Assembly (NCBI RefSeq): GCF_035593265.1
Contig: NZ_CP141614.1
Location: 434,001 to 498,000 of the forward strand
Length of the DNA stretch: 64,000 bases
Origin: Limnochorda sp. LNt
GTDB taxonomy: Bacteria; Bacillota; Limnochordia; Limnochordales; Geochordaceae
Direction of reading: 5' to 3'
Below the pieces are notes generated by a model. It was not told where the DNA came from. It did not search any database and saw only the letters and a list, made by a program, of their open reading frames with translations. The translations under genes were made by a program, and so were the position numbers. Numbering within the stretch: the first letter of the stretch is position 1; every line of letters starts with the position of its first letter. Below are positions 1 to 64,000 of this stretch, in pieces.

Positions 1-15
1 GGCGGCGTCGGGTAC

Positions 16-3000
16 GGTCGATCCCCGCGCACGCGGGGGAGCCCTTCTCGCCATCCACGTACTCGGTAATCCTCAAGGTCGATCCCCGCGCACGCGGGGG
101 AGCCTTGACCAGCAGGGGCCTGGAGAGTACCTGGTAGGGTCGATCCCCGCGCACGCGGGGGAGCCTATTGGTGGCGCACAGCTAAAGTCGGCGAGGAGGG
201 TCGATCCCCGCGCACGCGGGGGAGCCTATTGGTGGCGCACAGCTAAAGTCGGCGAGGAGGGTCGATCCCCGCGCACGCGGGGGAGCCGCTCTCGACGGCC
301 TCCCAGGGGTAGCCGCCGAAGGTCGATCCCCGCGCACGCGGGGGAGCCCCAATCCACTCCGCCACCGGCACGGCTACAGCAGGTCGATCCCCGCGCACGC
401 GGGGGAGCCACCCTGCGGTTCCGCCGGTCGGACGTCCCGGGGTGGTCGATCCCCGCGCACGCGGGGGAGCCAGCCTGGCTCATGCGGACTGGCTGCGGAC
501 GGGGGGTCGATCCCCGCGCACGCGGGGGAGCCCTCGGCCCAGTCCTCCTCCCAGTCCGGCCCGGCGGTCGATCCCCGCGCACGCGGGGGAGCCGGCTAGC
601 GGAGCACAAGGGCGAAGCCGGTCATGGGTCGATCCCCGCGCACGCGGGGGAGCCTGGGCGAACTCACTCGGGTACAGGGCCTACGGGGGTCGATCCCCGC
701 GCACGCGGGGGAGCCTCGGCCACCGACTGGCTGAGGGGGTCGGCGAGCGGTCGATCCCCGCGCACGCGGGGGAGCCTCTCATTCAGCACCAGCGCCTTCT
801 CCCGCCGCGGGTCGATCCCCGCGCACGCGGGGGAGCCGCAGTAGACTTGCAAGACCTGCTTGAGCATGGCGGTCGATCCCCGCGCACGCGGGGGAGCCTA
901 CGAGTATGCCGCAGCCCAAAGGCGCGACGAGGGTCGATCCCCGCGCACGCGGGGGAGCCGCGCTCAGATCAGCTCCATCAGCCGCCGCATCAGGTCGATC
1001 CCCGCGCACGCGGGGGAGCCGTCTGCGCCGGGTCAGGGAAGACCAGTTGGAAGGGTCGATCCCCGCGCACGCGGGGGAGCCTGACTATTCCGGATGTCCT
1101 GCGGTATTTGGCGGGGTCGATCCCCGCGCACGCGGGGGAGCCGTCATGGTCCCGTCATCGAAGCGCACCAGTCTGGGTCGATCCCCGCGCACGCGGGGGA
1201 GCCTCGTGATCCGTGAGCCACGCAATGCGCTCATCGGGTCGATCCCCGCGCACGCGGGGGAGCCTCTGGTACCCGTCGGGCCGCCTCTGACGGCTCGGGT
1301 CGATCCCCGCGCACGCGGGGGAGCCTGTGGAGCATGGGGCGCAGGCCACTGGAGAAGAGGTCGATCCCCGCGCACGCGGGGGAGCCGATCCGGGCTCAGA
1401 GCATCAGGATTCGTCCGGGGGTCGATCCCCGCGCACGCGGGGGAGCCTACGACGAGCCGCGGGCGCTTACGCCCGATGAGGGTCGATCCCCGCGCACGCG
1501 GGGGAGCCCTCACGTACAGGTTCTCGCTTGAGCCCTTACGCGGGTCGATCCCCGCGCACGCGGGGGAGCCTCTTGTTCGACGATCTGCTCGATCACGACT
1601 ACGGGTCGATCCCCGCGCACGCGGGGGAGCCGCCGTCGCCAGCACCTGGCAACCCTTCGCGCAAGGTCGATCCCCGCGCACGCGGGGGAGCCTTGGCTGG
1701 CCATGTCCAACTGGAGGAAGCTAAGGGTCGATCCCCGCGCACGCGGGGGAGCCTCCTGGATGAGGGCGTACTCGTTGGCGGCGAAGGGTCGATCCCCGCG
1801 CACGCGGGGGAGCCATGCAAGGTCGTGGTCAGACGGAAATCACACCGGGTCGATCCCCGCGCACGCGGGGGAGCCATCACGAGCCCCGGCAGGGTCTCGG
1901 TGTCCACGGGTCGATCCCCGCGCACGCGGGGGAGCCCGCCCCGCCGACGATTCTTTCACTTGATACTGAGGTCGATCCCCGCGCACGCGGGGGAGCCGCG
2001 GCGCGGGTGTATGGGCGCAGCCGGGAGACGGGTCGATCCCCGCGCACGCGGGGGAGCCTCAGCCTGGCCCTGCGCCTTTCGGTGTTGGAGCGGTCGATCC
2101 CCGCGCACGCGGGGGAGCCCCGAAGCGCCGGCAGTGTTCGGGGACTTCGAGAGGTCGATCCCCGCGCACGCGGGGGAGCCACGCGTACTCCCGGCCGTCG
2201 ACGTGCTCGACGAGGTCGATCCCCGCGCACGCGGGGGAGCCCGACCCCGAGCCGCCCGGGTTCATGATGGAAATGGTCGATCCCCGCGCACGCGGGGGAG
2301 CCACGCGTACTCCCGGCCGTCGACGTGCTCGACGAGGTCGATCCCCGCGCACGCGGGGGAGCCGTCAGGACGCAGGCGATCTCGAGAAGCTGCTGGGGTC
2401 GATCCCCGCGCACGCGGGGGAGCCTGATTCGGCATCTCCAGGCCGTGGCGCATGCGTGGTCGATCCCCGCGCACGCGGGGGAGCCTCGATCTCGCTGGCC
2501 CGCACCTCCAGCTTGCGGGGTCGATCCCCGCGCACGCGGGGGAGCCAGCCTGCGTCAAGTCGAAGCGGCCGATGGTCAGGGTCGATCCCCGCGCACGCGG
2601 GGGAGCCGGGCTCGTGGACGCCCCCGAGCGCACGCTGGAGGGTCGATCCCCGCGCACGCGGGGGAGCCGCCGAGGCCGAGGTGCGCCGGCTGGAGCAGTG
2701 GGGTCGATCCCCGCGCACGCGGGGGAGCCACCTGAGCTGCGGCCGGCGGGCGGGGCCGCTCGGGTCGATCCCCGCGCACGCGGGGGAGCCTAACGAAGAG
2801 AGCCAACCTGCCCAGGGTTCGGAGGTCGATCCCCGCGCACGCGGGGGAGCCGCGGCGCGGGTGTATGGGCGCAGCCGGGAGACGGGTCGATCCCCGCGCA
2901 CGCGGGGGAGCCTACCGCTTCGACTTGCCGATGCAGTGAGCGCAGGGTCGATCCCCGCGCACGCGGGGGAGCCGGGTGCCAGATGGGTTCCCGGCGGTTG

Positions 3001-5964
3001 CGGCGCGGTCGATCCCCGCGCACGCGGGGGAGCCCTGCGGAGCTTGCGCCGGGCCCTGGCCAGCGCGGGTCGATCCCCGCGCACGCGGGGGAGCCTAACG
3101 AAGAGAGCCAACCTGCCCAGGGTTCGGAGGTCGATCCCCGCGCACGCGGGGGAGCCCGCCGGATGTGGCGTGCCCGCAGCTTGGCGGCGGGTCGATCCCC
3201 GCGCACGCGGGGGAGCCTGGAGCGGGCCGGAATGCGGGTGGTGTGGCAGGGGTCGATCCCCGCGCACGCGGGGGAGCCTCTTCGGGCAGAATGGACGCAA
3301 AGCGGACGTGGGGTCGATCCCCGCGCACGCGGGGGAGCCCTCTCCCGCCTGCTGGCGCAAGAAGAGCGGGACGGTCGATCCCCGCGCACGCGGGGGAGCC
3401 TTTCCGGGCTTGCGGCTCGTCCAGCGGATCGCGGGTCGATCCCCGCGCACGCGGGGGAGCCCATCGTGAGGGCGGCAATGCATGGTGGGTCCAGGGTCGA
3501 TCCCCGCGCACGCGGGGGAGCCCGTCGACATGCTCCTCGCCGTCCTGTCGGAAGGGGGTCGATCCCCGCGCACGCGGGGGAGCCGCAGTTTGAGGCGATG
3601 AGGAGGGCCTCGCAGAGGGTCGATCCCCGCGCACGCGGGGGAGCCCTGGCCATAGCTCTACTGGCAAGGGCTCGTCAAGGTCGATCCCCGCGCACGCGGG
3701 GGAGCCGTGTCCGCGGAGGAGATCGAATCCGACGAAACTGGTCGATCCCCGCGCACGCGGGGGAGCCTCCACCGAGGCCTTGCTCATGCGCCGGCGGAAG
3801 GGTCGATCCCCGCGCACGCGGGGGAGCCCGACGGCGAGGCTCGCAAGGCGTGGGTCGAGGAGGTCGATCCCCGCGCACGCGGGGGAGCCGTAGCCAGGCG
3901 TCGGCCAGCACGTCCATCGTCGGGTCGATCCCCGCGCACGCGGGGGAGCCATCGGGTGTGAGCCTTGGCTCGCGTGAATGTTGGGTCGATCCCCGCGCAC
4001 GCGGGGGAGCCGGCGCAACAGAGACATTACGGCGTCTTCATCGAGGTCGATCCCCGCGCACGCGGGGGAGCCGCAGTCGGGGTCATGCTAACTCACCCCG
4101 CTGGCGGTCGATCCCCGCGCACGCGGGGGGAGCCGATCAAGGGCCGGGAGCAATCCCGGCCCGCACAGGTCGATCCCCGCGCACGCGGGGGAGCCCACCA
4201 GGAGCATGGTCAGGGGATGCTCTGGGGGGGTCGATCCCCGCGCACGCGGGGGAGCCCGTCAGGCGACAGGTACACATCCCCCGTCATCGGGTCGATCCCC
4301 GCGCACGCGGGGGAGCCATCCAAGCAAAGGCCGACGCAGCAATGCGTCGGGGTCGATCCCCGCGCACGCGGGGGAGCCTATCTGGGAGTTTTGCGACGAT
4401 CCGCGACATGGGGTCGATCCCCGCGCACGCGGGGGAGCCCAGGTAGTGGGCGATGTCGGGAACGTGCGCGAGGGTCGATCCCCGCGCACGCGGGGGAGCC
4501 CCTGTGGAACACGGTCACGCCAGGCTTCTGCAGGGTCGATCCCCGCGCACGCGGGGGAGCCGGTTTCCTGATGGCCCGTTCGGTCAATTCCGAGGGTCGA
4601 TCCCCGCGCACGCGGGGGAGCCGCATTGTGCTCATCCGCCAACCGGAGGGCATAAGGTCGATCCCCGCGCACGCGGGGGAGCCTGACGTCCGGCCCTGTT
4701 GCTCCGTGATGGTCAAGGTCGATCCCCGCGCACGCGGGGGAGCCCTCTGCGAGGCCCTCCTCATCGCCTCAAACTGCGGTCGATCCCCGCGCACGCGGGG
4801 GAGCCCCTGTCACGGCCTCTGCGTCGCGATGGAGGCAGGGTCGATCCCCGCGCACGCGGGGGAGCCGCGTCAACGGCGTGCTCCAGCAGCTAGCGGACAG
4901 GTCGATCCCCGCGCACGCGGGGGAGCCCTGCTGCCGGACGTCGATCTCTCCTGGGAAAACGGTCGATCCCCGCGCACGCGGGGGAGCCGCAACGAGCCGC
5001 CGGCGCTTGTGGAGCGGCCAGGGTCGATCCCCGCGCACGCGGGGGAGCCCCCATCGCGCCCGCGGGCCATGAGCGGGACCAAGGTCGATCCCCGCGCACG
5101 CGGGGGAGCCTCCTCGGTGTTCGACCGCACGGCGTTGGCCATGGGTCGATCCCCGCGCACGCGGGGGAGCCATCTTCTGGGCCTGCTCGTCGAGGGCGCG
5201 GAGGGGTCGATCCCCGCGCACGCGGGGGAGCCCGCTCGTGTGCGGCCCTGTCGGCAGTCTGCGGGGGTCGATCCCCGCGCACGCGGGGGAGCCCCGTTCC
5301 TGGCGATCTCCGACCGCGTACATCAGGGTCGATCCCCGCGCACGCGGGGGAGCCCGGTAGCGGTACAGGGGTGGGATTTCTGGCGGCGGTCGATCCCCGC
5401 GCACGCGGGGGAGCCGCAGAGTACAGGATACGGGATCCGTGGGATCAAGGTCGATCCCCGCGCACGCGGGGGAGCCACGTCTCCTCCCCTAGCCTCCTCC
5501 CCACCTCCAGGTCGATCCCCGCGCACGCGGGGGAGCCATGCACTCGCCAACCGACTCGCCATGTTGAGTGGGTCGATCCCCGCGCACGCGGGGGAGCCAC
5601 GAGCCCCGATGATCTCGCCCGCCTGGCGGCGGGTCGATCCCCGCGCACGCGGGGGAGCCGTGCCCTACCGCAACCGGCGCGGCGGCGACGAGGGTCGATC
5701 CCCGCGCACGCGGGGGAGCCCGCTGGTCATCCGCCCGGCGCTGTTCGCTGTCGGGTCGATCCCCGCGCACGCGGGGGAGCCGCCGAGCGGGCGCTGATCG
5801 CTGCCATTAAGGCAGGTCGATCCCCGCGCACGCGGGGGAGCCGCTTCGCCCGACGCTATCCCCGGCTCCTGGCGGGGTCGATCCCCGCGCACGCGGGGGA
5901 GCCGCGCCGTGCTCATCAGCCAGCCGAAGGGCGTAGGGTCGATCCCCGCGCACGCGGGGGAGCC
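16..5964 (+). CRISPR. Type I-E-like CRISPR array, first segment (about 98 repeats)
   Basis: A 28-nt repeat beginning GGTCGATCCCC and ending GCGGGGGAGCC recurs every 61 nt, with occasional 62-nt steps. Counting by period gives 98 repeats here, separated by mostly 33-nt spacers. Each repeat contains a near-perfect palindrome, CCCCGCG-CA-CGCGGGG, the hairpin expected for Cas6e processing. The hairpin position and the 3' tail resemble type I-E repeats read on the + strand. Bases 1-15 are the end of a spacer, so the array continues beyond the left edge, where the leader should lie. One repeat (4106-4134) has an extra G. Several spacers are duplicated: 166/227, 2181/2303, 1998/2852 and 2791/3096. 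One spacer recurs as its exact reverse complement (3585 and 4745). The last spacer of this segment is broken by an insertion sequence. No cas genes are visible, so the type call rests on repeat sequence alone. Confidence 0.98.
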
Positions 5965-5989
5965 CACGTCCCCCCACGGTCCGCCGCTC

Positions 5990-5993
5990 CTAG
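5990..5993. repeat. 4-bp target-site duplication CTAG, left copy
   Basis: CTAG stands immediately before the left inverted repeat of the first insertion sequence and again at 7940-7943 immediately after its right end. Joining 5965-5993 to 7944-7947 gives exactly 33 nt, the standard spacer length of this array. Confidence 0.85.
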
Positions 5994-7939
5994 GTGACCG
6001 CTCGGAAACCGTACCCCACGGGGTATGAGCTGATGGGGTTTGAAGAATAGAAAGTCGATGATGAACGCCGGAGGGCTTTCTTGGACAGTAACCATTGATA
6101 CACCTCTATGAGCTTTCTGTAGCTTTGTATTGCTGCACCGCTCTTGCGTTCACGCCCGTTTTCGTGGTACGATGCGGCTGGAAACCACCTCCGGGCAGGG
6201 AGTGGAGCGGCGTGCTGGGCCGGCGCAACCGGCAGACCACCTTCGACGACGTCACCTGGCGACAGCGCATCCCCAAGGACTCCTACTGGTGGCGGCTCCA
6301 CGACTGGGCGGTGCAGAACCTGGACGAATCGATGTTTGCTCCGCTGTTTGACGCCCGCACCGGAAGGCCTTCGGTGAGCCCGGTCCACACGTTTCTGGCG
6401 CTGTTGATCCAGATGGAGAAGGGCTACTCGGACCGGGAGATGGAGCAGGAATCCCGCTTCGATGACCGGGTGAAGCTGGCGATTTTGGCGGGCGGGACTT
6501 TGAGGGCATCGATGCGGTGACGCTGTGCGACCACCGCCGGCGCTTCTTGCAGCATGGCATCGCGGCGGCCATGCTGGAGAGGACCCTGGCCTCGGCCAAG
6601 CAGGCGGGGCTGTTTTCGCCGGAGCGCTCCCAGATCGTCGATTCCTTTCTCATCCACGGCGGGGCCGCCGTGCAGGACACCTACACCCTCATCCGCAAGG
6701 GTATCGTGCGGGTCCTGGCGGTGGCCCGGATGCACGAGCTGGACGGTCCGCTTTCGGCGGTACTGAAGCGCACCGATTACCACCAGCCGGGCAAGCCCCG
6801 GATCGACTGGGACGACGCCGAGGCCCGCCGACAGCTGCTCCAGGCGCTGGTCGACGACGCGTCGGCCCTGGTGGCGGCGGCGCGGGCGCTTGCGAAGGTG
6901 CCCGAGGACTTGAAGGCCATGGTGGACCTGCTGGAGCGGGTGGCCACCCAGGACATCGAGCGGGACCCGGACGGGACGGTCCGCCTCAAGCAGGGGGTGG
7001 CCAAGGACCGGGTCATCTCGGTGGTCGACCCCGAGATGCGCCATGGCCACAAGACGGCCTCGAACCGGGCAGACGGCTACAAAGCCCATCTGATGACGGG
7101 CGGCGAGGGCCACCGGCTGGTCACCGCCGTCGCGGTGACGCCCGCCAACGCACCGGACGACGCGAGGCTGGAGGCGATGCTGGACGACCAGGAGCGGCAC
7201 GGCCACCGCCCCGCGGAGGTGCTGGGCGATCAGGCGTACTTCGACGTCGAGCGCGCCCGGCGCCAGGCCGAGAAGGGGACCCTCATCGTGGCCAAGGCGC
7301 CCCGGCGACGAACCGGGAGGGCGCTCTCGAAGGAGGCCTTCGCCCTGGACGCCGACGCCGGCACGCTCACCTGCCCCGCAGGGCAGACGGTCCGCTTCGA
7401 CCCGGGCCGACTGCAGCACCACAAGGGGTTCGTGGTGAGCTTTGCGGCCGAGGCCTGCGGGGCCTGTCCCCTCAAGGCCCGCTGCACGCCGGCGGCGGCC
7501 CGTCAGGTCACGATCCACCCCTACGAGGTCGAGCTGCGGCAGGCTCGGGCGTACCAGCGCACCCCGGCCTTTCGGGAGCGCTACCGGCTGCGGGCCCGCA
7601 TCGAGCGCATCGTGCGGCAGCTCAAGACCCACGGGGCCCGCAAGGCGCGCTACTGGGGTCGCATCAAGGTGCGCTTCCAGCTCCTGCTGGCCGCCATCAA
7701 CCACAACATCAAGGAGGTGATGGCCGCCGGGCCACCCGTGGGGGTGGTGGGCCCCGCATGAGTAAGAAGCTGGAAGACAAGGAAAAGAGAAGGGAAACCG
7801 GGGGTTGGAAAGGCAGCACGACGCGCTCCGCCCTCCCGTCGAAGGCCGCGATTGGGTCGAGCTCGAACCCGCTGGCCGCATGCCTGACCTTTCAAACCCC
7901 CTACCAAAGGCCCGATTCAACAGGAAACCGAGCAGTCAC
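5994..7939 (+). mobile_element. IS1182-like insertion sequence inside a CRISPR spacer
   Basis: The element is 1946 bp with imperfect terminal inverted repeats. The left end reads GTGACCGCTCGG and the right end, reverse-complemented, reads GTGACTGCTCGG (11 of 12 identical). It is flanked by CTAG on both sides and splits a single 33-nt CRISPR spacer. It carries one transposase gene in + orientation, broken by a frameshift. The family call rests on the transposase (DDE type with the C-terminal region typical of IS1182). The boundaries are seen directly, because excision restores a regular array. The insertion must be younger than the acquisition of the flanking spacers. Confidence 0.9.
6212..7761 (+). 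pseudogene. IS1182-family DDE transposase, frameshifted
   Basis: The reading frame opens at GTG 6212 (VLGRRNRQTTFDDV), after a purine-rich GGGCAGGGAGTGGAG stretch, and runs to about 6490. Homologous coding then continues in the next frame (RDFEGIDAVTLCDH) to the stop at 7761. The change of frame corresponds to the loss of one base near 6485-6500. The rebuilt protein would be about 515 residues, normal for IS1182 transposases. Visible motifs are DPEMRHGHKT, GDQAYFD and a C-terminal ARIERIVRQLKTHGARKARYWG region, which belongs to the DDE nuclease fold. No canonical slippery heptamer is evident at the junction, so a disabling mutation is more likely than programmed frameshifting. A sequencing error cannot be excluded. 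If real, the copy cannot move on its own. Confidence 0.85.
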
Positions 7940-7943
7940 CTAG
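7940..7943. repeat. 4-bp target-site duplication CTAG, right copy
   Basis: This is the second copy of the CTAG that precedes the element at 5990-5993. The next four bases (7944-7947) complete the interrupted spacer. Confidence 0.85.
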
Positions 7944-7947
7944 GGGC

Positions 7948-9189
7948 GGTCGATCCCCGCGCACGCGGGGGAGCCCAGGACGCCGTATGGGCCAGACCGT
8001 TCGACTCGGGTCGATCCCCGCGCACGCGGGGGAGCCTAAGCGTCGAGAGGAGGTGACACTTTGAGCCGGGGTCGATCCCCGCGCACGCGGGGGAGCCGGC
8101 CCCTGGCCTCCATGACGCGGCATGGGCTCGGGTCGATCCCCGCGCACGCGGGGGAGCCATGGCCTGTGGGATGGGCGCGCCGGTCTCCTGGGGTCGATCC
8201 CCGCGCACGCGGGGGAGCCACCTAAGCCTGGTGCGAGCCGCGCTTCGCGCGGGGTCGATCCCCGCGCACGCGGGGGAGCCGCGACCAGTGGCAGGGTGCC
8301 AGCGGTAGCCGAGGGTCGATCCCCGCGCACGCGGGGGAGCCTGAGGCTGGAGGATGTGCGGGTTGGGATGAGGAGGTCGATCCCCGCGCACGCGGGGGAG
8401 CCAGCTCCTCGTAGCCCTCGACGGCTGTCCATGGGGGTCGATCCCCGCGCACGCGGGGGAGCCTATCCTTACATAGCGATTCGCTTTGGAGAATCAGGTC
8501 GATCCCCGCGCACGCGGGGGAGCCGGCCCCGGAATGGGCGCCCTCACGGGGCGCTCGGGTCGATCCCCGCGCACGCGGGGGAGCCTTGTGGAGATCGCAT
8601 GGGAAACCGTAGCGGAAAGGTCGATCCCCGCGCACGCGGGGGAGCCACATCACGATGATCGAGGTGGCCGGGTGGCGGGGGTCGATCCCCGCGCACGCGG
8701 GGGAGCCTCGCCGCGGGAGGTACATCGCCTGGCCGCGGAGGGTCGATCCCCGCGCACGCGGGGGAGCCATGGCCGCGAGCCGGGCCAGCCGCTCCTCGCG
8801 CGGTCGATCCCCGCGCACGCGGGGGAGCCTCGGTACCCGAGCACGTCCAGCAGCGCCAGCAGGGTCGATCCCCGCGCACGCGGGGGAGCCTCGCTGCTGT
8901 GCTCCTGGGCTCGGATGGCCTCGGGTCGATCCCCGCGCACGCGGGGGAGCCTTGTGGTGGCAGATGCAACAGAACGTGAGCGAGGGTCGATCCCCGCGCA
9001 CGCGGGGGAGCCCGACCTGCTGCGTCGCGGGCGTACATGGCCGCGGGTCGATCCCCGCGCACGCGGGGGAGCCCGGTTTTGGGCAAAACGGCAGAGGCTT
9101 CGGCAGGGTCGATCCCCGCGCACGCGGGGGAGCCCTGGACTGGATGGCTGCTTCCTGCAGCCGAGGAGGTCGATCCCCGCGCACGCGGG
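7948..9189 (+). CRISPR. CRISPR array, second segment (21 repeats, last one interrupted)
   Basis: The same 28-nt repeat resumes directly after the first insertion sequence, with an exact 61-nt period from 7948 to 9168 (20 steps, 21 repeats). The last repeat is cut after its 22nd base (9168-9189). Its remaining six bases, GGAGCC, lie at 10872-10877 on the far side of a second insertion sequence. No further repeat follows, so this is the distal end of the array when transcribed on the + strand. The terminal repeat was intact before the insertion, whereas many arrays end in a decayed repeat. No duplicate spacer was noticed in this segment. Confidence 0.97.
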
Positions 9190-10862
9190 CAGAACCTGCG
9201 CCAGTAGCTCAGCCGCCCTAATCAAAGGCCGGAGACGGCTGGGCCCACGAGGGTAGCGGGCGGAGGGGCTCTTTCTTTTTTTCGCTGGAAATGGGGGCGG
9301 CAAGCCTCCAGCAAAAGGAAAGCACCCCCGGGCGACGAAGACGATGGCCAGAACACGCGACCAGGGGGTGCTACAGCCGATGGGAGCCACGCCCTCCCAC
9401 CGGCGGGTCCGACAGTTCGCCGCGTACATGGCCTCCACCTTCTGCCTCGGCCGGCACCTGCGCGGCCTGCGGGATCGGCGCCGGCGGGTGGAGGTGCCCG
9501 GCTTCGTCATCGGCTGCGTGCTTTCGGTGGGGTCAGCCTGCGGGCCCGGTCGATGATGGAGCTGGAGCGCTGGGTGCGGGCCGGCGCCTTCCGCAAGCTG
9601 GTAGGACGCCACCGATTGCCGCTTCGGGACTGCCTTCGGGACTGGGCCATGGCCGCCGACGTGGCCTCGGCGTGGGCGATCAACGACGCCATCCTGGCCA
9701 CGGCCCGCAAGAACAAGACCTTCCGGGGCGGCAGCGTGCATGGCTGGCATGTGGTGGCGCTGGATGGGACCGAGGTGCTGCGCACCCAGGCCCGCTGCTG
9801 TGCGGCTTGCCAGGTCTACCGGCATCGGGACGGGCGGGTGGAGTACGCCCACCGGGTCGTGGCGGCCCAGACGGTGCGCTGGCGGCATGGGGACGAGGGG
9901 ACTATCCGAGTCGGTGCAAGGGTCGGGACGTGCCGCCGGTGGTGTGGGCATGGAGCCCCAGCGGCCGAAGGAAGGGGAGGTCGACGCTGCCTGCGACTGC
10001 TTCGGCGCCTGCAGGGCACGCACGGGCATTTCTGCGACGTGGTCACGGTGGATGCCCTGTACGCGCAGGCTCCCTTCCTCGAGGCGGTGCGCGCCCTGGA
10101 CTGCACGTCGTGGTGCGCCTGAAGGACGAGCGCTACGCGGTCGTCCAGGACGCAGCGGGACTGCGCCGGGGCCGCCGCTACGGCGAAGCCTTTGTCACCC
10201 GCATCGGCTCCTTTCAGGTGGAGGTGCGGGTGTGGGACAGCCCGGAGCTGACCAGCCGGGAGGGGCTCAAGCACCCTATCCGAGTCGTCTATGCCGAAGA
10301 GGAGCTGAGCTGGACGGAGCACCAGGGGACTGCCGTCTGGCACTGCAAAGCCCTTCGCATCCTGGAGGTGGCCACCACGCTGAGCCCGGCCGAGGCCAGC
10401 GGCCGGGTGGCGTGGAGATCGCCCGATCCCGTTGGGGGTAGAGATGAAGGCTTCCGGCAGCCGAAGCAGGAGTGGCACCTGGACCATGGCTTCCTCCACC
10501 ACCCGACCGGCATGCAGGTGCTGTGGGCGTTGCTGGCCGCTGGCTACAACCTCTTTCAGCTCTTCCTGGCCCGCCGCATCCGCCGCCGCGGTCCGTGGGA
10601 GCAGACCGAGCGGGGCGTGGCCGAGCGGCTGCGGGCGGAGCTGCTGATCGGGGAGGGACCGCTGGGGCTGTATCTGGTCCCGGACACCAGCTGACCCTCC
10701 CGCCGGCGGGTGGGGGAAGCCGACCGGGCAAGCCGTATGTTGTGGAAGCCAGCCGGGTGGCCCCGGGGAGGGGGGGAGGTGCCCGGCTCGTTTTGTCCTT
10801 CTGACCCCCACCTCACCAATCAACTAACAACTTCTTACTGGTAAACACTGGCGCGATCTCTG
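9190..10862 (+). mobile_element. IS4-like insertion sequence in the terminal CRISPR repeat
   Basis: The element is 1673 bp. Its ends share an interrupted inverted repeat: the left end reads CAGAACCTGCGCCAGT and the right end, reverse-complemented, reads CAGAGATCGCGCCAGT. Both follow CAGA-N4-GCGCCAGT. A 9-bp target duplication, GCACGCGGG, lies at 9181-9189 and 10863-10871. Nine bases is a usual duplication length for IS4-group elements. Removing the element and one duplication rebuilds a perfect 28-nt CRISPR repeat. The transposase is heavily decayed. IS4-like is the best family guess from the DDE protein and duplication size; another DDE family is possible. Confidence 0.88.
9344..10694 (+). 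pseudogene. Decayed DDE transposase (multiple frameshifts)
   Basis: Transposase coding is spread over three frames. Residues beginning MARTRDQGVLQPMG occupy 9344-9556. A second stretch from 9553 includes VALDGTEVLRTQ and, further on, VVTVDALYAQAPFLEAV up to about 10110. A third frame from about 10105 to the stop at 10694 begins LHVVVRLKDERYAVV and ends near LLAAGYNLFQLFLARR. Between 9880 and 9990 the coding frame changes at least twice more. The pieces appear in the correct order for one DDE transposase of roughly 440 residues, with DGTEV and VDALY as likely catalytic Asp regions. At least four frame changes make it non-functional. The copy is much more decayed than the first IS. Confidence 0.8.
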
Positions 10863-10877
10863 GCACGCGGGGGAGCC
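10863..10877. repeat. 9-bp target duplication plus the last six bases of the interrupted CRISPR repeat
   Basis: GCACGCGGG (10863-10871) repeats 9181-9189, and GGAGCC (10872-10877) completes the repeat that starts at 9168 (22 + 6 = 28 nt). This explains a solitary half-repeat that would otherwise look like a stray CRISPR relic. Confidence 0.9.
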
Positions 10878-11291
10878 TCTTGCAACGGCGCCACTCGAGT
10901 GGTAAAATAACCATTTTCCCTATGTAGTCGGCTCAGAAGGCCGACCTTGTCAAGGAGCTTCGAGAGCCAAGCTGCCTCGATCCTGCGTAACATTGGGGGC
11001 ACCGGGTTCGCGAACGTGCCTTCGGGCCATGTGGACGGATCCCCTCCCCGTCGATGGGCCCGGGAGCAAGGCTAGCCACACGGCCTCCCGTCGCGGCTTC
11101 TTTCTGCGCCGTGCCGCGGTGCCGACCGGGGCCTATGACGCGCTCTGCTTCTGATGGGACGACAGGGTCGTACCGCTCTCGCGGGGCCCCCAGCCGCGCT
11201 CTTCTCCTTTTGACGCCCCGCCCCCGCTCGGCTATGGTGAAGGGTGCGCACGGCGCCCCGTGCGCCGGCGCCCGAGGGAGGCGGACAGGCC
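10878..11291. other. Non-coding stretch downstream of the CRISPR array
   Basis: About 410 bases separate the end of the array from the ttuB-like gene. The first 60 bases are AT-richer than the surroundings and contain GGTAAAATAACC, a possible -10-like element. The rest is GC-rich with no convincing reading frame, RNA gene or repeat. It probably contains the promoter of the ttuB-ttuA pair. Confidence 0.5.
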
Positions 11292-11489
11292 ATGAAGGTG
11301 CGCATGCGCATCCCCAAGCGGCAGGAGTGGGAGTTTAGGGGCCCCCGCACCGTCAAGAGCATCCTCGAGGAGCTGCGCCTCAACCCGGAGACCGTCATCG
11401 TCATCCGGGGCGACACGCTGCTCACCTCCGACGCCGTGGTGGAGGACGCCGACGAGATCGAGGTGCGCCCGGCTCTCTCCGGCGGGTGA
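11292..11489 (+). CDS. ttuB: TtuB-like ubiquitin-fold sulfur carrier (ThiS/MoaD family)
   Basis: The product is 65 residues, beginning MKVRMRIPKRQEWEF and ending in Gly-Gly (ALSGG). The C-terminal Gly-Gly is the group that is adenylated and thiocarboxylated in ThiS, MoaD, Urm1 and TtuB carriers. The central VKSILEELRLNPETVIVIRGDTL matches the beta-grasp pattern of this family. It lies 21 bases upstream of a TtuA homologue. In Thermus, TtuB delivers sulfur to TtuA for 2-thiolation of 5-methyluridine 54 in tRNA, a change that stabilises tRNA at high temperature. The start was chosen at ATG 11292 after GAGGGAGGCGGACAGGCC. An upstream ATG at 11244 would add a non-conserved 16-residue tail. ThiS or MoaD identity is the alternative; the neighbour makes TtuB more likely. 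Confidence 0.8.
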   Translation: MKVRMRIPKRQEWEFRGPRTVKSILEELRLNPETVIVIRGDTLLTSDAVVEDADEIEVRPALSGG

Positions 11490-11510
11490 GGTAAACTGCT
11501 GGCGTGAGGG

Positions 11511-12434
11511 GTGAGCCGCCGCGTGAAGTGCGTCAAGTGCCGCCAGCCGGCCGTGGTGGAGGTGCGCCGCCACAACGCCGGCTTCTGCCGCGAACACTTC
11601 GTCGAGCACGTGCTGCGCCAGGTGGAGCGCACCATCGACGAGCTCGACATGCTGCGCCGCGACGACCGCATCCTGGTGGCCGTCTCGGGCGGCAAGGACA
11701 GCCTGGCGCTGTGGGACATCCTGCAACGGCTCGGCTACCGGGCGGACGGGCTCCACGTCCACCTGGGCATCGGGGAGTACTCGAGCGAGTCGGCCGTCAA
11801 GACCCGGGCCTTCGCCGAAGGGCGCGGCCTCACGCTACACGAGGTCTCGGTGGCCGAGGAGCTGGGCTTCGGCATCGAGGAGCTGTCGCGCCGCACCCGG
11901 CGCATCCCGTGCTCGGCCTGCGGTACGACCAAGCGGCATCTCTTCAACCGCTTCGCCCGGGAGCACGGCTACACCGTGGTGGCCACCGGCCACAACCTGG
12001 ACGACGAGGCCGCCACGCTGCTGGGCAACATCCTGCACTGGCAGACCGAGTACCTGGGCCGCCAGTCGGCTGCCATGGAGGCCACCGAGTCGGGCCTGGT
12101 GCGCAAGGTCAAGCCCCTGGTGCGCCTGGCCGAGCGCGAGGTGGCGGCCTATGCCGTGCTGCAGGGCATCGACTACCAGGTCGACGAGTGCCCCATGGCC
12201 GTCGGCGCCACCTCCCACCTCTACAAGGAGGTGCTCAACCGCCTGGAGGAGGTGGCGCCCGGCACCAAGCACCAGTTCCTCTGGGGCTTCTACGAGCGGG
12301 GGCGCCGGCACTTCCCCCACGAGAGCCGCACCCTCAACGCCTGCAAGGTGTGCGGGGAGCCCACGACGGGGGAGATCTGCGCCTACTGCCGGCTGGCCGA
12401 GCGGGCTCGGGCCGCCGCGGCTGGCACGCGGTGA
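11511..12434 (+). CDS. ttuA: tRNA-5-methyluridine(54) 2-sulfurtransferase TtuA-like
   Basis: The product is 307 residues, starting at GTG. An N-terminal CVKC pair with later FCREH, and a C-terminal CKVCGEPTTGEICAYC, form two zinc-ribbon-like sites. SGGKDS at about residue 59 is the PP-loop that binds ATP and adenylates the target base. IPCSACGTTKR and DECPM supply the cysteines that bind the Fe-S cluster in the TtuA/TtcA/Ncs6 group. The architecture of zinc finger, PP-loop domain, zinc finger is that of TtuA and CTU1/Ncs6. The enzyme would accept sulfur from the ubiquitin-like carrier encoded just upstream and thiolate tRNA. The two genes are almost certainly co-transcribed. Uridine-34 thiolation (Ncs6-like) is a less likely alternative in a bacterium. 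The pair points to a thermophilic host. Confidence 0.88.
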   Translation: MSRRVKCVKCRQPAVVEVRRHNAGFCREHFVEHVLRQVERTIDELDMLRRDDRILVAVSGGKDSLALWDILQRLGYRADGLHVHLGIGEYSSESAVKTRAFAEGRGLTLHEVSVAEELGFGIEELSRRTRRIPCSACGTTKRHLFNRFAREHGYTVVATGHNLDDEAATLLGNILHWQTEYLGRQSAAMEATESGLVRKVKPLVRLAEREVAAYAVLQGIDYQVDECPMAVGATSHLYKEVLNRLEEVAPGTKHQFLWGFYERGRRHFPHESRTLNACKVCGEPTTGEICAYCRLAERARAAAAGTR

Positions 12435-12489
12435 CGACCGCGCGGCCCGTCGCGCCCCCCCGCCGCGCCCGCGCCCATAGCGGCCGCTC

Positions 12490-12819
12490 CTACCACTCCA
12501 CCGGCACCACGTTGAGCTGGTACTCCCCGGCGAAGACCGTGGAGCGCCCCCCGTGCTCCGCCGGCATGACGGCCCACGCTGGCCCCGCAAGCGGCAGGGC
12601 GACGCTCCCGTGCTCCTCGCTGTCGGGCAGGTGCCCCACTACCCGCAGCATCCGGGTCTCCGGCACGCGGTCGTCCACGTAGACCCGCTCGACCCGCATG
12701 ACGGCCTGGCCCAGCTTGTCGACGCCCCGGCGCAGGTTGACCACGCAGTCCTGCCCCACGTAGGCCTGGTGCAGGGCGCTGGCCAGCTGTCGGGGGTCGT
12801 CCACCCATTGCGTTCGCAC
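12490..12819 (-). CDS. Small conserved-looking protein of unknown function
   Basis: I do not recognise this gene. It would encode 109 residues starting at GTG 12819 (VRTQWVDDPRQL), preceded by GGGAGGG about 8 bases upstream, and ending NVVPVEW. Acidic and basic residues alternate with hydrophobic ones in an amphipathic pattern (VNLRRGVDKLGQAVMRVERVYVDD). There are no membrane segments and no cysteine-rich motif. It contains a soluble, beta-rich-looking tail (MLRVVGHLPDSEEHG). It lies opposite, and convergent to, the end of ttuA. The same frame stays open to 13800, but the upstream part is antisense to the methyltransferase gene and is probably not translated. Confidence 0.55.
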   Translation of the reverse strand: MRTQWVDDPRQLASALHQAYVGQDCVVNLRRGVDKLGQAVMRVERVYVDDRVPETRMLRVVGHLPDSEEHGSVALPLAGPAWAVMPAEHGGRSTVFAGEYQLNVVPVEW

Positions 12820-12942
12820 CGAACCAGCCCTCCCGCTCAAGAGTCTGGCCGCCCGGAGCGCCCCCGCCGCGCAAGGAGACGGGCCTTCCGGGCGGAACCT
12901 GCTGGCAGGGGGAGCCTCTCCCTGGAAGCCGCGGAGGGGACG

Positions 12943-13713
12943 GTGGCACCGGTGATCTCGCCGGGGTGGTACCGGAGCTTCTTCGACGAGCTGTACCTGC
13001 ACACGTACGACCCGCTCCTGACGCCCGAGTACACGCGCGCCCAGGTCGACGACCTGGAGATCCTGCTGGAGCTGTCGCCGCCGGCCGACATCCTCGACAT
13101 GCCATGCGGCCAGGGCCGCCACAGCATCGAGCTGGCGCGGCGGGGCTACCGGGTGACGGGGGTGGACCTGTCGGCTTACCTGCTGGGGGTGGCGCGGGAG
13201 CGGGCCCGCTCGGCGGGGGTCGATGACGAGGCCCTGGAGCTGGTGCACTGCGACATGCGGGAGTTCGTGCGGCCGCGCTCGTACGACGTCGCCCTCAACC
13301 TCTTCAGCTCCTTCGGCTACCTGGAGGACGAGGAGCAGGACGCCCGGGTGATGGCCGCCTTCTTCGAATGCCTGCGGCCTGGCGGGCGGCTGGTCATGGA
13401 GATGATCCACAAGTACTGGCTGCTGCGCTCGGGCCACGAGCATCTCTGGGTGGAGACGCCGGGGGCCTTCACCCTGGAGCGGGTGCGCTTCGACGTCGCG
13501 ACGGATCGCACCGAGACGGAGCGGATCGTCATCCTCGACGACGGGCGGGTGGAGCGTCGCCACTTCAGCGTTCGCCAGTACAGCCTGGTGGAGCTGGCGC
13601 AGATGGCGCGCCGGGCCGGCTTCGAGCTCGTGGGCGCCTACGGGACGCTGCGGGGCGACGAGCCCCTGACGCTGGAGTCCCGGCGGATGGTGGCGGTCTT
13701 CAGGCGGCCGTGA
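12943..13713 (+). CDS. Class I SAM-dependent methyltransferase
   Basis: The product is 256 residues. The SAM-binding loop reads ILDMPCGQGRHSIELARRG near residue 49, a version of the DxxCGxG motif I. It is followed by the acidic end of beta-2 (GVDLSAYLL) and motif IV-like ALNLFSSFGYLEDEE. Later RPGGRLVMEM matches the post-motif segment of small-molecule methyltransferases. The start was placed at GTG 12943 after GGAGGGG; an upstream ATG at 12553 is antisense to the neighbouring small gene. The substrate is not evident. The fold is that of Methyltransf_11/25 enzymes acting on small molecules or on tRNA/rRNA precursors. The gene appears monocistronic. Confidence 0.85.
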   Translation: MAPVISPGWYRSFFDELYLHTYDPLLTPEYTRAQVDDLEILLELSPPADILDMPCGQGRHSIELARRGYRVTGVDLSAYLLGVARERARSAGVDDEALELVHCDMREFVRPRSYDVALNLFSSFGYLEDEEQDARVMAAFFECLRPGGRLVMEMIHKYWLLRSGHEHLWVETPGAFTLERVRFDVATDRTETERIVILDDGRVERRHFSVRQYSLVELAQMARRAGFELVGAYGTLRGDEPLTLESRRMVAVFRRP

Positions 13714-13815
13714 ACGACGGTCATTGCTGGAGTTACGGCATTGGCACAGAATAGAGGCGCCAGGAGGTCTTACGGTCCGGCAGGGGTTGTCGGGCATCAC
13801 TTTACCGAGGTGCGC

Positions 13816-15507
13816 ATGACACCCGAACGTCTACGTGCCCTGATCAGAAGCGGCGAGACCAACGCCGTCGAGTTCAAGGGAGAGAGGCGCGGGCCGCTCT
13901 CGGATCGCGACCTCGTCGAGGCCGTCGTCTGCCTGGCTAATCGGCCGGGCACGGAGCATGGGTGGCTTCTTGTCGGCGTCGAGGACGACGGAGAGATAAC
14001 CGGGCTTCGGCCGAGGCAGAGGGGGCGGTGGCCCGACCCCGTGCAGGTGCAGGCGCTCATCGCCAACCTGACCCGACCGTCCCTGGCCTGTCGGGTAGAG
14101 ATCGTCGACGTGGGCGGCCGCAAGGTGATGGCCGTCGAGGTGCCTCCGGTCGCCACCCCGGTTGGTACGGCGGACGGCAAGTACCTGCGCCGTGGGATGA
14201 CCCGTGACGGACGGCCGGAGTGTGTGCCCTTCCATTATCACGAGATGCAGTCACTGCAAGCCACACGTGGCGTGCTGGATTACTCGGCCCTCGTGATACC
14301 CGAAGCCACGTGGGATGACCTGGATCCGTTGGAGTTCGAGCGCTTCCGTCGGAGCATTCGCGAGAGTGGTCGAGGCGATGCCTCCCTGCTAACGCTCTCG
14401 GATGTCGACCTGGCCAAGGCACTGGGGGCGGTCGAGGCAAACCACAAGGTGCGAGGCATCCGGCTTCTCGGGCTGCTGCTCTTCGGGCGCGAAGACGTCC
14501 TGCGCCGGTACATGCCAACTCACGAGGTCGCCTTCCAGGTGCTCGAAGGCACGCTCGTCAAGGTCAACGACTTCTTTCGCTGGCCCCTGCTGCGCGTCAT
14601 GGAGGAGTTAGTGGCCAGGTTCCAGGCTCGCAATGCCGAACAGGAAGTCTCCATCGGGCTGCTACGGATCGGCGTCCCTGACTACCCCCTGCGGGCGTTC
14701 CGTGAGGGGCTGGCCAACGCCCTGGTGCATCGTGACTACACGCGCCTCGGCGCCGTGCACGTCCAGTGGCATCCTGACCGAATCGAGATCTCCAACCCCG
14801 GAGGGTTTCCGGATGGGGTGCGCCTTGATAACCTGCTCGTGACCCCTCCGAGGCCACGCAACCCTCTGCTGGCCGATGCCTTCAAGCGTGCGGGCATCGT
14901 AGAACGTACCGCTCGTGGCGTCGACACCATCTTCTACGAGCAGCTTCGCAACGGCCGTCCCGCGCCAAGCTACCAAAGGAGCACGGAGACCGACGTCGTG
15001 CTCGTGCTGCCTGGCGGACAAGCCAACCTTGCCTTCGTGCGGCTGGTCATCGAGGAAGACCGAGCGGGACGCCCTCTGGGATTGGACGAACTGCTAATCC
15101 TCAACGAGCTCTGGCTCGAACGTCGCATCACGACCTCCGAAGCGGTCCGCCTGACCCAGAAGTCCCAGACCGAGGTGCGAGCCGTGCTGGAACGGCTCGT
15201 CGAGTCGGGTCTCATCGAGGCGCGAGGGGAAGGACGGGGCAGGAGCTATCATCTGTCGGCCAAGACGTACCGTCGGCTGGGCGAAGCAGCTGCCTACGTC
15301 CGTCAGCGGGGCTTTGAGCCGATTCAGCAGGAGCAGATGGTGCTCCAGTTCGTCCGCTCCCATGGTCGCGTCACGCGCGGCCAGGTGATGGAGCTGTGCA
15401 GGATCGGGCCGTCCCAGGCGACGCGGCTCCTTCGGAAGATGACCGAGAGCGGCCGGCTCGTCCGGCACGGCACGGGCAAGGGCGCATGGTACGCCCCGGG
15501 CGACTGA
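13816..15507 (+). CDS. AlbA_2/RecG-like ATP-binding transcriptional regulator
   Basis: The product is 563 residues. The N-terminus (ETNAVEFKGERRG, then LVEAVVCLANRPG) matches the AlbA_2 (Schlafen AAA_4) domain. Around residue 295, FREGLANALVHRDY and IEISNPGGFPDGV match the C-terminal HATPase-like domain of these proteins. The last 150 residues look like two winged-helix units (ITTSEAVRLTQKSQTEVRAVLERL and VTRGQVMELCRIGPSQATRLL). This family is annotated as putative DNA-binding or ATP-dependent regulator, sometimes RecG-like, and some members sit in defence or mobile loci. The start at ATG 13816 follows ACCGAGG; a TTG at 13741 is possible but adds an unconserved leader. Repeated ATACGTGCGC motifs follow the stop codon. 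The role is unknown. Confidence 0.8.
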   Translation: MTPERLRALIRSGETNAVEFKGERRGPLSDRDLVEAVVCLANRPGTEHGWLLVGVEDDGEITGLRPRQRGRWPDPVQVQALIANLTRPSLACRVEIVDVGGRKVMAVEVPPVATPVGTADGKYLRRGMTRDGRPECVPFHYHEMQSLQATRGVLDYSALVIPEATWDDLDPLEFERFRRSIRESGRGDASLLTLSDVDLAKALGAVEANHKVRGIRLLGLLLFGREDVLRRYMPTHEVAFQVLEGTLVKVNDFFRWPLLRVMEELVARFQARNAEQEVSIGLLRIGVPDYPLRAFREGLANALVHRDYTRLGAVHVQWHPDRIEISNPGGFPDGVRLDNLLVTPPRPRNPLLADAFKRAGIVERTARGVDTIFYEQLRNGRPAPSYQRSTETDVVLVLPGGQANLAFVRLVIEEDRAGRPLGLDELLILNELWLERRITTSEAVRLTQKSQTEVRAVLERLVESGLIEARGEGRGRSYHLSAKTYRRLGEAAAYVRQRGFEPIQQEQMVLQFVRSHGRVTRGQVMELCRIGPSQATRLLRKMTESGRLVRHGTGKGAWYAPGD

Positions 15508-15508
15508 G

Positions 15509-15577
15509 ATACGTGCGCCGACATACGTGCGCACCACAAACCCTTCGTGCGCGCTCGTATATACGTGCGCTGCACGT
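15509..15577. repeat. Cluster of ATACGTGCGC repeats with a palindrome
   Basis: ATACGTGCGC occurs at 15509-15518, 15523-15532 and 15561-15570. A shortened CGTGCGC lies at 15546-15552. The last copy forms the palindrome ACGTGC-GCT-GCACGT (15563-15577). It lies between two convergent genes. It could be a protein-binding site cluster or a bidirectional terminator-like structure; there is no T-tract. Confidence 0.6.
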
Positions 15578-15583
15578 AAACGC

Positions 15584-17209
15584 TCAGTACCCCACCGCCT
15601 GCCCGTCCTTGCGGGGATCGGAGCCTGCGATGTAGACCCCCGTGTCGGGGTCGCGCCAGATGATCTGCCCGCCGCCGAACTCGATGGGGGGCCGCTCCCG
15701 CACCACACGGTGCCCGAGCTGCTCCAGCGCCGCCGCCACCCCCGCGTCGAAGCCCCGCTCCAGTGCCACCTGCCCGCCCGGCATCACCCGCAGGCGAGGG
15801 GCGTCCAGCGCGGCTTGTGGGTTGAGACCGAAGTCCACCATCGCCGAGACCACCTGCACGTGGCCCTGGGCCTGCATGTCGCCGCCCATCACGCCGAAGG
15901 CTGCCAGCGCCTGGCCCTTGCGGGTGATGAAGCCCGGGATGATGGTGTGGAAGGGACGCTTGCCGCCGGCCAGCTCATTGGAGTGGCCGGGGATCAGGTT
16001 GAAGCCGGCGCCGCGATTGTGCAGGGCGATGCCGGTGCCGGGCACCACCACGCCCGACCCGAAGCCGTAGAAGTTGGACTGGATGAACGAGACCATCCGC
16101 CCGTCGGCGTCGGCGGTGCAGAGGTAGACCGTGCCGCCGGCGGCCCGGCGGTCGGGGATCGGGTCGGGGATGGCGCGGTCGAGCCGGATGCGGCCGGCCA
16201 GGGCCTCGGCCACCGATGGGTCGGTGAAGCGCTCGACCGGCACGGGCGCTCGGCGGGGGTCGGCCACGTGCTGGTAGGCCTCGTGGAGCGCCAGGCGCAG
16301 GGCCTCGGCCAGGACGTGGGCGTGGGTCGGGTCGAGGTGGCGGATCTGCTCGCGGGAGGCTCCGCCAGAGCCGGTTGCTCCCAGGTCGAAGTGCCGGGCG
16401 ATGCCCAGCGCCAGCAGGGCGGCCACCCCCTGGCCGTTGGGGGGCAGCTCCCACACCTCGATGTCGCGGTAGGGGACCGCCAGCGGCTCCACCCACTCGG
16501 GGGCGTAGCGGGCCAGGTCCTCCCGGGTCAGGTAGCCGCCGGTGCGCTCGGCGTAGCGGGCGATGGCTTGGGCCAGCTCACCCCGGTACATGGCCTCGCC
16601 CCACGACTCGCCGATGAGCCGCAGCGTGCGGGCCTGGTCGGGCTGGCGAAAGATCTCGCCGGCCCGCGGCGCCCGGCCGCCAGGCAGGAAGGCGGCGCGG
16701 AAATCCTCCCGGCGGCCCAGGCGCGCCTCGGAGGCCTGCCACGCCGCCGCCGTGCGAGGGGGCACGGGGTGCCCCTGGTCGGCGTACTCGATGGCCGGCT
16801 CCAGCACGTCGGCCAGGGTCATCCGCCCGAAGCGCCGCAGCAGCTGCACCCAGCCCGCCACCACCCCGGGCACCGTCACCGGCTCCCACCCTTCGGTGGG
16901 CATCTTCTCGAGACCCCGCCGCCGCAACAACTCGGCATCGAGCGCGGCCGGGGCGGGGCCCGAGGCGTTGAGGCCGTGCAGGCGCTGGCCGTCCCAGACG
17001 ATGGCGAAGGCATCGCCGCCGATGCCGCACGAGGTGGGCTCCACCACCACCAGGGCCGCGGCCGCTGCCACGGCGGCGTCCACTGCATTGCCGCCGGCCA
17101 GGAGCATGCGCAACCCCGCCTGGGCGGCCAGCGGGTGGCTGGTGGCCACCATGCCCCGGCGGGCCAGCACCGGCATGCGGGCGGAGGGGTAGGGGAAGCG
17201 GGTGTCCAT
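15584..17209 (-). CDS. Gamma-glutamyltransferase (GGT) family protein
   Basis: The product is 541 residues, the usual length for the family. GGNAVDAAVAAAAALVVVEP near the N-terminus and GIGGDAFAIVWDG match the large-subunit start. Around residue 360, GGTVYLCTADADGRMVSF contains the Thr that becomes the N-terminal nucleophile after self-cleavage, although the usual TTH is replaced by GGT. GVMGGDMQAQGHVQV is the conserved C-terminal segment. The family cleaves or transfers gamma-glutamyl groups from glutathione and other gamma-glutamyl amides. No signal peptide is seen, so it is probably cytoplasmic, as in many YwrD-like GGTs. The start was placed at ATG 17209 (MDTRFPYPS) after a strong GAAGGGAAGG; an in-frame ATG seven codons upstream is less well placed. 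Confidence 0.88.
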   Translation of the reverse strand: MDTRFPYPSARMPVLARRGMVATSHPLAAQAGLRMLLAGGNAVDAAVAAAAALVVVEPTSCGIGGDAFAIVWDGQRLHGLNASGPAPAALDAELLRRRGLEKMPTEGWEPVTVPGVVAGWVQLLRRFGRMTLADVLEPAIEYADQGHPVPPRTAAAWQASEARLGRREDFRAAFLPGGRAPRAGEIFRQPDQARTLRLIGESWGEAMYRGELAQAIARYAERTGGYLTREDLARYAPEWVEPLAVPYRDIEVWELPPNGQGVAALLALGIARHFDLGATGSGGASREQIRHLDPTHAHVLAEALRLALHEAYQHVADPRRAPVPVERFTDPSVAEALAGRIRLDRAIPDPIPDRRAAGGTVYLCTADADGRMVSFIQSNFYGFGSGVVVPGTGIALHNRGAGFNLIPGHSNELAGGKRPFHTIIPGFITRKGQALAAFGVMGGDMQAQGHVQVVSAMVDFGLNPQAALDAPRLRVMPGGQVALERGFDAGVAAALEQLGHRVVRERPPIEFGGGQIIWRDPDTGVYIAGSDPRKDGQAVGY

Positions 17210-17395
17210 CGCGGCCCTTCCCTTCCTCATGTCATGGCGGTGTCGGTCCCGTTTGCTACTTCCAGCCCTGGCAGGGGGCTCCTCCGTGGAGCGGCCCCTG
17301 GCGTGTTTGACAGCAGGGCGGCCGCCATGATAGCCTGATGCAAGCGACGAAGAGCGTGCCAGCGGTTGGCCTGATGGCCGACCGGCCCATCTGAT

Positions 17396-17632
17396 CGCTG
17401 AATCCTCCCGTCTCGGGCGGCGTGCTCCGCATCGGGCCGTGCCCGCCGGGAGGAGCGGGGGACCCAGCCTTCACGGGGCGAATCTGGCCGACGCTTGTCC
17501 GAGCGGCATCGCCCGAGAGCGGCGAGTCGCCGCCTGCCGTGACGGGGCAGCCCGCCCCGGGTGCCGGCCGGAAGGGTCAGACTCCTTCGACCCGAGCCCG
17601 TCAGCTAACCCCGCAAGCGTGGGAGGAGAAGG
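17396..17632 (+). promoter_or_regulatory. c-di-AMP riboswitch (ydaO/yuaA class)
   Basis: Conserved blocks of the ydaO/yuaA aptamer appear in the right order: GCTGAATCCTCCCG, then GCGGGGGACCCA, then GGGGCGAATC, and finally GACCCGAGCCCGTCAGCTAACCCCGCAAGCG split over 17589-17618, closing with AGGAGAAGG. The core CCGTCAGCTAACC with the following CGCAAGCG is the signature of this RNA. The class binds cyclic di-AMP and usually turns gene expression off when the ligand is abundant. Known targets are potassium transporters, osmolyte uptake systems and cell-wall hydrolases. Here the next convincing gene, 270 bases downstream on the same strand, is an opine-dehydrogenase-like enzyme. Between them lies an array of 14-bp hairpin-forming repeats. 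No T-rich terminator is seen. Confidence 0.9.
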
Positions 17633-17797
17633 TGGGCCCGGCGTCCATGCGTCCCGCTCCCTGCGTCTCGGGTCGAGTCGAAGCCGGGCTTCCCTTCGCA
17701 AGTGCATGAGGTCCTCGTGCGTGCGGTCCGCGCGCCGTCGCCGACGGGCGGCGGTGAGGCCGCGGCGTCACGTGCGCGACCCCTGGCGTCTCCGGGC

Positions 17798-17835
17798 GGC
17801 CGTGCGCCCACGGCCGTGCGCCCACGGCCGTGCGG
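17798..17835 (+). repeat. 14-bp tandem repeat forming overlapping hairpins in the riboswitch leader
   Basis: The unit GGCCGTGCGCCCAC is repeated at 17798-17811 and 17812-17825, followed by a partial third copy. Each junction forms a 7-bp hairpin, GGCCGTG-CGCC-CACGGCC. The two hairpins share an arm and so exclude each other. This layout could serve as the expression platform of the upstream riboswitch, but there is no U-tract. Confidence 0.6.
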
Positions 17836-17905
17836 CCCGGGGCGGCGGGGCCGTGATGGCCTCGGGGGCCGGTCGCTCGCTGGCCCGAGGAGGAGGGACG
17901 CACGC

Positions 17906-19045
17906 ATGGACCGACCCCGCATCGCCGTCATCGGGGCAGGCGCCGGGGGGCTCGCCACAGCCGTCCACCTGAGTCTGGCCGGGCTGCCACCGTTGCTGGT
18001 CAACCGCAGCCCCGACCGGATCCTCCCGTTGATGGAGCGGCCCGTCGTCGCCGTGGAGGGCGTCTGGCAGGGCGAGGTGCCGCTGGCCGCAGCCACGGCC
18101 GATCTCTCGGTGGTCGCCTCGGTCGACGTCGTCATCGTCGCCACACCGGCCACCGCCCACCGCGAGCTGGCGACGTCCCTGGCGCCGTACCTGTCGGCTC
18201 GCCACCTCGTCGTCCTCCACCCCGGGCGCACTCTGGGGGCGCTGGAGTTCGCCGCGGTGTTGCAGCAGGCCGGCACCCAGGTGCGAGCGGTGGCCGAGAC
18301 CGACACGTTGCTCTACACGGCCCGCAGCTACGCGCTGGGCAGGGTCCGCGTGAGCGGCCTCAAGCGGCGCGTGCGGGTGGCGGCGTTGCCGCCTTGGCAG
18401 ACGGCAGAGGTGCTGGCCGTGCTGAGGCCGCTGGGGCCTCGCTTCGTGCCGGCGCCCCACGTGCTGGCCACGGGCATCCACAACATCGGCGCGATGTTTC
18501 ACCCGGCCCCCATGCTGCTCAACGCGGGGCGCATCCAGGCCGGCGAGCGCTTCGAGTACTACCGGGAGGGCATCACGCCGGCCGTGGCGACGCTGGTGCG
18601 GGGGCTGGACCGGGAGCGGCTGGCCGTGGGGCGCGCCTGGGGCGTGCGGGCCGAGCCGGTCGAGACCTGGATGCGCCGGCACTACGGCCTGCCCCGGGAG
18701 CTCGAGACGCTGGAGGCGCTGGTGGCGGCCAACTCCGCCTACGCCGGGGTGATGGCGCCCGAGACCCTGGAGCACCGCTACCTGCTCGAAGACGTGCCGA
18801 CGGGGCTGGTGCCGCTGGCGCGCCTGGGGCGGCTGGCCGGCGTCGAGACGCCGCTGATGGAGGCCGTCATCGACATGGCCTCGCACCTGGTGGGCGTCGA
18901 CTTCCGCCGGAGCGGCCGGAGCCTGGAGCGCATGGGCCTGGGCGGCGTCAGCGCCCGGCGGCTGATGGAGATCGTGATGACGGGGCTGCCGGCCCCGAGC
19001 GAGATGGGGGAGCCGGCGGACCTGGCCCTGGAGGCCCTCTCCTGA
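17906..19045 (+). CDS. NAD/NADP octopine/nopaline dehydrogenase-family protein
   Basis: The product is 379 residues. It begins MDRPRIAVIGAGAGG, a Rossmann dinucleotide-binding loop, followed by VVIVATPATAHRELA in the position of beta-4. The second half carries HNIGAMFHPAPMLLNAG and a helical region typical of the octopine dehydrogenase C-terminal domain. Family members reductively condense an amino acid with a 2-keto acid or run the reverse reaction. The start at ATG 17906 follows AGGAGGAGGG at good spacing. The upstream open frame overlaps the riboswitch leader and is discarded. It heads a set of three closely spaced genes (B12-binding protein, AsnB-like protein) with rpsD after them. The substrate is unknown. 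A 2-dehydropantoate or glycerol-3-phosphate reductase relative is the alternative. Confidence 0.8.
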   Translation: MDRPRIAVIGAGAGGLATAVHLSLAGLPPLLVNRSPDRILPLMERPVVAVEGVWQGEVPLAAATADLSVVASVDVVIVATPATAHRELATSLAPYLSARHLVVLHPGRTLGALEFAAVLQQAGTQVRAVAETDTLLYTARSYALGRVRVSGLKRRVRVAALPPWQTAEVLAVLRPLGPRFVPAPHVLATGIHNIGAMFHPAPMLLNAGRIQAGERFEYYREGITPAVATLVRGLDRERLAVGRAWGVRAEPVETWMRRHYGLPRELETLEALVAANSAYAGVMAPETLEHRYLLEDVPTGLVPLARLGRLAGVETPLMEAVIDMASHLVGVDFRRSGRSLERMGLGGVSARRLMEIVMTGLPAPSEMGEPADLALEALS

Positions 19046-19118
19046 GCCGGCCGCCGCTCGGCGGCGAGGCGAGGGCTGCAGGGCCGATGCGTGGGCGATG
19101 TCGAGAGGGGGATGTCCC

Positions 19119-20870
19119 ATGGCTCGTGGCAGGGTGCGCATGCTGACCGCCGCGGTGGGCGAGTGCGTCCACGTGGCGGGGCTGTACCGCTTCAGCCGGA
19201 TGGCCCAAGACGCTGGCTTCGACGTCCACTTCATGGGGCCGGCGGTGAGGACGGAGCGGCTGGTGGCGGCGCTGCGGGAGCACGACCCGGCGGTGGTGGG
19301 GCTCAGCTACCGGCTGACGCCGGGGGCCGGCCGTCGCGTCCTGGAGTCGTTGCGGACCCGTCTCGTGGCAGAGGGGCTCGCCTCCGGGCGGCTCTTCCTC
19401 TTCGGCGGGACGCCGCCGGTGGCGGCGGAGGCCCGGACCCTGGGATGGTTCGCCCGGGTCTTCGACGGGACCGAGGACGACCGGGAGACGGCCATCTACC
19501 TGCGGCGGCTGTGGCAGGCGCTGGCCTCGGGGCAGCCGGCCGAGGTGGCGGCCCGGGCGGCGGAGCAGGCGGCCGGCGACGAGTCCGAGCGGCACTACCC
19601 CCAGACGCTGCCCGAGCGCATCGACTGGCAGCGCCCCTATCCCATCATCCGCCACCACTTCGGATTGCCGAGCCTGGAGGCCACCATCGAGGGGGTGGCG
19701 CGGCTGGCCGAGGCCCGGGCGCTCGACGTCATCTCCCTGGCCACGGACCAAAACTGCCAGGAGTGCTTCTTCCGCCCCGAGGAGATGGATCCCGAGCAGG
19801 ACGGGGCAGGCGGGGTGCCGGTGCGCACGGCGGAGGATCTGCGGCGCATCTACCAGGCCAGCCGCCGGGGTAACTACCCGCTCATGCGGGCCTACAGCGG
19901 TACCCGCGATCTGATCCCGATGGCGGAGCTGCTGGCCGAGACCCTGCACAACGCCTGGGCGGCCGTGCCGCTCACCTGGTACAGCATCCTCGACGGCCGC
20001 AGTCGCCGGCCCCTGGAGCGGACCATCCGCGAGGCGCAACAGGCCTTCGCCTGGCACGGGGCCCGGGGCATCCCGGTGGAGTCCAACGAGTCGCACCACT
20101 GGAGCCTGCGGGACGCGCCCGACGCGGTCGCGGTGGTGATGGCCTTCCTGGCCGCCTACAACGCCCGGCAGGCGGGTGTGCGCCACTACGTCGCGCAGTA
20201 CATGTTCAATACGCCGCCGGCCACGTCGCCCGCCATGGACCTGGCCAAGATGCTGGCCAAGGCGACCCTCATCGAGGGCCTGCACGGGCCCGGCTTCACC
20301 AGCTACCGGGAGACGCGCCTGGGCCTCTCGAGCCACCCGGCCGACCTGCTGGTGGCCAAGGGCCACCTGGGATCCTCGGTGCTGCTGCAGATGGCCCTGC
20401 GGCCCCACATCGTGCACGTGGTGGCCTTCTGTGAGGCGGATCACGCGGCCACCCCCGACGAGATCGTCGAGAGCGTCAAGATCGCCAGGGGCGCCATCCG
20501 CGACGCCATGAGCGGGCTGCCCGACATGGCCGCCGACCCGGCCGTGCAGGCCCGGCGAGACGAGCTGCTCGACGAGGCCCGGGTGCTGCTGGAGGCCATG
20601 GCGGAGCTGGCGCCGGCGGGCGTCGACGACCCGCTGGCTGACGCTGCCACCCTGGCCCGGGCGGTGCACGTGGGCCTCATCGATGCGCCTCACCTGCGCA
20701 ACAACCCCGAGGCCCGGGGCGAGGTGACCACCCGCATCATCGGCGGCGCCTGCCGGGCCGTCGACCCTGCCACCGAACGGGTGCTGCCCGAGCGTGAGCG
20801 GGTGCGGCGCGTGCTGGACGCGGCGGTGCGGGAGGGCCGACTGCCGCGCTCGGTGCGGTTGGCGAGGTGA
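19119..20870 (+). CDS. Cobalamin-binding protein with mutase/TIM-barrel-like domain
   Basis: The product is 583 residues. The N-terminal 130 residues look like a B12-binding Rossmann domain: GECVHVAG supplies the xxHxxG motif with His18 as likely cobalt ligand, followed by VVGLSYRLT and LFLFGGTPP in the usual Ser and Gly-Gly positions. The remaining 450 residues include DVISLATDQNCQECFF, MRAYSGTRDLIPM, VESNESHHWSLRD and GVRHYVAQYMFNTPP, resembling the barrel of glutamate-mutase-epsilon-like or B12-dependent isomerases. The resemblance is to family style, not to a named enzyme. No Fe-S CxxxCxxC radical-SAM motif is present. It lies 73 bases after the opine-dehydrogenase-like gene and overlaps the end zone of the next gene (TGATG). 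The start follows GAGAGGGGG. A carbon-skeleton rearrangement of an amino acid is a plausible role. Confidence 0.7.
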   Translation: MARGRVRMLTAAVGECVHVAGLYRFSRMAQDAGFDVHFMGPAVRTERLVAALREHDPAVVGLSYRLTPGAGRRVLESLRTRLVAEGLASGRLFLFGGTPPVAAEARTLGWFARVFDGTEDDRETAIYLRRLWQALASGQPAEVAARAAEQAAGDESERHYPQTLPERIDWQRPYPIIRHHFGLPSLEATIEGVARLAEARALDVISLATDQNCQECFFRPEEMDPEQDGAGGVPVRTAEDLRRIYQASRRGNYPLMRAYSGTRDLIPMAELLAETLHNAWAAVPLTWYSILDGRSRRPLERTIREAQQAFAWHGARGIPVESNESHHWSLRDAPDAVAVVMAFLAAYNARQAGVRHYVAQYMFNTPPATSPAMDLAKMLAKATLIEGLHGPGFTSYRETRLGLSSHPADLLVAKGHLGSSVLLQMALRPHIVHVVAFCEADHAATPDEIVESVKIARGAIRDAMSGLPDMAADPAVQARRDELLDEARVLLEAMAELAPAGVDDPLADAATLARAVHVGLIDAPHLRNNPEARGEVTTRIIGGACRAVDPATERVLPERERVRRVLDAAVREGRLPRSVRLAR

Positions 20871-20875
20871 TGGGG

Positions 20876-22516
20876 ATGGCGGCCATCGCCGGCGGCATCG
20901 GGCGACCGTCACTGGAGACGGTGCGGCGCATGGCGGCCGCCATCGCCCACCGGGGACCGGGCGGGGCGCGGTGGTCGGTCTGGCCCGAGACCGATCCCCG
21001 CGTCGTCTTGGGACACGGCAGGGCGGGGTGGACGGCTGCCGACCGGGAGGTGGCCGGTCCGTCCGGGGCGGCCGAGGAGGACGCGGCGCTGGCCGCCGCG
21101 CTCGTCGGCGGCGAGGGTCCGAGCGGCGCCCTGGCCGGGGACGATACCGGGCCCGGCATGCTCGCGACGCGGGCGGCTGCGGCCGTCCGTCTCCTGCGCG
21201 CCACGACGGGGGGCTACGCGCTGGCGGTCTGGCGAGAGGACGGCCAGGGGGGCGGCTGGCTCGCCCTGGCCAGGGATCCCATCGGGATCCGCCCCCTCTA
21301 CTGGGCCCGCACGAGGGAGGCCGTCTACTTCGCCTCGGAGATCAAGGCCATCCGGGAGGCCAGCCGGACCTACCGGGCCTTTCCGCCGGGCCGGGTGGCG
21401 GTCTTGCGGATCACGGCGGACGGGGCTCTCCAGGGCCCGGCCTGGGCGGCGACGCATCGCCTGCCATGGGAGACGATGCGCGACGCCGAGCGGCCAGCCG
21501 GAAGGGCACCGGAGCGCGCCGGTCGCGAGGCGGGGCCGTCGGTGGCCGCGGGTGCGGCGGTGGCTGGGCTCGAGCAGGAGCCCGAGGCGGCGCTCGATCG
21601 CCTGGAGACGCTCCTGCGGGCGGCCGTCGCCGCGCGGGTCGAGGGGGACGGGCCGGTGGGCGTGCTGCTGAGCGGCGGGCTCGACTCGAGCCTGGTGGCG
21701 GCGCTGGCGCGCTCACGGGTCGGCGGCCCTCTTTTGAGCTTTGCCGCCGGCACCCCCGACAGTCCCGACGTCGAAGCCGCGGCCCGGGTCGCACGGGCGC
21801 TGGGCCTGATCCATCACGTGCGCCTGCTGACCGAGGCCGACGCCCTGCGGCTGTTGCCCGAGGTGGTCTATCGCCTGGAGAGCTTCGACGCTCCGCTGGT
21901 GCGAAGCGCGCTGGCCAACCACCTGGCCGCCGAGGCGGCCGCGGGCCGGGTCGGGGCGGTGCTCAGCGGCGAGGGCAGCGACGAGCTCTTCGCCGGGTAC
22001 GCGAGCCTCGAGGGGCTGGAGGGGCCGGCCCTGGAGCGGGCACTGTCCGCGTTGATGGGACTGCTGGCCGACACCGGCCTCCAGCGGGTGGATCGCATGG
22101 CGCAGGCTTTCGGGATCGAGCCCAGACTCCCGTTTCTCGACTGGCCCCTGGTGGCCTGGGCCTTCGCCATCTCCCCCGACCTCAAGCGGCGCCACGAGGG
22201 CGGCCGGGTCGTCGACAAGTGGCTGGTGCGGTGTCTGGCGGCGCGGGTGCTGCCGGCCGAGGCGGCGGCCATCGCCACGCGTCCCAAGCAGAAGTTCTCG
22301 CAGGGCAGCGGCGCTGCGGGGCTGCTGGCGCGGCTGGCCGAGCAGGCCATCTCCGAAGCGGAGCAGCGTCGCCTGCAGGCCCGCTATCCCCGCCTGCCCC
22401 TGGGCTCCCGTGAGCAGGCGTGGTACCTGCGGCTCTTCCTCGACGCCTACCCGGAGCCCGAGGCGGTGGACGCGGTGCGGCTCAGCCGCAGCGTGGTGCC
22501 CGGCGAGGTGGCCTGA
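20876..22516 (+). CDS. Asparagine-synthetase-like protein lacking the glutaminase cysteine
   Basis: The product is 546 residues. The N-terminus MAAIAGGIG aligns with MCGIAGIFG of class II glutamine amidotransferases, but the catalytic Cys2 is Ala. IAHRGPGG, GHGRAGW and LARDPIGIRPLYW keep the rest of that fold. The synthetase half has LLSGGLDSS at about residue 265 (the ATP-pyrophosphatase loop) and SGEGSDELFAGY, so adenylation chemistry should be intact. Without Cys2 it cannot hydrolyse glutamine and would use free ammonia or another amine, as beta-lactam synthetases and other AsnB relatives do. The ATG at 20876 was preferred over 20870 because of spacing from GGCGAGG and the alignment. It is translationally coupled to the B12 protein gene. 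Confidence 0.85.
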   Translation: MAAIAGGIGRPSLETVRRMAAAIAHRGPGGARWSVWPETDPRVVLGHGRAGWTAADREVAGPSGAAEEDAALAAALVGGEGPSGALAGDDTGPGMLATRAAAAVRLLRATTGGYALAVWREDGQGGGWLALARDPIGIRPLYWARTREAVYFASEIKAIREASRTYRAFPPGRVAVLRITADGALQGPAWAATHRLPWETMRDAERPAGRAPERAGREAGPSVAAGAAVAGLEQEPEAALDRLETLLRAAVAARVEGDGPVGVLLSGGLDSSLVAALARSRVGGPLLSFAAGTPDSPDVEAAARVARALGLIHHVRLLTEADALRLLPEVVYRLESFDAPLVRSALANHLAAEAAAGRVGAVLSGEGSDELFAGYASLEGLEGPALERALSALMGLLADTGLQRVDRMAQAFGIEPRLPFLDWPLVAWAFAISPDLKRRHEGGRVVDKWLVRCLAARVLPAEAAAIATRPKQKFSQGSGAAGLLARLAEQAISEAEQRRLQARYPRLPLGSREQAWYLRLFLDAYPEPEAVDAVRLSRSVVPGEVA

Positions 22517-22570
22517 CGTGCATAGGGCGGCCGGCTGCCGCGCGACGATGGTGGCGGGAGGCGGTCGCAC

Positions 22571-23179
22571 ATGGCACGTTACCTGGGGCCCCGCCACCGG
22601 ATGTGTCGACGGGTCGGCGAGCCGCTCTGCGGCCGGCCCGACTGCCCGGCCCTCAAGCGTCCCTATCCGCCGGGGCAGCACGGGCGCGCGGCGGGGCGGC
22701 GTCGCATCTCGCAGTACGGCAAGCAGCTGCTGGAGAAGCAGAAGCTGAGGTTCATCTACGGCGTCTCGGAGCGCCAGCTGCGCAACTACTTCAAGGCGGC
22801 CAGCCGGGCACGGGGGCGCACGGGCGAGCAGCTCCTGCGCTACCTGGAGACCCGTCTCGACAACGTGGTCTACCGCCTGGGGCTGGCGCCGACCCTGCCG
22901 GCGGCCCGGCAGATGGTGGTGCACGGCCACGTGAGGGTCAACGGCCGCAAGGTGGACCGGCCCTCGTACCGGGTGCGCCCGGGTGACGTCATCGAGCCTC
23001 GCGAGCGCAGCCGCGACATCCAGCCGCTGCGGGAGGCGCTGGAGCAGGGCGCCACGCCGCCGCCCTACCTGGAGCTGGACCGGGAGCAGCTGCGGGGACG
23101 GGTGCTGCGCTACCCCGAGCGTGAGGAGATGCCGGTCAAGGTCGACGAGAGCCTGGTCGTCGAGTTTTACGCTCGCTGA
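22571..23179 (+). CDS. rpsD: 30S ribosomal protein S4
   Basis: The product is 202 residues, full length for S4. MARYLGPRHRMCRR and the Cys cluster at residues 12, 20 and 25 belong to the zinc-binding, Cys-containing form of S4. KRPYPPGQHG, FRLYG-like FIYGVSERQLRNYF, and the S4 RNA-binding domain RLDNVVYRLG...ARQMVVHGHVRVNG are clear. S4 nucleates 16S rRNA folding in the small subunit. The gene stands apart from the main ribosomal operons, as is common for rpsD in Bacillota. The start follows GGGAGGCGG. It may be co-transcribed with the preceding AsnB-like gene (54 bases), or have its own promoter and the usual S4 autoregulation. The stop is followed by a strong hairpin. Confidence 0.97.
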   Translation: MARYLGPRHRMCRRVGEPLCGRPDCPALKRPYPPGQHGRAAGRRRISQYGKQLLEKQKLRFIYGVSERQLRNYFKAASRARGRTGEQLLRYLETRLDNVVYRLGLAPTLPAARQMVVHGHVRVNGRKVDRPSYRVRPGDVIEPRERSRDIQPLREALEQGATPPPYLELDREQLRGRVLRYPEREEMPVKVDESLVVEFYAR

Positions 23180-23180
23180 G

Positions 23181-23208
23181 GCGACCGCGCTCGCCGGCAC
23201 GCGGTCGC
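23181..23208 (+). terminator. Perfect 9-bp hairpin just after rpsD
   Basis: GCGACCGCG (23181-23189) pairs with CGCGGTCGC (23200-23208) across a 10-nt loop, starting one base after the stop codon. There is no T-tract, as is frequent in very GC-rich genomes. It likely ends the rpsD transcript. The following 170 bases up to etfB hold nothing else that I recognise. Confidence 0.5.
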
Positions 23209-23377
23209 TCGGCTCCGGCCCCTCTCGCCTCCTGCCCCGTTTGAAACCGCTACGAAGGGAAGCCATCCTGCCACGGCGAATCGATCTTATCACCGAGAGG
23301 CCCCCGCGTCGTGCCGCCGCCCCGGCGTGCGCGAGCGGTGGGCGGCCGGGCCCCTCCCAAACGGAAGGTAGGTCGAC

Positions 23378-24178
23378 ATGCATCTGGTGGTCTGCGTCAA
23401 GCAGGTCCTGGACCCGGAGATGTCGCCGCGGGACTTCGCCGTCGACCCGGTCGCCAGGCGACCGATTGCAGGCAGGGCCCCGCTGGTCATCAGCACCTTC
23501 GACGAGATCGCCCTGGAGGTGGCCCTGCAGCTGCGGGAGGCCGTGGGCGGCGGCACGGTGACGGCCCTCACCCTGGGGCCCAGGTCGGCCGACGAGGTGC
23601 TGCGCAAGGCGATGGCCATGCAGGCCGACCGGGCGGTGCGCATCGACCCGGGCGGCCTGGGGGAGGGCGATGCCTTCGTGACGGCGTCGGCTCTGGCCGA
23701 GGCCATCCGCCGCAAGCTGTCGCCCTTCGACGTGGTGCTGTGCGGGCGGCAGGCCGGCGACACCGACGGCGGGCAGGTGGGCCCCATGCTGGCCGAAGCC
23801 CTGGGCCTGCCCATGGTGGCCAACGCCCTGCGGGTGCGACCCGGGCCCGACGGGAGCCTACACGTGGAGCGCGAGACCGAGGAGGGCACGGAGGTCGTGG
23901 AGGTGCGCCCGCCCGTGCTGCTGACGGCCACCAACGCCGAGTCCAACGTACCGCGCATCCCCAAGGTCAAGGACGTCATGGCCGCCCACCGCAAGCCCAT
24001 CGAGGTGATGGCGCCGTCCGAGCTGGGCCTCGCGGGAGAGGGCCTCCCGGCCCGCACCGCGGTGGAGGCCCTCGAGGTGCCGCAGCAGAGCCGGCAGTGC
24101 CGCATGGTGGAGGGCGACTCCCTCGAGGAGCGGGTGGAGTCGCTGGTGGCGGCTCTGCTCGAGCTCAAGGTGCTGTGA
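23378..24178 (+). CDS. etfB: Electron transfer flavoprotein, beta subunit
   Basis: The product is 266 residues. MHLVVCVKQVLDPE is the standard EtfB start. FDVVLCGRQAGDTDGGQVGPMLAE contains the AMP/FAD-region signature, and PPVLLTATNAESNVPRIPKV matches the conserved EtfB segment. EtfB forms a heterodimer with EtfA and carries electrons from acyl-CoA dehydrogenases to a membrane quinone reductase. etfA follows 13 bases later. Two acyl-CoA dehydrogenases and an ETF:quinone oxidoreductase-like protein lie within 8 kb. The start is preceded by GGAAGGTAGG. Confidence 0.95.
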   Translation: MHLVVCVKQVLDPEMSPRDFAVDPVARRPIAGRAPLVISTFDEIALEVALQLREAVGGGTVTALTLGPRSADEVLRKAMAMQADRAVRIDPGGLGEGDAFVTASALAEAIRRKLSPFDVVLCGRQAGDTDGGQVGPMLAEALGLPMVANALRVRPGPDGSLHVERETEEGTEVVEVRPPVLLTATNAESNVPRIPKVKDVMAAHRKPIEVMAPSELGLAGEGLPARTAVEALEVPQQSRQCRMVEGDSLEERVESLVAALLELKVL

Positions 24179-24191
24179 GCGGGAGAGGACG

Positions 24192-25223
24192 ATGCAGCGG
24201 ATGAGCGTGCTGGCCGTAGTGGTGGCCCCGCAGGGACGCTCGCCCTCGGGTTGGGCCGAGCTGATGGGGGCGGCGTCGACGGTGGCCCGCCTGACGGGCG
24301 AGCCCGTCGAGGCACTGGTAGCGGGTGCCGATGGGCCGTCCCTGGAGGCTCTGGCGCGGGACCTGTGGCGGAGGGGCGCCGACCGGGTCTGGCGACTGGC
24401 CAGCGACGGCCTGACCGAGCCCGACCCTGATCGCTACGTGGCCGCCCTCGCCTGGGCGGCGGGGCGCCTGGAGCCCACGACCCTGCTGATCAACGGCGAT
24501 CCCCTGGGCGCGCAGCTGGGGCCACGGCTGGCCATGCGCATCGGGGCCGCCAGCGTCACGGAGGTGGTGGACGTCCGGCCCGGCGAGCAGGGCCGGCCGG
24601 GGTGGGTGCGGCCCATGTACGGGGGCAAGGCCATGGCGGTCGTCGGCTCCCGCCAGGCCCGCACCGTGGTCAACGTGCGGCCCCGGGCGTTTGCAGCGCC
24701 CGCGGCGCGCAGCGGCGAGCCGCCGGCCGACGCGCTGGTCTCCCTGGAGCTGGACGCCGGAGCCCTGCCGGCTCCCCGGCTGCGGGTGCTCGAGCGGCGC
24801 ACCGCCGCCTCCGACGGCGTGCGCCTCGAGGACGCCCGGATCATCGTCTCGGGCGGCCGGGGCATGGGCGGGCCCGAGGGCTTCCAGGTGCTGCAGCAGC
24901 TGGCCGAGGTGCTGGGGGGCGCGGTGGGGGCCTCCCGGGCGGCGGTGGATGCCGGATGGGTGCCGGGGCACCTGCAGATCGGCCAGACGGGCAAGATGGT
25001 GGCGCCCGACCTCTACCTGGCCGTGGGCATCAGCGGGGCGAGCCAGCACCTGGCCGGCATCTCGGGGGCCCGGCACGTGGTGGCCATCAACAAGGATCCC
25101 GAGGCGCCCATCTTTCGGGCGGCCGAGATCGGGCTGGCCGAGGACTGGCGCAAGGTGTTGCCGTCGTTGATCGAACGCCTGGCCCAGGCGCTGGGGCGGG
25201 CGCCCGGCTCCCGGGCGAGCTGA
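24192..25223 (+). CDS. etfA: Electron transfer flavoprotein, alpha subunit
   Basis: The product is 343 residues. The C-terminal FAD-binding region is typical: [55 protein letters not shown] and [13 protein letters not shown]. The N-terminal half is the weakly conserved nucleotide-like domain. EtfA binds the redox-active FAD and pairs with the upstream EtfB. The spacing of 13 bases and matching strand indicate one operon, which continues into the membrane Fe-S oxidoreductase. An alternative ATG three codons in is equally possible. Confidence 0.95.
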
Positions 25224-25265
25224 GCGCCCGCTCCCGGCGGGCGACCGCGAAGGGGCGTTGGCATC

Positions 25266-27359
<2,094 letters not shown>

Positions 27360-27362
27360 CCG

Positions 27363-29621
27363 ATGCATGCCGTCGGACAGGTCGCAACCATCGGCGGGCG
27401 GATCCGGGGGCTGCGCCTCACCATCGCATGGAAGGCCGCGGCCGGCGTCACGGCCCTCGTCGCGGCGGTGGCGGTGGGCCTGACCGTCTTCGCCTACCGG
27501 CAAGCGGCCTCGGCCGTCACCGACATCTACCGGGACCGGCTGGCCGTCGCCGGTGCGGGAAGGGCGCAGGCGCTGGCGGAGGAGCTGCGGCGGGGTGCGG
27601 AGCACCTGGCCGCGACGGCCGCGGAGGGATGGGCGGCCGATGCGGCCAGGGGGCTGGCCATGGCCTTCGCCGACGCCGGTGCCGACGCCCTTCGGCGGGC
27701 CTGGGTCGAGACCAACCCCGTAGCGCCCGGCCAGCGCCTCGAGCAGGCCGGGCTGAGCGGCGACGACACGCTCTACGGCGTCTACCACCGCGCCTACCAT
27801 GCCCGGCTGCTCGCGGCGGCGCAGGCGTTGCGGGCCGAGGACCTGGCCCTGGTCGACCTCGAGGGGCGCGTCGTCTTCACGCTGCAGAAGGGGGGCGACT
27901 TCGGGGCGGCGCTGGCGCTGGGGGCGGCGTCGCGTGCGCAGGGCGGCAGCGCTGGCCGCACGACGCCGGGGATGTCCGCCGCCGATCTCGCCCCGCTGGC
28001 CTCGGTGGTGAGGCAGCTCGCGACGGGTGCGGCGCTGGCGGTGGGCGATGTGGGCGCCTACCGGCCTGCGGGGGCCGGCGCAGGGGTGTGGGCGGGCGTC
28101 CCGGTGACGAGCTCCCTCGACGGGACGCTGCTCGGCTACCTGGCGGTGCGGTGGCCGGCCGGGCTCTTCGAGCCGGTGGTACGTGAGCGGGCCGGGCTCG
28201 GCGAGACGGGTCAGGTGCTGCTGGTGGGAGGCGACGACCGGGTGCGATTCGGGCCCGAGGGCACGACGGCCGGCGATCCCGTGCCCGCCCACCTGGCGGG
28301 AGCGGTGCAGGCGGCGCGGGCCGCCGGCGCCACCGTCGGGCAGGTGGTGCAGGGGCCGGGGGACACGCCGCGCCTGGTGGCAGCGCAGCCCATCTCCGTG
28401 CTGGGGCACGAGTGGGTCATGGTGGCCGAGGGGGCACAAGCCGAGGCGCTGGCGCCGCTCGAGCTCTTCCGGCAGCGGATGATGGCGGCAGGCCTGGGCA
28501 TGTCCCTGCTGGGCGTGCTGGTGGGAGCCCTCCTCTCGGCGGGCGTATCGGCGCCCATCCGGCGCGTGGTGGGACAGCTCGAGGGGATCGCCCGCGGCCG
28601 CGGCGACCTGACGGGGCGCCTGCCGGCGGCCGGGCGCGACGAGGTGGGGGACCTGGCGCGTGCCTTCAACGAGCTGATGGGCTCGCTGCAGGGGCTCATC
28701 GGGCAGGTGGGCCAGGTGGCGGCCAACCTGGAGGGATCCAGCGGGAGCCTGGCCCGGTCCGCCGACGAGCTGCGCCGCAGCGCGCTGCAGGTGAGCGAGA
28801 CCATCCAGCAACTGGCCCGCGGCGTCGACCAGCAAAGCCAGCTGGCCGCGCGCACCCAAGAGGAGATGCAGGCGGCCGCGGCCGGGGTGGAGGAGCTGGT
28901 GGCCCTCAGCGCTCGCATGAGCCAGGCGGCGGCCGAGGCGGCGCAGCAGGCGGGCGAGGGGGCCCAGGCCGTCGAGGCGGTGGTGCGCCAGAGCGAGTCC
29001 ATCGCCGCCTCTGCTGCCCAGTGGGCCGAGAGCGTGCAGGCACTGGGCGAGCGGTCCTCCTCCATCGGGCGCATCGTGGAGGCCATCACGGCCATCGCCG
29101 ACCAGACCAATCTCCTGGCGCTCAACGCCGCCATCGAGGCGGCCCGCGCGGGCCAGCACGGGCAGGGGTTCGCCGTGGTGGCGGAGGAGGTGCGGCGGCT
29201 GGCCGAGCAGGCGCGGGCCGCGGCCCAGGAGATCGGCGGCGTGCTGGAGCAGATGGCCCGCGACGTCGCGGCGGCCGTCGCCGGCATGCAGGAGGGCCAG
29301 CGGTCAGTCGGGCAGGGGATCGCGGTGGCGCGCCAGGCCCGGGAGCGTTTCGCGCTGGTGCACGAAGCCATCGAGCGGGTGGTGCACGACATCGGGGAGG
29401 CGGTGAGCACCGCCCAGCAGGTGGCGCAGCGTATCCACGCCGCCGGGGCTGCCGTCCAGGAGATCGTCTCGGTGACCGAGGAGACCGCCGCCGGGGCGGA
29501 GGAGATCGCGGCCGGAGCCGAGCGGCAGGCCGAGGCGACCGAGACCGTGGCCACCCAGGCCCAGGAGGTCGCGGCCCAGGCCCGCCGCCTGACGGCCCAG
29601 GTGGCCGGCTTCAAGGTGTAG
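27363..29621 (+). CDS. Methyl-accepting chemotaxis protein
   Basis: The product is 752 residues. TM1 spans roughly residues 20-44 ([20 protein letters not shown]). A 330-residue extracytoplasmic sensor region follows, looking dCache-like. TM2 is at about 375-397 ([20 protein letters not shown]), followed by HAMP ([21 protein letters not shown]) and a long coiled-coil. The signalling tip [20 protein letters not shown] is canonical and contacts CheA/CheW. The gene begins immediately after the ETF oxidoreductase gene, which is unusual for a receptor. It could link chemotaxis to fatty-acid or redox substrates, though read-through position alone does not prove that. The ligand is unknown. Confidence 0.93.
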
Positions 29622-29649
29622 GTGTAGGGGGAAGGGGGGCCAGGCCGCC

Positions 29650-30426
29650 GTGCTGGTACGCTACGAGACCCGTGACGGCTACGCCGTCGTCACCCTCGAC
29701 CGTCCCGACAAGTACAATGCGCTCAGCCTGGCGCTGCTACGGGAGCTGTCCGCGGCCATGGATCGGGCGGAGGCCGACGACGCCGTCCGGGTCGTGGTGC
29801 TGACGGGAGCCGGGCGCGCCTTCTGCGCCGGGGCCGACGTGAGCGAGATGGAGCCGGTGAGCTCGGCGGCCGAGGCGGAGCGGTGGGTGAGCGAGCGGGC
29901 GCCGCTCTTCGAGCGGGTGGCCGCCTGCCCCAAGCCCGTCATCGCCGCGATCAACGGCGCCGCGCTGGGGGGCGGGCTGGAGATCGCCATGCAGGCCGAC
30001 ATCCGCATCGCCGCTCGCAGCGCCAGGCTGGGCCAGCCGGAGATCCGGCTGGGCATCATCCCGGGCGCCGGCGGCACCCAGCGCCTCCCCCGGCTCGTCG
30101 GTCTGGGGCGGGCGCTGGAGTGGCTGCTGACCGGCGAGCCCATGGAGGCAGAGGAGGCCTGGCGCATCGGCCTGGTCAACCGGGTCGTGCCCGACGAGGC
30201 CTGCCTGGTCGAGGCCGAGCGGCTGGCGGCGCGGCTGGCGGCCCAGCCGCCGGTGGCGCTGCGGCTCATCAAGGAGGTGGCGCGTCGTGGCCTGGAGGGG
30301 CCCCTGGCGACGGGGATGGCCGCCGAGCGGCAGGCCTTCGTGCTGGCCCTGACCACCGAGGACGCCCAGGAGGGGCGCCGCGCCTTCCTCGAGAAGCGGC
30401 CGCCCGCTCCCTTCAAGGGCCGCTAG
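29650..30426 (+). CDS. Enoyl-CoA hydratase/isomerase family protein
   Basis: The product is 258 residues, typical of crotonases. AFCAGADVSEME forms the first oxyanion-hole segment, and AAINGAALGGGLEIAM the second. GQPEIRLGIIPGAGGTQRLPRLVG contains the two catalytic-glutamate positions of the hydratase (both E appear in the expected spacing). It would hydrate 2-enoyl-CoA in beta-oxidation. It starts at GTG 29650 after GGGGGAAGGGGGG and precedes two acyl-CoA dehydrogenases, so the block makes a partial fatty-acid or branched-chain acyl-CoA degradation pathway. Neither a 3-hydroxyacyl-CoA dehydrogenase nor a thiolase is present in the window. Confidence 0.92.
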   Translation: MLVRYETRDGYAVVTLDRPDKYNALSLALLRELSAAMDRAEADDAVRVVVLTGAGRAFCAGADVSEMEPVSSAAEAERWVSERAPLFERVAACPKPVIAAINGAALGGGLEIAMQADIRIAARSARLGQPEIRLGIIPGAGGTQRLPRLVGLGRALEWLLTGEPMEAEEAWRIGLVNRVVPDEACLVEAERLAARLAAQPPVALRLIKEVARRGLEGPLATGMAAERQAFVLALTTEDAQEGRRAFLEKRPPAPFKGR

Positions 30427-30515
30427 CGAGCAAGGAGCAGCGGAGGGGGAGACGACCCCGGCGCGGCCGGCGAGCGGCGGGCGGCCAGCCAGAGCAGCAC
30501 GGGGGGTCGAGGACG

Positions 30516-31748
30516 ATGGAGGCGACCACCGGGCCGGTGGCGGTCCAGGAGGGGCGCGAGGGCCCGGCCGCAGCGCACCCCTGCTTCCGCCCCGAGCACG
30601 AGGCGTTACGACAGACGGTGCGCGAGCTGGTGGCGCGTCACTTGCGGCCGCACGCCCGGGCATGGGAAGAGGCTCGGGCCTTCCCGAAGGAGGTCTTCCG
30701 GCTGCTGGGGGAGCACGGCCTGCTGGGGCTTCGGGTGCCGGAGTCGTTGGGAGGAGCGGGGCTCGACTGGTTTGCCACGCTGGCCTTCGTGGAGGAGCTG
30801 CACCGTTGCGGATCCGGTGGGCTGGCCATGGCGGTGATGGTGCACACCGACATGGCGCTGCCGCCGCTGGTGCGGTGGGGCACGCCGGACCAGCACCGTC
30901 GCTTCGTGGAGCCGGCCGTGCGGGGCGAGCGGGTGCTGGCCATCGCCATGACGGAGCCCTGGGCCGGGTCGGACCTGGCCGGCATCCGCACGACGGCCCG
31001 GCGGGTCGACGGGGGCTGGGTGCTGGACGGCACCAAGACCTTCATCACCAACGGGGCCATCGCCGACGTGGTGCTGGTGGCGGCCAGGACGGACCCCAAG
31101 GCAGGGCGCAAAGGGATCAGCCTCTTCCTGGTCGAACGGGGCACGCCCGGCTTCCGCACCGCCCGGCTCATCGACAAGGTGGGGATGCACAGCTCCGACA
31201 CCGGCGAGCTGGTCTTCGAGGGGTGTCACGTCCCCGACGCCAATCTGCTGGGCGAGCCGGGCCGGGGCTTCTACCACCTGATGTGGGAGCTCTTGGGGGA
31301 GCGGCTGGTCATCGCCGCCGGGGTGGTGGCCATGGCCCAGGAGGCGCTGGAGCTGGCCGTCGCCCACGTGCAGAGCCGCCACGCCTTCGGCCGGCCCCTC
31401 GCGCGGTTCCAGGCGCTGCAGCATCGCCTTGCCGATATGGCGGCTCGGCTGGAGGCGGCCCGGCAGCTCGTCTACTGGGCGGCCTGGCGGATGCAGAGCG
31501 GGCTCGATGCGGTGCAGGCCGTCATGATGGCCAAGCTGGTGGCGACCCGGACGGCCTTCGAGATGGCCGACGAGGCGCTGCAGCTGCACGGCGGCTACGG
31601 CTACACGCTGGAGCACGACGTGCAGCGGATCTGGCGCGACGTCCGGCTCTACCGCATCGGAGGCGGCACCGACGAGATGTTGCGCGAAGTCATTTCCCGG
31701 GAAATGGGCCTGCGCCCGAGCCGGACGGGCTCGGAACGTGACGAGTAG
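30516..31748 (+). CDS. Acyl-CoA dehydrogenase (IVD-type catalytic Glu position)
   Basis: The product is 410 residues. AMTEPWAGSDLAGIRTTA and KTFITNGAIADVVLV are the FAD-binding signatures. RIGGGTDEMLREVI near the C-terminus has Gly where short/medium-chain enzymes have the catalytic Glu. Instead, LLGERLVIAAG carries a Glu at the helix-G position used by isovaleryl-CoA and long-chain dehydrogenases. This suggests a branched or long acyl-CoA substrate. The ATG at 30516 was chosen after the GGGGGGTCGAGG stretch; the frame remains open upstream, but there it is antisense-like noise over the hydratase gene. The next dehydrogenase starts 13 bases later. Electrons would go to EtfAB encoded upstream. 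Confidence 0.92.
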   Translation: MEATTGPVAVQEGREGPAAAHPCFRPEHEALRQTVRELVARHLRPHARAWEEARAFPKEVFRLLGEHGLLGLRVPESLGGAGLDWFATLAFVEELHRCGSGGLAMAVMVHTDMALPPLVRWGTPDQHRRFVEPAVRGERVLAIAMTEPWAGSDLAGIRTTARRVDGGWVLDGTKTFITNGAIADVVLVAARTDPKAGRKGISLFLVERGTPGFRTARLIDKVGMHSSDTGELVFEGCHVPDANLLGEPGRGFYHLMWELLGERLVIAAGVVAMAQEALELAVAHVQSRHAFGRPLARFQALQHRLADMAARLEAARQLVYWAAWRMQSGLDAVQAVMMAKLVATRTAFEMADEALQLHGGYGYTLEHDVQRIWRDVRLYRIGGGTDEMLREVISREMGLRPSRTGSERDE

Positions 31749-31761
31749 GGAGGGAGCGGCC

Positions 31762-32931
31762 ATGGCGGTGGCGGCCGCGGGCTGGCGCTTGAGCGAGGAG
31801 CAGGAGGCCTTCCGGCGCCTGACCCGGCAGCTGGCCGAGACCCACATCGCCCCGCGGGCGAGGGAGTACGACCGCACCGGGGAGTTCCCCTGGGACGTGG
31901 TGCAGCTCTTCCGGGAGCAGGACCTCTTCAGCCTCTGCATTCCCGAGGCTTACGGCGGGGCCGGCACCGATCTGCTGACGCTCGCCGTGGTCATCGAGGA
32001 GCTGGCCCGGGTCGACGCCACGGCCTCGCTGATCCTGGCCGTGCAGGAGCTGGGCTCGCTGCCCATCATCCTGGGGGGCGACGAGGCTCAGAAGCGGCGG
32101 TGGCTGCCCCCGCTGGCCACGGGGGAGAGGCTGGCGGCCTTCGCCCTCACGGAGCCCGAGGCGGGCTCGGATGCGGCCGCCATCCGCACCCGTGCCACGC
32201 GACGGGGCGACCGGTGGGTGCTGGAGGGGACCAAGCGCTTCATCACCAACGGCAGCGTCGCCGACGTCGTGGTGGTCTTCGCCACGGTGGACCCCTCGCT
32301 CGGGCACCGGGGCGTCACGGCCTTCGTCGTGGAGAAGGGCACCCCGGGCTTCTCGGTGAGCCGGGTCGAGGAGAAGATGGGGCTGCACGCTTCGCCCACG
32401 GCCGAGCTGGTCTTCGACGGGTGCGAGGTGCCGCTGGATCACCGACTGGGTGGGGAGGGCGAGGGCTTCAAGATCGCGATGATGACCCTGGACCGCTCCC
32501 GGCCCGGGGTGGCGGCCCAGGCCCTGGGCATCGCCCAGGGCGCCCTCGACTACGCCGTGGGCTACCTCAAGGAGCGCCGCCAGTTCGGCAAGGCGCTGGC
32601 CGAGTTCCAGGGGCTGCAGTTCATGGTGGCGGACATGGCCACGCAGGTGGAGGCGGCGCGCCAGCTCCTCTACCACGCCTGCAGGCTCATCCACGAGCAC
32701 GGATACGGGCGGCTGCCCGCCGAGATCAACCGCTACGCCGCCATGGCCAAACTCTTCTGCTCCGACGTGGCCATGCGGGTGACGACGGACGCCGTACAGC
32801 TGCTCGGCGGCTACGGCTACGTCAAGGAGCACCCCGTCGAGCGCATGATGCGCGACGCCAAGATCACCCAGATCTACGAGGGCACCAACCAGATCCAGCG
32901 GCTGGTCATCGCCCGCAGCCTGCTGGGGTGA
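31762..32931 (+). CDS. Acyl-CoA dehydrogenase (canonical C-terminal Glu)
   Basis: The product is 389 residues. AFALTEPEAGSDAAAIRT and KRFITNGSVADVVVVF are FAD-binding motifs. The C-terminal ITQIYEGTNQIQRLVIARSL carries the catalytic Glu of butyryl/medium-chain-type enzymes. RRQFGKALAEFQGLQFMVADM is also typical. Start ATG 31762 follows AGGGAGGGAG; an in-frame GTG at 31738 overlaps the previous gene. The two adjacent dehydrogenases have different catalytic-base positions and so probably different acyl substrates. Confidence 0.93.
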   Translation: MAVAAAGWRLSEEQEAFRRLTRQLAETHIAPRAREYDRTGEFPWDVVQLFREQDLFSLCIPEAYGGAGTDLLTLAVVIEELARVDATASLILAVQELGSLPIILGGDEAQKRRWLPPLATGERLAAFALTEPEAGSDAAAIRTRATRRGDRWVLEGTKRFITNGSVADVVVVFATVDPSLGHRGVTAFVVEKGTPGFSVSRVEEKMGLHASPTAELVFDGCEVPLDHRLGGEGEGFKIAMMTLDRSRPGVAAQALGIAQGALDYAVGYLKERRQFGKALAEFQGLQFMVADMATQVEAARQLLYHACRLIHEHGYGRLPAEINRYAAMAKLFCSDVAMRVTTDAVQLLGGYGYVKEHPVERMMRDAKITQIYEGTNQIQRLVIARSLLG

Positions 32932-32968
32932 GGGCCCCGGCGGCCTTCGCCGTCGCCGATCGAGCGGA

Positions 32969-34426
32969 TCAGGCCGGCTGGCGCAGGCCCGCCACGAAGT
33001 CGCGCGCCCGTGCCGTGGCCGGGCGGGTCAGCAGGCTGACGCCCACGTAGGCGAGGCTCGAGACCGCCAGCCCCCAGACGCCCGGCCACAGGCCCAGCGG
33101 ACGCAGGTTGCCCCACTGCGTCACCAGCACCACCGCGCCGCCCATCACCACGCTGGCCAAAGCGCCCGCCGCGGTGCCGCGGGGCCAGTAGAAGGCGCCG
33201 ATGAGCGCCGGCACCGTCACCAGCAGCCCGGCCGACGAGGCGACGGAGAGCAGGGCGATGAGCCCGCCCTGCGCCCACGCGAAGGCCAGCGCCAGGGAGG
33301 CGATGACCAGGATGGCGCCTTTGCCCACCGCCAGCTGCAGCCGGTCACCGGCCTCGGGCCGCAGGGGGCGGAAGAGGTCCCTGGCCACCATGGACGACAG
33401 CGTCAGCAGGATGGAGTTGGTGGTGGAGATGGCTGCGGCGCTGATGCCCACCAGCGCCAGCAGCGCCAGGGCGGGCGGCACGTGCGGCGAGGCCAGCAGG
33501 GTGGGGGTGACGAGGTCGGGGTTGGGCAGGCCGGGCAGCAGCAGTCGTCCCGCGAAGCCCCACAGGATGGAGATGAGGGTGTAGGCGAGCCCGAAGATCA
33601 GGAAGCCCATCAGCATCCGGCGCATCGCCGCCAGGTCCCGGGGCGCGAAGAGGCGCTGGGAGACCTGCGGGTTGGAGATGGCGAAGAAGAACCAGGGCAG
33701 CGACAACCCCACGAAGGTCTGCCAGGTGAAGTAGCCGTTGCCCGGCACGGCCAGCCACTCCGGGGCCTCGAGCTGCAGCCGGGCGAACATGCCGCCGAGC
33801 CCACCGAGCTGGCCGACCACCCCCGCCGTGATGGCCAGCGCCGTGGCCATCATGATGAGGGCCTGCAAGGCGTCGGTCCAGGCGACGGAGCGCAGCCCGC
33901 CCATCCATGCCCATACGACGGCGACCGCCGTGGCCAGCACGAGCCCCGCCCCGAAGGGGATGGCTCCGGCGCTCATGCGGTCGAGCAGCAGGGCGATGCC
34001 CGTCAGCTGCACGGAGCTGTACGGGATGAGGAAGATGACCGAGGCGGCGGCCACCACGGCCCCCAGCAGGCGGCTGTCGTAGCGGACGGCCAGCAGCTCG
34101 GCCGGCGAGACCAGGCCCCACCGGCGACCCGCCTCCCAAAAGCGCGGCCCGAGGAAGGCCACCAGCGACAGCCCCGACAGATAGACGAGCTCGAAGCCCA
34201 GCGCTCCAACCCCGCCCCGGTAGGTGAGCCCGGCCAGTCCCACCATCATGAAGGCGCTGTAGGTGGTGGCCGCGTAGCTGAGGGCTGAGACGAGCCCGCC
34301 CAGGCGCCGGTTGGCCAGGAAGTAGGACTCCACCTCGCGGGTGAGGCCACGCCGCGCCAGCGCGGCCACCAGCGTGCCCAGGAGCAGGTAGGCGGCGAAC
34401 GCCCCGTACAGCACGGCCGGGCTCAT
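32969..34426 (-). CDS. Sodium:solute symporter (SSF) family, possibly PanF-like
   Basis: The product is 485 residues with about 13 hydrophobic segments. SYFLANRRLGGLVSALSYAATTYSAFMMVG is the conserved SSF N-terminal region. GGLRSVAWTDALQALIMM and AAAISTTNSILLTLSSMVARDL match TM5-TM8, where Na+ binds. Its start overlaps the stop of a small two-helix membrane protein gene (ATGA), an arrangement like yhdT-panF for pantothenate uptake in Escherichia coli. It lies opposite niaR across a shared regulatory region with a palindrome. The substrate could be a vitamin (pantothenate by gene order, or a niacin-type compound by regulator), but solutes of SSF proteins cannot be read from sequence. Confidence 0.88.
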   Translation of the reverse strand: MSPAVLYGAFAAYLLLGTLVAALARRGLTREVESYFLANRRLGGLVSALSYAATTYSAFMMVGLAGLTYRGGVGALGFELVYLSGLSLVAFLGPRFWEAGRRWGLVSPAELLAVRYDSRLLGAVVAAASVIFLIPYSSVQLTGIALLLDRMSAGAIPFGAGLVLATAVAVVWAWMGGLRSVAWTDALQALIMMATALAITAGVVGQLGGLGGMFARLQLEAPEWLAVPGNGYFTWQTFVGLSLPWFFFAISNPQVSQRLFAPRDLAAMRRMLMGFLIFGLAYTLISILWGFAGRLLLPGLPNPDLVTPTLLASPHVPPALALLALVGISAAAISTTNSILLTLSSMVARDLFRPLRPEAGDRLQLAVGKGAILVIASLALAFAWAQGGLIALLSVASSAGLLVTVPALIGAFYWPRGTAAGALASVVMGGAVVLVTQWGNLRPLGLWPGVWGLAVSSLAYVGVSLLTRPATARARDFVAGLRQPA

Positions 34427-34665
34427 GCGCGCTCCCGCCTCTCCCCGGCGACGGCCGAACGCCGGGTGCCGCCCGACCCCGGGTGCGACCAGGGGGCCGT
34501 CACCCAGCCCACCACGGCGATGGACACCACCGCGAAGAGCGTCCAGAAGAGGAAGCTCCCGTACCAGGCGCGCACCCCGGACAGCCACGCATAGGGCACG
34601 ACGTGCGCGGACAAGACGAGAAGGGCCATCGATGCAGCCCCGACCAGCGTCCGTGGGTTGACCAC
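34423..34665 (-). CDS. Small two-helix membrane protein, YhdT/DUF997-like
   Basis: The product is 80 residues from GTG 34665 (VVNPRTLVGAASM). It has two hydrophobic stretches, LVGAASMALLVLSAHVVPYAW and SFLFWTLFAVVSIAVVGWV, and a polar basic tail. Its stop overlaps the start of the downstream symporter by ATGA. Short two-helix proteins of this type precede SSF symporters such as PanF and may act as accessory subunits. The start is uncertain: ATG 13 codons in (MALLVLSAHV) is an alternative. Confidence 0.7.
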   Translation of the reverse strand: MVNPRTLVGAASMALLVLSAHVVPYAWLSGVRAWYGSFLFWTLFAVVSIAVVGWVTAPWSHPGSGGTRRSAVAGERRERA

Positions 34666-34698
34666 CCCGCCCGACCCCTTCCGATGCGATGGTGTTTT

Positions 34699-34714
34699 GA
34701 CAGGTGTCTTGTCA
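34699..34714. promoter_or_regulatory. Palindromic candidate NiaR operator
   Basis: GACAGGTGTC (34699-34708) is a perfect GACA-GG-TGTC palindrome, continued by TTGTCA. It lies in the region between the divergent symporter operon and niaR. NiaR autoregulates and controls NAD/niacin genes in Bacillota through a TGTC-containing palindrome, so this is the natural candidate. The site is inferred from position and symmetry. Confidence 0.5.
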
Positions 34715-34730
34715 GCTTCTCCTCTGTATT

Positions 34731-34812
34731 GTAAAGGAGAGCGGAGGGATTGCAAGATGGGGTCGGTGGTCGTAAAGGAGAGCGGAGGGATTGCAAGATG
34801 GGGTCGGTGGTC
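34731..34812 (+). repeat. Perfect 41-bp tandem duplication carrying the niaR ribosome-binding site and start codon
   Basis: The 41-bp unit starting GTAAAGGAGAGCGGAGGG occurs at 34731-34771 and again, identically, at 34772-34812. Each copy includes a Shine-Dalgarno-like CGGAGGG, ATTGCAAG and ATG GGG TCG GTG GTC. Since 41 is not a multiple of three, only the second ATG (34798) is in frame with niaR. The first could drive a short out-of-frame peptide. Confidence 0.95.
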
Positions 34813-35388
34813 TCGCCTCCCGGCAGGGGTGACGGTACCGAGGCGGGCATGCCGTCGGAGCGCAGCCCCGAGGCTCGCCGGCAGGCCCTGCTGGACCTGC
34901 TGCGGCAGGCCGACGGGCCGGTGCCCGGCAGCCGTCTGGCCGAGCGGCTGGGCGTCAGCCGTCAGATCATCGTGCAGGACGTGACCGTGTTGCGGGCGGC
35001 GGGGGCGCCCATCCTGGCCACCCCCAAGGGCTACCTCCTGACCGAGCCCAACCGGCCCGACCCCCGTTGGGCATGCCGGCGCGTGCTGGCCGTCAGCCAC
35101 GGCCCCGACGACATCGAGACGGAGCTCGACGCCATCTGCGACCTGGGCGGTCGGGTGGTCGACGTCATCGTGGAGCACCCCCTGTACGGGGAGCTGCGGG
35201 GCCTGGTCATGACGGCGAGCCGGGCGGACGTCGACGAGTTCGTCCAGAGCCTGCGCGCCAGCGGGGCGGCACCGCTGCTGGCGCTCACCGGCGGGCCTCA
35301 CCTGCACACCATCGAGGCGGCCAGCGAGGCCAGGCTCGACGCCATCGCCCGGCGCCTGCGGGAGCTGGGCTTCCTGATGGAGGGCTGA
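34798..35388 (+). CDS. niaR: NiaR-type transcriptional repressor of niacin metabolism
   Basis: The product is 196 residues. The helix-turn-helix (RLAERLGVSRQIIVQDVTVLRAAG, then PILATPKGYLL) and the 3H domain (VEHPLYGELRGLV, LTGGPHLHTIEA) follow the Bacillus subtilis YrxA/NiaR pattern closely. The His residues of EHP and HLH match the metal site of the niacin-binding domain. NiaR represses NAD biosynthesis and niacin uptake genes when niacin is present. The start at 34798 has the best ribosome-binding site. A second ATG at 34849 would give a 179-residue protein, closer to the usual length. It is divergent from a symporter operon that it may control. Confidence 0.9.
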   Translation: MGSVVSPPGRGDGTEAGMPSERSPEARRQALLDLLRQADGPVPGSRLAERLGVSRQIIVQDVTVLRAAGAPILATPKGYLLTEPNRPDPRWACRRVLAVSHGPDDIETELDAICDLGGRVVDVIVEHPLYGELRGLVMTASRADVDEFVQSLRASGAAPLLALTGGPHLHTIEAASEARLDAIARRLRELGFLMEG

Positions 35389-35400
35389 CCGGGGCGGGCG

Positions 35401-36192
35401 TCAGGCCCGCGCCGGCTCGCCCGGCGGCTGGCGCACGAGCGCCACCCGGTAGCGGTAGCGGTCGCCCCGGTAGGCGACCCGCCGGTACTCCAGCGGGGCG
35501 CCGTCGGCCATGCGGGTCACCCGCCGGATGAGCAGCACGGGCTCGCCCGGGCGGATGCCCAGGTGCTGGGCCTCGCGGCGGGTGGCAGGGGCGGCCTCGA
35601 TGGTCTGCTCGCCGGTGGCAGGCTTGAAGCCCACCGCCTCCAGGGCGGCGTAGATGGTCTGACCCGGCTCGGCCGCCAGCACCAGGCGGCCGGGACCTGG
35701 CAGCAGGAAGCTCTCGTCGGTGAACAGGGGCTGGCCGTCGAGCACCACCACCCGGCTGATCTCGACGACCCGGGCCCCCGGCTCCAGCTGCAGCGCCTCG
35801 GCCGCCTCGGGCGGCGCCGGGACGGGGCCCGCGTGCAGCACGGTGACGCCGACGGGCCGCCCCAGCGCCTGCAGCTCCTCGGTGAAGCCCTGCAGCCTGG
35901 CCAACGTGGCGATGAGGGGCCTCGGGGCTACGAAGGTCCCCCGTCCCTGCTGGCGCACGACGAGCCCGTCGCGCGCCAGGGCCTCGAGGGCCTCGCGCAC
36001 CGTGGTGCGGCTGACGCCGTACTGGCGCATCAGCTCGCGCTCGCCGGGCAGGCGCTGGCCCGGGGCCCAGCGCCCCGACTCGATGGCGTTGCGCATCAGG
36101 TGCTGGAGCTGGTGGTAGAGGGGCAGCGCCCCCGCCCGCAGCACCGTGTCGCCTGAGCCGTCGCCCACGCCGGCCCCCTCCCCGGGCTCCAT
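35401..36192 (-). CDS. GntR-family regulator, HutC/UTRA subfamily
   Basis: The product is 263 residues. The N-terminal winged helix reads LPLYHQLQHLMRNAIESG, LPGERELMRQYGVSRTTVREALEAL and QQGRGTFV, all GntR hallmarks. The C-terminal half matches a UTRA ligand-binding domain (VVEISRVVVLDGQPLFTDE, then PLEYRRVAYRGDRYRY). HutC-type regulators respond to sugars, amino-acid breakdown products or amines. It is divergent from another GntR protein, and the intergenic region has a 9-bp inverted repeat. The start ATG 36192 was chosen because the frame upstream overlaps the divergent gene. Confidence 0.92.
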   Translation of the reverse strand: MEPGEGAGVGDGSGDTVLRAGALPLYHQLQHLMRNAIESGRWAPGQRLPGERELMRQYGVSRTTVREALEALARDGLVVRQQGRGTFVAPRPLIATLARLQGFTEELQALGRPVGVTVLHAGPVPAPPEAAEALQLEPGARVVEISRVVVLDGQPLFTDESFLLPGPGRLVLAAEPGQTIYAALEAVGFKPATGEQTIEAAPATRREAQHLGIRPGEPVLLIRRVTRMADGAPLEYRRVAYRGDRYRYRVALVRQPPGEPARA

Positions 36193-36258
36193 TATGACAC
36201 GAGCACGGTGGGCCCCAAGTGGGTGGCGCGCAGCAGGAAAACGACGGTACGTGTCATA
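36193..36258. promoter_or_regulatory. Divergent GntR promoter region with inverted TATGACACG/CGTGTCATA pair
   Basis: TATGACACG (36193-36201) and its exact reverse complement CGTGTCATA (36250-36258) stand 48 bases apart, each close to one of the two divergent gntR start codons. Such symmetry suggests one regulator binding at both promoters. Which of the two GntR proteins binds is unknown. Confidence 0.5.
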
Positions 36259-36288
36259 CTGACCGTTACCAGGTGATCTGACAAGCTC

Positions 36289-37095
36289 ATGAAGAGCGAC
36301 ATGGAGACCCCGGGATCTCCTCCGAGCCACGATGGAGCGGAGGACCTCAAGGCCGCCGCCTCCCCGTACAACATGGGCAAGGTGACCCGGCACAGCACCG
36401 CCCGCCTGGTCGCGGAGGCGCTGCTCCGCTTCATCCGGGACAACCACCTCCAGAAGGGCGATCGCCTCCCGCCGACGGTGCGCCTGGCCGGCATGCTGGG
36501 AGTGAGCCTCGCCACGCTGCGCGAGGGCCTCAAGGAGCTGGAGGCCTACGGGATCGTCTCGGCTCAGCAGGGCCGGGGGGTCTTCGTCGAGTCGGACCGG
36601 CTCGACCTGCTGGTGCGGCCGGCTCCCTTCGCCAACCTCTACCCGCTGGAGCCCGCCGAGGTGATGGATCTCATGGAGGCCCGGCGGCTCATCGAGGTGG
36701 AGACGGCCCGCCTGGCGGCCGAGAGGGCGGGCCCCGCCCAGCTGGATCGGATGCAGGCGCTGCTGGAGATGATGCGAGCCGGCAAGGAGAGGCCCGACGA
36801 GTTCATCCAGCATGACATGGAGTTCCACATGGTGATCGCCGAGAGTTCAGGCAACGTCGTCTACCCGCGGCTCTTGACGGCGGTGAGGGAGACGTTCCTG
36901 GTGCAGCAGCGGATGGCGGTCGAGCTGCCGGGGGCGGCTGACCGTGCCTGCCGCTACCACGATCAGGTCTACCAGGCCATGGCCCGGCGCGACGGGCGGA
37001 ATGCTTCCCGCGCCATGGCCGAGCACCTGGAGGACATCAAGATCCACCTGGCGCGGGCGCTGGAGGCCACCAACGACACGCCGGTGACGCGATAG
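36289..37095 (+). CDS. GntR-family regulator, FadR/FCD subfamily
   Basis: The product is 268 residues. The winged helix (LLRFIRDNHLQKGDRLPPTV, MLGVSLATLREGLKELEAYG, QQGRGVFV) is followed by an all-helical FCD domain. VMDLMEARRLIEVETARLAAER, DMEFHMVIAESSGN and the closing CRYHDQVYQAMARRDG contain the Asp/His residues that bind a metal and a carboxylate ligand in FCD proteins. Such regulators often control organic-acid or sugar-acid catabolism. Candidate targets are the operon starting at 38870, which has an inverted repeat upstream, and the neighbouring genes. Confidence 0.92.
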   Translation: MKSDMETPGSPPSHDGAEDLKAAASPYNMGKVTRHSTARLVAEALLRFIRDNHLQKGDRLPPTVRLAGMLGVSLATLREGLKELEAYGIVSAQQGRGVFVESDRLDLLVRPAPFANLYPLEPAEVMDLMEARRLIEVETARLAAERAGPAQLDRMQALLEMMRAGKERPDEFIQHDMEFHMVIAESSGNVVYPRLLTAVRETFLVQQRMAVELPGAADRACRYHDQVYQAMARRDGRNASRAMAEHLEDIKIHLARALEATNDTPVTR

Positions 37096-37259
37096 ATGGG
37101 CCTCGATGTCGGGTCCGCGCTCATCATGCCGGCGGGGCATCGATCAAGGCAGTAGCTCCTGGCACGGAGCTCCTGGCACGGACATGGTCGCCCACCGCCA
37201 CTCCCGGGCATACGGCCCCCTCGTGCGGGCGGCGACGGTCAGGGAAGGGTGAGGCAAGC

Positions 37260-38675
37260 GTGTCGAGCCGGCTCGTGGAGAGGCTGCAGGCGGTCCGGCG
37301 TCTCGTCTTCTACGACGGCGTGCTGCGCGACGGTGGCGTGGTGCAGGCGCTGGTCGGGCTCCTGGAGGCGCTCGCGGACGCCGAGGCGGGCCCGGCCTCT
37401 GCCGGACCGGCAGGCGGCCGTATCTGGCAGGCGGCTCGAGAGCTGACGGCTCGCCTGCTGGCGAGGTGCGAGACCGAGGGGCGGTCGGGCCCGTCGGCTC
37501 CGGCGTCGCCTCTCTGGTCGGATGCCCTGGTGGAGGCGATCCTGACCGACGCCAATCCGTTCAGCCAGGAGGCGGCTCGCTGCGACTCGCTGGACCGACT
37601 GCCGGCCGCGTTGCGGCAGGCGGCGGCCCACGACTTGCGCTGCCTGCAGGCCCTCGCGACCTTGCCTCCCTCGGAGGTGGAGGGAGCCCTGCTCTCCCGG
37701 GGGCTGCCGTGGCCGCAGGGGCTCTGGGCGGTACCCTCCCGAGCCGACCGGGGCACGTTGCGGCCCCGCAGAGATCTGGTCGAGTCCCTGCACGCCGCCT
37801 TTGCCAGGGCGTCGGACTTCGCCGCCTGCCTCGAGGATCTGGCCGCTTACTACCGTGCCGTGGGGCCGGGGGTGGTCGGCCGCTATGCCGTGTTGCGCTG
37901 GGACGGGACCCGGCTGAGCGGCATCCCGCATCCCGACCCGGTGCGGCTGGAGCACCTCGTGGGCTACGAACGGGAGCGGGAGCAGGTGGTGCGCAACACG
38001 CAGCGGTTCGTCGCCGGGGCGCCGGCACACCACCTGCTGCTCTACGGCCCCAGGGGCACCGGCAAGTCGGCCACCGTCAAGGCGCTGGCGGCGGCCTTCG
38101 CCGACCGTGGCCTGCGGCTGGTGGAGCTCCGGCCAGCCGACCTGGACAGCCTGCCTCACCTGCTGGAGACGTTGCGTCCCTACCGGCAGCGCTTCGTCGT
38201 CTTCATCGACGATGTCTCCTTCGGCGAGGCGGACGCAGCCTTCAAAGAGCTCAAGGCCACCCTCGAGGGCTCGGCCCAGGCCTGCCCACCCAACGTGCGG
38301 GTCTACGCGACCTCCAACCGGCGGCACCTGGTGCGCGAGCAGGCCTTGCAGGATGGCGCCGCCCGTCCGCAGGACGAGGTCAACGAGACCCTCTCCCTCG
38401 CGGACCGGTTCGGCGTCACGGTCTTCTTCCCGCCGTGCGACCAGGCTCTGTACCTGCGCATCGTCGAGGGCGTCGCCCGGCAGGCCGGGGTGGCGGTGGC
38501 GCCGACCGACGCGCCTCCGACGGGCCAGGGCCCGTGGCGGCCCATCCAACCCGCCACCCTCCACAAGCTCGCCCTGGAGTGGGCCATGCGTCACAACGAC
38601 CGTTCGCCGCGGACGGCGGTGCAGTTCGTGGCCGAGCTGGCGGGCGAGTTAGGGCTTCCGAGACCGGAAGCATAG
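37260..38675 (+). CDS. DUF815-type AAA ATPase
   Basis: The product is 471 residues. The P-loop GPRGTGKSATVKAL is near residue 263, Walker B VVFIDDVSFGEAD near 320 and a sensor-1-like YATSNRRHLVRE near 350. The N-terminal 200 residues are unrelated to known enzymes by eye and probably helical. Proteins with this P-loop plus a segment like PDPVRLEHLVGYEREREQVVRNT form the DUF815 family, whose function is not established. The start is GTG 37260 after AGGGTGAGG. It stands alone, between gntR and the hydroxyacid dehydrogenase operon. Confidence 0.85.
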   Translation: MSSRLVERLQAVRRLVFYDGVLRDGGVVQALVGLLEALADAEAGPASAGPAGGRIWQAARELTARLLARCETEGRSGPSAPASPLWSDALVEAILTDANPFSQEAARCDSLDRLPAALRQAAAHDLRCLQALATLPPSEVEGALLSRGLPWPQGLWAVPSRADRGTLRPRRDLVESLHAAFARASDFAACLEDLAAYYRAVGPGVVGRYAVLRWDGTRLSGIPHPDPVRLEHLVGYEREREQVVRNTQRFVAGAPAHHLLLYGPRGTGKSATVKALAAAFADRGLRLVELRPADLDSLPHLLETLRPYRQRFVVFIDDVSFGEADAAFKELKATLEGSAQACPPNVRVYATSNRRHLVREQALQDGAARPQDEVNETLSLADRFGVTVFFPPCDQALYLRIVEGVARQAGVAVAPTDAPPTGQGPWRPIQPATLHKLALEWAMRHNDRSPRTAVQFVAELAGELGLPRPEA

Positions 38676-38736
38676 CGAAAGGGCCCTCATCATCCTCGTC
38701 CTGATCCGCGAGGAAATCGCGCGACCATAAGAAGGA

Positions 38737-38781
38737 ATCCGATTACCGATAGCGTATATACCCCGCCAAAAGAGATCGGAT
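38737..38781. promoter_or_regulatory. Inverted repeat in the promoter region of the 38870 operon
   Basis: ATCCGAT (38737-38743) and ATCGGAT (38775-38781) flank an AT-richer block containing GCGTATATACC, which could be a -10 region. The gap of about 190 bases between the DUF815 gene and the hydroxyacid dehydrogenase gene otherwise contains nothing that I recognise. Confidence 0.4.
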
Positions 38782-38869
38782 CACCTGAGCACCAGATACC
38801 CTTCGACGTACCCGGCCCGACCCCCGCCAGGCGCTGAGGCGGGGCCAGCCGGCCCAAGAGGAGCGTCCC

Positions 38870-39838
38870 ATGGGCTGGAAGGTCTTGTTTACGGATCACG
38901 TCTTCCCATCCATCGAGCCCGTACAGGACGAGCTCGACCGGATCGGCGCCGAGCTCGTGGTGGCAGCGGGCGATCGGGAGGCGGTGGCTCGAGCCGCCGC
39001 GGACGCCGACGCGGTGCTCAACACCTACTTCCCGCTCGACGCGGAGCTCATCGAGCGGATGGGCCGGTGCCGGATCATCGCCCGGCTCGGCATCGGGGTG
39101 GACAACGTCGACGTGGCCACTGCCGAGCGCCGGGGCATCTGGGTGACCAACGTGCCGGACTACTGCATCGACGAGGTGGCCGACCACACCCTGGCCCTGG
39201 TGCTGGCGCTGCTGCGCAAGCTGACCGTGCTGGACGCCCTGACCCGGGCCGGCCGGTGGACCTTCGAGCCGGCCCGCCCCATCCCGCGCCTGGCCAACCT
39301 GGTGCTGGGCCTGGTCGGCTTCGGCCAGATCGGCCGTCGGGTCTGCCAGAAGAGCAAGGCCTTCGGCCTGCACGTCCTGGCCTACGACCCGTACGTCAAT
39401 CCCTTCGCCATCAGGGAGGCCGGGGCCGCACCGGCCGATCTGGACAGCCTGCTCGCCTCCAGCGATGTGGTCTCCATCCACGTGCCGCTGACGGCCCAGA
39501 CGCGCCACCTGCTGGACCGCGAGCGGATCGCGCGGATGAAGCCGGGTGCCTACCTCGTCAACACCTCGAGGGGAGGGATCGTGGACGAGGCGGCGCTGCG
39601 AGAGGCTCTGGACCGGGGGCACCTGGCGGGCGCCGCCCTGGACGTGCTGGAGCACGAGGGGGCGCATTGGGAGAGCCCGGTCCGCGGCCACGAGCGGGTC
39701 ATCCTGACGCCCCACGTGGCCTTCTACTCGGAGGCCTCGGTCGAGGAGCTGCAGCGAAAGGCTGCCCGGCAGGTCGTTGCCGTCCTGTCGGGGGCGGCCC
39801 CCCAGCACCCCGTCAACCGGCCGGCAATGGCCGGCTGA
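38870..39838 (+). CDS. D-isomer-specific 2-hydroxyacid dehydrogenase (phosphoglycerate dehydrogenase-like)
   Basis: The product is 322 residues. The NAD-binding loop GLVGFGQIGRRV lies near residue 148. The catalytic Arg sits in NTSRGGIVDEAAL, a Glu in the region after VLEHEGAHW, and the catalytic His in ILTPHVAFYSEAS. It lacks the C-terminal ACT domain of many SerA proteins, so it is more likely a C-terminal-binding-protein-like or general 2-hydroxyacid dehydrogenase. It begins a three-gene operon with an HMGL-like enzyme (33 bases later) and an M24 hydrolase, pointing to a dedicated catabolic route rather than serine synthesis. Confidence 0.9.
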   Translation: MGWKVLFTDHVFPSIEPVQDELDRIGAELVVAAGDREAVARAAADADAVLNTYFPLDAELIERMGRCRIIARLGIGVDNVDVATAERRGIWVTNVPDYCIDEVADHTLALVLALLRKLTVLDALTRAGRWTFEPARPIPRLANLVLGLVGFGQIGRRVCQKSKAFGLHVLAYDPYVNPFAIREAGAAPADLDSLLASSDVVSIHVPLTAQTRHLLDRERIARMKPGAYLVNTSRGGIVDEAALREALDRGHLAGAALDVLEHEGAHWESPVRGHERVILTPHVAFYSEASVEELQRKAARQVVAVLSGAAPQHPVNRPAMAG

Positions 39839-39871
39839 GGGGCCAGACGGATATCACCGGAGGTGCCGACG

Positions 39872-41110
39872 GTGTCGCAAGCGACTCCATGGAAGAGCGA
39901 CGACTGGTTCGTCAGCCCGTGGAACTACTTCCCCGAGGTGCGCTCGCAGTTCGAGTTCCCCGCGCGGGTCCGCCTCCACGACGTGTCGTTGCGGGACGGC
40001 GAGCAGCAGGCCGGCCTCGTCTTCAACAAGGACCAGAAGATCCGCCTTGCCGAGAAGCTGGCCGAGGTGGGGGTCCACCGCATCGAGGCAGGGATGCCGG
40101 CCGTCAGCCCGCAGGACGAGGCGGCCATCCGGGAGATCGTCAGACGCAACCTGGGGCCCGAGATCTTCGCCTTCGCCCGGTGCACCATCGAGGACGTCAA
40201 GCGGGCCCAGGACTGCGGCGTGCGAGGGGTGGTCGTCGAGATCCCCTCCAGCGAGCACATCATCCGCGAGGCGTATGGGTGGCCGGTGGAGAAGGCCATC
40301 GACCTCTCCATCCAGGCGACCCGCTTCGCGCACGAGCAGGGGCTGTACACGGTCTTCTTCCCCATCGACTTCAGCCGGGCCGACCTCGAGTGGGGGCTGA
40401 CCCTGCTCAAGCGCGTCGCCACCGAGGGCCACATGGACGCCCTGGTGGTGGTCGACACCTTCGGCGTGCTCTCGCCGCATGCGGTGCCGTATCTCATCCG
40501 GCGCATCAAGGCCGAGATCGACAAGCCCCTGGAGTGCCACTTCCACAACGACTTCGGCATGGGCGTGGCCAACACCGTCATGGCCCTCGCCAGCGGATGC
40601 GAGGTGGCCCACACCACCATCGCGGGCATCGGGGAGCGAGCCGGCAACACCCCCTACGAGGAGCTGGCGCTGGCCCTTTTGATGCTCTACGGCGTCGACA
40701 TGGGGTTGCGTTGCGACCGGTTGTACGAGACGGCACGGCTGTTGCAGGAGATCGCGGGCATCCAGATTCCCACCAACCGGGCAGTCATCGGCGAGATGCT
40801 GTACGACATCGAGTCGGGCATCATCGCCTCCTGGTATCGCAACTGCTACCATCGCACGCCCACCGAGATCTTCCCGGTGCGGGCCGAGTTCATCGGGCGC
40901 GAGCCTGCCCGGGTCGTCATGGGCAAGGGCTCCGGCGCCGACAACGTGCGGCTGTGGCTGGAAGAGGACGGGCTCGATGCGACCGACGAGCAGGTGATGG
41001 AGCTGGTCGCCCTGGTCAAGCAGGAGTCGCTGGCCAAGGGCCGGCTGCTCACCCGGGACGAGTTTCGGTCGCTGGCCCTGGTGGTGCTCAGCCCGGCGAG
41101 GGCAGGTTGA
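39872..41110 (+). CDS. HMGL/homocitrate-synthase-family pyruvate carboxyltransferase-like enzyme
   Basis: The product is 412 residues. RLHDVSLRDGEQQAG holds the metal-binding Arg-Asp pair. IEAGMPAVSPQDEAAI, ECHFHNDFGMGVAN (the two metal-binding His) and GIGERAGNTPYEEL are signature blocks of homocitrate, citramalate and isopropylmalate synthases. It lacks the regulatory LeuA-dimer domain. It would form or cleave a C-C bond between a 2-oxo acid and acetyl-CoA. The start was placed at GTG 39872, eight bases after GGAGG; a GTG nine bases upstream lies too close to that site. The dehydrogenase upstream and M24 enzyme downstream are likely partners. The exact reaction is unknown. Confidence 0.88.
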   Translation: MSQATPWKSDDWFVSPWNYFPEVRSQFEFPARVRLHDVSLRDGEQQAGLVFNKDQKIRLAEKLAEVGVHRIEAGMPAVSPQDEAAIREIVRRNLGPEIFAFARCTIEDVKRAQDCGVRGVVVEIPSSEHIIREAYGWPVEKAIDLSIQATRFAHEQGLYTVFFPIDFSRADLEWGLTLLKRVATEGHMDALVVVDTFGVLSPHAVPYLIRRIKAEIDKPLECHFHNDFGMGVANTVMALASGCEVAHTTIAGIGERAGNTPYEELALALLMLYGVDMGLRCDRLYETARLLQEIAGIQIPTNRAVIGEMLYDIESGIIASWYRNCYHRTPTEIFPVRAEFIGREPARVVMGKGSGADNVRLWLEEDGLDATDEQVMELVALVKQESLAKGRLLTRDEFRSLALVVLSPARAG

Positions 41111-41156
41111 CGGTCGCAGGCGTGCCACCCGACGAGGCAGGGAGGTCGAGATCACG

Positions 41157-42413
41157 ATGGACCTGAGCTTCATCCAGCGTCCCCACGAGTACACGCCCCG
41201 GCGAGTCTACAGCACCACCGGGACCGACTGGCAGGAGCGGGTCAACTTCGATCGCATGCGTCGAGAGCGCTTGCAGCGTGCCAAGGAGCAGATGGAGCGG
41301 CACGACCTCGGCGCGCTGGTGCTCTTCGTCGGCGAGAACATCCGCTACGTCACCGGCGTCTGGCAGGGCAACTGGAAGAACAACATCTTCATCCGATACG
41401 CCGTGCTCCCGCGGGGCGGGGAGCCGGTGCTCTTCGAGACCGTGGGGTCGGACATCGAGTGCGCCAGGATCGACGCGCCGTGGATGGAGGGCCGGATCCG
41501 CCCCGCCATCACGTGGCGATGGGCCGAGACGGCCGAGGAGATGATGGCCGACCGCATGGTGCAGAGCGTCGTGGAGGTCCTCAAGGAGCACGGCGTGCAG
41601 GGTGAGCGGATCGGGATCGATATGGCGGATCCGACGGCGCTGCGGGCCTTCCAGAAGGCCGGAATCAACCTGACGAGCGCCTGGCCGGCCATGTCGGCCG
41701 CCCGTGTCATCAAGACCCGGGACGAGATCGAGTGCCACAAGATCTCGACGGCCTGGGCGGACGCGTGCATGTGGCGGATACGAAACGAGTGGCTCAAGCC
41801 CGGCGTCAAGGAGTCTACCATCTGCGCGAAGGCCAACGAGTTCCTGTACGAGGCCGGGTTCGACTTCGTCTACGACGTCATCGTGGCCAGCGGCGGCAAC
41901 ACCAGCCCCTACCGGCGCTGGCACACCGACAAGGTGATCCGCCAGGGCGACCTCGTCATCGTGGACATCAACGCCATCGGCCCCGGCGGCTACTTCGTCG
42001 ACTACGTGCGCTGCTTCAAGGTGGCCGGCAAGCCGACGCCGCAGGAGAAGGACCTGTACAAGGAGTGCTACGACTCGCTGTACGCGGCCCTGGAGCAGCT
42101 GCGCCCCGGCAACACCACCAAGGACGTGGCGGAGCGCTTCCCCGTCTACGACGACGACCGATACGGCAGCGTGAGCCTGCAGCAGTTCGCCCACTCCATC
42201 GGGCTGTCCCTGTACGAGGGCATGTGGATCTCGCGCTCCTACTCGCTCAAGTATCCCGTCGAATTGAAGCAGAACATGGTCTTCGCCATCGAGACGTTCG
42301 CGGGACACCCCGGCCTGGAACAGACGGTGCGCCTGGAGGAGGACGTCGTCATCAGCGACCAGGGCCCGGTGGTGCTGACCCAGATGCCGTTCGAGGAGGA
42401 GTTTCTGAAGTAG
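41157..42413 (+). CDS. M24-family metallohydrolase (Xaa-Pro peptidase/creatinase-like)
   Basis: The product is 418 residues. The pita-bread fold ligands are present: Asp in VDINAIG, Asp in FVDYVRC, His in FAHSIGL, Glu in AIETFAG and Glu in RLEEDVV. The N-terminal creatinase_N-like domain includes ALVLFVGENIRYVTGVWQG. Members of this group include Xaa-Pro aminopeptidases, creatinase and the DMSP lyase DddP, which share these metal residues. Context with a hydroxyacid dehydrogenase and an HMGL-like enzyme argues against plain peptide turnover. It is the last high-GC gene before the low-GC island. Confidence 0.88.
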   Translation: MDLSFIQRPHEYTPRRVYSTTGTDWQERVNFDRMRRERLQRAKEQMERHDLGALVLFVGENIRYVTGVWQGNWKNNIFIRYAVLPRGGEPVLFETVGSDIECARIDAPWMEGRIRPAITWRWAETAEEMMADRMVQSVVEVLKEHGVQGERIGIDMADPTALRAFQKAGINLTSAWPAMSAARVIKTRDEIECHKISTAWADACMWRIRNEWLKPGVKESTICAKANEFLYEAGFDFVYDVIVASGGNTSPYRRWHTDKVIRQGDLVIVDINAIGPGGYFVDYVRCFKVAGKPTPQEKDLYKECYDSLYAALEQLRPGNTTKDVAERFPVYDDDRYGSVSLQQFAHSIGLSLYEGMWISRSYSLKYPVELKQNMVFAIETFAGHPGLEQTVRLEEDVVISDQGPVVLTQMPFEEEFLK

Positions 42414-42612
42414 TTCCCCGACTTCATTGTCCAGCGCAAAGCTCTCTGGAAGAATCGCCGCCTTTATGTCAACGCTGTAGCCTTTTTAAGTCCATGGCTA
42501 TCCACTAAGACAGCGGGTGGTAAACAAGGGAAGCTTTAGGCTTGAACAGTGAGCAGAGCTATTGATGACATGAGAGTGTCGCTTGTTTGCGACGAGCTTG
42601 GAGGCGATAGGA

Positions 42613-42954
42613 ATGCCCGTTTATAGGAAAGGAACGCAGCCCGAGGAGTTAGTTACCCCAAAGTACTCAAAGGCGTACGGAAGCTTAATTACTGGAGAAG
42701 CAATTGAGGTGGGGGTGCTTCGTTATAAACACGGCGAAGGAGCAGTCAAACACCAACATGCTCAGGAGCAAATGATGTATGTTCTACATGGCAAGATACA
42801 AGTTGAGATGGACGAAGAAGTTCGCATCCTCGGGCCTGGAGAGCTCGCCCATATGCGGCCCAACGTTCCCCACAGAGTGGTTGCCGTTGAGGGAGAAGTA
42901 ACCGTGTTGAGTTGCAAGAATCTCGTAGACGGGACGGGACACCGGCTTTCCTAG
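42613..42954 (+). CDS. Single-domain cupin protein
   Basis: The product is 113 residues. The first cupin motif appears in KHQHAQEQMMYVLHGKIQVEM (His, His, Glu region, then Gly) and the second in PNVPHRVVAVEG. It has the metal ligands His, His, Glu and a later His. The start ATG 42613 follows GGAGGCGATAGG. A second cupin gene begins eight bases after its stop, and the two look distantly related. Small cupins serve as isomerases, dioxygenases or ligand-binding proteins, and no specific reaction can be given. Confidence 0.85.
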   Translation: MPVYRKGTQPEELVTPKYSKAYGSLITGEAIEVGVLRYKHGEGAVKHQHAQEQMMYVLHGKIQVEMDEEVRILGPGELAHMRPNVPHRVVAVEGEVTVLSCKNLVDGTGHRLS

Positions 42955-42962
42955 GGAGGCGA

Positions 42963-43307
42963 ATGGGCTTGCCGTTTTACGACCTCACAAAAATGGCCCA
43001 TGTGGCGATCGGGCCTCAGCAGTCGGCTGCGCGCGGAGCAGTTGTTCAAGGTCAGAACCTGGAGGTGGCTCTTGTCCGTTATGAGGCTCATAGGGCCGCG
43101 AAGTCCCATCGGGATTCCAACGAGCAGATGATATTCGTCCTGGAAGGCCGCTTGCGGGCTCGCATAGAGTACGAGGTAGCAGTAGCAGACCCGGGCGACA
43201 TCATTCATATACCGGCGAACGTTGAGTACGAGCTGGTAGCGATCGAGGATGCGGAGGTGATCAGCTTCAAGAGTCATGCAGCTGGAAGGGGCTCGCCCAG
43301 AGAATAG
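42963..43307 (+). CDS. Single-domain cupin protein, second copy
   Basis: The product is 114 residues. The first motif AKSHRDSNEQMIFVLEGRL keeps His and Glu but has Arg-Asp where the upstream copy has Gln-His. The second motif IPANVEYELVAIED lacks the usual His, having Glu instead. It may therefore have lost or changed metal binding while its neighbour kept it. The start ATG 42963 follows GGGAGGCG and lies eight bases after the first cupin, so the pair is surely co-expressed and may form a heteromer. Confidence 0.8.
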   Translation: MGLPFYDLTKMAHVAIGPQQSAARGAVVQGQNLEVALVRYEAHRAAKSHRDSNEQMIFVLEGRLRARIEYEVAVADPGDIIHIPANVEYELVAIEDAEVISFKSHAAGRGSPRE

Positions 43308-43621
43308 GAGGGTGTCGGCCGGCTGTGCTGGCGATACGTGAGCGAATGCGAACTTATCTGCGTTTTTCGGCGTCAGACGCCGAGAGCCGTACATGGCATG
43401 ACCGGCAGTGGACTTCGCAATCGTCGCCCTGGTCGGATGCACGGCGACGGCAACTAATCGGTGCGAAAGCGATTCGGACCAACAGGGCCAGCTGGCCATT
43501 GCGCTGATGTCCTCGAAGTTTCAGGGGTACGGGGCCATCTGGCAAGTTTCGGGGTGGCTCTGACGGGAGAGGGTGGCGGCTCCCGGGAGAACGGTTCGCC
43601 CCATCGTGTGGAAGGGATGAA
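43308..43621. other. Intergenic stretch without recognisable gene
   Basis: About 310 bases between the second cupin and the nitrilase-family gene. No convincing reading frame, RNA or repeat is seen. GGAGAGGGTGGCGG near the end may be part of the next gene's leader. Confidence 0.4.
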
Positions 43622-44473
43622 GTGGTGGTGACCCTCCGAATTGCGGTGGTCCAGCCCATCGCCCACCCTCCAAGCGAGGCCCAGGCTAATGTTGCCGACG
43701 CGATTCGCTGGGTGGAGCAGGCTGCTGAGCAAGGCGCGAGCTTCGTCTGCTTCCCTGAAACCTATCCAGGTCCCTGGCGCATGCCGGCGACCTTCGATCC
43801 GAGGCCTACGATGGTAGAGGCTGCAGCTAAACATGGAGTACACGTTGTGTTCGGTACAATCGAACCAGTCAACAACGAGATAGCCACAGCTTACAACCTA
43901 GTCTGCATGGCCTATCCTGACGGCCGGCCACTGGCCCAGTACCGCCGCACGCACCCGAACGGCCCGTGGATCTATACAGGTGGTAGGTTCTGGGAGTTTC
44001 GGTACGTTCCGGGGGACGACTTTCCAGTGTTTGACACGGCCTTGACAAGGGTAGGGTTGGCGATGTGCAGCGAGGTATACGTGCCAGAGGTGTCGCGTGC
44101 GTTGGCCGTACGGGGGGCCGAGTTGATCTTTATGCCGGCCGGCATTGACAAGAAGAAACTTTGGGAAACATGGCGGGCGCTAACTTGGGCGCGGGCGATA
44201 GAAAACTTGGCCGTCGTCGTTACGACGCAGAACCTCTTCTCGCACACTGAACGCGGTCTCGCCATGGTCGCAACTCCCGAGCAAGTGTTGTTAGAAAGCA
44301 TAGCCGCAGGTCTCTTCTTGGTGGATGTAGATCTGGAGCGCATACGGTATCTGCGCGAGACGCGCGACGATGTAGACTCATCGGCCTACTGCGCGGTCAA
44401 ACAAGGTTTGCTCGGCCCGCAATGGCTGCGGAAGGAGCTCTATGGTCGGATTTATCCCCGCGGTTCCGAATGA
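43622..44473 (+). CDS. Nitrilase/carbon-nitrogen hydrolase superfamily enzyme
   Basis: The product is 283 residues. The catalytic Glu is in FVCFPETYPGP and the nucleophile Cys in LAMCSEVYVPEVSRAL. The position of the catalytic Lys reads QYRRTHPNGPW, so Arg stands where Lys (YRKxH) is expected. The remaining fold (ALTWARAIENLAVVVTTQ) is typical. Enzymes of this superfamily hydrolyse amides, nitriles or N-carbamoyl compounds. With DUF1989 proteins downstream, release of ammonia from an amide or ureido compound is plausible. The Lys-to-Arg change may impair or alter activity. It starts at one of several consecutive GTG codons from 43622. Confidence 0.85.
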   Translation: MVVTLRIAVVQPIAHPPSEAQANVADAIRWVEQAAEQGASFVCFPETYPGPWRMPATFDPRPTMVEAAAKHGVHVVFGTIEPVNNEIATAYNLVCMAYPDGRPLAQYRRTHPNGPWIYTGGRFWEFRYVPGDDFPVFDTALTRVGLAMCSEVYVPEVSRALAVRGAELIFMPAGIDKKKLWETWRALTWARAIENLAVVVTTQNLFSHTERGLAMVATPEQVLLESIAAGLFLVDVDLERIRYLRETRDDVDSSAYCAVKQGLLGPQWLRKELYGRIYPRGSE

Positions 44474-44647
44474 AGTTGTTGTCGTATTAGGATGAAGAAG
44501 CGTGTTCGACTGGTACTGAGGTAGGCCCGCTCCTGCTACTATGCAGCACGGCTGGTAAGTGACGGGCGTGGCGAAAACGAGTTGGGGGTCCGTGTGAAGG
44601 ACAGGAACGAAAGAGATAGAACGGGTTCCTCTTAGGAGGGGTGCGTA

Positions 44648-44881
44648 ATGTACAAGGGGAAGACCATGGCCACTGCTGATAGTGCCTGCGATAAGCCGAA
44701 GGTCACGGTACGGCTTGATCAGCTGCAGTACAGGCTGGTCGAGTTCTTACGGCAAGAGGGAAAGTTTGGGTCAACGGACGGAGAAATCATCGCAAACGTC
44801 GTACGTTTCTACCTCCAGGAGAAGGGGCTGGTGCCGCTGGGTAAGTCAGAGGAGATACAGCGAGCAAGACCCCAGGATTGA
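44648..44881 (+). CDS. Small ribbon-helix-helix-like protein
   Basis: The product is 77 residues. After a polar 18-residue tail, KVTVRLDQLQYRLVEFL resembles an RHH beta-strand and first helix. A turn with GSTDGEIIANVVRFYLQ follows as second helix. This is the layout of CopG/Arc/MetJ-type DNA-binding proteins. The C-terminus of the next protein (45004-45948) has the same pattern. The start at ATG 44648 follows TAGGAGGGG. It may regulate the island genes or act as a partner of the DUF1989 enzyme. DNA binding is inferred from pattern only. Confidence 0.65.
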   Translation: MYKGKTMATADSACDKPKVTVRLDQLQYRLVEFLRQEGKFGSTDGEIIANVVRFYLQEKGLVPLGKSEEIQRARPQD

Positions 44882-45003
44882 GTGCCTTTAGGTTAAGGTA
44901 GCGCCTCGAGCATGACATTGAGCCCGTACGGGGGACGAAGCGATCCTCAAGGGGAGCCTTGGAAAAGCGAGAAAAGCAAAGGACGAGGAGGTGGTCCTGC
45001 GCT

Positions 45004-45948
45004 ATGGTGGCCGTCGGAGAGTGTCGACTTGATATCCAACTCCGGCCTGTATCAGGTGTAGCAGTGCCTCTTCGAAGAGGTGAGGTGTTAAGAATAGTTC
45101 AGGAGGAAGGGCAGCAACCCGTTAGCTTGAATTGTTTCAACCTGCATGATCATAAAGAGCATCTTTCGGTAGGGCACATGCGTCGAGAGGGCTTCCGCAC
45201 CAAAGAGGGGCGGATACTGTGGAGCAACACTCCGCGCTATTCTCCCTTGGCGGCAATCCTCCACATGAGTCAGTCGTGTGTGGCCGACCTGCTCGTTCCG
45301 AGATGCAGCGCACCGATGCTCGAGTGGCTGTATGGTTTGGTCGACCATCCGAACTGCCAGGATATCTTAGCTGAGTGTATAGGTGAGTACGGACTGACGC
45401 CAGACGACGTTCATGATCCGATCAATTTGTGGCTCGAAGTTGGCGTCAACCACCATGGGTATATCATTCGGGGGGCTACGGGTCATGCAGGGGACCATGT
45501 GGACCTGCTGGCGTTGACGGACATACTCACAGTTGCTGCCATGTGCGGCCTCGCCCACCTGTTAGGCGCTGCGAGGAGCTCTTATAAACCGATCCGAGTA
45601 CAGGTGTTCCGACATACTATCGAGACGGAGCAGTTAGCCAAGAGGTATATTCAAGAATACACCGGGCTGAAAAACCAGCGGACACCACAGCATTACCGGA
45701 ACCGGTCGATCTTGGCGGAGAGGACTCTGCGACAGGTAGAAGGGTATCAACCGACCTTCTATCGTGTCGTCGGTAGAGAGATTGATGTTACTTTTAGCCC
45801 GGATGAGTACCTCGCCATACAAAGATTGAGGGGACAGATGGGTAAGACAACAGCGGAGGTTGCCCGAGTATTGTTCATGCGGTGGTACATCAAACACCGG
45901 AAAGCCCTCGGGTTACGTTATGATCCATCGGAAGAGAGGAGCGTGTAA
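45004..45948 (+). CDS. DUF1989 protein fused to a C-terminal RHH-like domain
   Basis: The product is 314 residues. Residues 1-240 match DUF1989 (urea carboxylase-associated, carboxyguanidine deiminase CgdAB family): LNCFNLHDHKEHLS, ADLLVPRCSA, PNCQDILAECIGEYGLTPDDVHDP. The last 55 residues, after a linker, read IDVTFSPDEYLAIQRLRG and KTTAEVARVLFMRWY, which resembles the free RHH-like protein just upstream. I know of no common DUF1989 protein with this tail. A downstream paralogue (45955-46731) lacks the extension. The start ATG 45004 was preferred over TTG 44959; a GAGGAGG lies 12 bases before it. DUF1989 members act on guanidine-derived and urea-related compounds. Confidence 0.82.
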   Translation: MVAVGECRLDIQLRPVSGVAVPLRRGEVLRIVQEEGQQPVSLNCFNLHDHKEHLSVGHMRREGFRTKEGRILWSNTPRYSPLAAILHMSQSCVADLLVPRCSAPMLEWLYGLVDHPNCQDILAECIGEYGLTPDDVHDPINLWLEVGVNHHGYIIRGATGHAGDHVDLLALTDILTVAAMCGLAHLLGAARSSYKPIRVQVFRHTIETEQLAKRYIQEYTGLKNQRTPQHYRNRSILAERTLRQVEGYQPTFYRVVGREIDVTFSPDEYLAIQRLRGQMGKTTAEVARVLFMRWYIKHRKALGLRYDPSEERSV

Positions 45949-45954
45949 AGTACT

Positions 45955-46731
45955 ATGACTGCTGTGGCTCAACCCCGTCTCGACTTAGTGCTTCAGCCCG
46001 TCTCAGGGAAAGCGGTTCCCGTATATGAAGGGGAAATCCTGCGGATAATCCAGATGGAAGGGGAGCAAACTGTCGATTTTAATTGCTTTAATCTGCATGA
46101 CTATAAGGAGAGAATGTCGACTAGCCAAATGCGCGCTCACGGCTTCAAGCCCCGAAAGGGAGATTTCATCGTAAGCAACCCCCCAAGGTGCCGCCCAATG
46201 ATGTACATACTTGACATGCCTGAGACCTGTGTTACCGACCTGCTCGCCGCCCGCTGCGATGCGACGAGGGGGGAGCGGGAATATGGTTTGGATTGGGTGC
46301 CTAATTGTCAGGATACACTAGCGGAAGCAATTGGCGAGTACGGCCTTACGCCAGACGATGTGCATGACTCGTTCAATATGTGGATGAATACCACTTGGGA
46401 TGCTGAAGGTTATTGGACTACCTGGAATACCGGCCAGAGAGGTGACTTTGTGGACCTACTGGCTCTTATCGATGTGTTGGCGGTACCAGTGATCTGTGGG
46501 TCCGGTAGTTTAGGTCCCACGAGTAACTTTTCGCTGAAACCTATCAAGATACAAGTGTTCCCAGCAACTTCCGCCTCCCGGCGTTTGGTCGCAGAGCTGG
46601 CTGGCCAGCTCCCGGCCCTGAAGACGCGAAGGGGCCCAGAGGACTATCGTACTAGAGGTGTCATGCAAGAGAGACAGCTTCGGCCACCGAGCGAATTTAC
46701 GATCAAGGCCTATCCCATCAAGCCTATCTAG
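45955..46731 (+). CDS. DUF1989-family protein (CgdA/CgdB-like)
   Basis: The product is 258 residues. VDFNCFNLHDYKERMS, VTDLLAARCDATRG, PNCQDTLAEAIGEYGLTPDDVHDSFNMWMN and the later GDFVDLLALIDVLAVPVICG are family blocks. It is a paralogue of the preceding protein, separated by six bases, so a heteromer is likely. In guanidine-degrading bacteria, two tandem DUF1989 proteins (CgdA and CgdB) form carboxyguanidine deiminase. Here no guanidine carboxylase gene is in the window, so the substrate may differ. Cys residues in RCD and NCQD are candidate metal ligands. Confidence 0.85.
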   Translation: MTAVAQPRLDLVLQPVSGKAVPVYEGEILRIIQMEGEQTVDFNCFNLHDYKERMSTSQMRAHGFKPRKGDFIVSNPPRCRPMMYILDMPETCVTDLLAARCDATRGEREYGLDWVPNCQDTLAEAIGEYGLTPDDVHDSFNMWMNTTWDAEGYWTTWNTGQRGDFVDLLALIDVLAVPVICGSGSLGPTSNFSLKPIKIQVFPATSASRRLVAELAGQLPALKTRRGPEDYRTRGVMQERQLRPPSEFTIKAYPIKPI

Positions 46732-46922
46732 GTCGAAGTAGAATTGCCAGAATTGAGTTGCCTGTCCCACGATTCGTGCTCCGATTGGTTTGGAGGACTT
46801 CGGACGGGAGGTTTGTGGGCCGCCGCTTGCCATTCGCTTCTATCGCCAGAAGGGGAAATGTTGGTGTTATTGGTGCTTTAGGTCTGAGAATGAGAGAGCA
46901 GACTTGAAAGGATGACTGCTAC

Positions 46923-48011
46923 ATGCGCGGGATGAGCCGACGCAGCTTCCTAAGGGCTTCCGCGATTGGAATCGGTTATATTCTGGGTCGAACACCCAGA
47001 GTATCCGTAGCCAGGACGAGTTGGCCCGAGCGTCCAGTGCAGGTGATTGTGCAGTACGGGGCGGGTGGTGGCGTAGATACGGTAATCCGCGCTGCCTGCG
47101 GGGTGCTTGAGCGGATCCTGGGGAGCCGGTTCGTTGTGATAAACATGCCTGGGGCAGTGGGAAGCTTAGCGAGCGCGGAGGTTTTCCGACGCCCCGCGGA
47201 TGGTTATACACTCCTCGGAGCTGGGGATTATAGCAAATCGCACAGAGTACTGGGGCTTTCCACGACCGTCCCATGGAAGGATTGGCAGTACTACAAGTTA
47301 GCAGGGTCCATTCCGGCGTGGTCCGTAAGATATGATTCTCCTTATAAGACGATAGCCGACGTCGTTGAGGACGCGTTGGCCAGACCGGGCAAGGTCCGAG
47401 TTTCCACTTCAGGTATCGGCGGTGCTTGGCATGAGGCCACACTAATTGGTCTCGGGCCGACCGGCGCGGAGTTCACTTACGTTCCGTACAGTGGAGGCGC
47501 TGAAGCGGCCTTAGCTGGCTTGCGCGGGGATGTGGAGGTAATCGCAAGCGGCGTGCACGAGGTCGTACAATTCCTGCGGGCCGATCAGTTGCGCACTCTA
47601 GCAGTATTCTCTCAACGCCCCATAGAGGTGCCGGGAGTAAGACAGCCACTTCGGACACTTGCCGAGTCTCTGCCGGGGGTTGCCGTAGGAGGACTGGACT
47701 ATCCCATGGTCTTAGGCTTCAAACGAGACGTAGATCCCTCAATACTGAAGAAGTTGGAGGTTGCACTCCAAGACGCGGTTGCAGATCCAGACTTTACTAG
47801 GGTGCTTCACGAAAGAGTGATATTCCCAGACTTTCTCAGCGGTGCTGAGGCTGATCGGGAAGCTGCCTATTATGAGTCGCTCACAGCATGGACTTTTTGG
47901 GAGCACCAATTGCCAGGTGTAAGAGTAGACCCGAGCGCCTTGGGAATTCCCAGACCGGAGAATTTCGAGCAGTGGTGGCCACCGACGGGTTATCGCCCAG
48001 CTATCCCATAA
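46923..48011 (+). CDS. tctC: Tripartite tricarboxylate transporter substrate-binding protein (TctC/Bug family)
   Basis: The product is 362 residues. The start has a twin-arginine-like motif, SRRSFLRASA, then a hydrophobic stretch, so export by Tat is likely. WPERPVQVIVQYGAGGGVDTVIRA, VVINMPGAVGSLASAEVFR and RVSTSGIGGAWHEATL are Bug-family blocks. The C-terminal part (QPLRTLAESLPGVAVGG) is also typical. It would bind a carboxylate or small polar solute for the TctAB membrane pair. tctB follows only after a 660-base stretch with a transposase relic, so the operon may be disrupted. A hairpin directly follows the gene. Confidence 0.9.
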   Translation: MRGMSRRSFLRASAIGIGYILGRTPRVSVARTSWPERPVQVIVQYGAGGGVDTVIRAACGVLERILGSRFVVINMPGAVGSLASAEVFRRPADGYTLLGAGDYSKSHRVLGLSTTVPWKDWQYYKLAGSIPAWSVRYDSPYKTIADVVEDALARPGKVRVSTSGIGGAWHEATLIGLGPTGAEFTYVPYSGGAEAALAGLRGDVEVIASGVHEVVQFLRADQLRTLAVFSQRPIEVPGVRQPLRTLAESLPGVAVGGLDYPMVLGFKRDVDPSILKKLEVALQDAVADPDFTRVLHERVIFPDFLSGAEADREAAYYESLTAWTFWEHQLPGVRVDPSALGIPRPENFEQWWPPTGYRPAIP

Positions 48012-48020
48012 TTGCGCGGC

Positions 48021-48057
48021 GCGGCGGCTTGTCGGTCCGATTACACCAAGCCGCCGC
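48021..48057 (+). terminator. 11-bp perfect hairpin after tctC
   Basis: GCGGCGGCTTG (48021-48031) pairs with CAAGCCGCCGC (48047-48057) with a 15-nt loop, nine bases after the tctC stop. No T-tract follows. It could terminate or stabilise the tctC transcript, giving more of the binding protein than of the membrane subunits. Confidence 0.45.
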
Positions 48058-48246
48058 TGCGGCGATGCCTAGTGACTCGGGCATTGCCGCAATGCTTAGG
48101 ATCTGAGTCCGGGGTGCAGAGTTGTAAGTCGGGCCTAGCTAGCACCTCCTGATAAGATCGCCGGCTGTCGAGAGAGAGGACTGACCCTCGGAGAGAGGGC
48201 GTTGCCGTGCCGACCTTCTGCCTTCCCTCCCCGCCAGGCGGTTCGC

Positions 48247-48444
48247 TCAGGTTTGTGCCGGAGCCAGGGCCAACAGCCGGCGGGCCACCGGGGTCAGGTT
48301 GTGGGCAAGCAGGCCCTCGCCGCTCCAAGTAAACGGTCGCTCGGCACCCTGATAGCGGCTGCTGTCGAGGTCAAAGAGGTCAAAGGCGTGCTTGAGGTGG
48401 GCCATGCACCCCTCCTGGCGCCTGCGCCAGCAGCAGCGTAGCAA
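48247..48444 (-). pseudogene. C-terminal fragment of a transposase
   Basis: The frame encodes HLKHAFDLFDLDSSRYQGA and FTWSGEGLLAHNLTPVARRL, a pattern typical of the end of DDE transposases. Only about 65 residues survive, with no N-terminal part. It lies between tctC and tctB, in a stretch (48058-48674) otherwise without genes. It is the relic of an insertion sequence, probably involved in the separation of tctC from tctBA. Confidence 0.65.
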
Positions 48445-48674
48445 CCACCGAAAGGCCCGGCGTCGCTCAGGAGCAGGCTCTGGACTGGGAGGCTCGGATT
48501 GGCAACTTGCTTGCCATCGGGGCGAGGGATAGCAGGGAGGTAGCGGACGTCAAGTTCTTTACCTAGCCTTCAGCACTGCGCTGACTGAGGGGTTTCGTGG
48601 AAGCAACGAAGTAGCCTCAGCGAAGACCGCGCGACGCGCGTGGCCCCGCGTCTTCAACGGGCGCTGGAAGGTAG

Positions 48675-49148
48675 GTGTGCAGAGTGCTGAGAGGGCTACT
48701 ATCCGGAGACCGGGGGATCGGTTTGGTACTAGGAGCAGGGAGCGTCCCAATTGGTCTGCATGCCATCAGAGAGTTGGGATTGGTGCATGGGAGACTGCCG
48801 GGTCCAGGACTGTTTCCCTTCATTCTCTCAGTTAGCTTACTGGCAGCATCTGCTCACTTGGCCCTTATCCGTCCTATGAAGGTAACGACGGTCGGCGGGC
48901 TAACTGCAGGTCAGCTGCGCAAACAGTTGACGGCATTGGGAGTGTATGCGGCCTTTCCTCTGCTCTTGCCCGTAGCAGGGTACATCGTGTGCACCTCAGT
49001 GTTCGTCGCGGCCTGGACACTGGCGGTAGAGCGTGAGCCGTTGAGTCGGGCTTCCCTGGCAGGCGTGGTGGCTGGACTAGCCGTCTGGCTAATCTTTGGG
49101 GTTGGCCTCCGTTATCCGTTGCCTGGTGGCTGGCTCCCAGTTCGTTAG
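48675..49148 (+). CDS. tctB: Tripartite tricarboxylate transporter small membrane subunit (TctB family)
   Basis: The product is 157 residues with about four hydrophobic segments (GIGLVLGAGSVPIGLHAI, LFPFILSVSLLAASAHLAL, ALGVYAAFPLLLPVAGYIV, GVVAGLAVWLIFGVGL). It precedes tctA by three bases. LGLVHGRLPGPGLFPFI matches the conserved loop of TctB (G.GP..FP). It starts at GTG 48675; GTG 48684 is also possible from the position of GGAAGG. It forms the membrane complex with TctA that imports the TctC ligand. Confidence 0.87.
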   Translation: MCRVLRGLLSGDRGIGLVLGAGSVPIGLHAIRELGLVHGRLPGPGLFPFILSVSLLAASAHLALIRPMKVTTVGGLTAGQLRKQLTALGVYAAFPLLLPVAGYIVCTSVFVAAWTLAVEREPLSRASLAGVVAGLAVWLIFGVGLRYPLPGGWLPVR

Positions 49149-49151
49149 GAT

Positions 49152-50690
49152 GTGGTGCCTTTGTTTGAGCTGTCGATGCTACTGAGAGGATTTGAAGTGG
49201 CCTTTCAGCCGTCGAATATCGCTTATGCCTTCTTCGGGACTTTGAGCGGAACCTTGGTGGGTGTCTTGCCGGGCTTGGACGTCCCCACGGTGCTTGCACT
49301 CCTTCTGCCTATTACGTACCAGCTACATGACCCCTTAGGCGCGGTAATTATGATGGCTGGTATCTTCTATGGTGCTTGCTTTGGAGGTTCGAGGAGCTCA
49401 ATTCTTTTTGGGATCCCTGGTGAAGCAACGTCCGCGGTTACGGCTATAGACGGGCACGCACTGGCTCGGGAAGGTAAGGCCGCGGTCGCGCTTGCCGCTG
49501 CTGTTGTTGCATCCTTTGTTGGGGGAACTCTTAGCATCGTCGCTCTAACCCTGTTGGCGCAGCCCTTAGCAAGCGTTGCGCTGCTCTTCGGTCCTCCGGA
49601 GTACTTCTCGCTTGCTCTCCTCGGGTTAACGCTGACCGTATATCTCTTGGGTGATTCCCCAACCAAGGGAATTATCATGGCTATCCTAGGCCTGTTGCTG
49701 TCTATGGTGGGCCTTGATCCAGTCTCCGGGGTGCCACGGCTCACGTTCGGCAGCGCCCATCTAATGACTGGGATCGACCTCACGGTTCTTACCTTGGGTC
49801 TGTTTGGGGTAGGTGGGCTTCTGTCGGCCGTGGAGAAGGCAGCGGGAGAACCTATTCCAATAAAGATCGCAGGCCTGGCGGCCCACTTACGGGAATTGCG
49901 AAACTCGGCGTGGGCGATGGTCCGTGGGGCGGTAGGAGGGTTCGCGGTCGGCGCACTGCCCGGAGGTGGCGCCACGTTGGCATCCATCATTTCTTACACA
50001 GTAGAAAGGCGCATGTCCAGACGCCCGGAGCGGTTCGGTAGGGGAGCCATTGAGGGCGTGGCGGCACCGGAAGCCGCCAACAACGCGGCTGCAACGTCGT
50101 CTTTCATTCCGCTCCTAACCTTGGGAATACCAGGGAACGCCTCCATCGCTATAGTTTATGCGGCCCTGCTCGTCAACGGGATCATGCCCGGACCCTACCT
50201 TGTACAAGAAGAGCCAGAGCTCTTTTGGGGTGTCATTAGCTCTATGTACCTCGGGAATCTTATGCTACTTCTGCTTAACCTCCCCCTCTCTAGTCTGTGG
50301 GCACAGATAACTCGGGTTCCACTCAAGTACCTTGCGCCAGCGGTCGGAGTTCTAACCTTGCTCGGAGCGTATAGCGTTAACAACTTTGTTAACGATATCT
50401 GGGTGATGCTAGCGATCGGGGTCGTGGCTTACGTGGCACGGCGACACGGATTCGAACCAGGCCCATTGCTCCTAGCTTTCGTCCTTGGACCTATCCTCGA
50501 GCGATCTCTTCGTCAGTCGCTTATATTGAGCCATGGTTCGCCCATTATCTTTGTGGACCGCCCGATTTCTGGAACCCTACTGCTTTTGGTCGCAGTCGCA
50601 CTGTTCGGCAGAAGCCTAACGTGGGCTGCGAAAAGGGTCGTTGAGCTGTGCCGACGTAGACAGAACACTGCCGCCCGGCTTAGCCGGTAA
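49152..50690 (+). CDS. tctA: Tripartite tricarboxylate transporter large membrane subunit (TctA family)
   Basis: The product is 512 residues with 11-12 hydrophobic segments. GTLVGVLPGLDVPTVLALLLP is the first TctA signature (G-x-x-x-G-x-x-PG). The mirrored second copy appears at GGFAVGALPGGGATLASIISY, followed by EGVAAPEAANNAAATSSFIPLLTLGIPG, a family hallmark. It starts at GTG 49152. It is the last intact gene of the low-GC island. With TctB and TctC it makes a secondary, cation-coupled uptake system. The cargo is unknown but probably feeds the DUF1989/nitrilase enzymes. Confidence 0.95.
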   Translation: MVPLFELSMLLRGFEVAFQPSNIAYAFFGTLSGTLVGVLPGLDVPTVLALLLPITYQLHDPLGAVIMMAGIFYGACFGGSRSSILFGIPGEATSAVTAIDGHALAREGKAAVALAAAVVASFVGGTLSIVALTLLAQPLASVALLFGPPEYFSLALLGLTLTVYLLGDSPTKGIIMAILGLLLSMVGLDPVSGVPRLTFGSAHLMTGIDLTVLTLGLFGVGGLLSAVEKAAGEPIPIKIAGLAAHLRELRNSAWAMVRGAVGGFAVGALPGGGATLASIISYTVERRMSRRPERFGRGAIEGVAAPEAANNAAATSSFIPLLTLGIPGNASIAIVYAALLVNGIMPGPYLVQEEPELFWGVISSMYLGNLMLLLLNLPLSSLWAQITRVPLKYLAPAVGVLTLLGAYSVNNFVNDIWVMLAIGVVAYVARRHGFEPGPLLLAFVLGPILERSLRQSLILSHGSPIIFVDRPISGTLLLLVAVALFGRSLTWAAKRVVELCRRRQNTAARLSR

Positions 50691-50763
50691 CGGAAGTTGA
50701 TGCCAGGTGGATACGAGGTATGGCTGGTTTCCGTCGCCCTGCGGTTCACGGATACCGGGCCGA

Positions 50764-51119
50764 GTGTGCCAACTCTACCCCGAGCTGATCAAAGGTTGCC
50801 GCAACCGGGGGGTCAGCTCTCCACGGGCGAGTAGCAGATGCTGGCCATCGCCCGGGCTCTGGTCACCAATCCGGACACGCTGCTCATGGATGAGCCCTCC
50901 GAGGGGCTGTCGCCGCTCCTGGTCAAGGAGATAGGGCGGGTCATCCGCGAGCTCAAGGCATCCGGCCTGTCGGTGCTGCTGGTGGAGCAGAGCCTCCCCA
51001 TGGCCCTCTCGGTGGCCGACCGGGTCTACGTCATGAGCACCGGGACCGTCGTCTGGGAGGGCACGCCCGCGCAACTGGAAGCCGATCCGTCCGTCAAGGC
51101 CCGCTTTCTCGGGGTCTAG
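50764..51119 (+). pseudogene. livF: livF remnant (branched-chain amino-acid ABC transporter ATPase)
   Basis: The C-terminal half of a LivF-type ATPase is recognisable: MLAIARALVTNPDTLLMDEP (Walker B region), SVLLVEQ and ADRVYVMSTGTVVWEG. Upstream, the signature region reads LSTGE-stop-QM where LSGGEQQM is expected (TAG in place of a Gln codon). The preceding VCQLYPELIKG lies in another frame. The N-terminal half with the Walker A loop is absent, replaced by the edge of the low-GC island. The gene is dead. The intact binding protein at 52943 may be an orphan of the same transporter. Confidence 0.88.
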
Positions 51120-51140
51120 GCTGAGAGGAGAGCGGTCAAG

Positions 51141-52900
51141 TTGGAGGCGGGACGATATCGCGAGCGCACGGCCGTCGTGGAGGGGATGGTCATCGAGTAC
51201 GACGTCCCCGTCCCCATGGACGACGGCGTCGTGTTGAGGGCCGACGTCTTTCGCCCCGCCGGCGACGGGCGCCACCCCGTGCTGCTGAGTTACGGCCCTT
51301 ACGGCAAGGGGCTGCCCTTCCAACTGGGCTACCGCCACCAGTGGCGGGCTCTGGTCAGCGCCTTCCCCCAGGTGGCCGACGGGTCGAGCTGCCGCTTCCA
51401 GAACTGGGAGGTGGTCGACCCCGAGCGCTGGGTACCCGAGGGGTACGTCTGCGTGCGGGTCGACTCGCGGGGGGCCGGCCGATCGCCAGGCGTGCTCGAC
51501 ATCTTCTCGCCGAGGGAGACGCGGGATCTGTACCAGTGCATCGAGTGGGCGGCGCGCCAGCCCTGGAGCAACGGGCGAGTCGGCCTGAGCGGCATCTCCT
51601 TCTACGCCATCAACCAGTGGCTCGTCGCCGGCCTGCAGCCCCCGCACCTGGCCGCCATGTGCGCGTGGGAGGGGGCCGCGGACTTCTACCGGGACTGGGC
51701 ACGCCATGGTGGCATCCTGTGCACCTTCACGGACTCGTGGTTTCGGGGTCAGGTGCTGCCGGTACAGCACGGGGTGGGACGTCGAGGTTTCGTCGACCCG
51801 CTGACCGGGGATCTCGTCGCCGGCCCCGAGACGTTGCCAGAACACGAGCTGGCCCTCAACCGGGTCGACACGTTCCAGGAGACCCGCCGGCGCGAGCTCG
51901 ACGACGATTGGTATCGCGAGCGATCGGCAAACTGGTCCAGGGTGACGGTTCCGTTCCTGTCGGCGGGCAACTGGGGCGGCCACGGACTGCACCTGCGCGG
52001 CAACGTGGAGGCCTTCGTACGGGCGGCCTCCAGGCAGAAGTGGCTCGAGATCCACGGCCTGGAGCACTGGACGCACTACTACACACGCTACGGCTTCGAG
52101 CTGCAGAAGCGCTTCTTCGACCACTTCCTCAAGGGCGTCGACAACGGGTGGGACCGTGAGGCTCGGGTACTCCTCAACGTACGGCACGTCGATGGCTTCG
52201 AGCTCCGCCGCGAGCAGGAGTGGCCCCTGGCGCGCACCCGATGGACCCGCCTCTACCTGGACCCGACGGCCGGGACGCTGTCAGCGGCTCCTCCCCCGAC
52301 CCGGCACGGCGCCTCGTACCGAGCCCTCGAAGGAGGGCTCACGTTCCGAACCGGGCCCTTCACCGAGGTGACCGAGATCACGGGTCCCTTGGCGGCCAGG
52401 CTCTACATCGCGTCCACCACGGCCGACGCGGACATCTTCCTGGTGGTGCGGCTCTTCGACCCGAAGGGGAGGAGGTGACCTTCGCCGGAGCGGTGGAGCC
52501 GAGAGCACCGATCGCGCAGGGATGGTTGCGAGCCTCGCACCGCAAGCTGGATCCGACCCTCAGTACCCCCTACCGGCCCTACCACACCCACGACGAGATC
52601 CAGCCCCTGGTGCCGGGCGAGGTGTACGCCGTGGACGTCGAGATCTGGCCCACGTCCATCGTGGTCCCCCGGGGGTACACGCTGACACTCACCATCCAGG
52701 GGCACGACTTCGAGCGCGATCGGGCGACGCCCGGCGTGGGGCCTTGGGGAGCGTTTCGCGGGTCGGGCCCCTTCGTCCACGACGACCCGTGGGATCGCCG
52801 ACCCGAGCTCTACGGTGGGCAGGTCACGGTCTACGGGGGTGGGGACACCCCCTCCTACTTGCTGGTGCCCATCATCCCTGCGCAGGCGACCTCGCCGTGA
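51141..52900 (+). pseudogene. CocE/NonD-family hydrolase, single frameshift
   Basis: The first frame (51141-52478) encodes VPMDDGVVLRADVFRPAG, YGPYGKG and the nucleophile region GRVGLSGISFYAINQ of CocE/NonD (X-Pro dipeptidyl peptidase S15-type) hydrolases. It ends RLFDPKGRR-stop. The expected continuation EEVTFAGAVEPRAPIAQGW follows in another frame up to 52900, including the C-terminal jelly-roll region. A missing G in the run near 52467-52472 explains the break. The rebuilt protein has about 586 residues, normal length. Either it is a recent pseudogene or the base was lost in sequencing. The intact enzyme would hydrolyse esters or amides. It starts at TTG after GAGAGGAGAG. Confidence 0.85.
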
Positions 52901-52942
52901 GGGCATGACCCGGAGATGCGACTCCGGAGGGGAGGCAAGACG

Positions 52943-54208
52943 ATGTCTCGAGCCAGGAGGTGCGGCTCACCACGCTGGCAGGCTCTTTCGGCTCTCTTGC
53001 TGGGGCTGGTGCTCGTCGCCGGCACGTGCCGGGGGGGAGCGGCCCAGTCGGCCTCAGCGATCCGCATCGGGCTGCTGGTGCCCCTGACCGGCGTTTTCGC
53101 GCAAAACGGCCAGGACATGCGCGAGGGATTCACGCTCTTCCTCGACGAGGTCGGCGGCCAGCTGGCCGGGCGGCCCGTGCAGCTCATCGTGGAGGATACC
53201 CAGGGCACACCGGCGGTGGCTCTCACCAAGGCTCGCAAGCTGGTGGAGCAGGACCGGGTCCACCTGCTGATGGGGCCCCTATCGGCCGCCGAGGGCTACG
53301 CCCTGGCTGACTACATCACCCAAAACCAGGTGGTCTCCATCTATCCCATCGTCTCCTCCGATGACCTGACCCAGCGCCAACGCAGCCGCTACATCGTACG
53401 CACCGGGTGGTCCTCGAGCCAGGTGACGCATCCCTTCGGCGGGTGGGTGTACGAGCACCTGGGGTACCGGCGGGTGGCGACCATCGCCTACGACTTCGCC
53501 TTCGGCCACGAGGTGGTGGGCGGATTCCACCAGACCTTCGAGGAGGCCGGGGGGCGGGTGGTGCTCAAGCTCTGGCCGCCCATCGGCGCCCCTGACTACG
53601 CTCCGTACCTGAGCCAGCTCGCCAGCGCCGACATCGACGCCGTCTTCGCGGTCTTCTCGGGCGGGGATGCGTTGCGATTCGTCTCCCAGTACCAGCAGTT
53701 CGGGTTGAAGGATCGGCTGCCCCTCATCGGCGGGGGCACCCTCACCGACGAGCACGTGCTGCGTAGCATGGGTGATGAGGCCTTCGGCGTGGTGACGGCG
53801 CTTCATTACAGCGCCGCCCTGCAGACGCCCCAAAACCAGCGGTTCGCATCCGAGTACGAGCGGCGGTTCGGGCGGGTGCCCTCCTACTACTCCGAGGGCA
53901 CCTATACGGCTGGGCTCTTCCTCAAGGCCGCCCTGGAGGCCACCGGCGGGCAGGTCGAGGACAAGGAGAGCCTGCTGGCCGCGCTGCTGCAAGTCTCCGT
54001 CGACGCGCCCCGGGGGCCGGTGCGGCTCGACGCCTATCAAAACCCCGTTCAAAACGTCTACGTGCGGCGAGTCGAGCGGGTAGGCGGGCGGCTGCAAAAC
54101 ACCGTCATCGACACCTTCCCGTCGGTCTCCCAGTTCTGGACCTATGACCCCGCGTGGTTCCTGTCGAGGCCGGTCTACTCCCGGGAGTTCCCGCCCGTGC
54201 GACCGTAA
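52943..54208 (+). CDS. ABC transporter substrate-binding protein, branched-chain amino-acid type (LivJ-like)
   Basis: The product is 421 residues. A signal peptide with basic n-region (RARRCGSPRW) and hydrophobic core (ALSALLLGLVLVAGTC) is present. IRIGLLVPLTGVFAQNGQDMREG and VLIVEDTQG-like QLIVEDTQGTPAVALTKARKL are Peripla_BP_6 hallmarks. This class binds amino acids, amides, urea or aromatic acids. No intact permease or ATPase gene is nearby: the livF upstream is a fragment. It could work with subunits encoded elsewhere. It begins a same-strand series of catabolic genes. Confidence 0.92.
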   Translation: MSRARRCGSPRWQALSALLLGLVLVAGTCRGGAAQSASAIRIGLLVPLTGVFAQNGQDMREGFTLFLDEVGGQLAGRPVQLIVEDTQGTPAVALTKARKLVEQDRVHLLMGPLSAAEGYALADYITQNQVVSIYPIVSSDDLTQRQRSRYIVRTGWSSSQVTHPFGGWVYEHLGYRRVATIAYDFAFGHEVVGGFHQTFEEAGGRVVLKLWPPIGAPDYAPYLSQLASADIDAVFAVFSGGDALRFVSQYQQFGLKDRLPLIGGGTLTDEHVLRSMGDEAFGVVTALHYSAALQTPQNQRFASEYERRFGRVPSYYSEGTYTAGLFLKAALEATGGQVEDKESLLAALLQVSVDAPRGPVRLDAYQNPVQNVYVRRVERVGGRLQNTVIDTFPSVSQFWTYDPAWFLSRPVYSREFPPVRP

Positions 54209-54225
54209 GGGAGAGGGGATGCGGC

Positions 54226-55260
54226 GTGCTGGTCGACGTCCACGCCCATGCGGTCCCACCGGAGGTGGTCGCCCGGCTGACGAGGCACGGCCCCCGGGTC
54301 GGTGTCGAGGTCGTGCGGCGGGCCGGGGAGACCTGGTTCGACCACCGCCAGGGTTACCGGTATCCCGTGGGGCCTGCCTTCACCTCCGTGGATACGATCC
54401 TGAGCCGCATGGACAGGGCCCGCCTCGACCACCGGATCCTGTCCATCCCCCCCACCCTCTTCTTCTACGACCTTCCAGGCGGCGAAGCGGCCGAGCTCTG
54501 CTCGGCCATCAACGACGCGCTGGTGGCCTTCGCGAACCGGGGAGGCGGGCGCCTCTGGGCCTTCATCACGGTGCCGTTGCAGGAGCCGCTGGCGGCGGCC
54601 CGGGAGGTGGAGCGATCGGCTTCGCATCCGGTGGTCAAGGGGGTGGAGATCGGGACGGACGCCGGGGGGCGGGCCCTCGACGACCAGGCGCTGGCCCCCT
54701 TCTTCCAGGCCTGCGAGCAGGCGGGACTCCCGGTCTTCCTGCATCCCTACTACCTCGGCCCCAAGCCGGGCCTCGAGCCGTACTACCTCACCAACTCCAT
54801 CGGCAATCCCCTGGAGACCACCATCGCCATCGCCCGGCTCATCCACGGGGGCGTCCTGGAGCGTCACCCCCAGCTCCGGGTGGTGCTGGCCCACGGGGGA
54901 GGCTTCTTCCCGTACCAGCTAGGGCGCCTGGAGCACGCCTTCGCGGTGCGGCCTGAGCCGTCCGCGACGTGCGACCGGCCACCCTCGGCCTACCACGATC
55001 GCATCTACTACGACTCGGTGCTCCACCTGCCGGCCGCACTGCGCTACCTGGTCGAGGTGGCCGGAGCGGATCACGTGCTGATGGGTAGCGACGACCCCTT
55101 CGACATGGGGACCGAGGACCCTGCGGCCCTGGTGGAGGCGGCCCGGCTGGAGCCTGACGCCCGAGAGGCGGTGCTCGGGCAGAGCGCGATCCGGCTCCTC
55201 GGGCTCACGCCCGCCGGGCGAGTCGCCGACGGCCGCGGGAGAGCCGGTGAAACCGGATGA
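54226..55260 (+). CDS. Amidohydrolase-2 family (ACMSD-like) metallohydrolase
   Basis: The product is 344 residues. The metal site is visible: VDVHAHAVP (HxH) at the N-terminus, FLHPYYLGP (His) mid-way, VLAHGGGFFPYQLGR (His) and MGSDDPFDMG (Asp). This is the ACMSD or decarboxylase branch of the amidohydrolase superfamily, which includes non-oxidative decarboxylases and hydrolases of aromatic or heterocyclic acids. The start at GTG 54226 follows GGGAGAGGGG; the open frame upstream overlaps the binding-protein gene. Its stop overlaps the next start (ATGA). Confidence 0.88.
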   Translation: MLVDVHAHAVPPEVVARLTRHGPRVGVEVVRRAGETWFDHRQGYRYPVGPAFTSVDTILSRMDRARLDHRILSIPPTLFFYDLPGGEAAELCSAINDALVAFANRGGGRLWAFITVPLQEPLAAAREVERSASHPVVKGVEIGTDAGGRALDDQALAPFFQACEQAGLPVFLHPYYLGPKPGLEPYYLTNSIGNPLETTIAIARLIHGGVLERHPQLRVVLAHGGGFFPYQLGRLEHAFAVRPEPSATCDRPPSAYHDRIYYDSVLHLPAALRYLVEVAGADHVLMGSDDPFDMGTEDPAALVEAARLEPDAREAVLGQSAIRLLGLTPAGRVADGRGRAGETG

Positions 55261-56042
55261 GCGGACGACGAACGACAGGTGGTGCAACGGCAATGCAAGC
55301 TGCTGACCGACGGGTACGGCTGGTGGATCGGAGCGACCTGGTGGGGGCGTTGCGTGAGAGGCTGGTGGTGGACCCCGCGACCACCGCAGTCCTGGCTGTC
55401 GACGTCCATCGGGGCCATCTGGACCCGGCGGTCGCGACCATGCCCGTGGACCCGCTCCGAGCCGGTCGGGTGGTGGAGGCGCTGCAGCGTCTCTTCTCGC
55501 TGGCGCGGCGGGTCGGGATCCCCATCGTCTACGTCACCATGAACCATCGGACCCTTCCTCACCCGGGCGCCGAGAGCATGAGCAATCCCTTCTGGCGCGC
55601 AGTGGAGGACGCCCGTCAGAGCCTCACCCCCGGGCGTCGCAGCACCATCAAGGGACACAACCTCGAAGGGTCGTCCCAGACCGAGTTCCTTCCCCAAATC
55701 GCCCCGCAGCCGGGCGACTACCGCATCGACAACAAGAAGCGCCTCTCCGCCTTCTACGGGACGGACCTCGAGATCCTGCTGAGGATCCTGCGGGTGGAGA
55801 CGACCATCGTCGTCGGCATCAACACCAACACGTGCGTTCTGTGCACCTGCTTCGAGGCGTTCAACAGGGACTTGCGCGTCGTGGTGGTGCCGGAGTGTGT
55901 CGACAGCATGTACGGCGAGGACCTGCACGTCCTGGGCCTGGAGAACGTCAGCCGGTGCCTGGGCTGGGTCGTCCCCCTCGACGAGCTGGAGAGTCTGCTG
56001 ACGCGGCATGCAGCGACTCGGGTCGCACGAGGAGGGGCGTGA
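55257..56042 (+). CDS. Isochorismatase-family cysteine hydrolase
   Basis: The product is 261 residues. TAVLAVDVHRGHL supplies the catalytic Asp, RIDNKKRLSAFYGTDL the Lys, and VVGINTNTCVLCTCFEA the Cys nucleophile following the cis-peptide region. The family includes N-carbamoylsarcosine, nicotinamide, biuret and N-carbamoyl amidohydrolases. Its neighbours are a dihydropyrimidinase-like enzyme and an ACMSD-like enzyme, so hydrolysis of an N-carbamoyl or amide intermediate is plausible. It overlaps the preceding gene by four bases. An internal ATG at 55293 is an alternative start. Confidence 0.88.
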   Translation: MSGRRTTGGATAMQAADRRVRLVDRSDLVGALRERLVVDPATTAVLAVDVHRGHLDPAVATMPVDPLRAGRVVEALQRLFSLARRVGIPIVYVTMNHRTLPHPGAESMSNPFWRAVEDARQSLTPGRRSTIKGHNLEGSSQTEFLPQIAPQPGDYRIDNKKRLSAFYGTDLEILLRILRVETTIVVGINTNTCVLCTCFEAFNRDLRVVVVPECVDSMYGEDLHVLGLENVSRCLGWVVPLDELESLLTRHAATRVARGGA

Positions 56043-56052
56043 GTCCAGGGCC

Positions 56053-57585
56053 ATGGCGGCACAATCACCGGAGACGGCCAGTGAGCGCCTGCGCTACCCC
56101 CTCTTCATCGGGGGCGAGTGGGTGGAACCGATGAGCGGGCGCTACATGCCCGTCGAGAATCCGACCAGCGGCGAGGTCGAGGCCGAAGTGGCCGAAGCCG
56201 GCGAGGAGGACGTCGACCGGGCCGTGCAGGCCGCCTGGCGGGCGATGCGCCAGGGGCCGTGGGGCGAGATGGGGGGCCGGCAGCGCAGCCTGCTCCTCTA
56301 CCGCCTGGCCGACGCGCTGGAGGCCCAGGTAGAGCGGTTGGCCCGGCTGGAGTCTCGCTTCAACGGCCGGCCCATCCGGGAGATGCGGGCGCAGATCCGG
56401 ATCGTGCCGCAATGGTATCGCTACTTCGCCGGCCTGGCCGACAAGATGGAGGGGGAGACGATCCCGGTCGACGGGCCCTACCTCAACTACACGGTGCGGG
56501 TGCCACTGGGGGTGGTGGCCCAGATCACGCCGTGGAACCACCCTCTACTCATCAGCACCAAGAAGCTGGCGCCCGCGCTGGCGGCCGGCAACGCCGTCGT
56601 GCTCAAGCCATCCGAGATCGCCCCGGTCACGCTGTTCGAGCTGGCGGACCTCTTCCACCGCGCGGGACTGCCTCCGGGCGCGCTCAACGTCATCAACGGA
56701 TACGGCCCGGTGGCGGGACGGGCACTGGCGGCGCACCCTGGCGTGCGCAAGGTGGACCTGACCGGGGGGACCGAGACGGGCAGGGCCATCGCCCGGCTGG
56801 CGGCCGACAACCTGACCCGGGTCACGTTCGAACTGGGGGGCAAGGCTCCCGTCATCGTCTTCGACGACGCCGACATCCCGGCGGCGGTGGACGGGGCGGC
56901 CTTCGCCATGTTCATCGCTACGGGCCAGACCTGCGTGGCCGGGGCGCGCCTGTTGGTGCAGCGCAGCGTCTACCCGGAGGTGCTGGAGCGGCTGGTCGAC
57001 AAGGTCGCACGCCTGCGCCTGGGGGACCCGATGGATCCGGAGACCGACGTGGGCCCGGTGGTCTCGAGAGTTCAGCTGGAACGGGTGGAGCGCTACGTAC
57101 GCATCGGGGTGGAGGAGGGCGCCCGGCTCGTCCTGGGCGGGCGGCGCCCCTCGGGCTCCCCAGCCCTGGCAGCCGGCTACTACTACCTGCCGACCATCTT
57201 CGCCGATGTCCGGCCCGAGATGCGCATCGCCCAGGAGGAGATCTTCGGGCCGGTACTCTGCGTCATCCCCTTCGAGGACGAATCCGACGCGATCCGCATC
57301 GCCAACGACATCCGCTACGGGCTCGGGGCCTCGGTCTGGACCCGGGACGTCGGGAGGGCGCACCGCGTGGCCCACGCCATCGAGGCCGGCATCGTCTGGA
57401 TCAACGACCACCATCGCATCGACCCTGGCTCTCCCTGGGGCGGCTTCAAATGGAGCGGCTACGGCAAGGAGAACGGCTTCGAGGCCATCCGGGAGTACAC
57501 GGAGACCAAGAGCATATGGGTCAACCTGCGGCCCGAGCCTTTCGACTGGTACGCCCGGGACGGTCAGGAGAAGCGCCTGAACTGA
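56053..57585 (+). CDS. Aldehyde dehydrogenase family protein
   Basis: The product is 510 residues. TPWNHPLLISTKKLAPALAAGN is the cofactor-binding region, TFELGGKAP contains the general-base Glu and IATGQTCVAGARLLV the catalytic Cys. YGLGASVWTRD and NDHHRIDPGSPWGGFKWSGYG are C-terminal family blocks. It resembles betaine-aldehyde and hydroxymuconic-semialdehyde dehydrogenases. The start MAAQSPETA at 56053 follows TCCAGGG; the frame remains open 15 codons upstream into the previous gene. It would oxidise an aldehyde produced in this cluster. Confidence 0.95.
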   Translation: MAAQSPETASERLRYPLFIGGEWVEPMSGRYMPVENPTSGEVEAEVAEAGEEDVDRAVQAAWRAMRQGPWGEMGGRQRSLLLYRLADALEAQVERLARLESRFNGRPIREMRAQIRIVPQWYRYFAGLADKMEGETIPVDGPYLNYTVRVPLGVVAQITPWNHPLLISTKKLAPALAAGNAVVLKPSEIAPVTLFELADLFHRAGLPPGALNVINGYGPVAGRALAAHPGVRKVDLTGGTETGRAIARLAADNLTRVTFELGGKAPVIVFDDADIPAAVDGAAFAMFIATGQTCVAGARLLVQRSVYPEVLERLVDKVARLRLGDPMDPETDVGPVVSRVQLERVERYVRIGVEEGARLVLGGRRPSGSPALAAGYYYLPTIFADVRPEMRIAQEEIFGPVLCVIPFEDESDAIRIANDIRYGLGASVWTRDVGRAHRVAHAIEAGIVWINDHHRIDPGSPWGGFKWSGYGKENGFEAIREYTETKSIWVNLRPEPFDWYARDGQEKRLN

Positions 57586-57616
57586 AAGGGCGCGGCCTGT
57601 CAGGAGGGGCGAGGGG

Positions 57617-59005
57617 ATGGGTGGCGTCGACCTGATCGTGCGCGGCGGGCGGGTGGTTTGCGACACCGGCGAGATGGAGGCCGACCTCTACGTGGCAGGT
57701 GGCAGGATCGTGGCCGTGGGGCAACTCGACGTGCCTGCCCGCGAGGTGGTGGATGCCGGAGGGCTCCTGGTCTTCCCGGGCTTCGTGGACGCCCATGTCC
57801 ACTTCATGGACCCCGGTGACCCCTCGCGGGAGGACTTTCCCACCGGCAGCTCGGCCGCCGCCGTCGCGGGGGTGACCACCGTCATCGAACATACGCACGC
57901 ATCCCCGGTCCACACAGGCTCCCAGCTCCAAGAGAAGGCCCGCTACCTGCGGGGTCGCTCCGTGATCGACTTCGCCTGCGCAGCCCACTTCTCGCCGGGT
58001 GGCCCAGACGACGTGGCGGACGTCTGGCGAGCTGGCGCTGCGTGCATCAAGGTCTTCACCTGCACGACGCACGGCATCCGGGCGGTCGAGCCCGGTCCCC
58101 TGCTGGAGGCGATGAGGCGGCTGCAACCCAGGGGCGCCACGTTTCTCGTCCATGCCGAGGACGAGGCGATCACTCGCTGGGCCGAGCAGGCCCTGCGGGC
58201 GGCGAGGCGGGATGACGGCGGCGTCATCCCGGAGTGGCGCCATCCAGTGGCGGAGCGGGTGGCGGTGAGCGCCGTGGGCTGGCTGGCCGAAGCATCGGGG
58301 GCACGAGTGGTGGTCGCTCACTGCAGCCACCCGGAGGTGGTCGACACCATCGCGGCATTTCGCGCACGGGGAGCGCGGATGTGGGCCGAGACGTGCCCGC
58401 AGTACCTGTTGCTGCGGGAGGACGAGGCCGTCCAGCTGGGGGCCTTCCGCAAGTTCACCCCGCCGGCTCGGGCCCGCTCTGAAGCCGACCTGGAGCGGAT
58501 GTGGCAGCTCGTTCGGGATGGCCAAATCGCCTACGTGGCCAGCGATCACGCCCCGGCGACCCGGGCGCAGAAGCGCGAGGGGAGCATCTGGGACGTTCAC
58601 TTCGGGTTGCCCGGCATCGACACGACCTCGGCTCTGCTCATCGACGCCGCGCTGGAGGGGCGGATCTCGCCGACGCGCCTGGCGGAACTCTATGCCGCCG
58701 CGCCGGCGCGCCTCTACGGGCTGTATCCGCGCAAGGGGACGCTGCGGCCGGGGAGCGACGCCGACCTGGTGCTGGTGGACCCGTCGGCCCGGCGCGTCCT
58801 CCGGGACGAGGACGTCCTCTCCAGGGCCGGCTGGACGCCCTACCACGGGCGCCTGGTGAAGGGAGCCGTGGTAGCCACCTACCTGCGGGGGCGCAAGGTA
58901 GCCGAAGGAGGCAGGCCAAACGCGCCGCCGGGCACAGGCGAGTGGATCCCCGGACCGGGGGCTCGAGCGCGGGGCGAGGTCGACGATGGAGGGAGGCCTC
59001 GATGA
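57617..59005 (+). CDS. Dihydropyrimidinase/allantoinase-family cyclic amidohydrolase
   Basis: The product is 462 residues. VDAHVHFMDPG (HxH), ACIKVFTC (Lys that is carboxylated to bridge two metals), FLVHAEDE and VVVAHCSH (His ligands) and VASDHAPAT (Asp) form the binuclear metal site. Domain order and length are those of hydantoinases, dihydropyrimidinases and allantoinases, which open cyclic amide or ureido rings. The next gene's ATG overlaps its stop (ATGA). With the isochorismatase-type and ACMSD-like hydrolases nearby, it suggests degradation of an N-heterocycle. Confidence 0.92.
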   Translation: MGGVDLIVRGGRVVCDTGEMEADLYVAGGRIVAVGQLDVPAREVVDAGGLLVFPGFVDAHVHFMDPGDPSREDFPTGSSAAAVAGVTTVIEHTHASPVHTGSQLQEKARYLRGRSVIDFACAAHFSPGGPDDVADVWRAGAACIKVFTCTTHGIRAVEPGPLLEAMRRLQPRGATFLVHAEDEAITRWAEQALRAARRDDGGVIPEWRHPVAERVAVSAVGWLAEASGARVVVAHCSHPEVVDTIAAFRARGARMWAETCPQYLLLREDEAVQLGAFRKFTPPARARSEADLERMWQLVRDGQIAYVASDHAPATRAQKREGSIWDVHFGLPGIDTTSALLIDAALEGRISPTRLAELYAAAPARLYGLYPRKGTLRPGSDADLVLVDPSARRVLRDEDVLSRAGWTPYHGRLVKGAVVATYLRGRKVAEGGRPNAPPGTGEWIPGPGARARGEVDDGGRPR

Positions 59006-60003
59006 TGCCCGTCAGCATCTTCGTGACCCAACCCATCCCAGCTCCTGCTGTGGAGCGACTGGAGCGGCTGGGGAACGTGCGGCTCTTCGGCGACACCAGC
59101 CGCATCCTACCCCGCGAGCAGTTGCTCCGGGAAGTGGGGCGCTGCGACATCCTCTACTGCATGCTGCACGACCGCATCGACGCCGCGATCATCGACGCGG
59201 CCCCGCGGCTCCGGCTGATCGCCACCTCGGCCGTCAACCCGGCCAACGTCGACGTGGCCCATGCCACGCGGCGCGGCATCCCGGTCACGGTCATCCCCAA
59301 CGTCGTCGTGGAGGCGACCGCCGACCTGCAGTGGGCGCTGCTGCTGGCAGTGGCGCGCCGGGTGGTGGAGGCGGACCGGGCGTTGCGGGCGGGTCTTTTC
59401 CCGGGCGCCCAATCGATGCACTTCGTCGGAGGCGAGGTGCACGGCAAGGTGCTGGGCAGCATCGGGCTCGGTGCCATCGGGCGGGCCGCCGCGCGGCGAG
59501 CCCGGGGCTTCGGCATGACGGTGCTGTACACCAAGCGCACCCGCCTCGAGCCCCAGGAGGAGGCGGAGCTGGGCGTCGCCTTCCGGAGCCTGGACGAGTT
59601 GCTGCGGGAGAGCGACTTCGTGGTGATCAACGCCGCGCTGCACCCGGGGACGCGCCACCTGGTGGGCCGGCGAGAGCTCGGCCTGATGAAGCCCTCGGCC
59701 TATCTGATCAATACGGCCAGGGGCCCCATCGTCGACGAGCAGGCGCTGGTGGAGGCCCTCAAGGCGGGCCGCATCGCCGGGGCGGCGCTGGACGTCTTCG
59801 AAGAGGAGCCGGCGGTGCACCCCGAGCTGCCCCACCTGTCCAACGTGGTCCTGACGCCTCATATCGGCACGGCGACGTGGGACACGCGGCTGCGTATCGC
59901 GTCCATCGTGGTCGACAACATCGAGGCCTTCGTGGCCGGGCGGCGGCCGCCCAACCTGTTCAACGCCGAGGTGCTCGGCACCAGCCTCGGCGAGGCATCC
60001 TGA
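59002..60003 (+). CDS. D-isomer-specific 2-hydroxyacid dehydrogenase (GyaR/glyoxylate reductase-like)
   Basis: The product is 333 residues. LGSIGLGAIGRAAARRA is the NAD(P)-binding loop. LINTARGPIVDEQAL carries the catalytic Arg, DVFEEEPAVHPEL the Glu and VVLTPHIGTATW the His. The set matches glyoxylate/hydroxypyruvate reductases. It is translationally coupled to the cyclic amidohydrolase. It probably interconverts a 2-hydroxy and 2-oxo acid intermediate such as glycolate/glyoxylate, which allantoin-type catabolism produces. This link is inference. Confidence 0.92.
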   Translation: MMPVSIFVTQPIPAPAVERLERLGNVRLFGDTSRILPREQLLREVGRCDILYCMLHDRIDAAIIDAAPRLRLIATSAVNPANVDVAHATRRGIPVTVIPNVVVEATADLQWALLLAVARRVVEADRALRAGLFPGAQSMHFVGGEVHGKVLGSIGLGAIGRAAARRARGFGMTVLYTKRTRLEPQEEAELGVAFRSLDELLRESDFVVINAALHPGTRHLVGRRELGLMKPSAYLINTARGPIVDEQALVEALKAGRIAGAALDVFEEEPAVHPELPHLSNVVLTPHIGTATWDTRLRIASIVVDNIEAFVAGRRPPNLFNAEVLGTSLGEAS

Positions 60004-60042
60004 CCGAGACACGCAGACGAGAGCGAGAGAGGGGCGATCCTC

Positions 60043-61074
60043 ATGCGAGCGATGGTACTCGACCAGTTCGGCGGGCGTTTGCAGCTCAAGGAGGTGCCCG
60101 ACCCCGCGCCACCGGGCCCTGGTCAGGTGCTGGTGCGGGTGCGGGCCTGCGGCCTGTGCTACACCGACGTCAAGATCGCGTCGGCGAGCCTGCCGGGCCC
60201 CTTGCTGCCCCGGCTGCCCCACATCCTGGGCCACGAGCCGGCGGGCGAGGTCGTGGCCGTCGGCGAGGGGGTTATGTCGGTCGCGCCGGGCGACCACGTT
60301 GCGCTCCACATCTACCTTCCGTGTGGCCGGTGCCGGGCCTGCTGGGCCGGTGATGAGACGCTGTGCGACTCGGTTCGCCAATTGGGCTTCAACCTCCCAG
60401 GAGCCATGGCAGAGTACGTGGTGGTGCCCGAGATCAACGCGGTGCGCATCGGCCAGCACGTCCCCCTGGAGGAGGCCGCCATCATCGCCGACGCCGTGGC
60501 TACCACCGTCCATGGCCTGCGGGAGCGGGCCGGGCTGCGGGTGGGCGAGACGGTGCTCGTCATCGGCGCCGGCGGCCTGGGACTCCACGCCATCCAGGTG
60601 GCACGCCTGGGCGGAGCCAGGGTGCTGGCGGTCGATCAAGCGCCGGACAAGTTGGAGCTCGCCCGGAAGGTGGGGGCCGACGACGCCTTCCTCATCCAGT
60701 CCGAGCACGCCGCAAAGCAGGTGTTGGCGGCGGCAGGGGGCCCCGTGGACCTGGTGGTGGAGCTGGTGGCCAAGCCCGTCACCATGAGCCTGGCGGCCGC
60801 GGTCCTGCGCACGGGCGGGCGGCTCCTGATGATCGGCTACCAGCCCGGGGTCGACGTCGCCATCCCTACACCCGACGTCGTGCTGCGCAATCTGAGCATC
60901 ATCGGTTCGACGGCCTCGTCCCTCCTGAGCTTTCGAGAGAGCGTGCGACTGGTGGAGCAGGGCAAGATCCGGCCCGTCGTGACGGACCGCTACCGTCTGG
61001 AGGAGGCCAACGAGGCACTCGAGCGGCTCAAGCGCGGCGGTATCCTGGGCCGGGCGGTGCTGCTCGTGGCGTGA
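60043..61074 (+). CDS. Zinc-dependent alcohol dehydrogenase (MDR family)
   Basis: The product is 343 residues. CGLCYTDVKIA and GHEPAGEVVAVGEG contain the catalytic zinc Cys and His-Glu. CGRCRACWAGDETLC provides the four structural-zinc cysteines. VLVIGAGGLGLHAIQVAR is the Rossmann loop. The start at ATG 60043 follows GAGAGAGGGG. It is the last gene of the same-strand catabolic run before the oppositely oriented LysR gene. It could oxidise an alcohol to the aldehyde used by the aldehyde dehydrogenase at 56053. Confidence 0.94.
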   Translation: MRAMVLDQFGGRLQLKEVPDPAPPGPGQVLVRVRACGLCYTDVKIASASLPGPLLPRLPHILGHEPAGEVVAVGEGVMSVAPGDHVALHIYLPCGRCRACWAGDETLCDSVRQLGFNLPGAMAEYVVVPEINAVRIGQHVPLEEAAIIADAVATTVHGLRERAGLRVGETVLVIGAGGLGLHAIQVARLGGARVLAVDQAPDKLELARKVGADDAFLIQSEHAAKQVLAAAGGPVDLVVELVAKPVTMSLAAAVLRTGGRLLMIGYQPGVDVAIPTPDVVLRNLSIIGSTASSLLSFRESVRLVEQGKIRPVVTDRYRLEEANEALERLKRGGILGRAVLLVA

Positions 61075-61107
61075 CGAGCGTCCCGCTTGGGTCAGATCCG
61101 TCGCCCA

Positions 61108-61998
61108 TTAGGCCCGGGCGAAGTAGTGAGAAGCCATCTCCAGCACCCTTTGGGCGGCGGGCGGTAGGGGGCGTCCGCGTGCCCAGATGGCCAGGATGGG
61201 GCGCCGCAGGTCGAGCCCCTCCACGCAAACCACCCGCAACAGGCCCTGGCTGAGCTCGCGGTCCACCGCCTTGCGCGAGACCACCGCGACGCCGAGGCTG
61301 GCTTCGACAGCCAGCTTCATCGCCTCGGTGGTGTCGAACTCCATGACCGCCCGCGGCACGATCCCCGCGTCCCTGAGCCGCGACTCCACGAACCACCGAG
61401 TCGAGGACCCCGACCTGGCCAGGATGAAGGGCTCCCGCGCCAGTGCCTCCGGGGCGACGGGCCCCCCGTCGGCGAGCGGGTGCGCGGGATGGACGATGAC
61501 GGCGAACTCGCCCCACGTCAGCAGCCGCGACGAGAGACGCGGGTCGGCGGTGGGGCCCCAGACGAAGCCCATGTCCATGGTGTCAGCTGCCACCGCCTCC
61601 CGGATGCGGTCGGTGATGGCCGCGTGCAGCGCGACCTGGATCCGGGGGTGCCTGGCACGGAAGGCCTCCAGCAGGGGCGGCAGGTAGTAGAGGACGCCCG
61701 TCGTGCTGGCGCCGATCACCAGCTGGCCCGACTGGCCCTCCTTGAACTCCTGGAGCCATCGCTCCGCCTCGTCGCGAGCCGCCAGCATCGCCCGCGCGTA
61801 GGGGTAAAACGCCCTCCCGGCGTGAGTGGGAGCGACCTGGCGGCCCTGCCGCTGGATGAGCGGCGTGCCGACCTCGCGTTCGAGGCGGCGGATGGCCAGG
61901 CTGACCGCCGGCTGGCTCAAGTGCAGATCCTCCGCGGTACGGGTGATGCTGAGGTTGTCCACCACCCGGCAGAAGACCTCGAGCTTGTGGAAGTCCAT
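61108..61998 (-). CDS. LysR-family transcriptional regulator (YeiE-like by position)
   Basis: The product is 296 residues. The N-terminal helix-turn-helix is typical: MDFHKLEVFCRVVDNLSITR, DLHLSQPAVSLAIRRLEREVG, LIQRQGR. The rest forms the two-lobed effector domain (QLVIGASTTGVLYYLPPLL). It is divergent from a YeiH-family transporter with a GTAGCAAT-N7-ATTGCTAC palindrome between them, the standard setup in which a LysR protein controls its divergent neighbour. In Escherichia coli, yeiE stands similarly beside yeiH. It may also control the catabolic genes that converge on it. Confidence 0.94.
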   Translation of the reverse strand: MDFHKLEVFCRVVDNLSITRTAEDLHLSQPAVSLAIRRLEREVGTPLIQRQGRQVAPTHAGRAFYPYARAMLAARDEAERWLQEFKEGQSGQLVIGASTTGVLYYLPPLLEAFRARHPRIQVALHAAITDRIREAVAADTMDMGFVWGPTADPRLSSRLLTWGEFAVIVHPAHPLADGGPVAPEALAREPFILARSGSSTRWFVESRLRDAGIVPRAVMEFDTTEAMKLAVEASLGVAVVSRKAVDRELSQGLLRVVCVEGLDLRRPILAIWARGRPLPPAAQRVLEMASHYFARA

Positions 61999-62061
61999 CG
62001 TACCCGCACCCGGCCCCCGCGTCCGTCGAGATGTCGGCTCATTACCTAACCGTAATATATC

Positions 62062-62084
62062 GTAGCAATCGTATTTATTGCTAC
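62062..62084. promoter_or_regulatory. LysR-type operator between lysR and yeiH
   Basis: GTAGCAAT (62062-62069) and ATTGCTAC (62077-62084) form a perfect inverted repeat with a 7-nt spacer and contain a T-N11-A core, the expected LysR recognition form. It stands in an AT-rich patch between the divergent genes (62000-62139), 55 bases before the transporter start. Confidence 0.8.
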
Positions 62085-62139
62085 ACCAATGTGCAACCGG
62101 TAAGATCGGGCCAAGCCTGACGACCGACCAGGGGAAGGA

Positions 62140-63204
62140 ATGGGCTTGGACGAGCGCGCAGCTCCCATCGAGACGGCCTCCGCCTCGGCGGCCACGCGGC
62201 GGCCAGGCGACGCCGGACGTGCCCTGCGGATGGCGGCGCCGGGGGTGCTGGCGACCGCTATCCTGACAGCGATTGCGACGCTGGTCGGGACGCACCTGCC
62301 GGGCCTGGGGGCGGCAGCGACGGGCTTGCTGCTGGGCCTCGTCGTCTCCCACGTCGTCTCCGTGCCGGACGCCCTTCGCCCTGGGGTCGCCTTCTGCTCC
62401 ACCGGCCTGCTCCGCACGGCGGTCGTGTTGCTGGGCACGGGCGTCAGCTTCGGGCAGGTCATCCGCATGAGCGGCGGCGCCCTGCTCATCATCGCCACGA
62501 CCTTGGTCATCGGGATGGCCTCGACCGTCCTGGTCGGCAGGGCACTCGGCCTGCCGTTGCGCCTCACCACCCTGGTCGGCATCGGCACCGCCATCTGCGG
62601 CGCCAGCGCCATCGCGGCCGCAGCCCCCGTCCTGAGGGCGACTAAGGAGGAGACCGCATACGCCCTCGCTACCATCTTCACGTTCAACCTGCTGGCGCTC
62701 CTCGTCTATCCGCCAACGGGCCATCTCCTGGGGCTGAGCAGCGCCGCCTTTGGCACGTGGGCCGGCACCGCCATCCACGACACCTCGTCGGTGCTGGCCG
62801 CCGGGTATGCGTTCGACCAGCAAGCCGGGATCCAGGCTACGGTCGTCAAGCTGACCCGCACCATGTTCCTCGTGCCCGTGGTGGTGGGGCTGGCATTGGT
62901 GCAGGGGCTACGGAGCCGGCAGGAGCGGGCGGAGCTGCGGATCGGGCGGCTGGTGCCGCCGTTCGTCTGGGGGTTCGCGCTGATGGCGGCGGTCAACGGG
63001 CTGGGTCTCGTCCCGGCCCCGGTGAGCGGTGCGCTCAACCAGGTCGCGGGAGTCTTCATCGTGGCCGCCCTGTCGGCCATCGGACTCCAGACGCGTCTCG
63101 ACACGCTAAGACGCTTGGGATCCATGTCCTTCGCCCTGGGCATGGTGGCCTCCGTGGCGGTGGCGCTGGCCAGCCTGGCCTGGATCCGGTGGCTCGGACT
63201 TTGA
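62140..63204 (+). CDS. YeiH/UPF0324 family membrane transporter (putative sulfate/organosulfur exporter)
   Basis: The product is 354 residues with about 10 hydrophobic helices. GIGTAICGASAIAAAAPVL and FAGTAIHDTSSVLAAG-like GTAIHDTSSVLAAGYAF are UPF0324 signatures, and KLTRTMFLVPVVVGLAL follows. Members are predicted exporters linked to sulfite, taurine or cysteate breakdown, and are often under a LysR regulator, as here. The ATG at 62140 is very near GGGGAAGG; TTG 62146 has better spacing. The transported compound is uncertain. Confidence 0.9.
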   Translation: MGLDERAAPIETASASAATRRPGDAGRALRMAAPGVLATAILTAIATLVGTHLPGLGAAATGLLLGLVVSHVVSVPDALRPGVAFCSTGLLRTAVVLLGTGVSFGQVIRMSGGALLIIATTLVIGMASTVLVGRALGLPLRLTTLVGIGTAICGASAIAAAAPVLRATKEETAYALATIFTFNLLALLVYPPTGHLLGLSSAAFGTWAGTAIHDTSSVLAAGYAFDQQAGIQATVVKLTRTMFLVPVVVGLALVQGLRSRQERAELRIGRLVPPFVWGFALMAAVNGLGLVPAPVSGALNQVAGVFIVAALSAIGLQTRLDTLRRLGSMSFALGMVASVAVALASLAWIRWLGL

Positions 63205-63245
63205 GGGGATGGGAGCCAGCCATCCCTCGAGAGGAGCATCGAGTC

Positions 63246-63917
63246 GTGACCGAACACCAGTGGCTGGATCTCTCCCATGCGTTCGAGGAGGGCATGCCGA
63301 TACCCGACTGGCCGGGCGAGCAGCAGCACCACTTCGAGCTCGTCAGCTACCGGGTAAGGGTCAACAGCGGGCTTCAACAGGTCCTCCGGATGAACCTGCA
63401 CTGTGGCACCCACGTCGACGCCCCCAACCACTACGCCGACGGCCGGGCGGGCATCGACGGGGTGGACTACCGGTCGCTCATGGGCGAGTGCGTGGTCATC
63501 GACGTCGAGAAGGAGGCCCTCGGCGTCGTGACGGCGGAGGATCTCCGACCCCATGAGCGGCTCTTGCGCAGCGTCCCGATGGCGATCCTGAGCACGGGAT
63601 GGGAGCGGATGTGGCGCACCCCCGAGTACGGGTCACGCTACCCCTTCCTGGCCGAGGACGCAGGCAAGCTCTTGCTGGATGCAGGCATCAAGGTGGTCGG
63701 GCTCGATACGCCGGGGCCGGACGCTCCCATCCGCAGCCCGTTCCGCAAAGGGGATCCCCTGCACCAGATGCTCCTGGGACGGGACGTGCTGATCATCGAG
63801 AACCTGACCAACCTGCGGCCGCTGGTTGGCAAGCGTGTGTACCTGCAGGCAGTGCCCATCAACATCCGGGGAGCGACGGGGTCTCCGGCGAGGGTGCTGG
63901 CCCGGCTGCTCGAGTAG
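63246..63917 (+). CDS. Cyclase-family (kynurenine formamidase-like) hydrolase
   Basis: The product is 223 residues from GTG 63246 (VTEHQWLDLSHAFEEGMP). LHCGTHVDAPNHYADG is the HxGTHxDxPxH metal-binding signature of the cyclase/formamidase family, and VVGLDTPGPDA follows in the usual place. The family hydrolyses N-formyl, cyclic amide or lactone substrates, including kynurenine formamidase and isatin hydrolase. GAGAGGAGC precedes the start. The upstream open frame overlaps the transporter and is discarded. It is followed 18 bases later by the UxaA-like gene. Confidence 0.9.
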   Translation: MTEHQWLDLSHAFEEGMPIPDWPGEQQHHFELVSYRVRVNSGLQQVLRMNLHCGTHVDAPNHYADGRAGIDGVDYRSLMGECVVIDVEKEALGVVTAEDLRPHERLLRSVPMAILSTGWERMWRTPEYGSRYPFLAEDAGKLLLDAGIKVVGLDTPGPDAPIRSPFRKGDPLHQMLLGRDVLIIENLTNLRPLVGKRVYLQAVPINIRGATGSPARVLARLLE

Positions 63918-63935
63918 GGACGGGAGCGGAGCGGC

Positions 63936-64000
63936 GTGGAGCGTCTGACGGCCTACCGCAATGCGGACGGAAGCGTGGGCATCCGTCGCCACGTGCTGGT
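63936..64000 (+). CDS. Start of a UxaA-family (altronate/galactarate dehydratase-like) protein, cut by the window edge
   Basis: Only 21 codons are visible, from GTG 63936: ERLTAYRNADGSVGIRRHVLV. The pattern Y-R-x-x-D-G-x-V-G-I-R-x-H-V-L-V is the usual beginning of UxaA/altronate dehydratase domains (GYRRPDGRVGIRNHVLV-like). GGGAGCGGAGCGG precedes it. Such enzymes dehydrate sugar acids or sulfolactate-type hydroxy acids. The call is based on this short segment alone. Confidence 0.6.
   Translation, partial: MERLTAYRNADGSVGIRRHVL

Follow-up and report, generated by a model that had tools for sequence, protein, structure and literature searches.

The window, that is, the whole stretch of 64,000 nucleotides from the genome of Limnochorda sp. 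LNt that was analysed, contains a c-di-AMP riboswitch aptamer of the ydaO class followed by genes for an opine dehydrogenase (ODH), a B12-dependent mutase-like protein (B12) and an AsnB-like amide ligase (Table 1). The three genes are closely spaced and all lie on the + strand, as the original prediction had it: ODH and B12 are separated by 52-73 nt, and B12 and AsnB overlap by 4 nt. A gamma-glutamyltransferase gene (15584-17230, − strand) is divergent from the riboswitch operon and has the intergenic region in common with it.

Table 1. Features of the riboswitch operon, in positions of the window.
Feature	Position	Strand	Basis and remarks
Candidate promoter, TTGACA-18 nt-TAGCCT, 5' of the aptamer	17307..17336	+	Read from the sequence; putative
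5' hairpin, GGTTGGCC/GGCCGACC flanked by CAGCG/CGCTG, joining the aptamer	17358..17399	+	Aligned hairpins in relatives
c-di-AMP (ydaO-class) riboswitch aptamer, RF00379	17396..17633	+	cmscan match 17425-17633 and core motifs common to relatives
Leader, aptamer to ODH	17634..17905	+	272 nt; 17586-17596 could pair with 17667-17677
Opine dehydrogenase (ODH), PF02317	17906..19045	+	155.5 bits against a cut-off of 30; closest solved relative 1bg6
B12-dependent mutase-like protein	19098..20870	+	N-terminal cobalamin-binding domain and glutamate-mutase-E-like barrel; alternative start 19119
AsnB-like ATP-dependent amide ligase	20867..22516	+	PF00733, 186 bits; likely start 20876

The aptamer was originally recognized from its letters, and a covariance match now confirms its class: cmscan of the 761-base intergenic stretch aligns the complete RF00379 model (1-134) with 35.3 bits and E = 1.9e-6, which is below the gathering score of 38 bits, so that a whole-window cmscan at gathering thresholds comes back empty. 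The modest score is apparently caused by two helices with long inserts. The second helix of the aptamer, CCTCCCG (17404-17410) with CGGGAGG (17447-17453), has 36 inserted nucleotides between its strands that the model cannot place, and another helix carries an insert of 78 nt. P1, as read by eye, pairs CGC (17396-17398) with GCG (17617-17619), cmscan having aligned its 5' strand short. As the 5' strands of P1 and of the next helix lie before the cmscan start, 17396 is a better 5' end than 17425. The predicted start was therefore right, and what had been taken for several aptamer blocks are conserved motifs of one aptamer. The conserved core sequences GCGGGGGACCCA, GGGGCGAATC and CCGTCAGCTAACC are all present, and the core letters match column by column between the window and the other loci compared. 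In the closest genome with identical gene order (G191, locus L003), the aptamer scores 63-65 bits. Judging by the significant full-length match, the core and the homology to this locus, we would call the window aptamer a diverged member of RF00379. The hairpin that joins its 5' end has aligned counterparts in L191/L003, L004, L005 and L008 (aligned by eye, with no statistics), and may extend the aptamer beyond the Rfam model.

A diadenylate cyclase domain (PF02457, 101 bits) is encoded in the same genome (G000:2564754-2565092), indicating that the host makes c-di-AMP. The sole other RF00379 match of the genome (G000:C1:2227784-2227933, loci L001 and L226; 79.8 bits) is followed by a family-5 extracellular solute-binding protein of the peptide-type ABC uptake class. 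With only this one further match, the visible c-di-AMP riboswitch regulon here consists of one uptake system and the ODH-B12-AsnB operon. In the nearest relative, too, the other RF00379 (L227) has a similar solute-binding protein behind it.

The candidate promoter has a counterpart in L191 (TTGACA-18-TAGACT ahead of its aptamer) and is absent from the list of the consensus scan because its −10 element is poorly matched. The original prediction depended on there being no terminator and separate promoter between the aptamer and position 17906, and scanning this stretch revealed neither an intrinsic terminator nor a sigma-70 promoter. The leader of L191 (GC about 71%) likewise has no intrinsic terminator, and the 11-bp alternative pairing listed for the window leader is weak, as it is not conserved in L191. 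Across switched loci, a home-made scan found a hairpin with a T-run 3' of the aptamer in 17 of 20, the hairpin being far from the aptamer in a few loci whose gap is long. Several low-GC loci carry the hairpin directly behind the aptamer, in an arrangement of the type AAAGCTATGG...CCATAGCTTT. A hairpin and T-run that follow the aptamer constitute the architecture of a transcription OFF-switch, and for the window genome we infer the same sign.

The first gene product belongs to the octopine-dehydrogenase family, as predicted (PF02317, 155 bits), and keeps the catalytic His, Arg and Asp: H199, R291 and D296 are invariant in the family alignment and align with H212, R324 and D329 of octopine dehydrogenase. 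This conservation indicates that ODH should be an active opine dehydrogenase. Its closest solved relative is N-(1-D-carboxylethyl)-L-norvaline dehydrogenase. We take PF02317 to be distinct from the CntM family, which would speak against a staphylopine-type metallophore.

The second gene product had been described as a B12-binding barrel protein. Both the B12 domain and the barrel are there, and by its fold the protein is more exactly a glutamate-mutase-like enzyme. PF02310 occupies the N-terminus and is followed by about 440 residues that match no Pfam family. The domain is present in 27 of 27 family members, with H15 and G18 invariant in the motif D/C-V-H-x-x-G, which holds the axial His. PF06368 (glutamate mutase E) has no match in the window protein and is touched at E<5 by only 6 of the 27 members (best 1.4e-6). 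The structure predicted by AlphaFold2, with 27 relatives as input, has a pLDDT of 92, and its top Foldseek matches in the PDB are glutamate mutase E (6h9e_B, E 4e-15; 1cb7_B, E 1e-14), followed by ornithine and lysine aminomutases and methylmalonyl-CoA mutase. Profile-profile comparison of the B12 family with true GlmE yields E 8e-8. In an hhalign alignment of low identity and moderate certainty, H177, Q211 and Y256 stand at R66, R100 and R149, the three substrate arginines of glutamate mutase, and E330 of glutamate mutase is kept as E436. The B12 protein is therefore of the mutase type and, as the three arginines are not kept, probably has a different substrate. Relatives with 44-78% identity occur on contigs labelled Bacillota, Aminicenantes, Chloroflexi, Armatimonadota, Atribacteria, Bathyarchaeota and Asgard. 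Two remoter relatives (37-40% identity; G112:C59:1751-3286 and G080:C156:24450-25994) lie in open frames of about 1240 amino acids, possibly a larger fusion. GlmL-like reactivase genes adjoin the set in 13 loci, and the one such protein tested against NCBIfam, from L042, is above the GlmL equivalog cut-off; a search of the window genome, run with no positive control, found no GlmL.

The AsnB-like protein has a complete synthetase domain, with SGGLDSS and the downstream motifs conserved. It scores under both curated cut-offs, those of asparagine synthetase B (216 vs 267 bits) and TIGR03104 (126 vs 570 bits). Its N-terminus, MAAIAGG, is without the glutaminase Cys. A Cys-less ligase, as originally described, is thus correct for the window; as a general trait it fails. 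An AsnB-like gene is found in 17 loci, and the N-terminal Cys is present in eight distinct copies (L003/L191, L005, L058, L070/L153, L163, L196, L201/L203 and the G342 copy); nine distinct loci (the window, L006, L022, L026, L027, L030, L040, L050 and L079/L195) have Ser, Ala or Gly in its place. Loss of the Cys in so many loci could be read as a sign that the enzyme closes a ring in the manner of beta-lactam synthetase or CarA, both of which act on N-carboxyalkyl amino acids, and that the product of the operon is a signalling compound or specialised metabolite of low abundance. The AsnB profile indeed also matches beta-lactam synthetase (E 4e-44) and CarA, but asparagine synthetase B is far ahead as the best match (E 1e-130), and the copies with Cys imply that a glutamine-derived amide is formed in the same pathway. 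We consider such a product quite improbable, and ring closure deduced from the missing Cys was demoted on account of the eight copies that keep it. Given that several AsnB copies retain the glutaminase Cys, the simplest role of the ligase is amide formation, and on the simplest reading the Cys-less copies would use ammonia or another amine as the donor.

The original prediction treated the three genes as a trio to be sought in other genomes. The families do co-occur elsewhere, and once recognised duplicates are removed, 96 of 108 loci have ODH right next to the B12 gene and on its strand. As a fixed unit, the trio was rejected because its third slot varies. A Ddl-like ATP-grasp ligase, akin to the D-alanine-D-alanine ligase family and absent from the window, stands in place of AsnB in 16 other loci. 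Its gene lies between the riboswitch and ODH in L198, L204, L206 and L210, is divergent from the ODH-B12 pair in six loci, and in L208 is part of the order riboswitch-ODH-Ddl-GlmL-B12. Both ligases together are found in no locus, against an expectation of 2.3 among loci with room (P=0.07), an alternation that, taken alone, is weak and suggestive only. The conserved core is the pair of ODH and mutase, joined by a variable AsnB-like or Ddl-like ligase slot.

In L010, L011, L019 and L036, inspection by eye places ODH-B12 directly upstream of V-type ATPase subunit-like genes, and L010 also has a Na+/H+-translocating pyrophosphatase close to the pair. In Aminicenantes (L020, L021, L024, L033, L034, L041, L049 and L057), the pair is followed by genes for TldD/PmbA-type proteases. 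A gene of one cluster lies directly 3' of the pair in L012 and L016/L199; the L016 copy encodes a MATE-family transporter, a candidate exporter.

The Ddl-like enzymes raise the question of whether the pathway under c-di-AMP makes a building block related to the cell envelope or peptidoglycan and not a free solute. Cell-wall genes, besides osmotic ones, are associated with c-di-AMP riboswitches (PMC7266159), which is consistent with an envelope product, as are the 16 loci with a Ddl-like third slot. Nevertheless, AsnB-like genes make up half of the third-slot genes known, and the three Ddl-like proteins tested with NCBIfam fall well under the D-Ala-D-Ala ligase model cut-offs. Furthermore, no Mur or glycosyltransferase cluster is prominent among the partly annotated neighbours, and the set also occurs in the archaeal contigs L040 and L028, which are expected to be without peptidoglycan. 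An envelope product thus appears unlikely.

The riboswitch was found to accompany the set well beyond the window. The sample comprised 80 further genomes of the phylum that encode a strong homologue of the B12 protein; 62 of them have RF00379 somewhere, with 118 matches overall. In 37 of the 80 (23 genera, 16 of 37 families), RF00379 leads the set, 1.1-4.3 kb 5' of the B12 gene and in the same orientation, where chance predicts about 0.13. Further linked cases are L005, L008, L032 and the Anaerolineae contig L055. Where ODH lies away from the B12 gene (G354, G275, G311 and G399), it is preceded at 111-144 nt by an RF00379 of its own in four of the four tested, and in G342, the AsnB gene sits between two RF00379 copies, the second of which leads ODH-B12. 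L200 (G045:C37) has a tandem pair of RF00379 aptamers before ODH-B12. The recurrence over families, together with the separated ODHs that have riboswitches of their own, strongly supports c-di-AMP control of the set. The possibility that riboswitch and genes are chance neighbours in the window genome, with ODH driven by its own promoter, might draw on the 272-nt leader, the want of a recognisable expression platform and the RF00379 score below the gathering cut-off. It is essentially refuted, and we regard it as very improbable: chance adjacency was rejected on the 37 linked genomes and the four unlinked ODHs.

Linkage is not the whole picture, as the set occurs both with and without the riboswitch (37 vs 43 of the 80 genomes). 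Scanning 40 of the 43 unlinked loci revealed no RF00379 and no other regulatory RNA at gathering score, a permissive rescan of nine of these 40 again found no RF00379, and most genomes of other phyla that have the set contain no RF00379 whatever. Control by c-di-AMP is therefore not universal, and the enzymes are more widespread than the switch. From the side of the riboswitch, 40 of the 118 in these genomes lead the set or its separated ODH, which places the set among the main outputs of c-di-AMP riboswitches in the 80 genomes.

The aptamer, the genes, their conserved linkage, the mutase fold and the alternation of ligases, all established computationally, can be assembled into a mechanism. 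When c-di-AMP is high, in cells without osmotic stress, the aptamer would fold and expression would stop; when c-di-AMP falls, as is expected in hyperosmotic stress, the operon would be expressed, and all of its enzymes would contribute to one small metabolite. The AdoCbl-type mutase, with its glutamate-mutase fold, may rearrange an amino-acid-derived skeleton, and the opine dehydrogenase may join an amino acid reductively to an alpha-keto acid. The ligase, AsnB-like here and Ddl-like ATP-grasp elsewhere, would activate a carboxyl group for amide or pseudo-peptide formation. The product would most likely be a compatible solute or a K+ counter-anion, used where other members of the phylum rely on N-epsilon-acetyl-beta-lysine.

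These same enzymes could also be seen as a catabolic or redox (fermentative) module for amino acids or opines, with ODH as a means of recycling NADH and the mutase supplying a degradation of the glutamate type. Such a module would be in line with the roles of the canonical enzymes, where glutamate mutase takes part in glutamate fermentation and an ODH can be the terminal dehydrogenase, and in L045, a glutamate dehydrogenase gene adjoins the set. It is nonetheless rather unlikely that the operon degrades amino acids: no degradation pathway appears among the recurring, partly annotated neighbours, true glutamate mutase is encoded apart from the set, at other or additional loci, and the ATP-consuming ligase in the operon argues for synthesis rather than breakdown.

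The distribution of a known osmolyte gene bears on the proposed solute. Of 399 genomes of the phylum, 61 have AblB (TIGR03827), the acetyltransferase of N-epsilon-acetyl-beta-lysine, above cut-off. It is present in only 2 of 82 genomes with the mutase, where 12.5 are expected (Fisher p=1e-4), and the deficit persists at the level of genera (2 vs 9.7 expected, p=0.0013) and families (2 vs 8.4 expected, p=0.003), in a test that is confounded by phylogeny, with lineage effects remaining in the counts. Such near-exclusion would look like the pattern expected of alternative solutions to one need.

The original prediction envisaged that the genes build or remodel an amino-acid-derived compatible solute or signalling compound under c-di-AMP control. 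Regulation by c-di-AMP is well supported, by 37 of the 80 genomes and by all four separated ODHs, and a solute fits the regulator, the near-exclusion of ablB and the logic of the enzymes, from which we infer the reaction types, the product and its role. On balance, the evidence tips slightly towards a c-di-AMP OFF-switch that governs the synthesis of an opine-type compatible solute. More tentatively, many Bacillota and some Chloroflexota might use mutase, ODH and ligase under the c-di-AMP riboswitch to make an undescribed solute, an amidated or ligated, skeleton-rearranged opine or beta-amino acid. If so, the operon would add both a biochemical way of making an osmolyte and a function of coenzyme-B12 mutases to those known, suggesting B12 radical chemistry outside of fermentation and predicting a metabolite that rises as c-di-AMP falls. 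Full-text searches of a literature library returned no paper in which an octopine or opine dehydrogenase is connected with ydaO or c-di-AMP; reportedly the primary papers on ydaO gene associations, Block 2010 and Nelson 2013 lay outside this library, so that an earlier listing is possible. The regulator is of a known class, and the pathway beneath it appears undescribed.

Each component has a characterized counterpart. ODH resembles 1bg6 and octopine dehydrogenase (3c7a) in its full-length homology and its catalytic His, Arg and Asp, and is unlike them in being genetically coupled to a B12 mutase. The B12 protein shares the barrel fold, the cobalamin domain with its His and the C-terminal region with glutamate mutase (GlmE/MutE and GlmS; 1cb7, 6h9e), and some relatives of the window set have a GlmL partner, as glutamate mutase does. 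It is unlike glutamate mutase in that the cobalamin domain is fused, at the N-terminus, and in that most members have no PF06368 match. The ligase has its ATP-dependent synthetase domain in common with asparagine synthetase B and with the AsnB-like enzyme of TIGR03104, which performs the amidating step of an osmoprotectant pathway, the synthesis of N-acetylglutaminylglutamine amide. It differs in that the window copy lacks the glutaminase Cys, and in that the two Thr of 1ct9 (sequence positions 321-322) before the conserved Arg are replaced. As a whole, the operon is most readily compared with a system of Dehalobacter sp. CF, an anaerobic member of the Bacillota, in which a c-di-AMP/Na+ riboswitch controls an N-epsilon-acetyl-beta-lysine gene (PMC9337991). 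There, a c-di-AMP riboswitch with a terminator turns off an osmolyte-precursor gene, whereas the set in the window places a B12-dependent mutase-like protein, an opine dehydrogenase and an amide ligase behind its aptamer, and across genomes the mutase set and the N-epsilon-acetyl-beta-lysine system are largely mutually exclusive.
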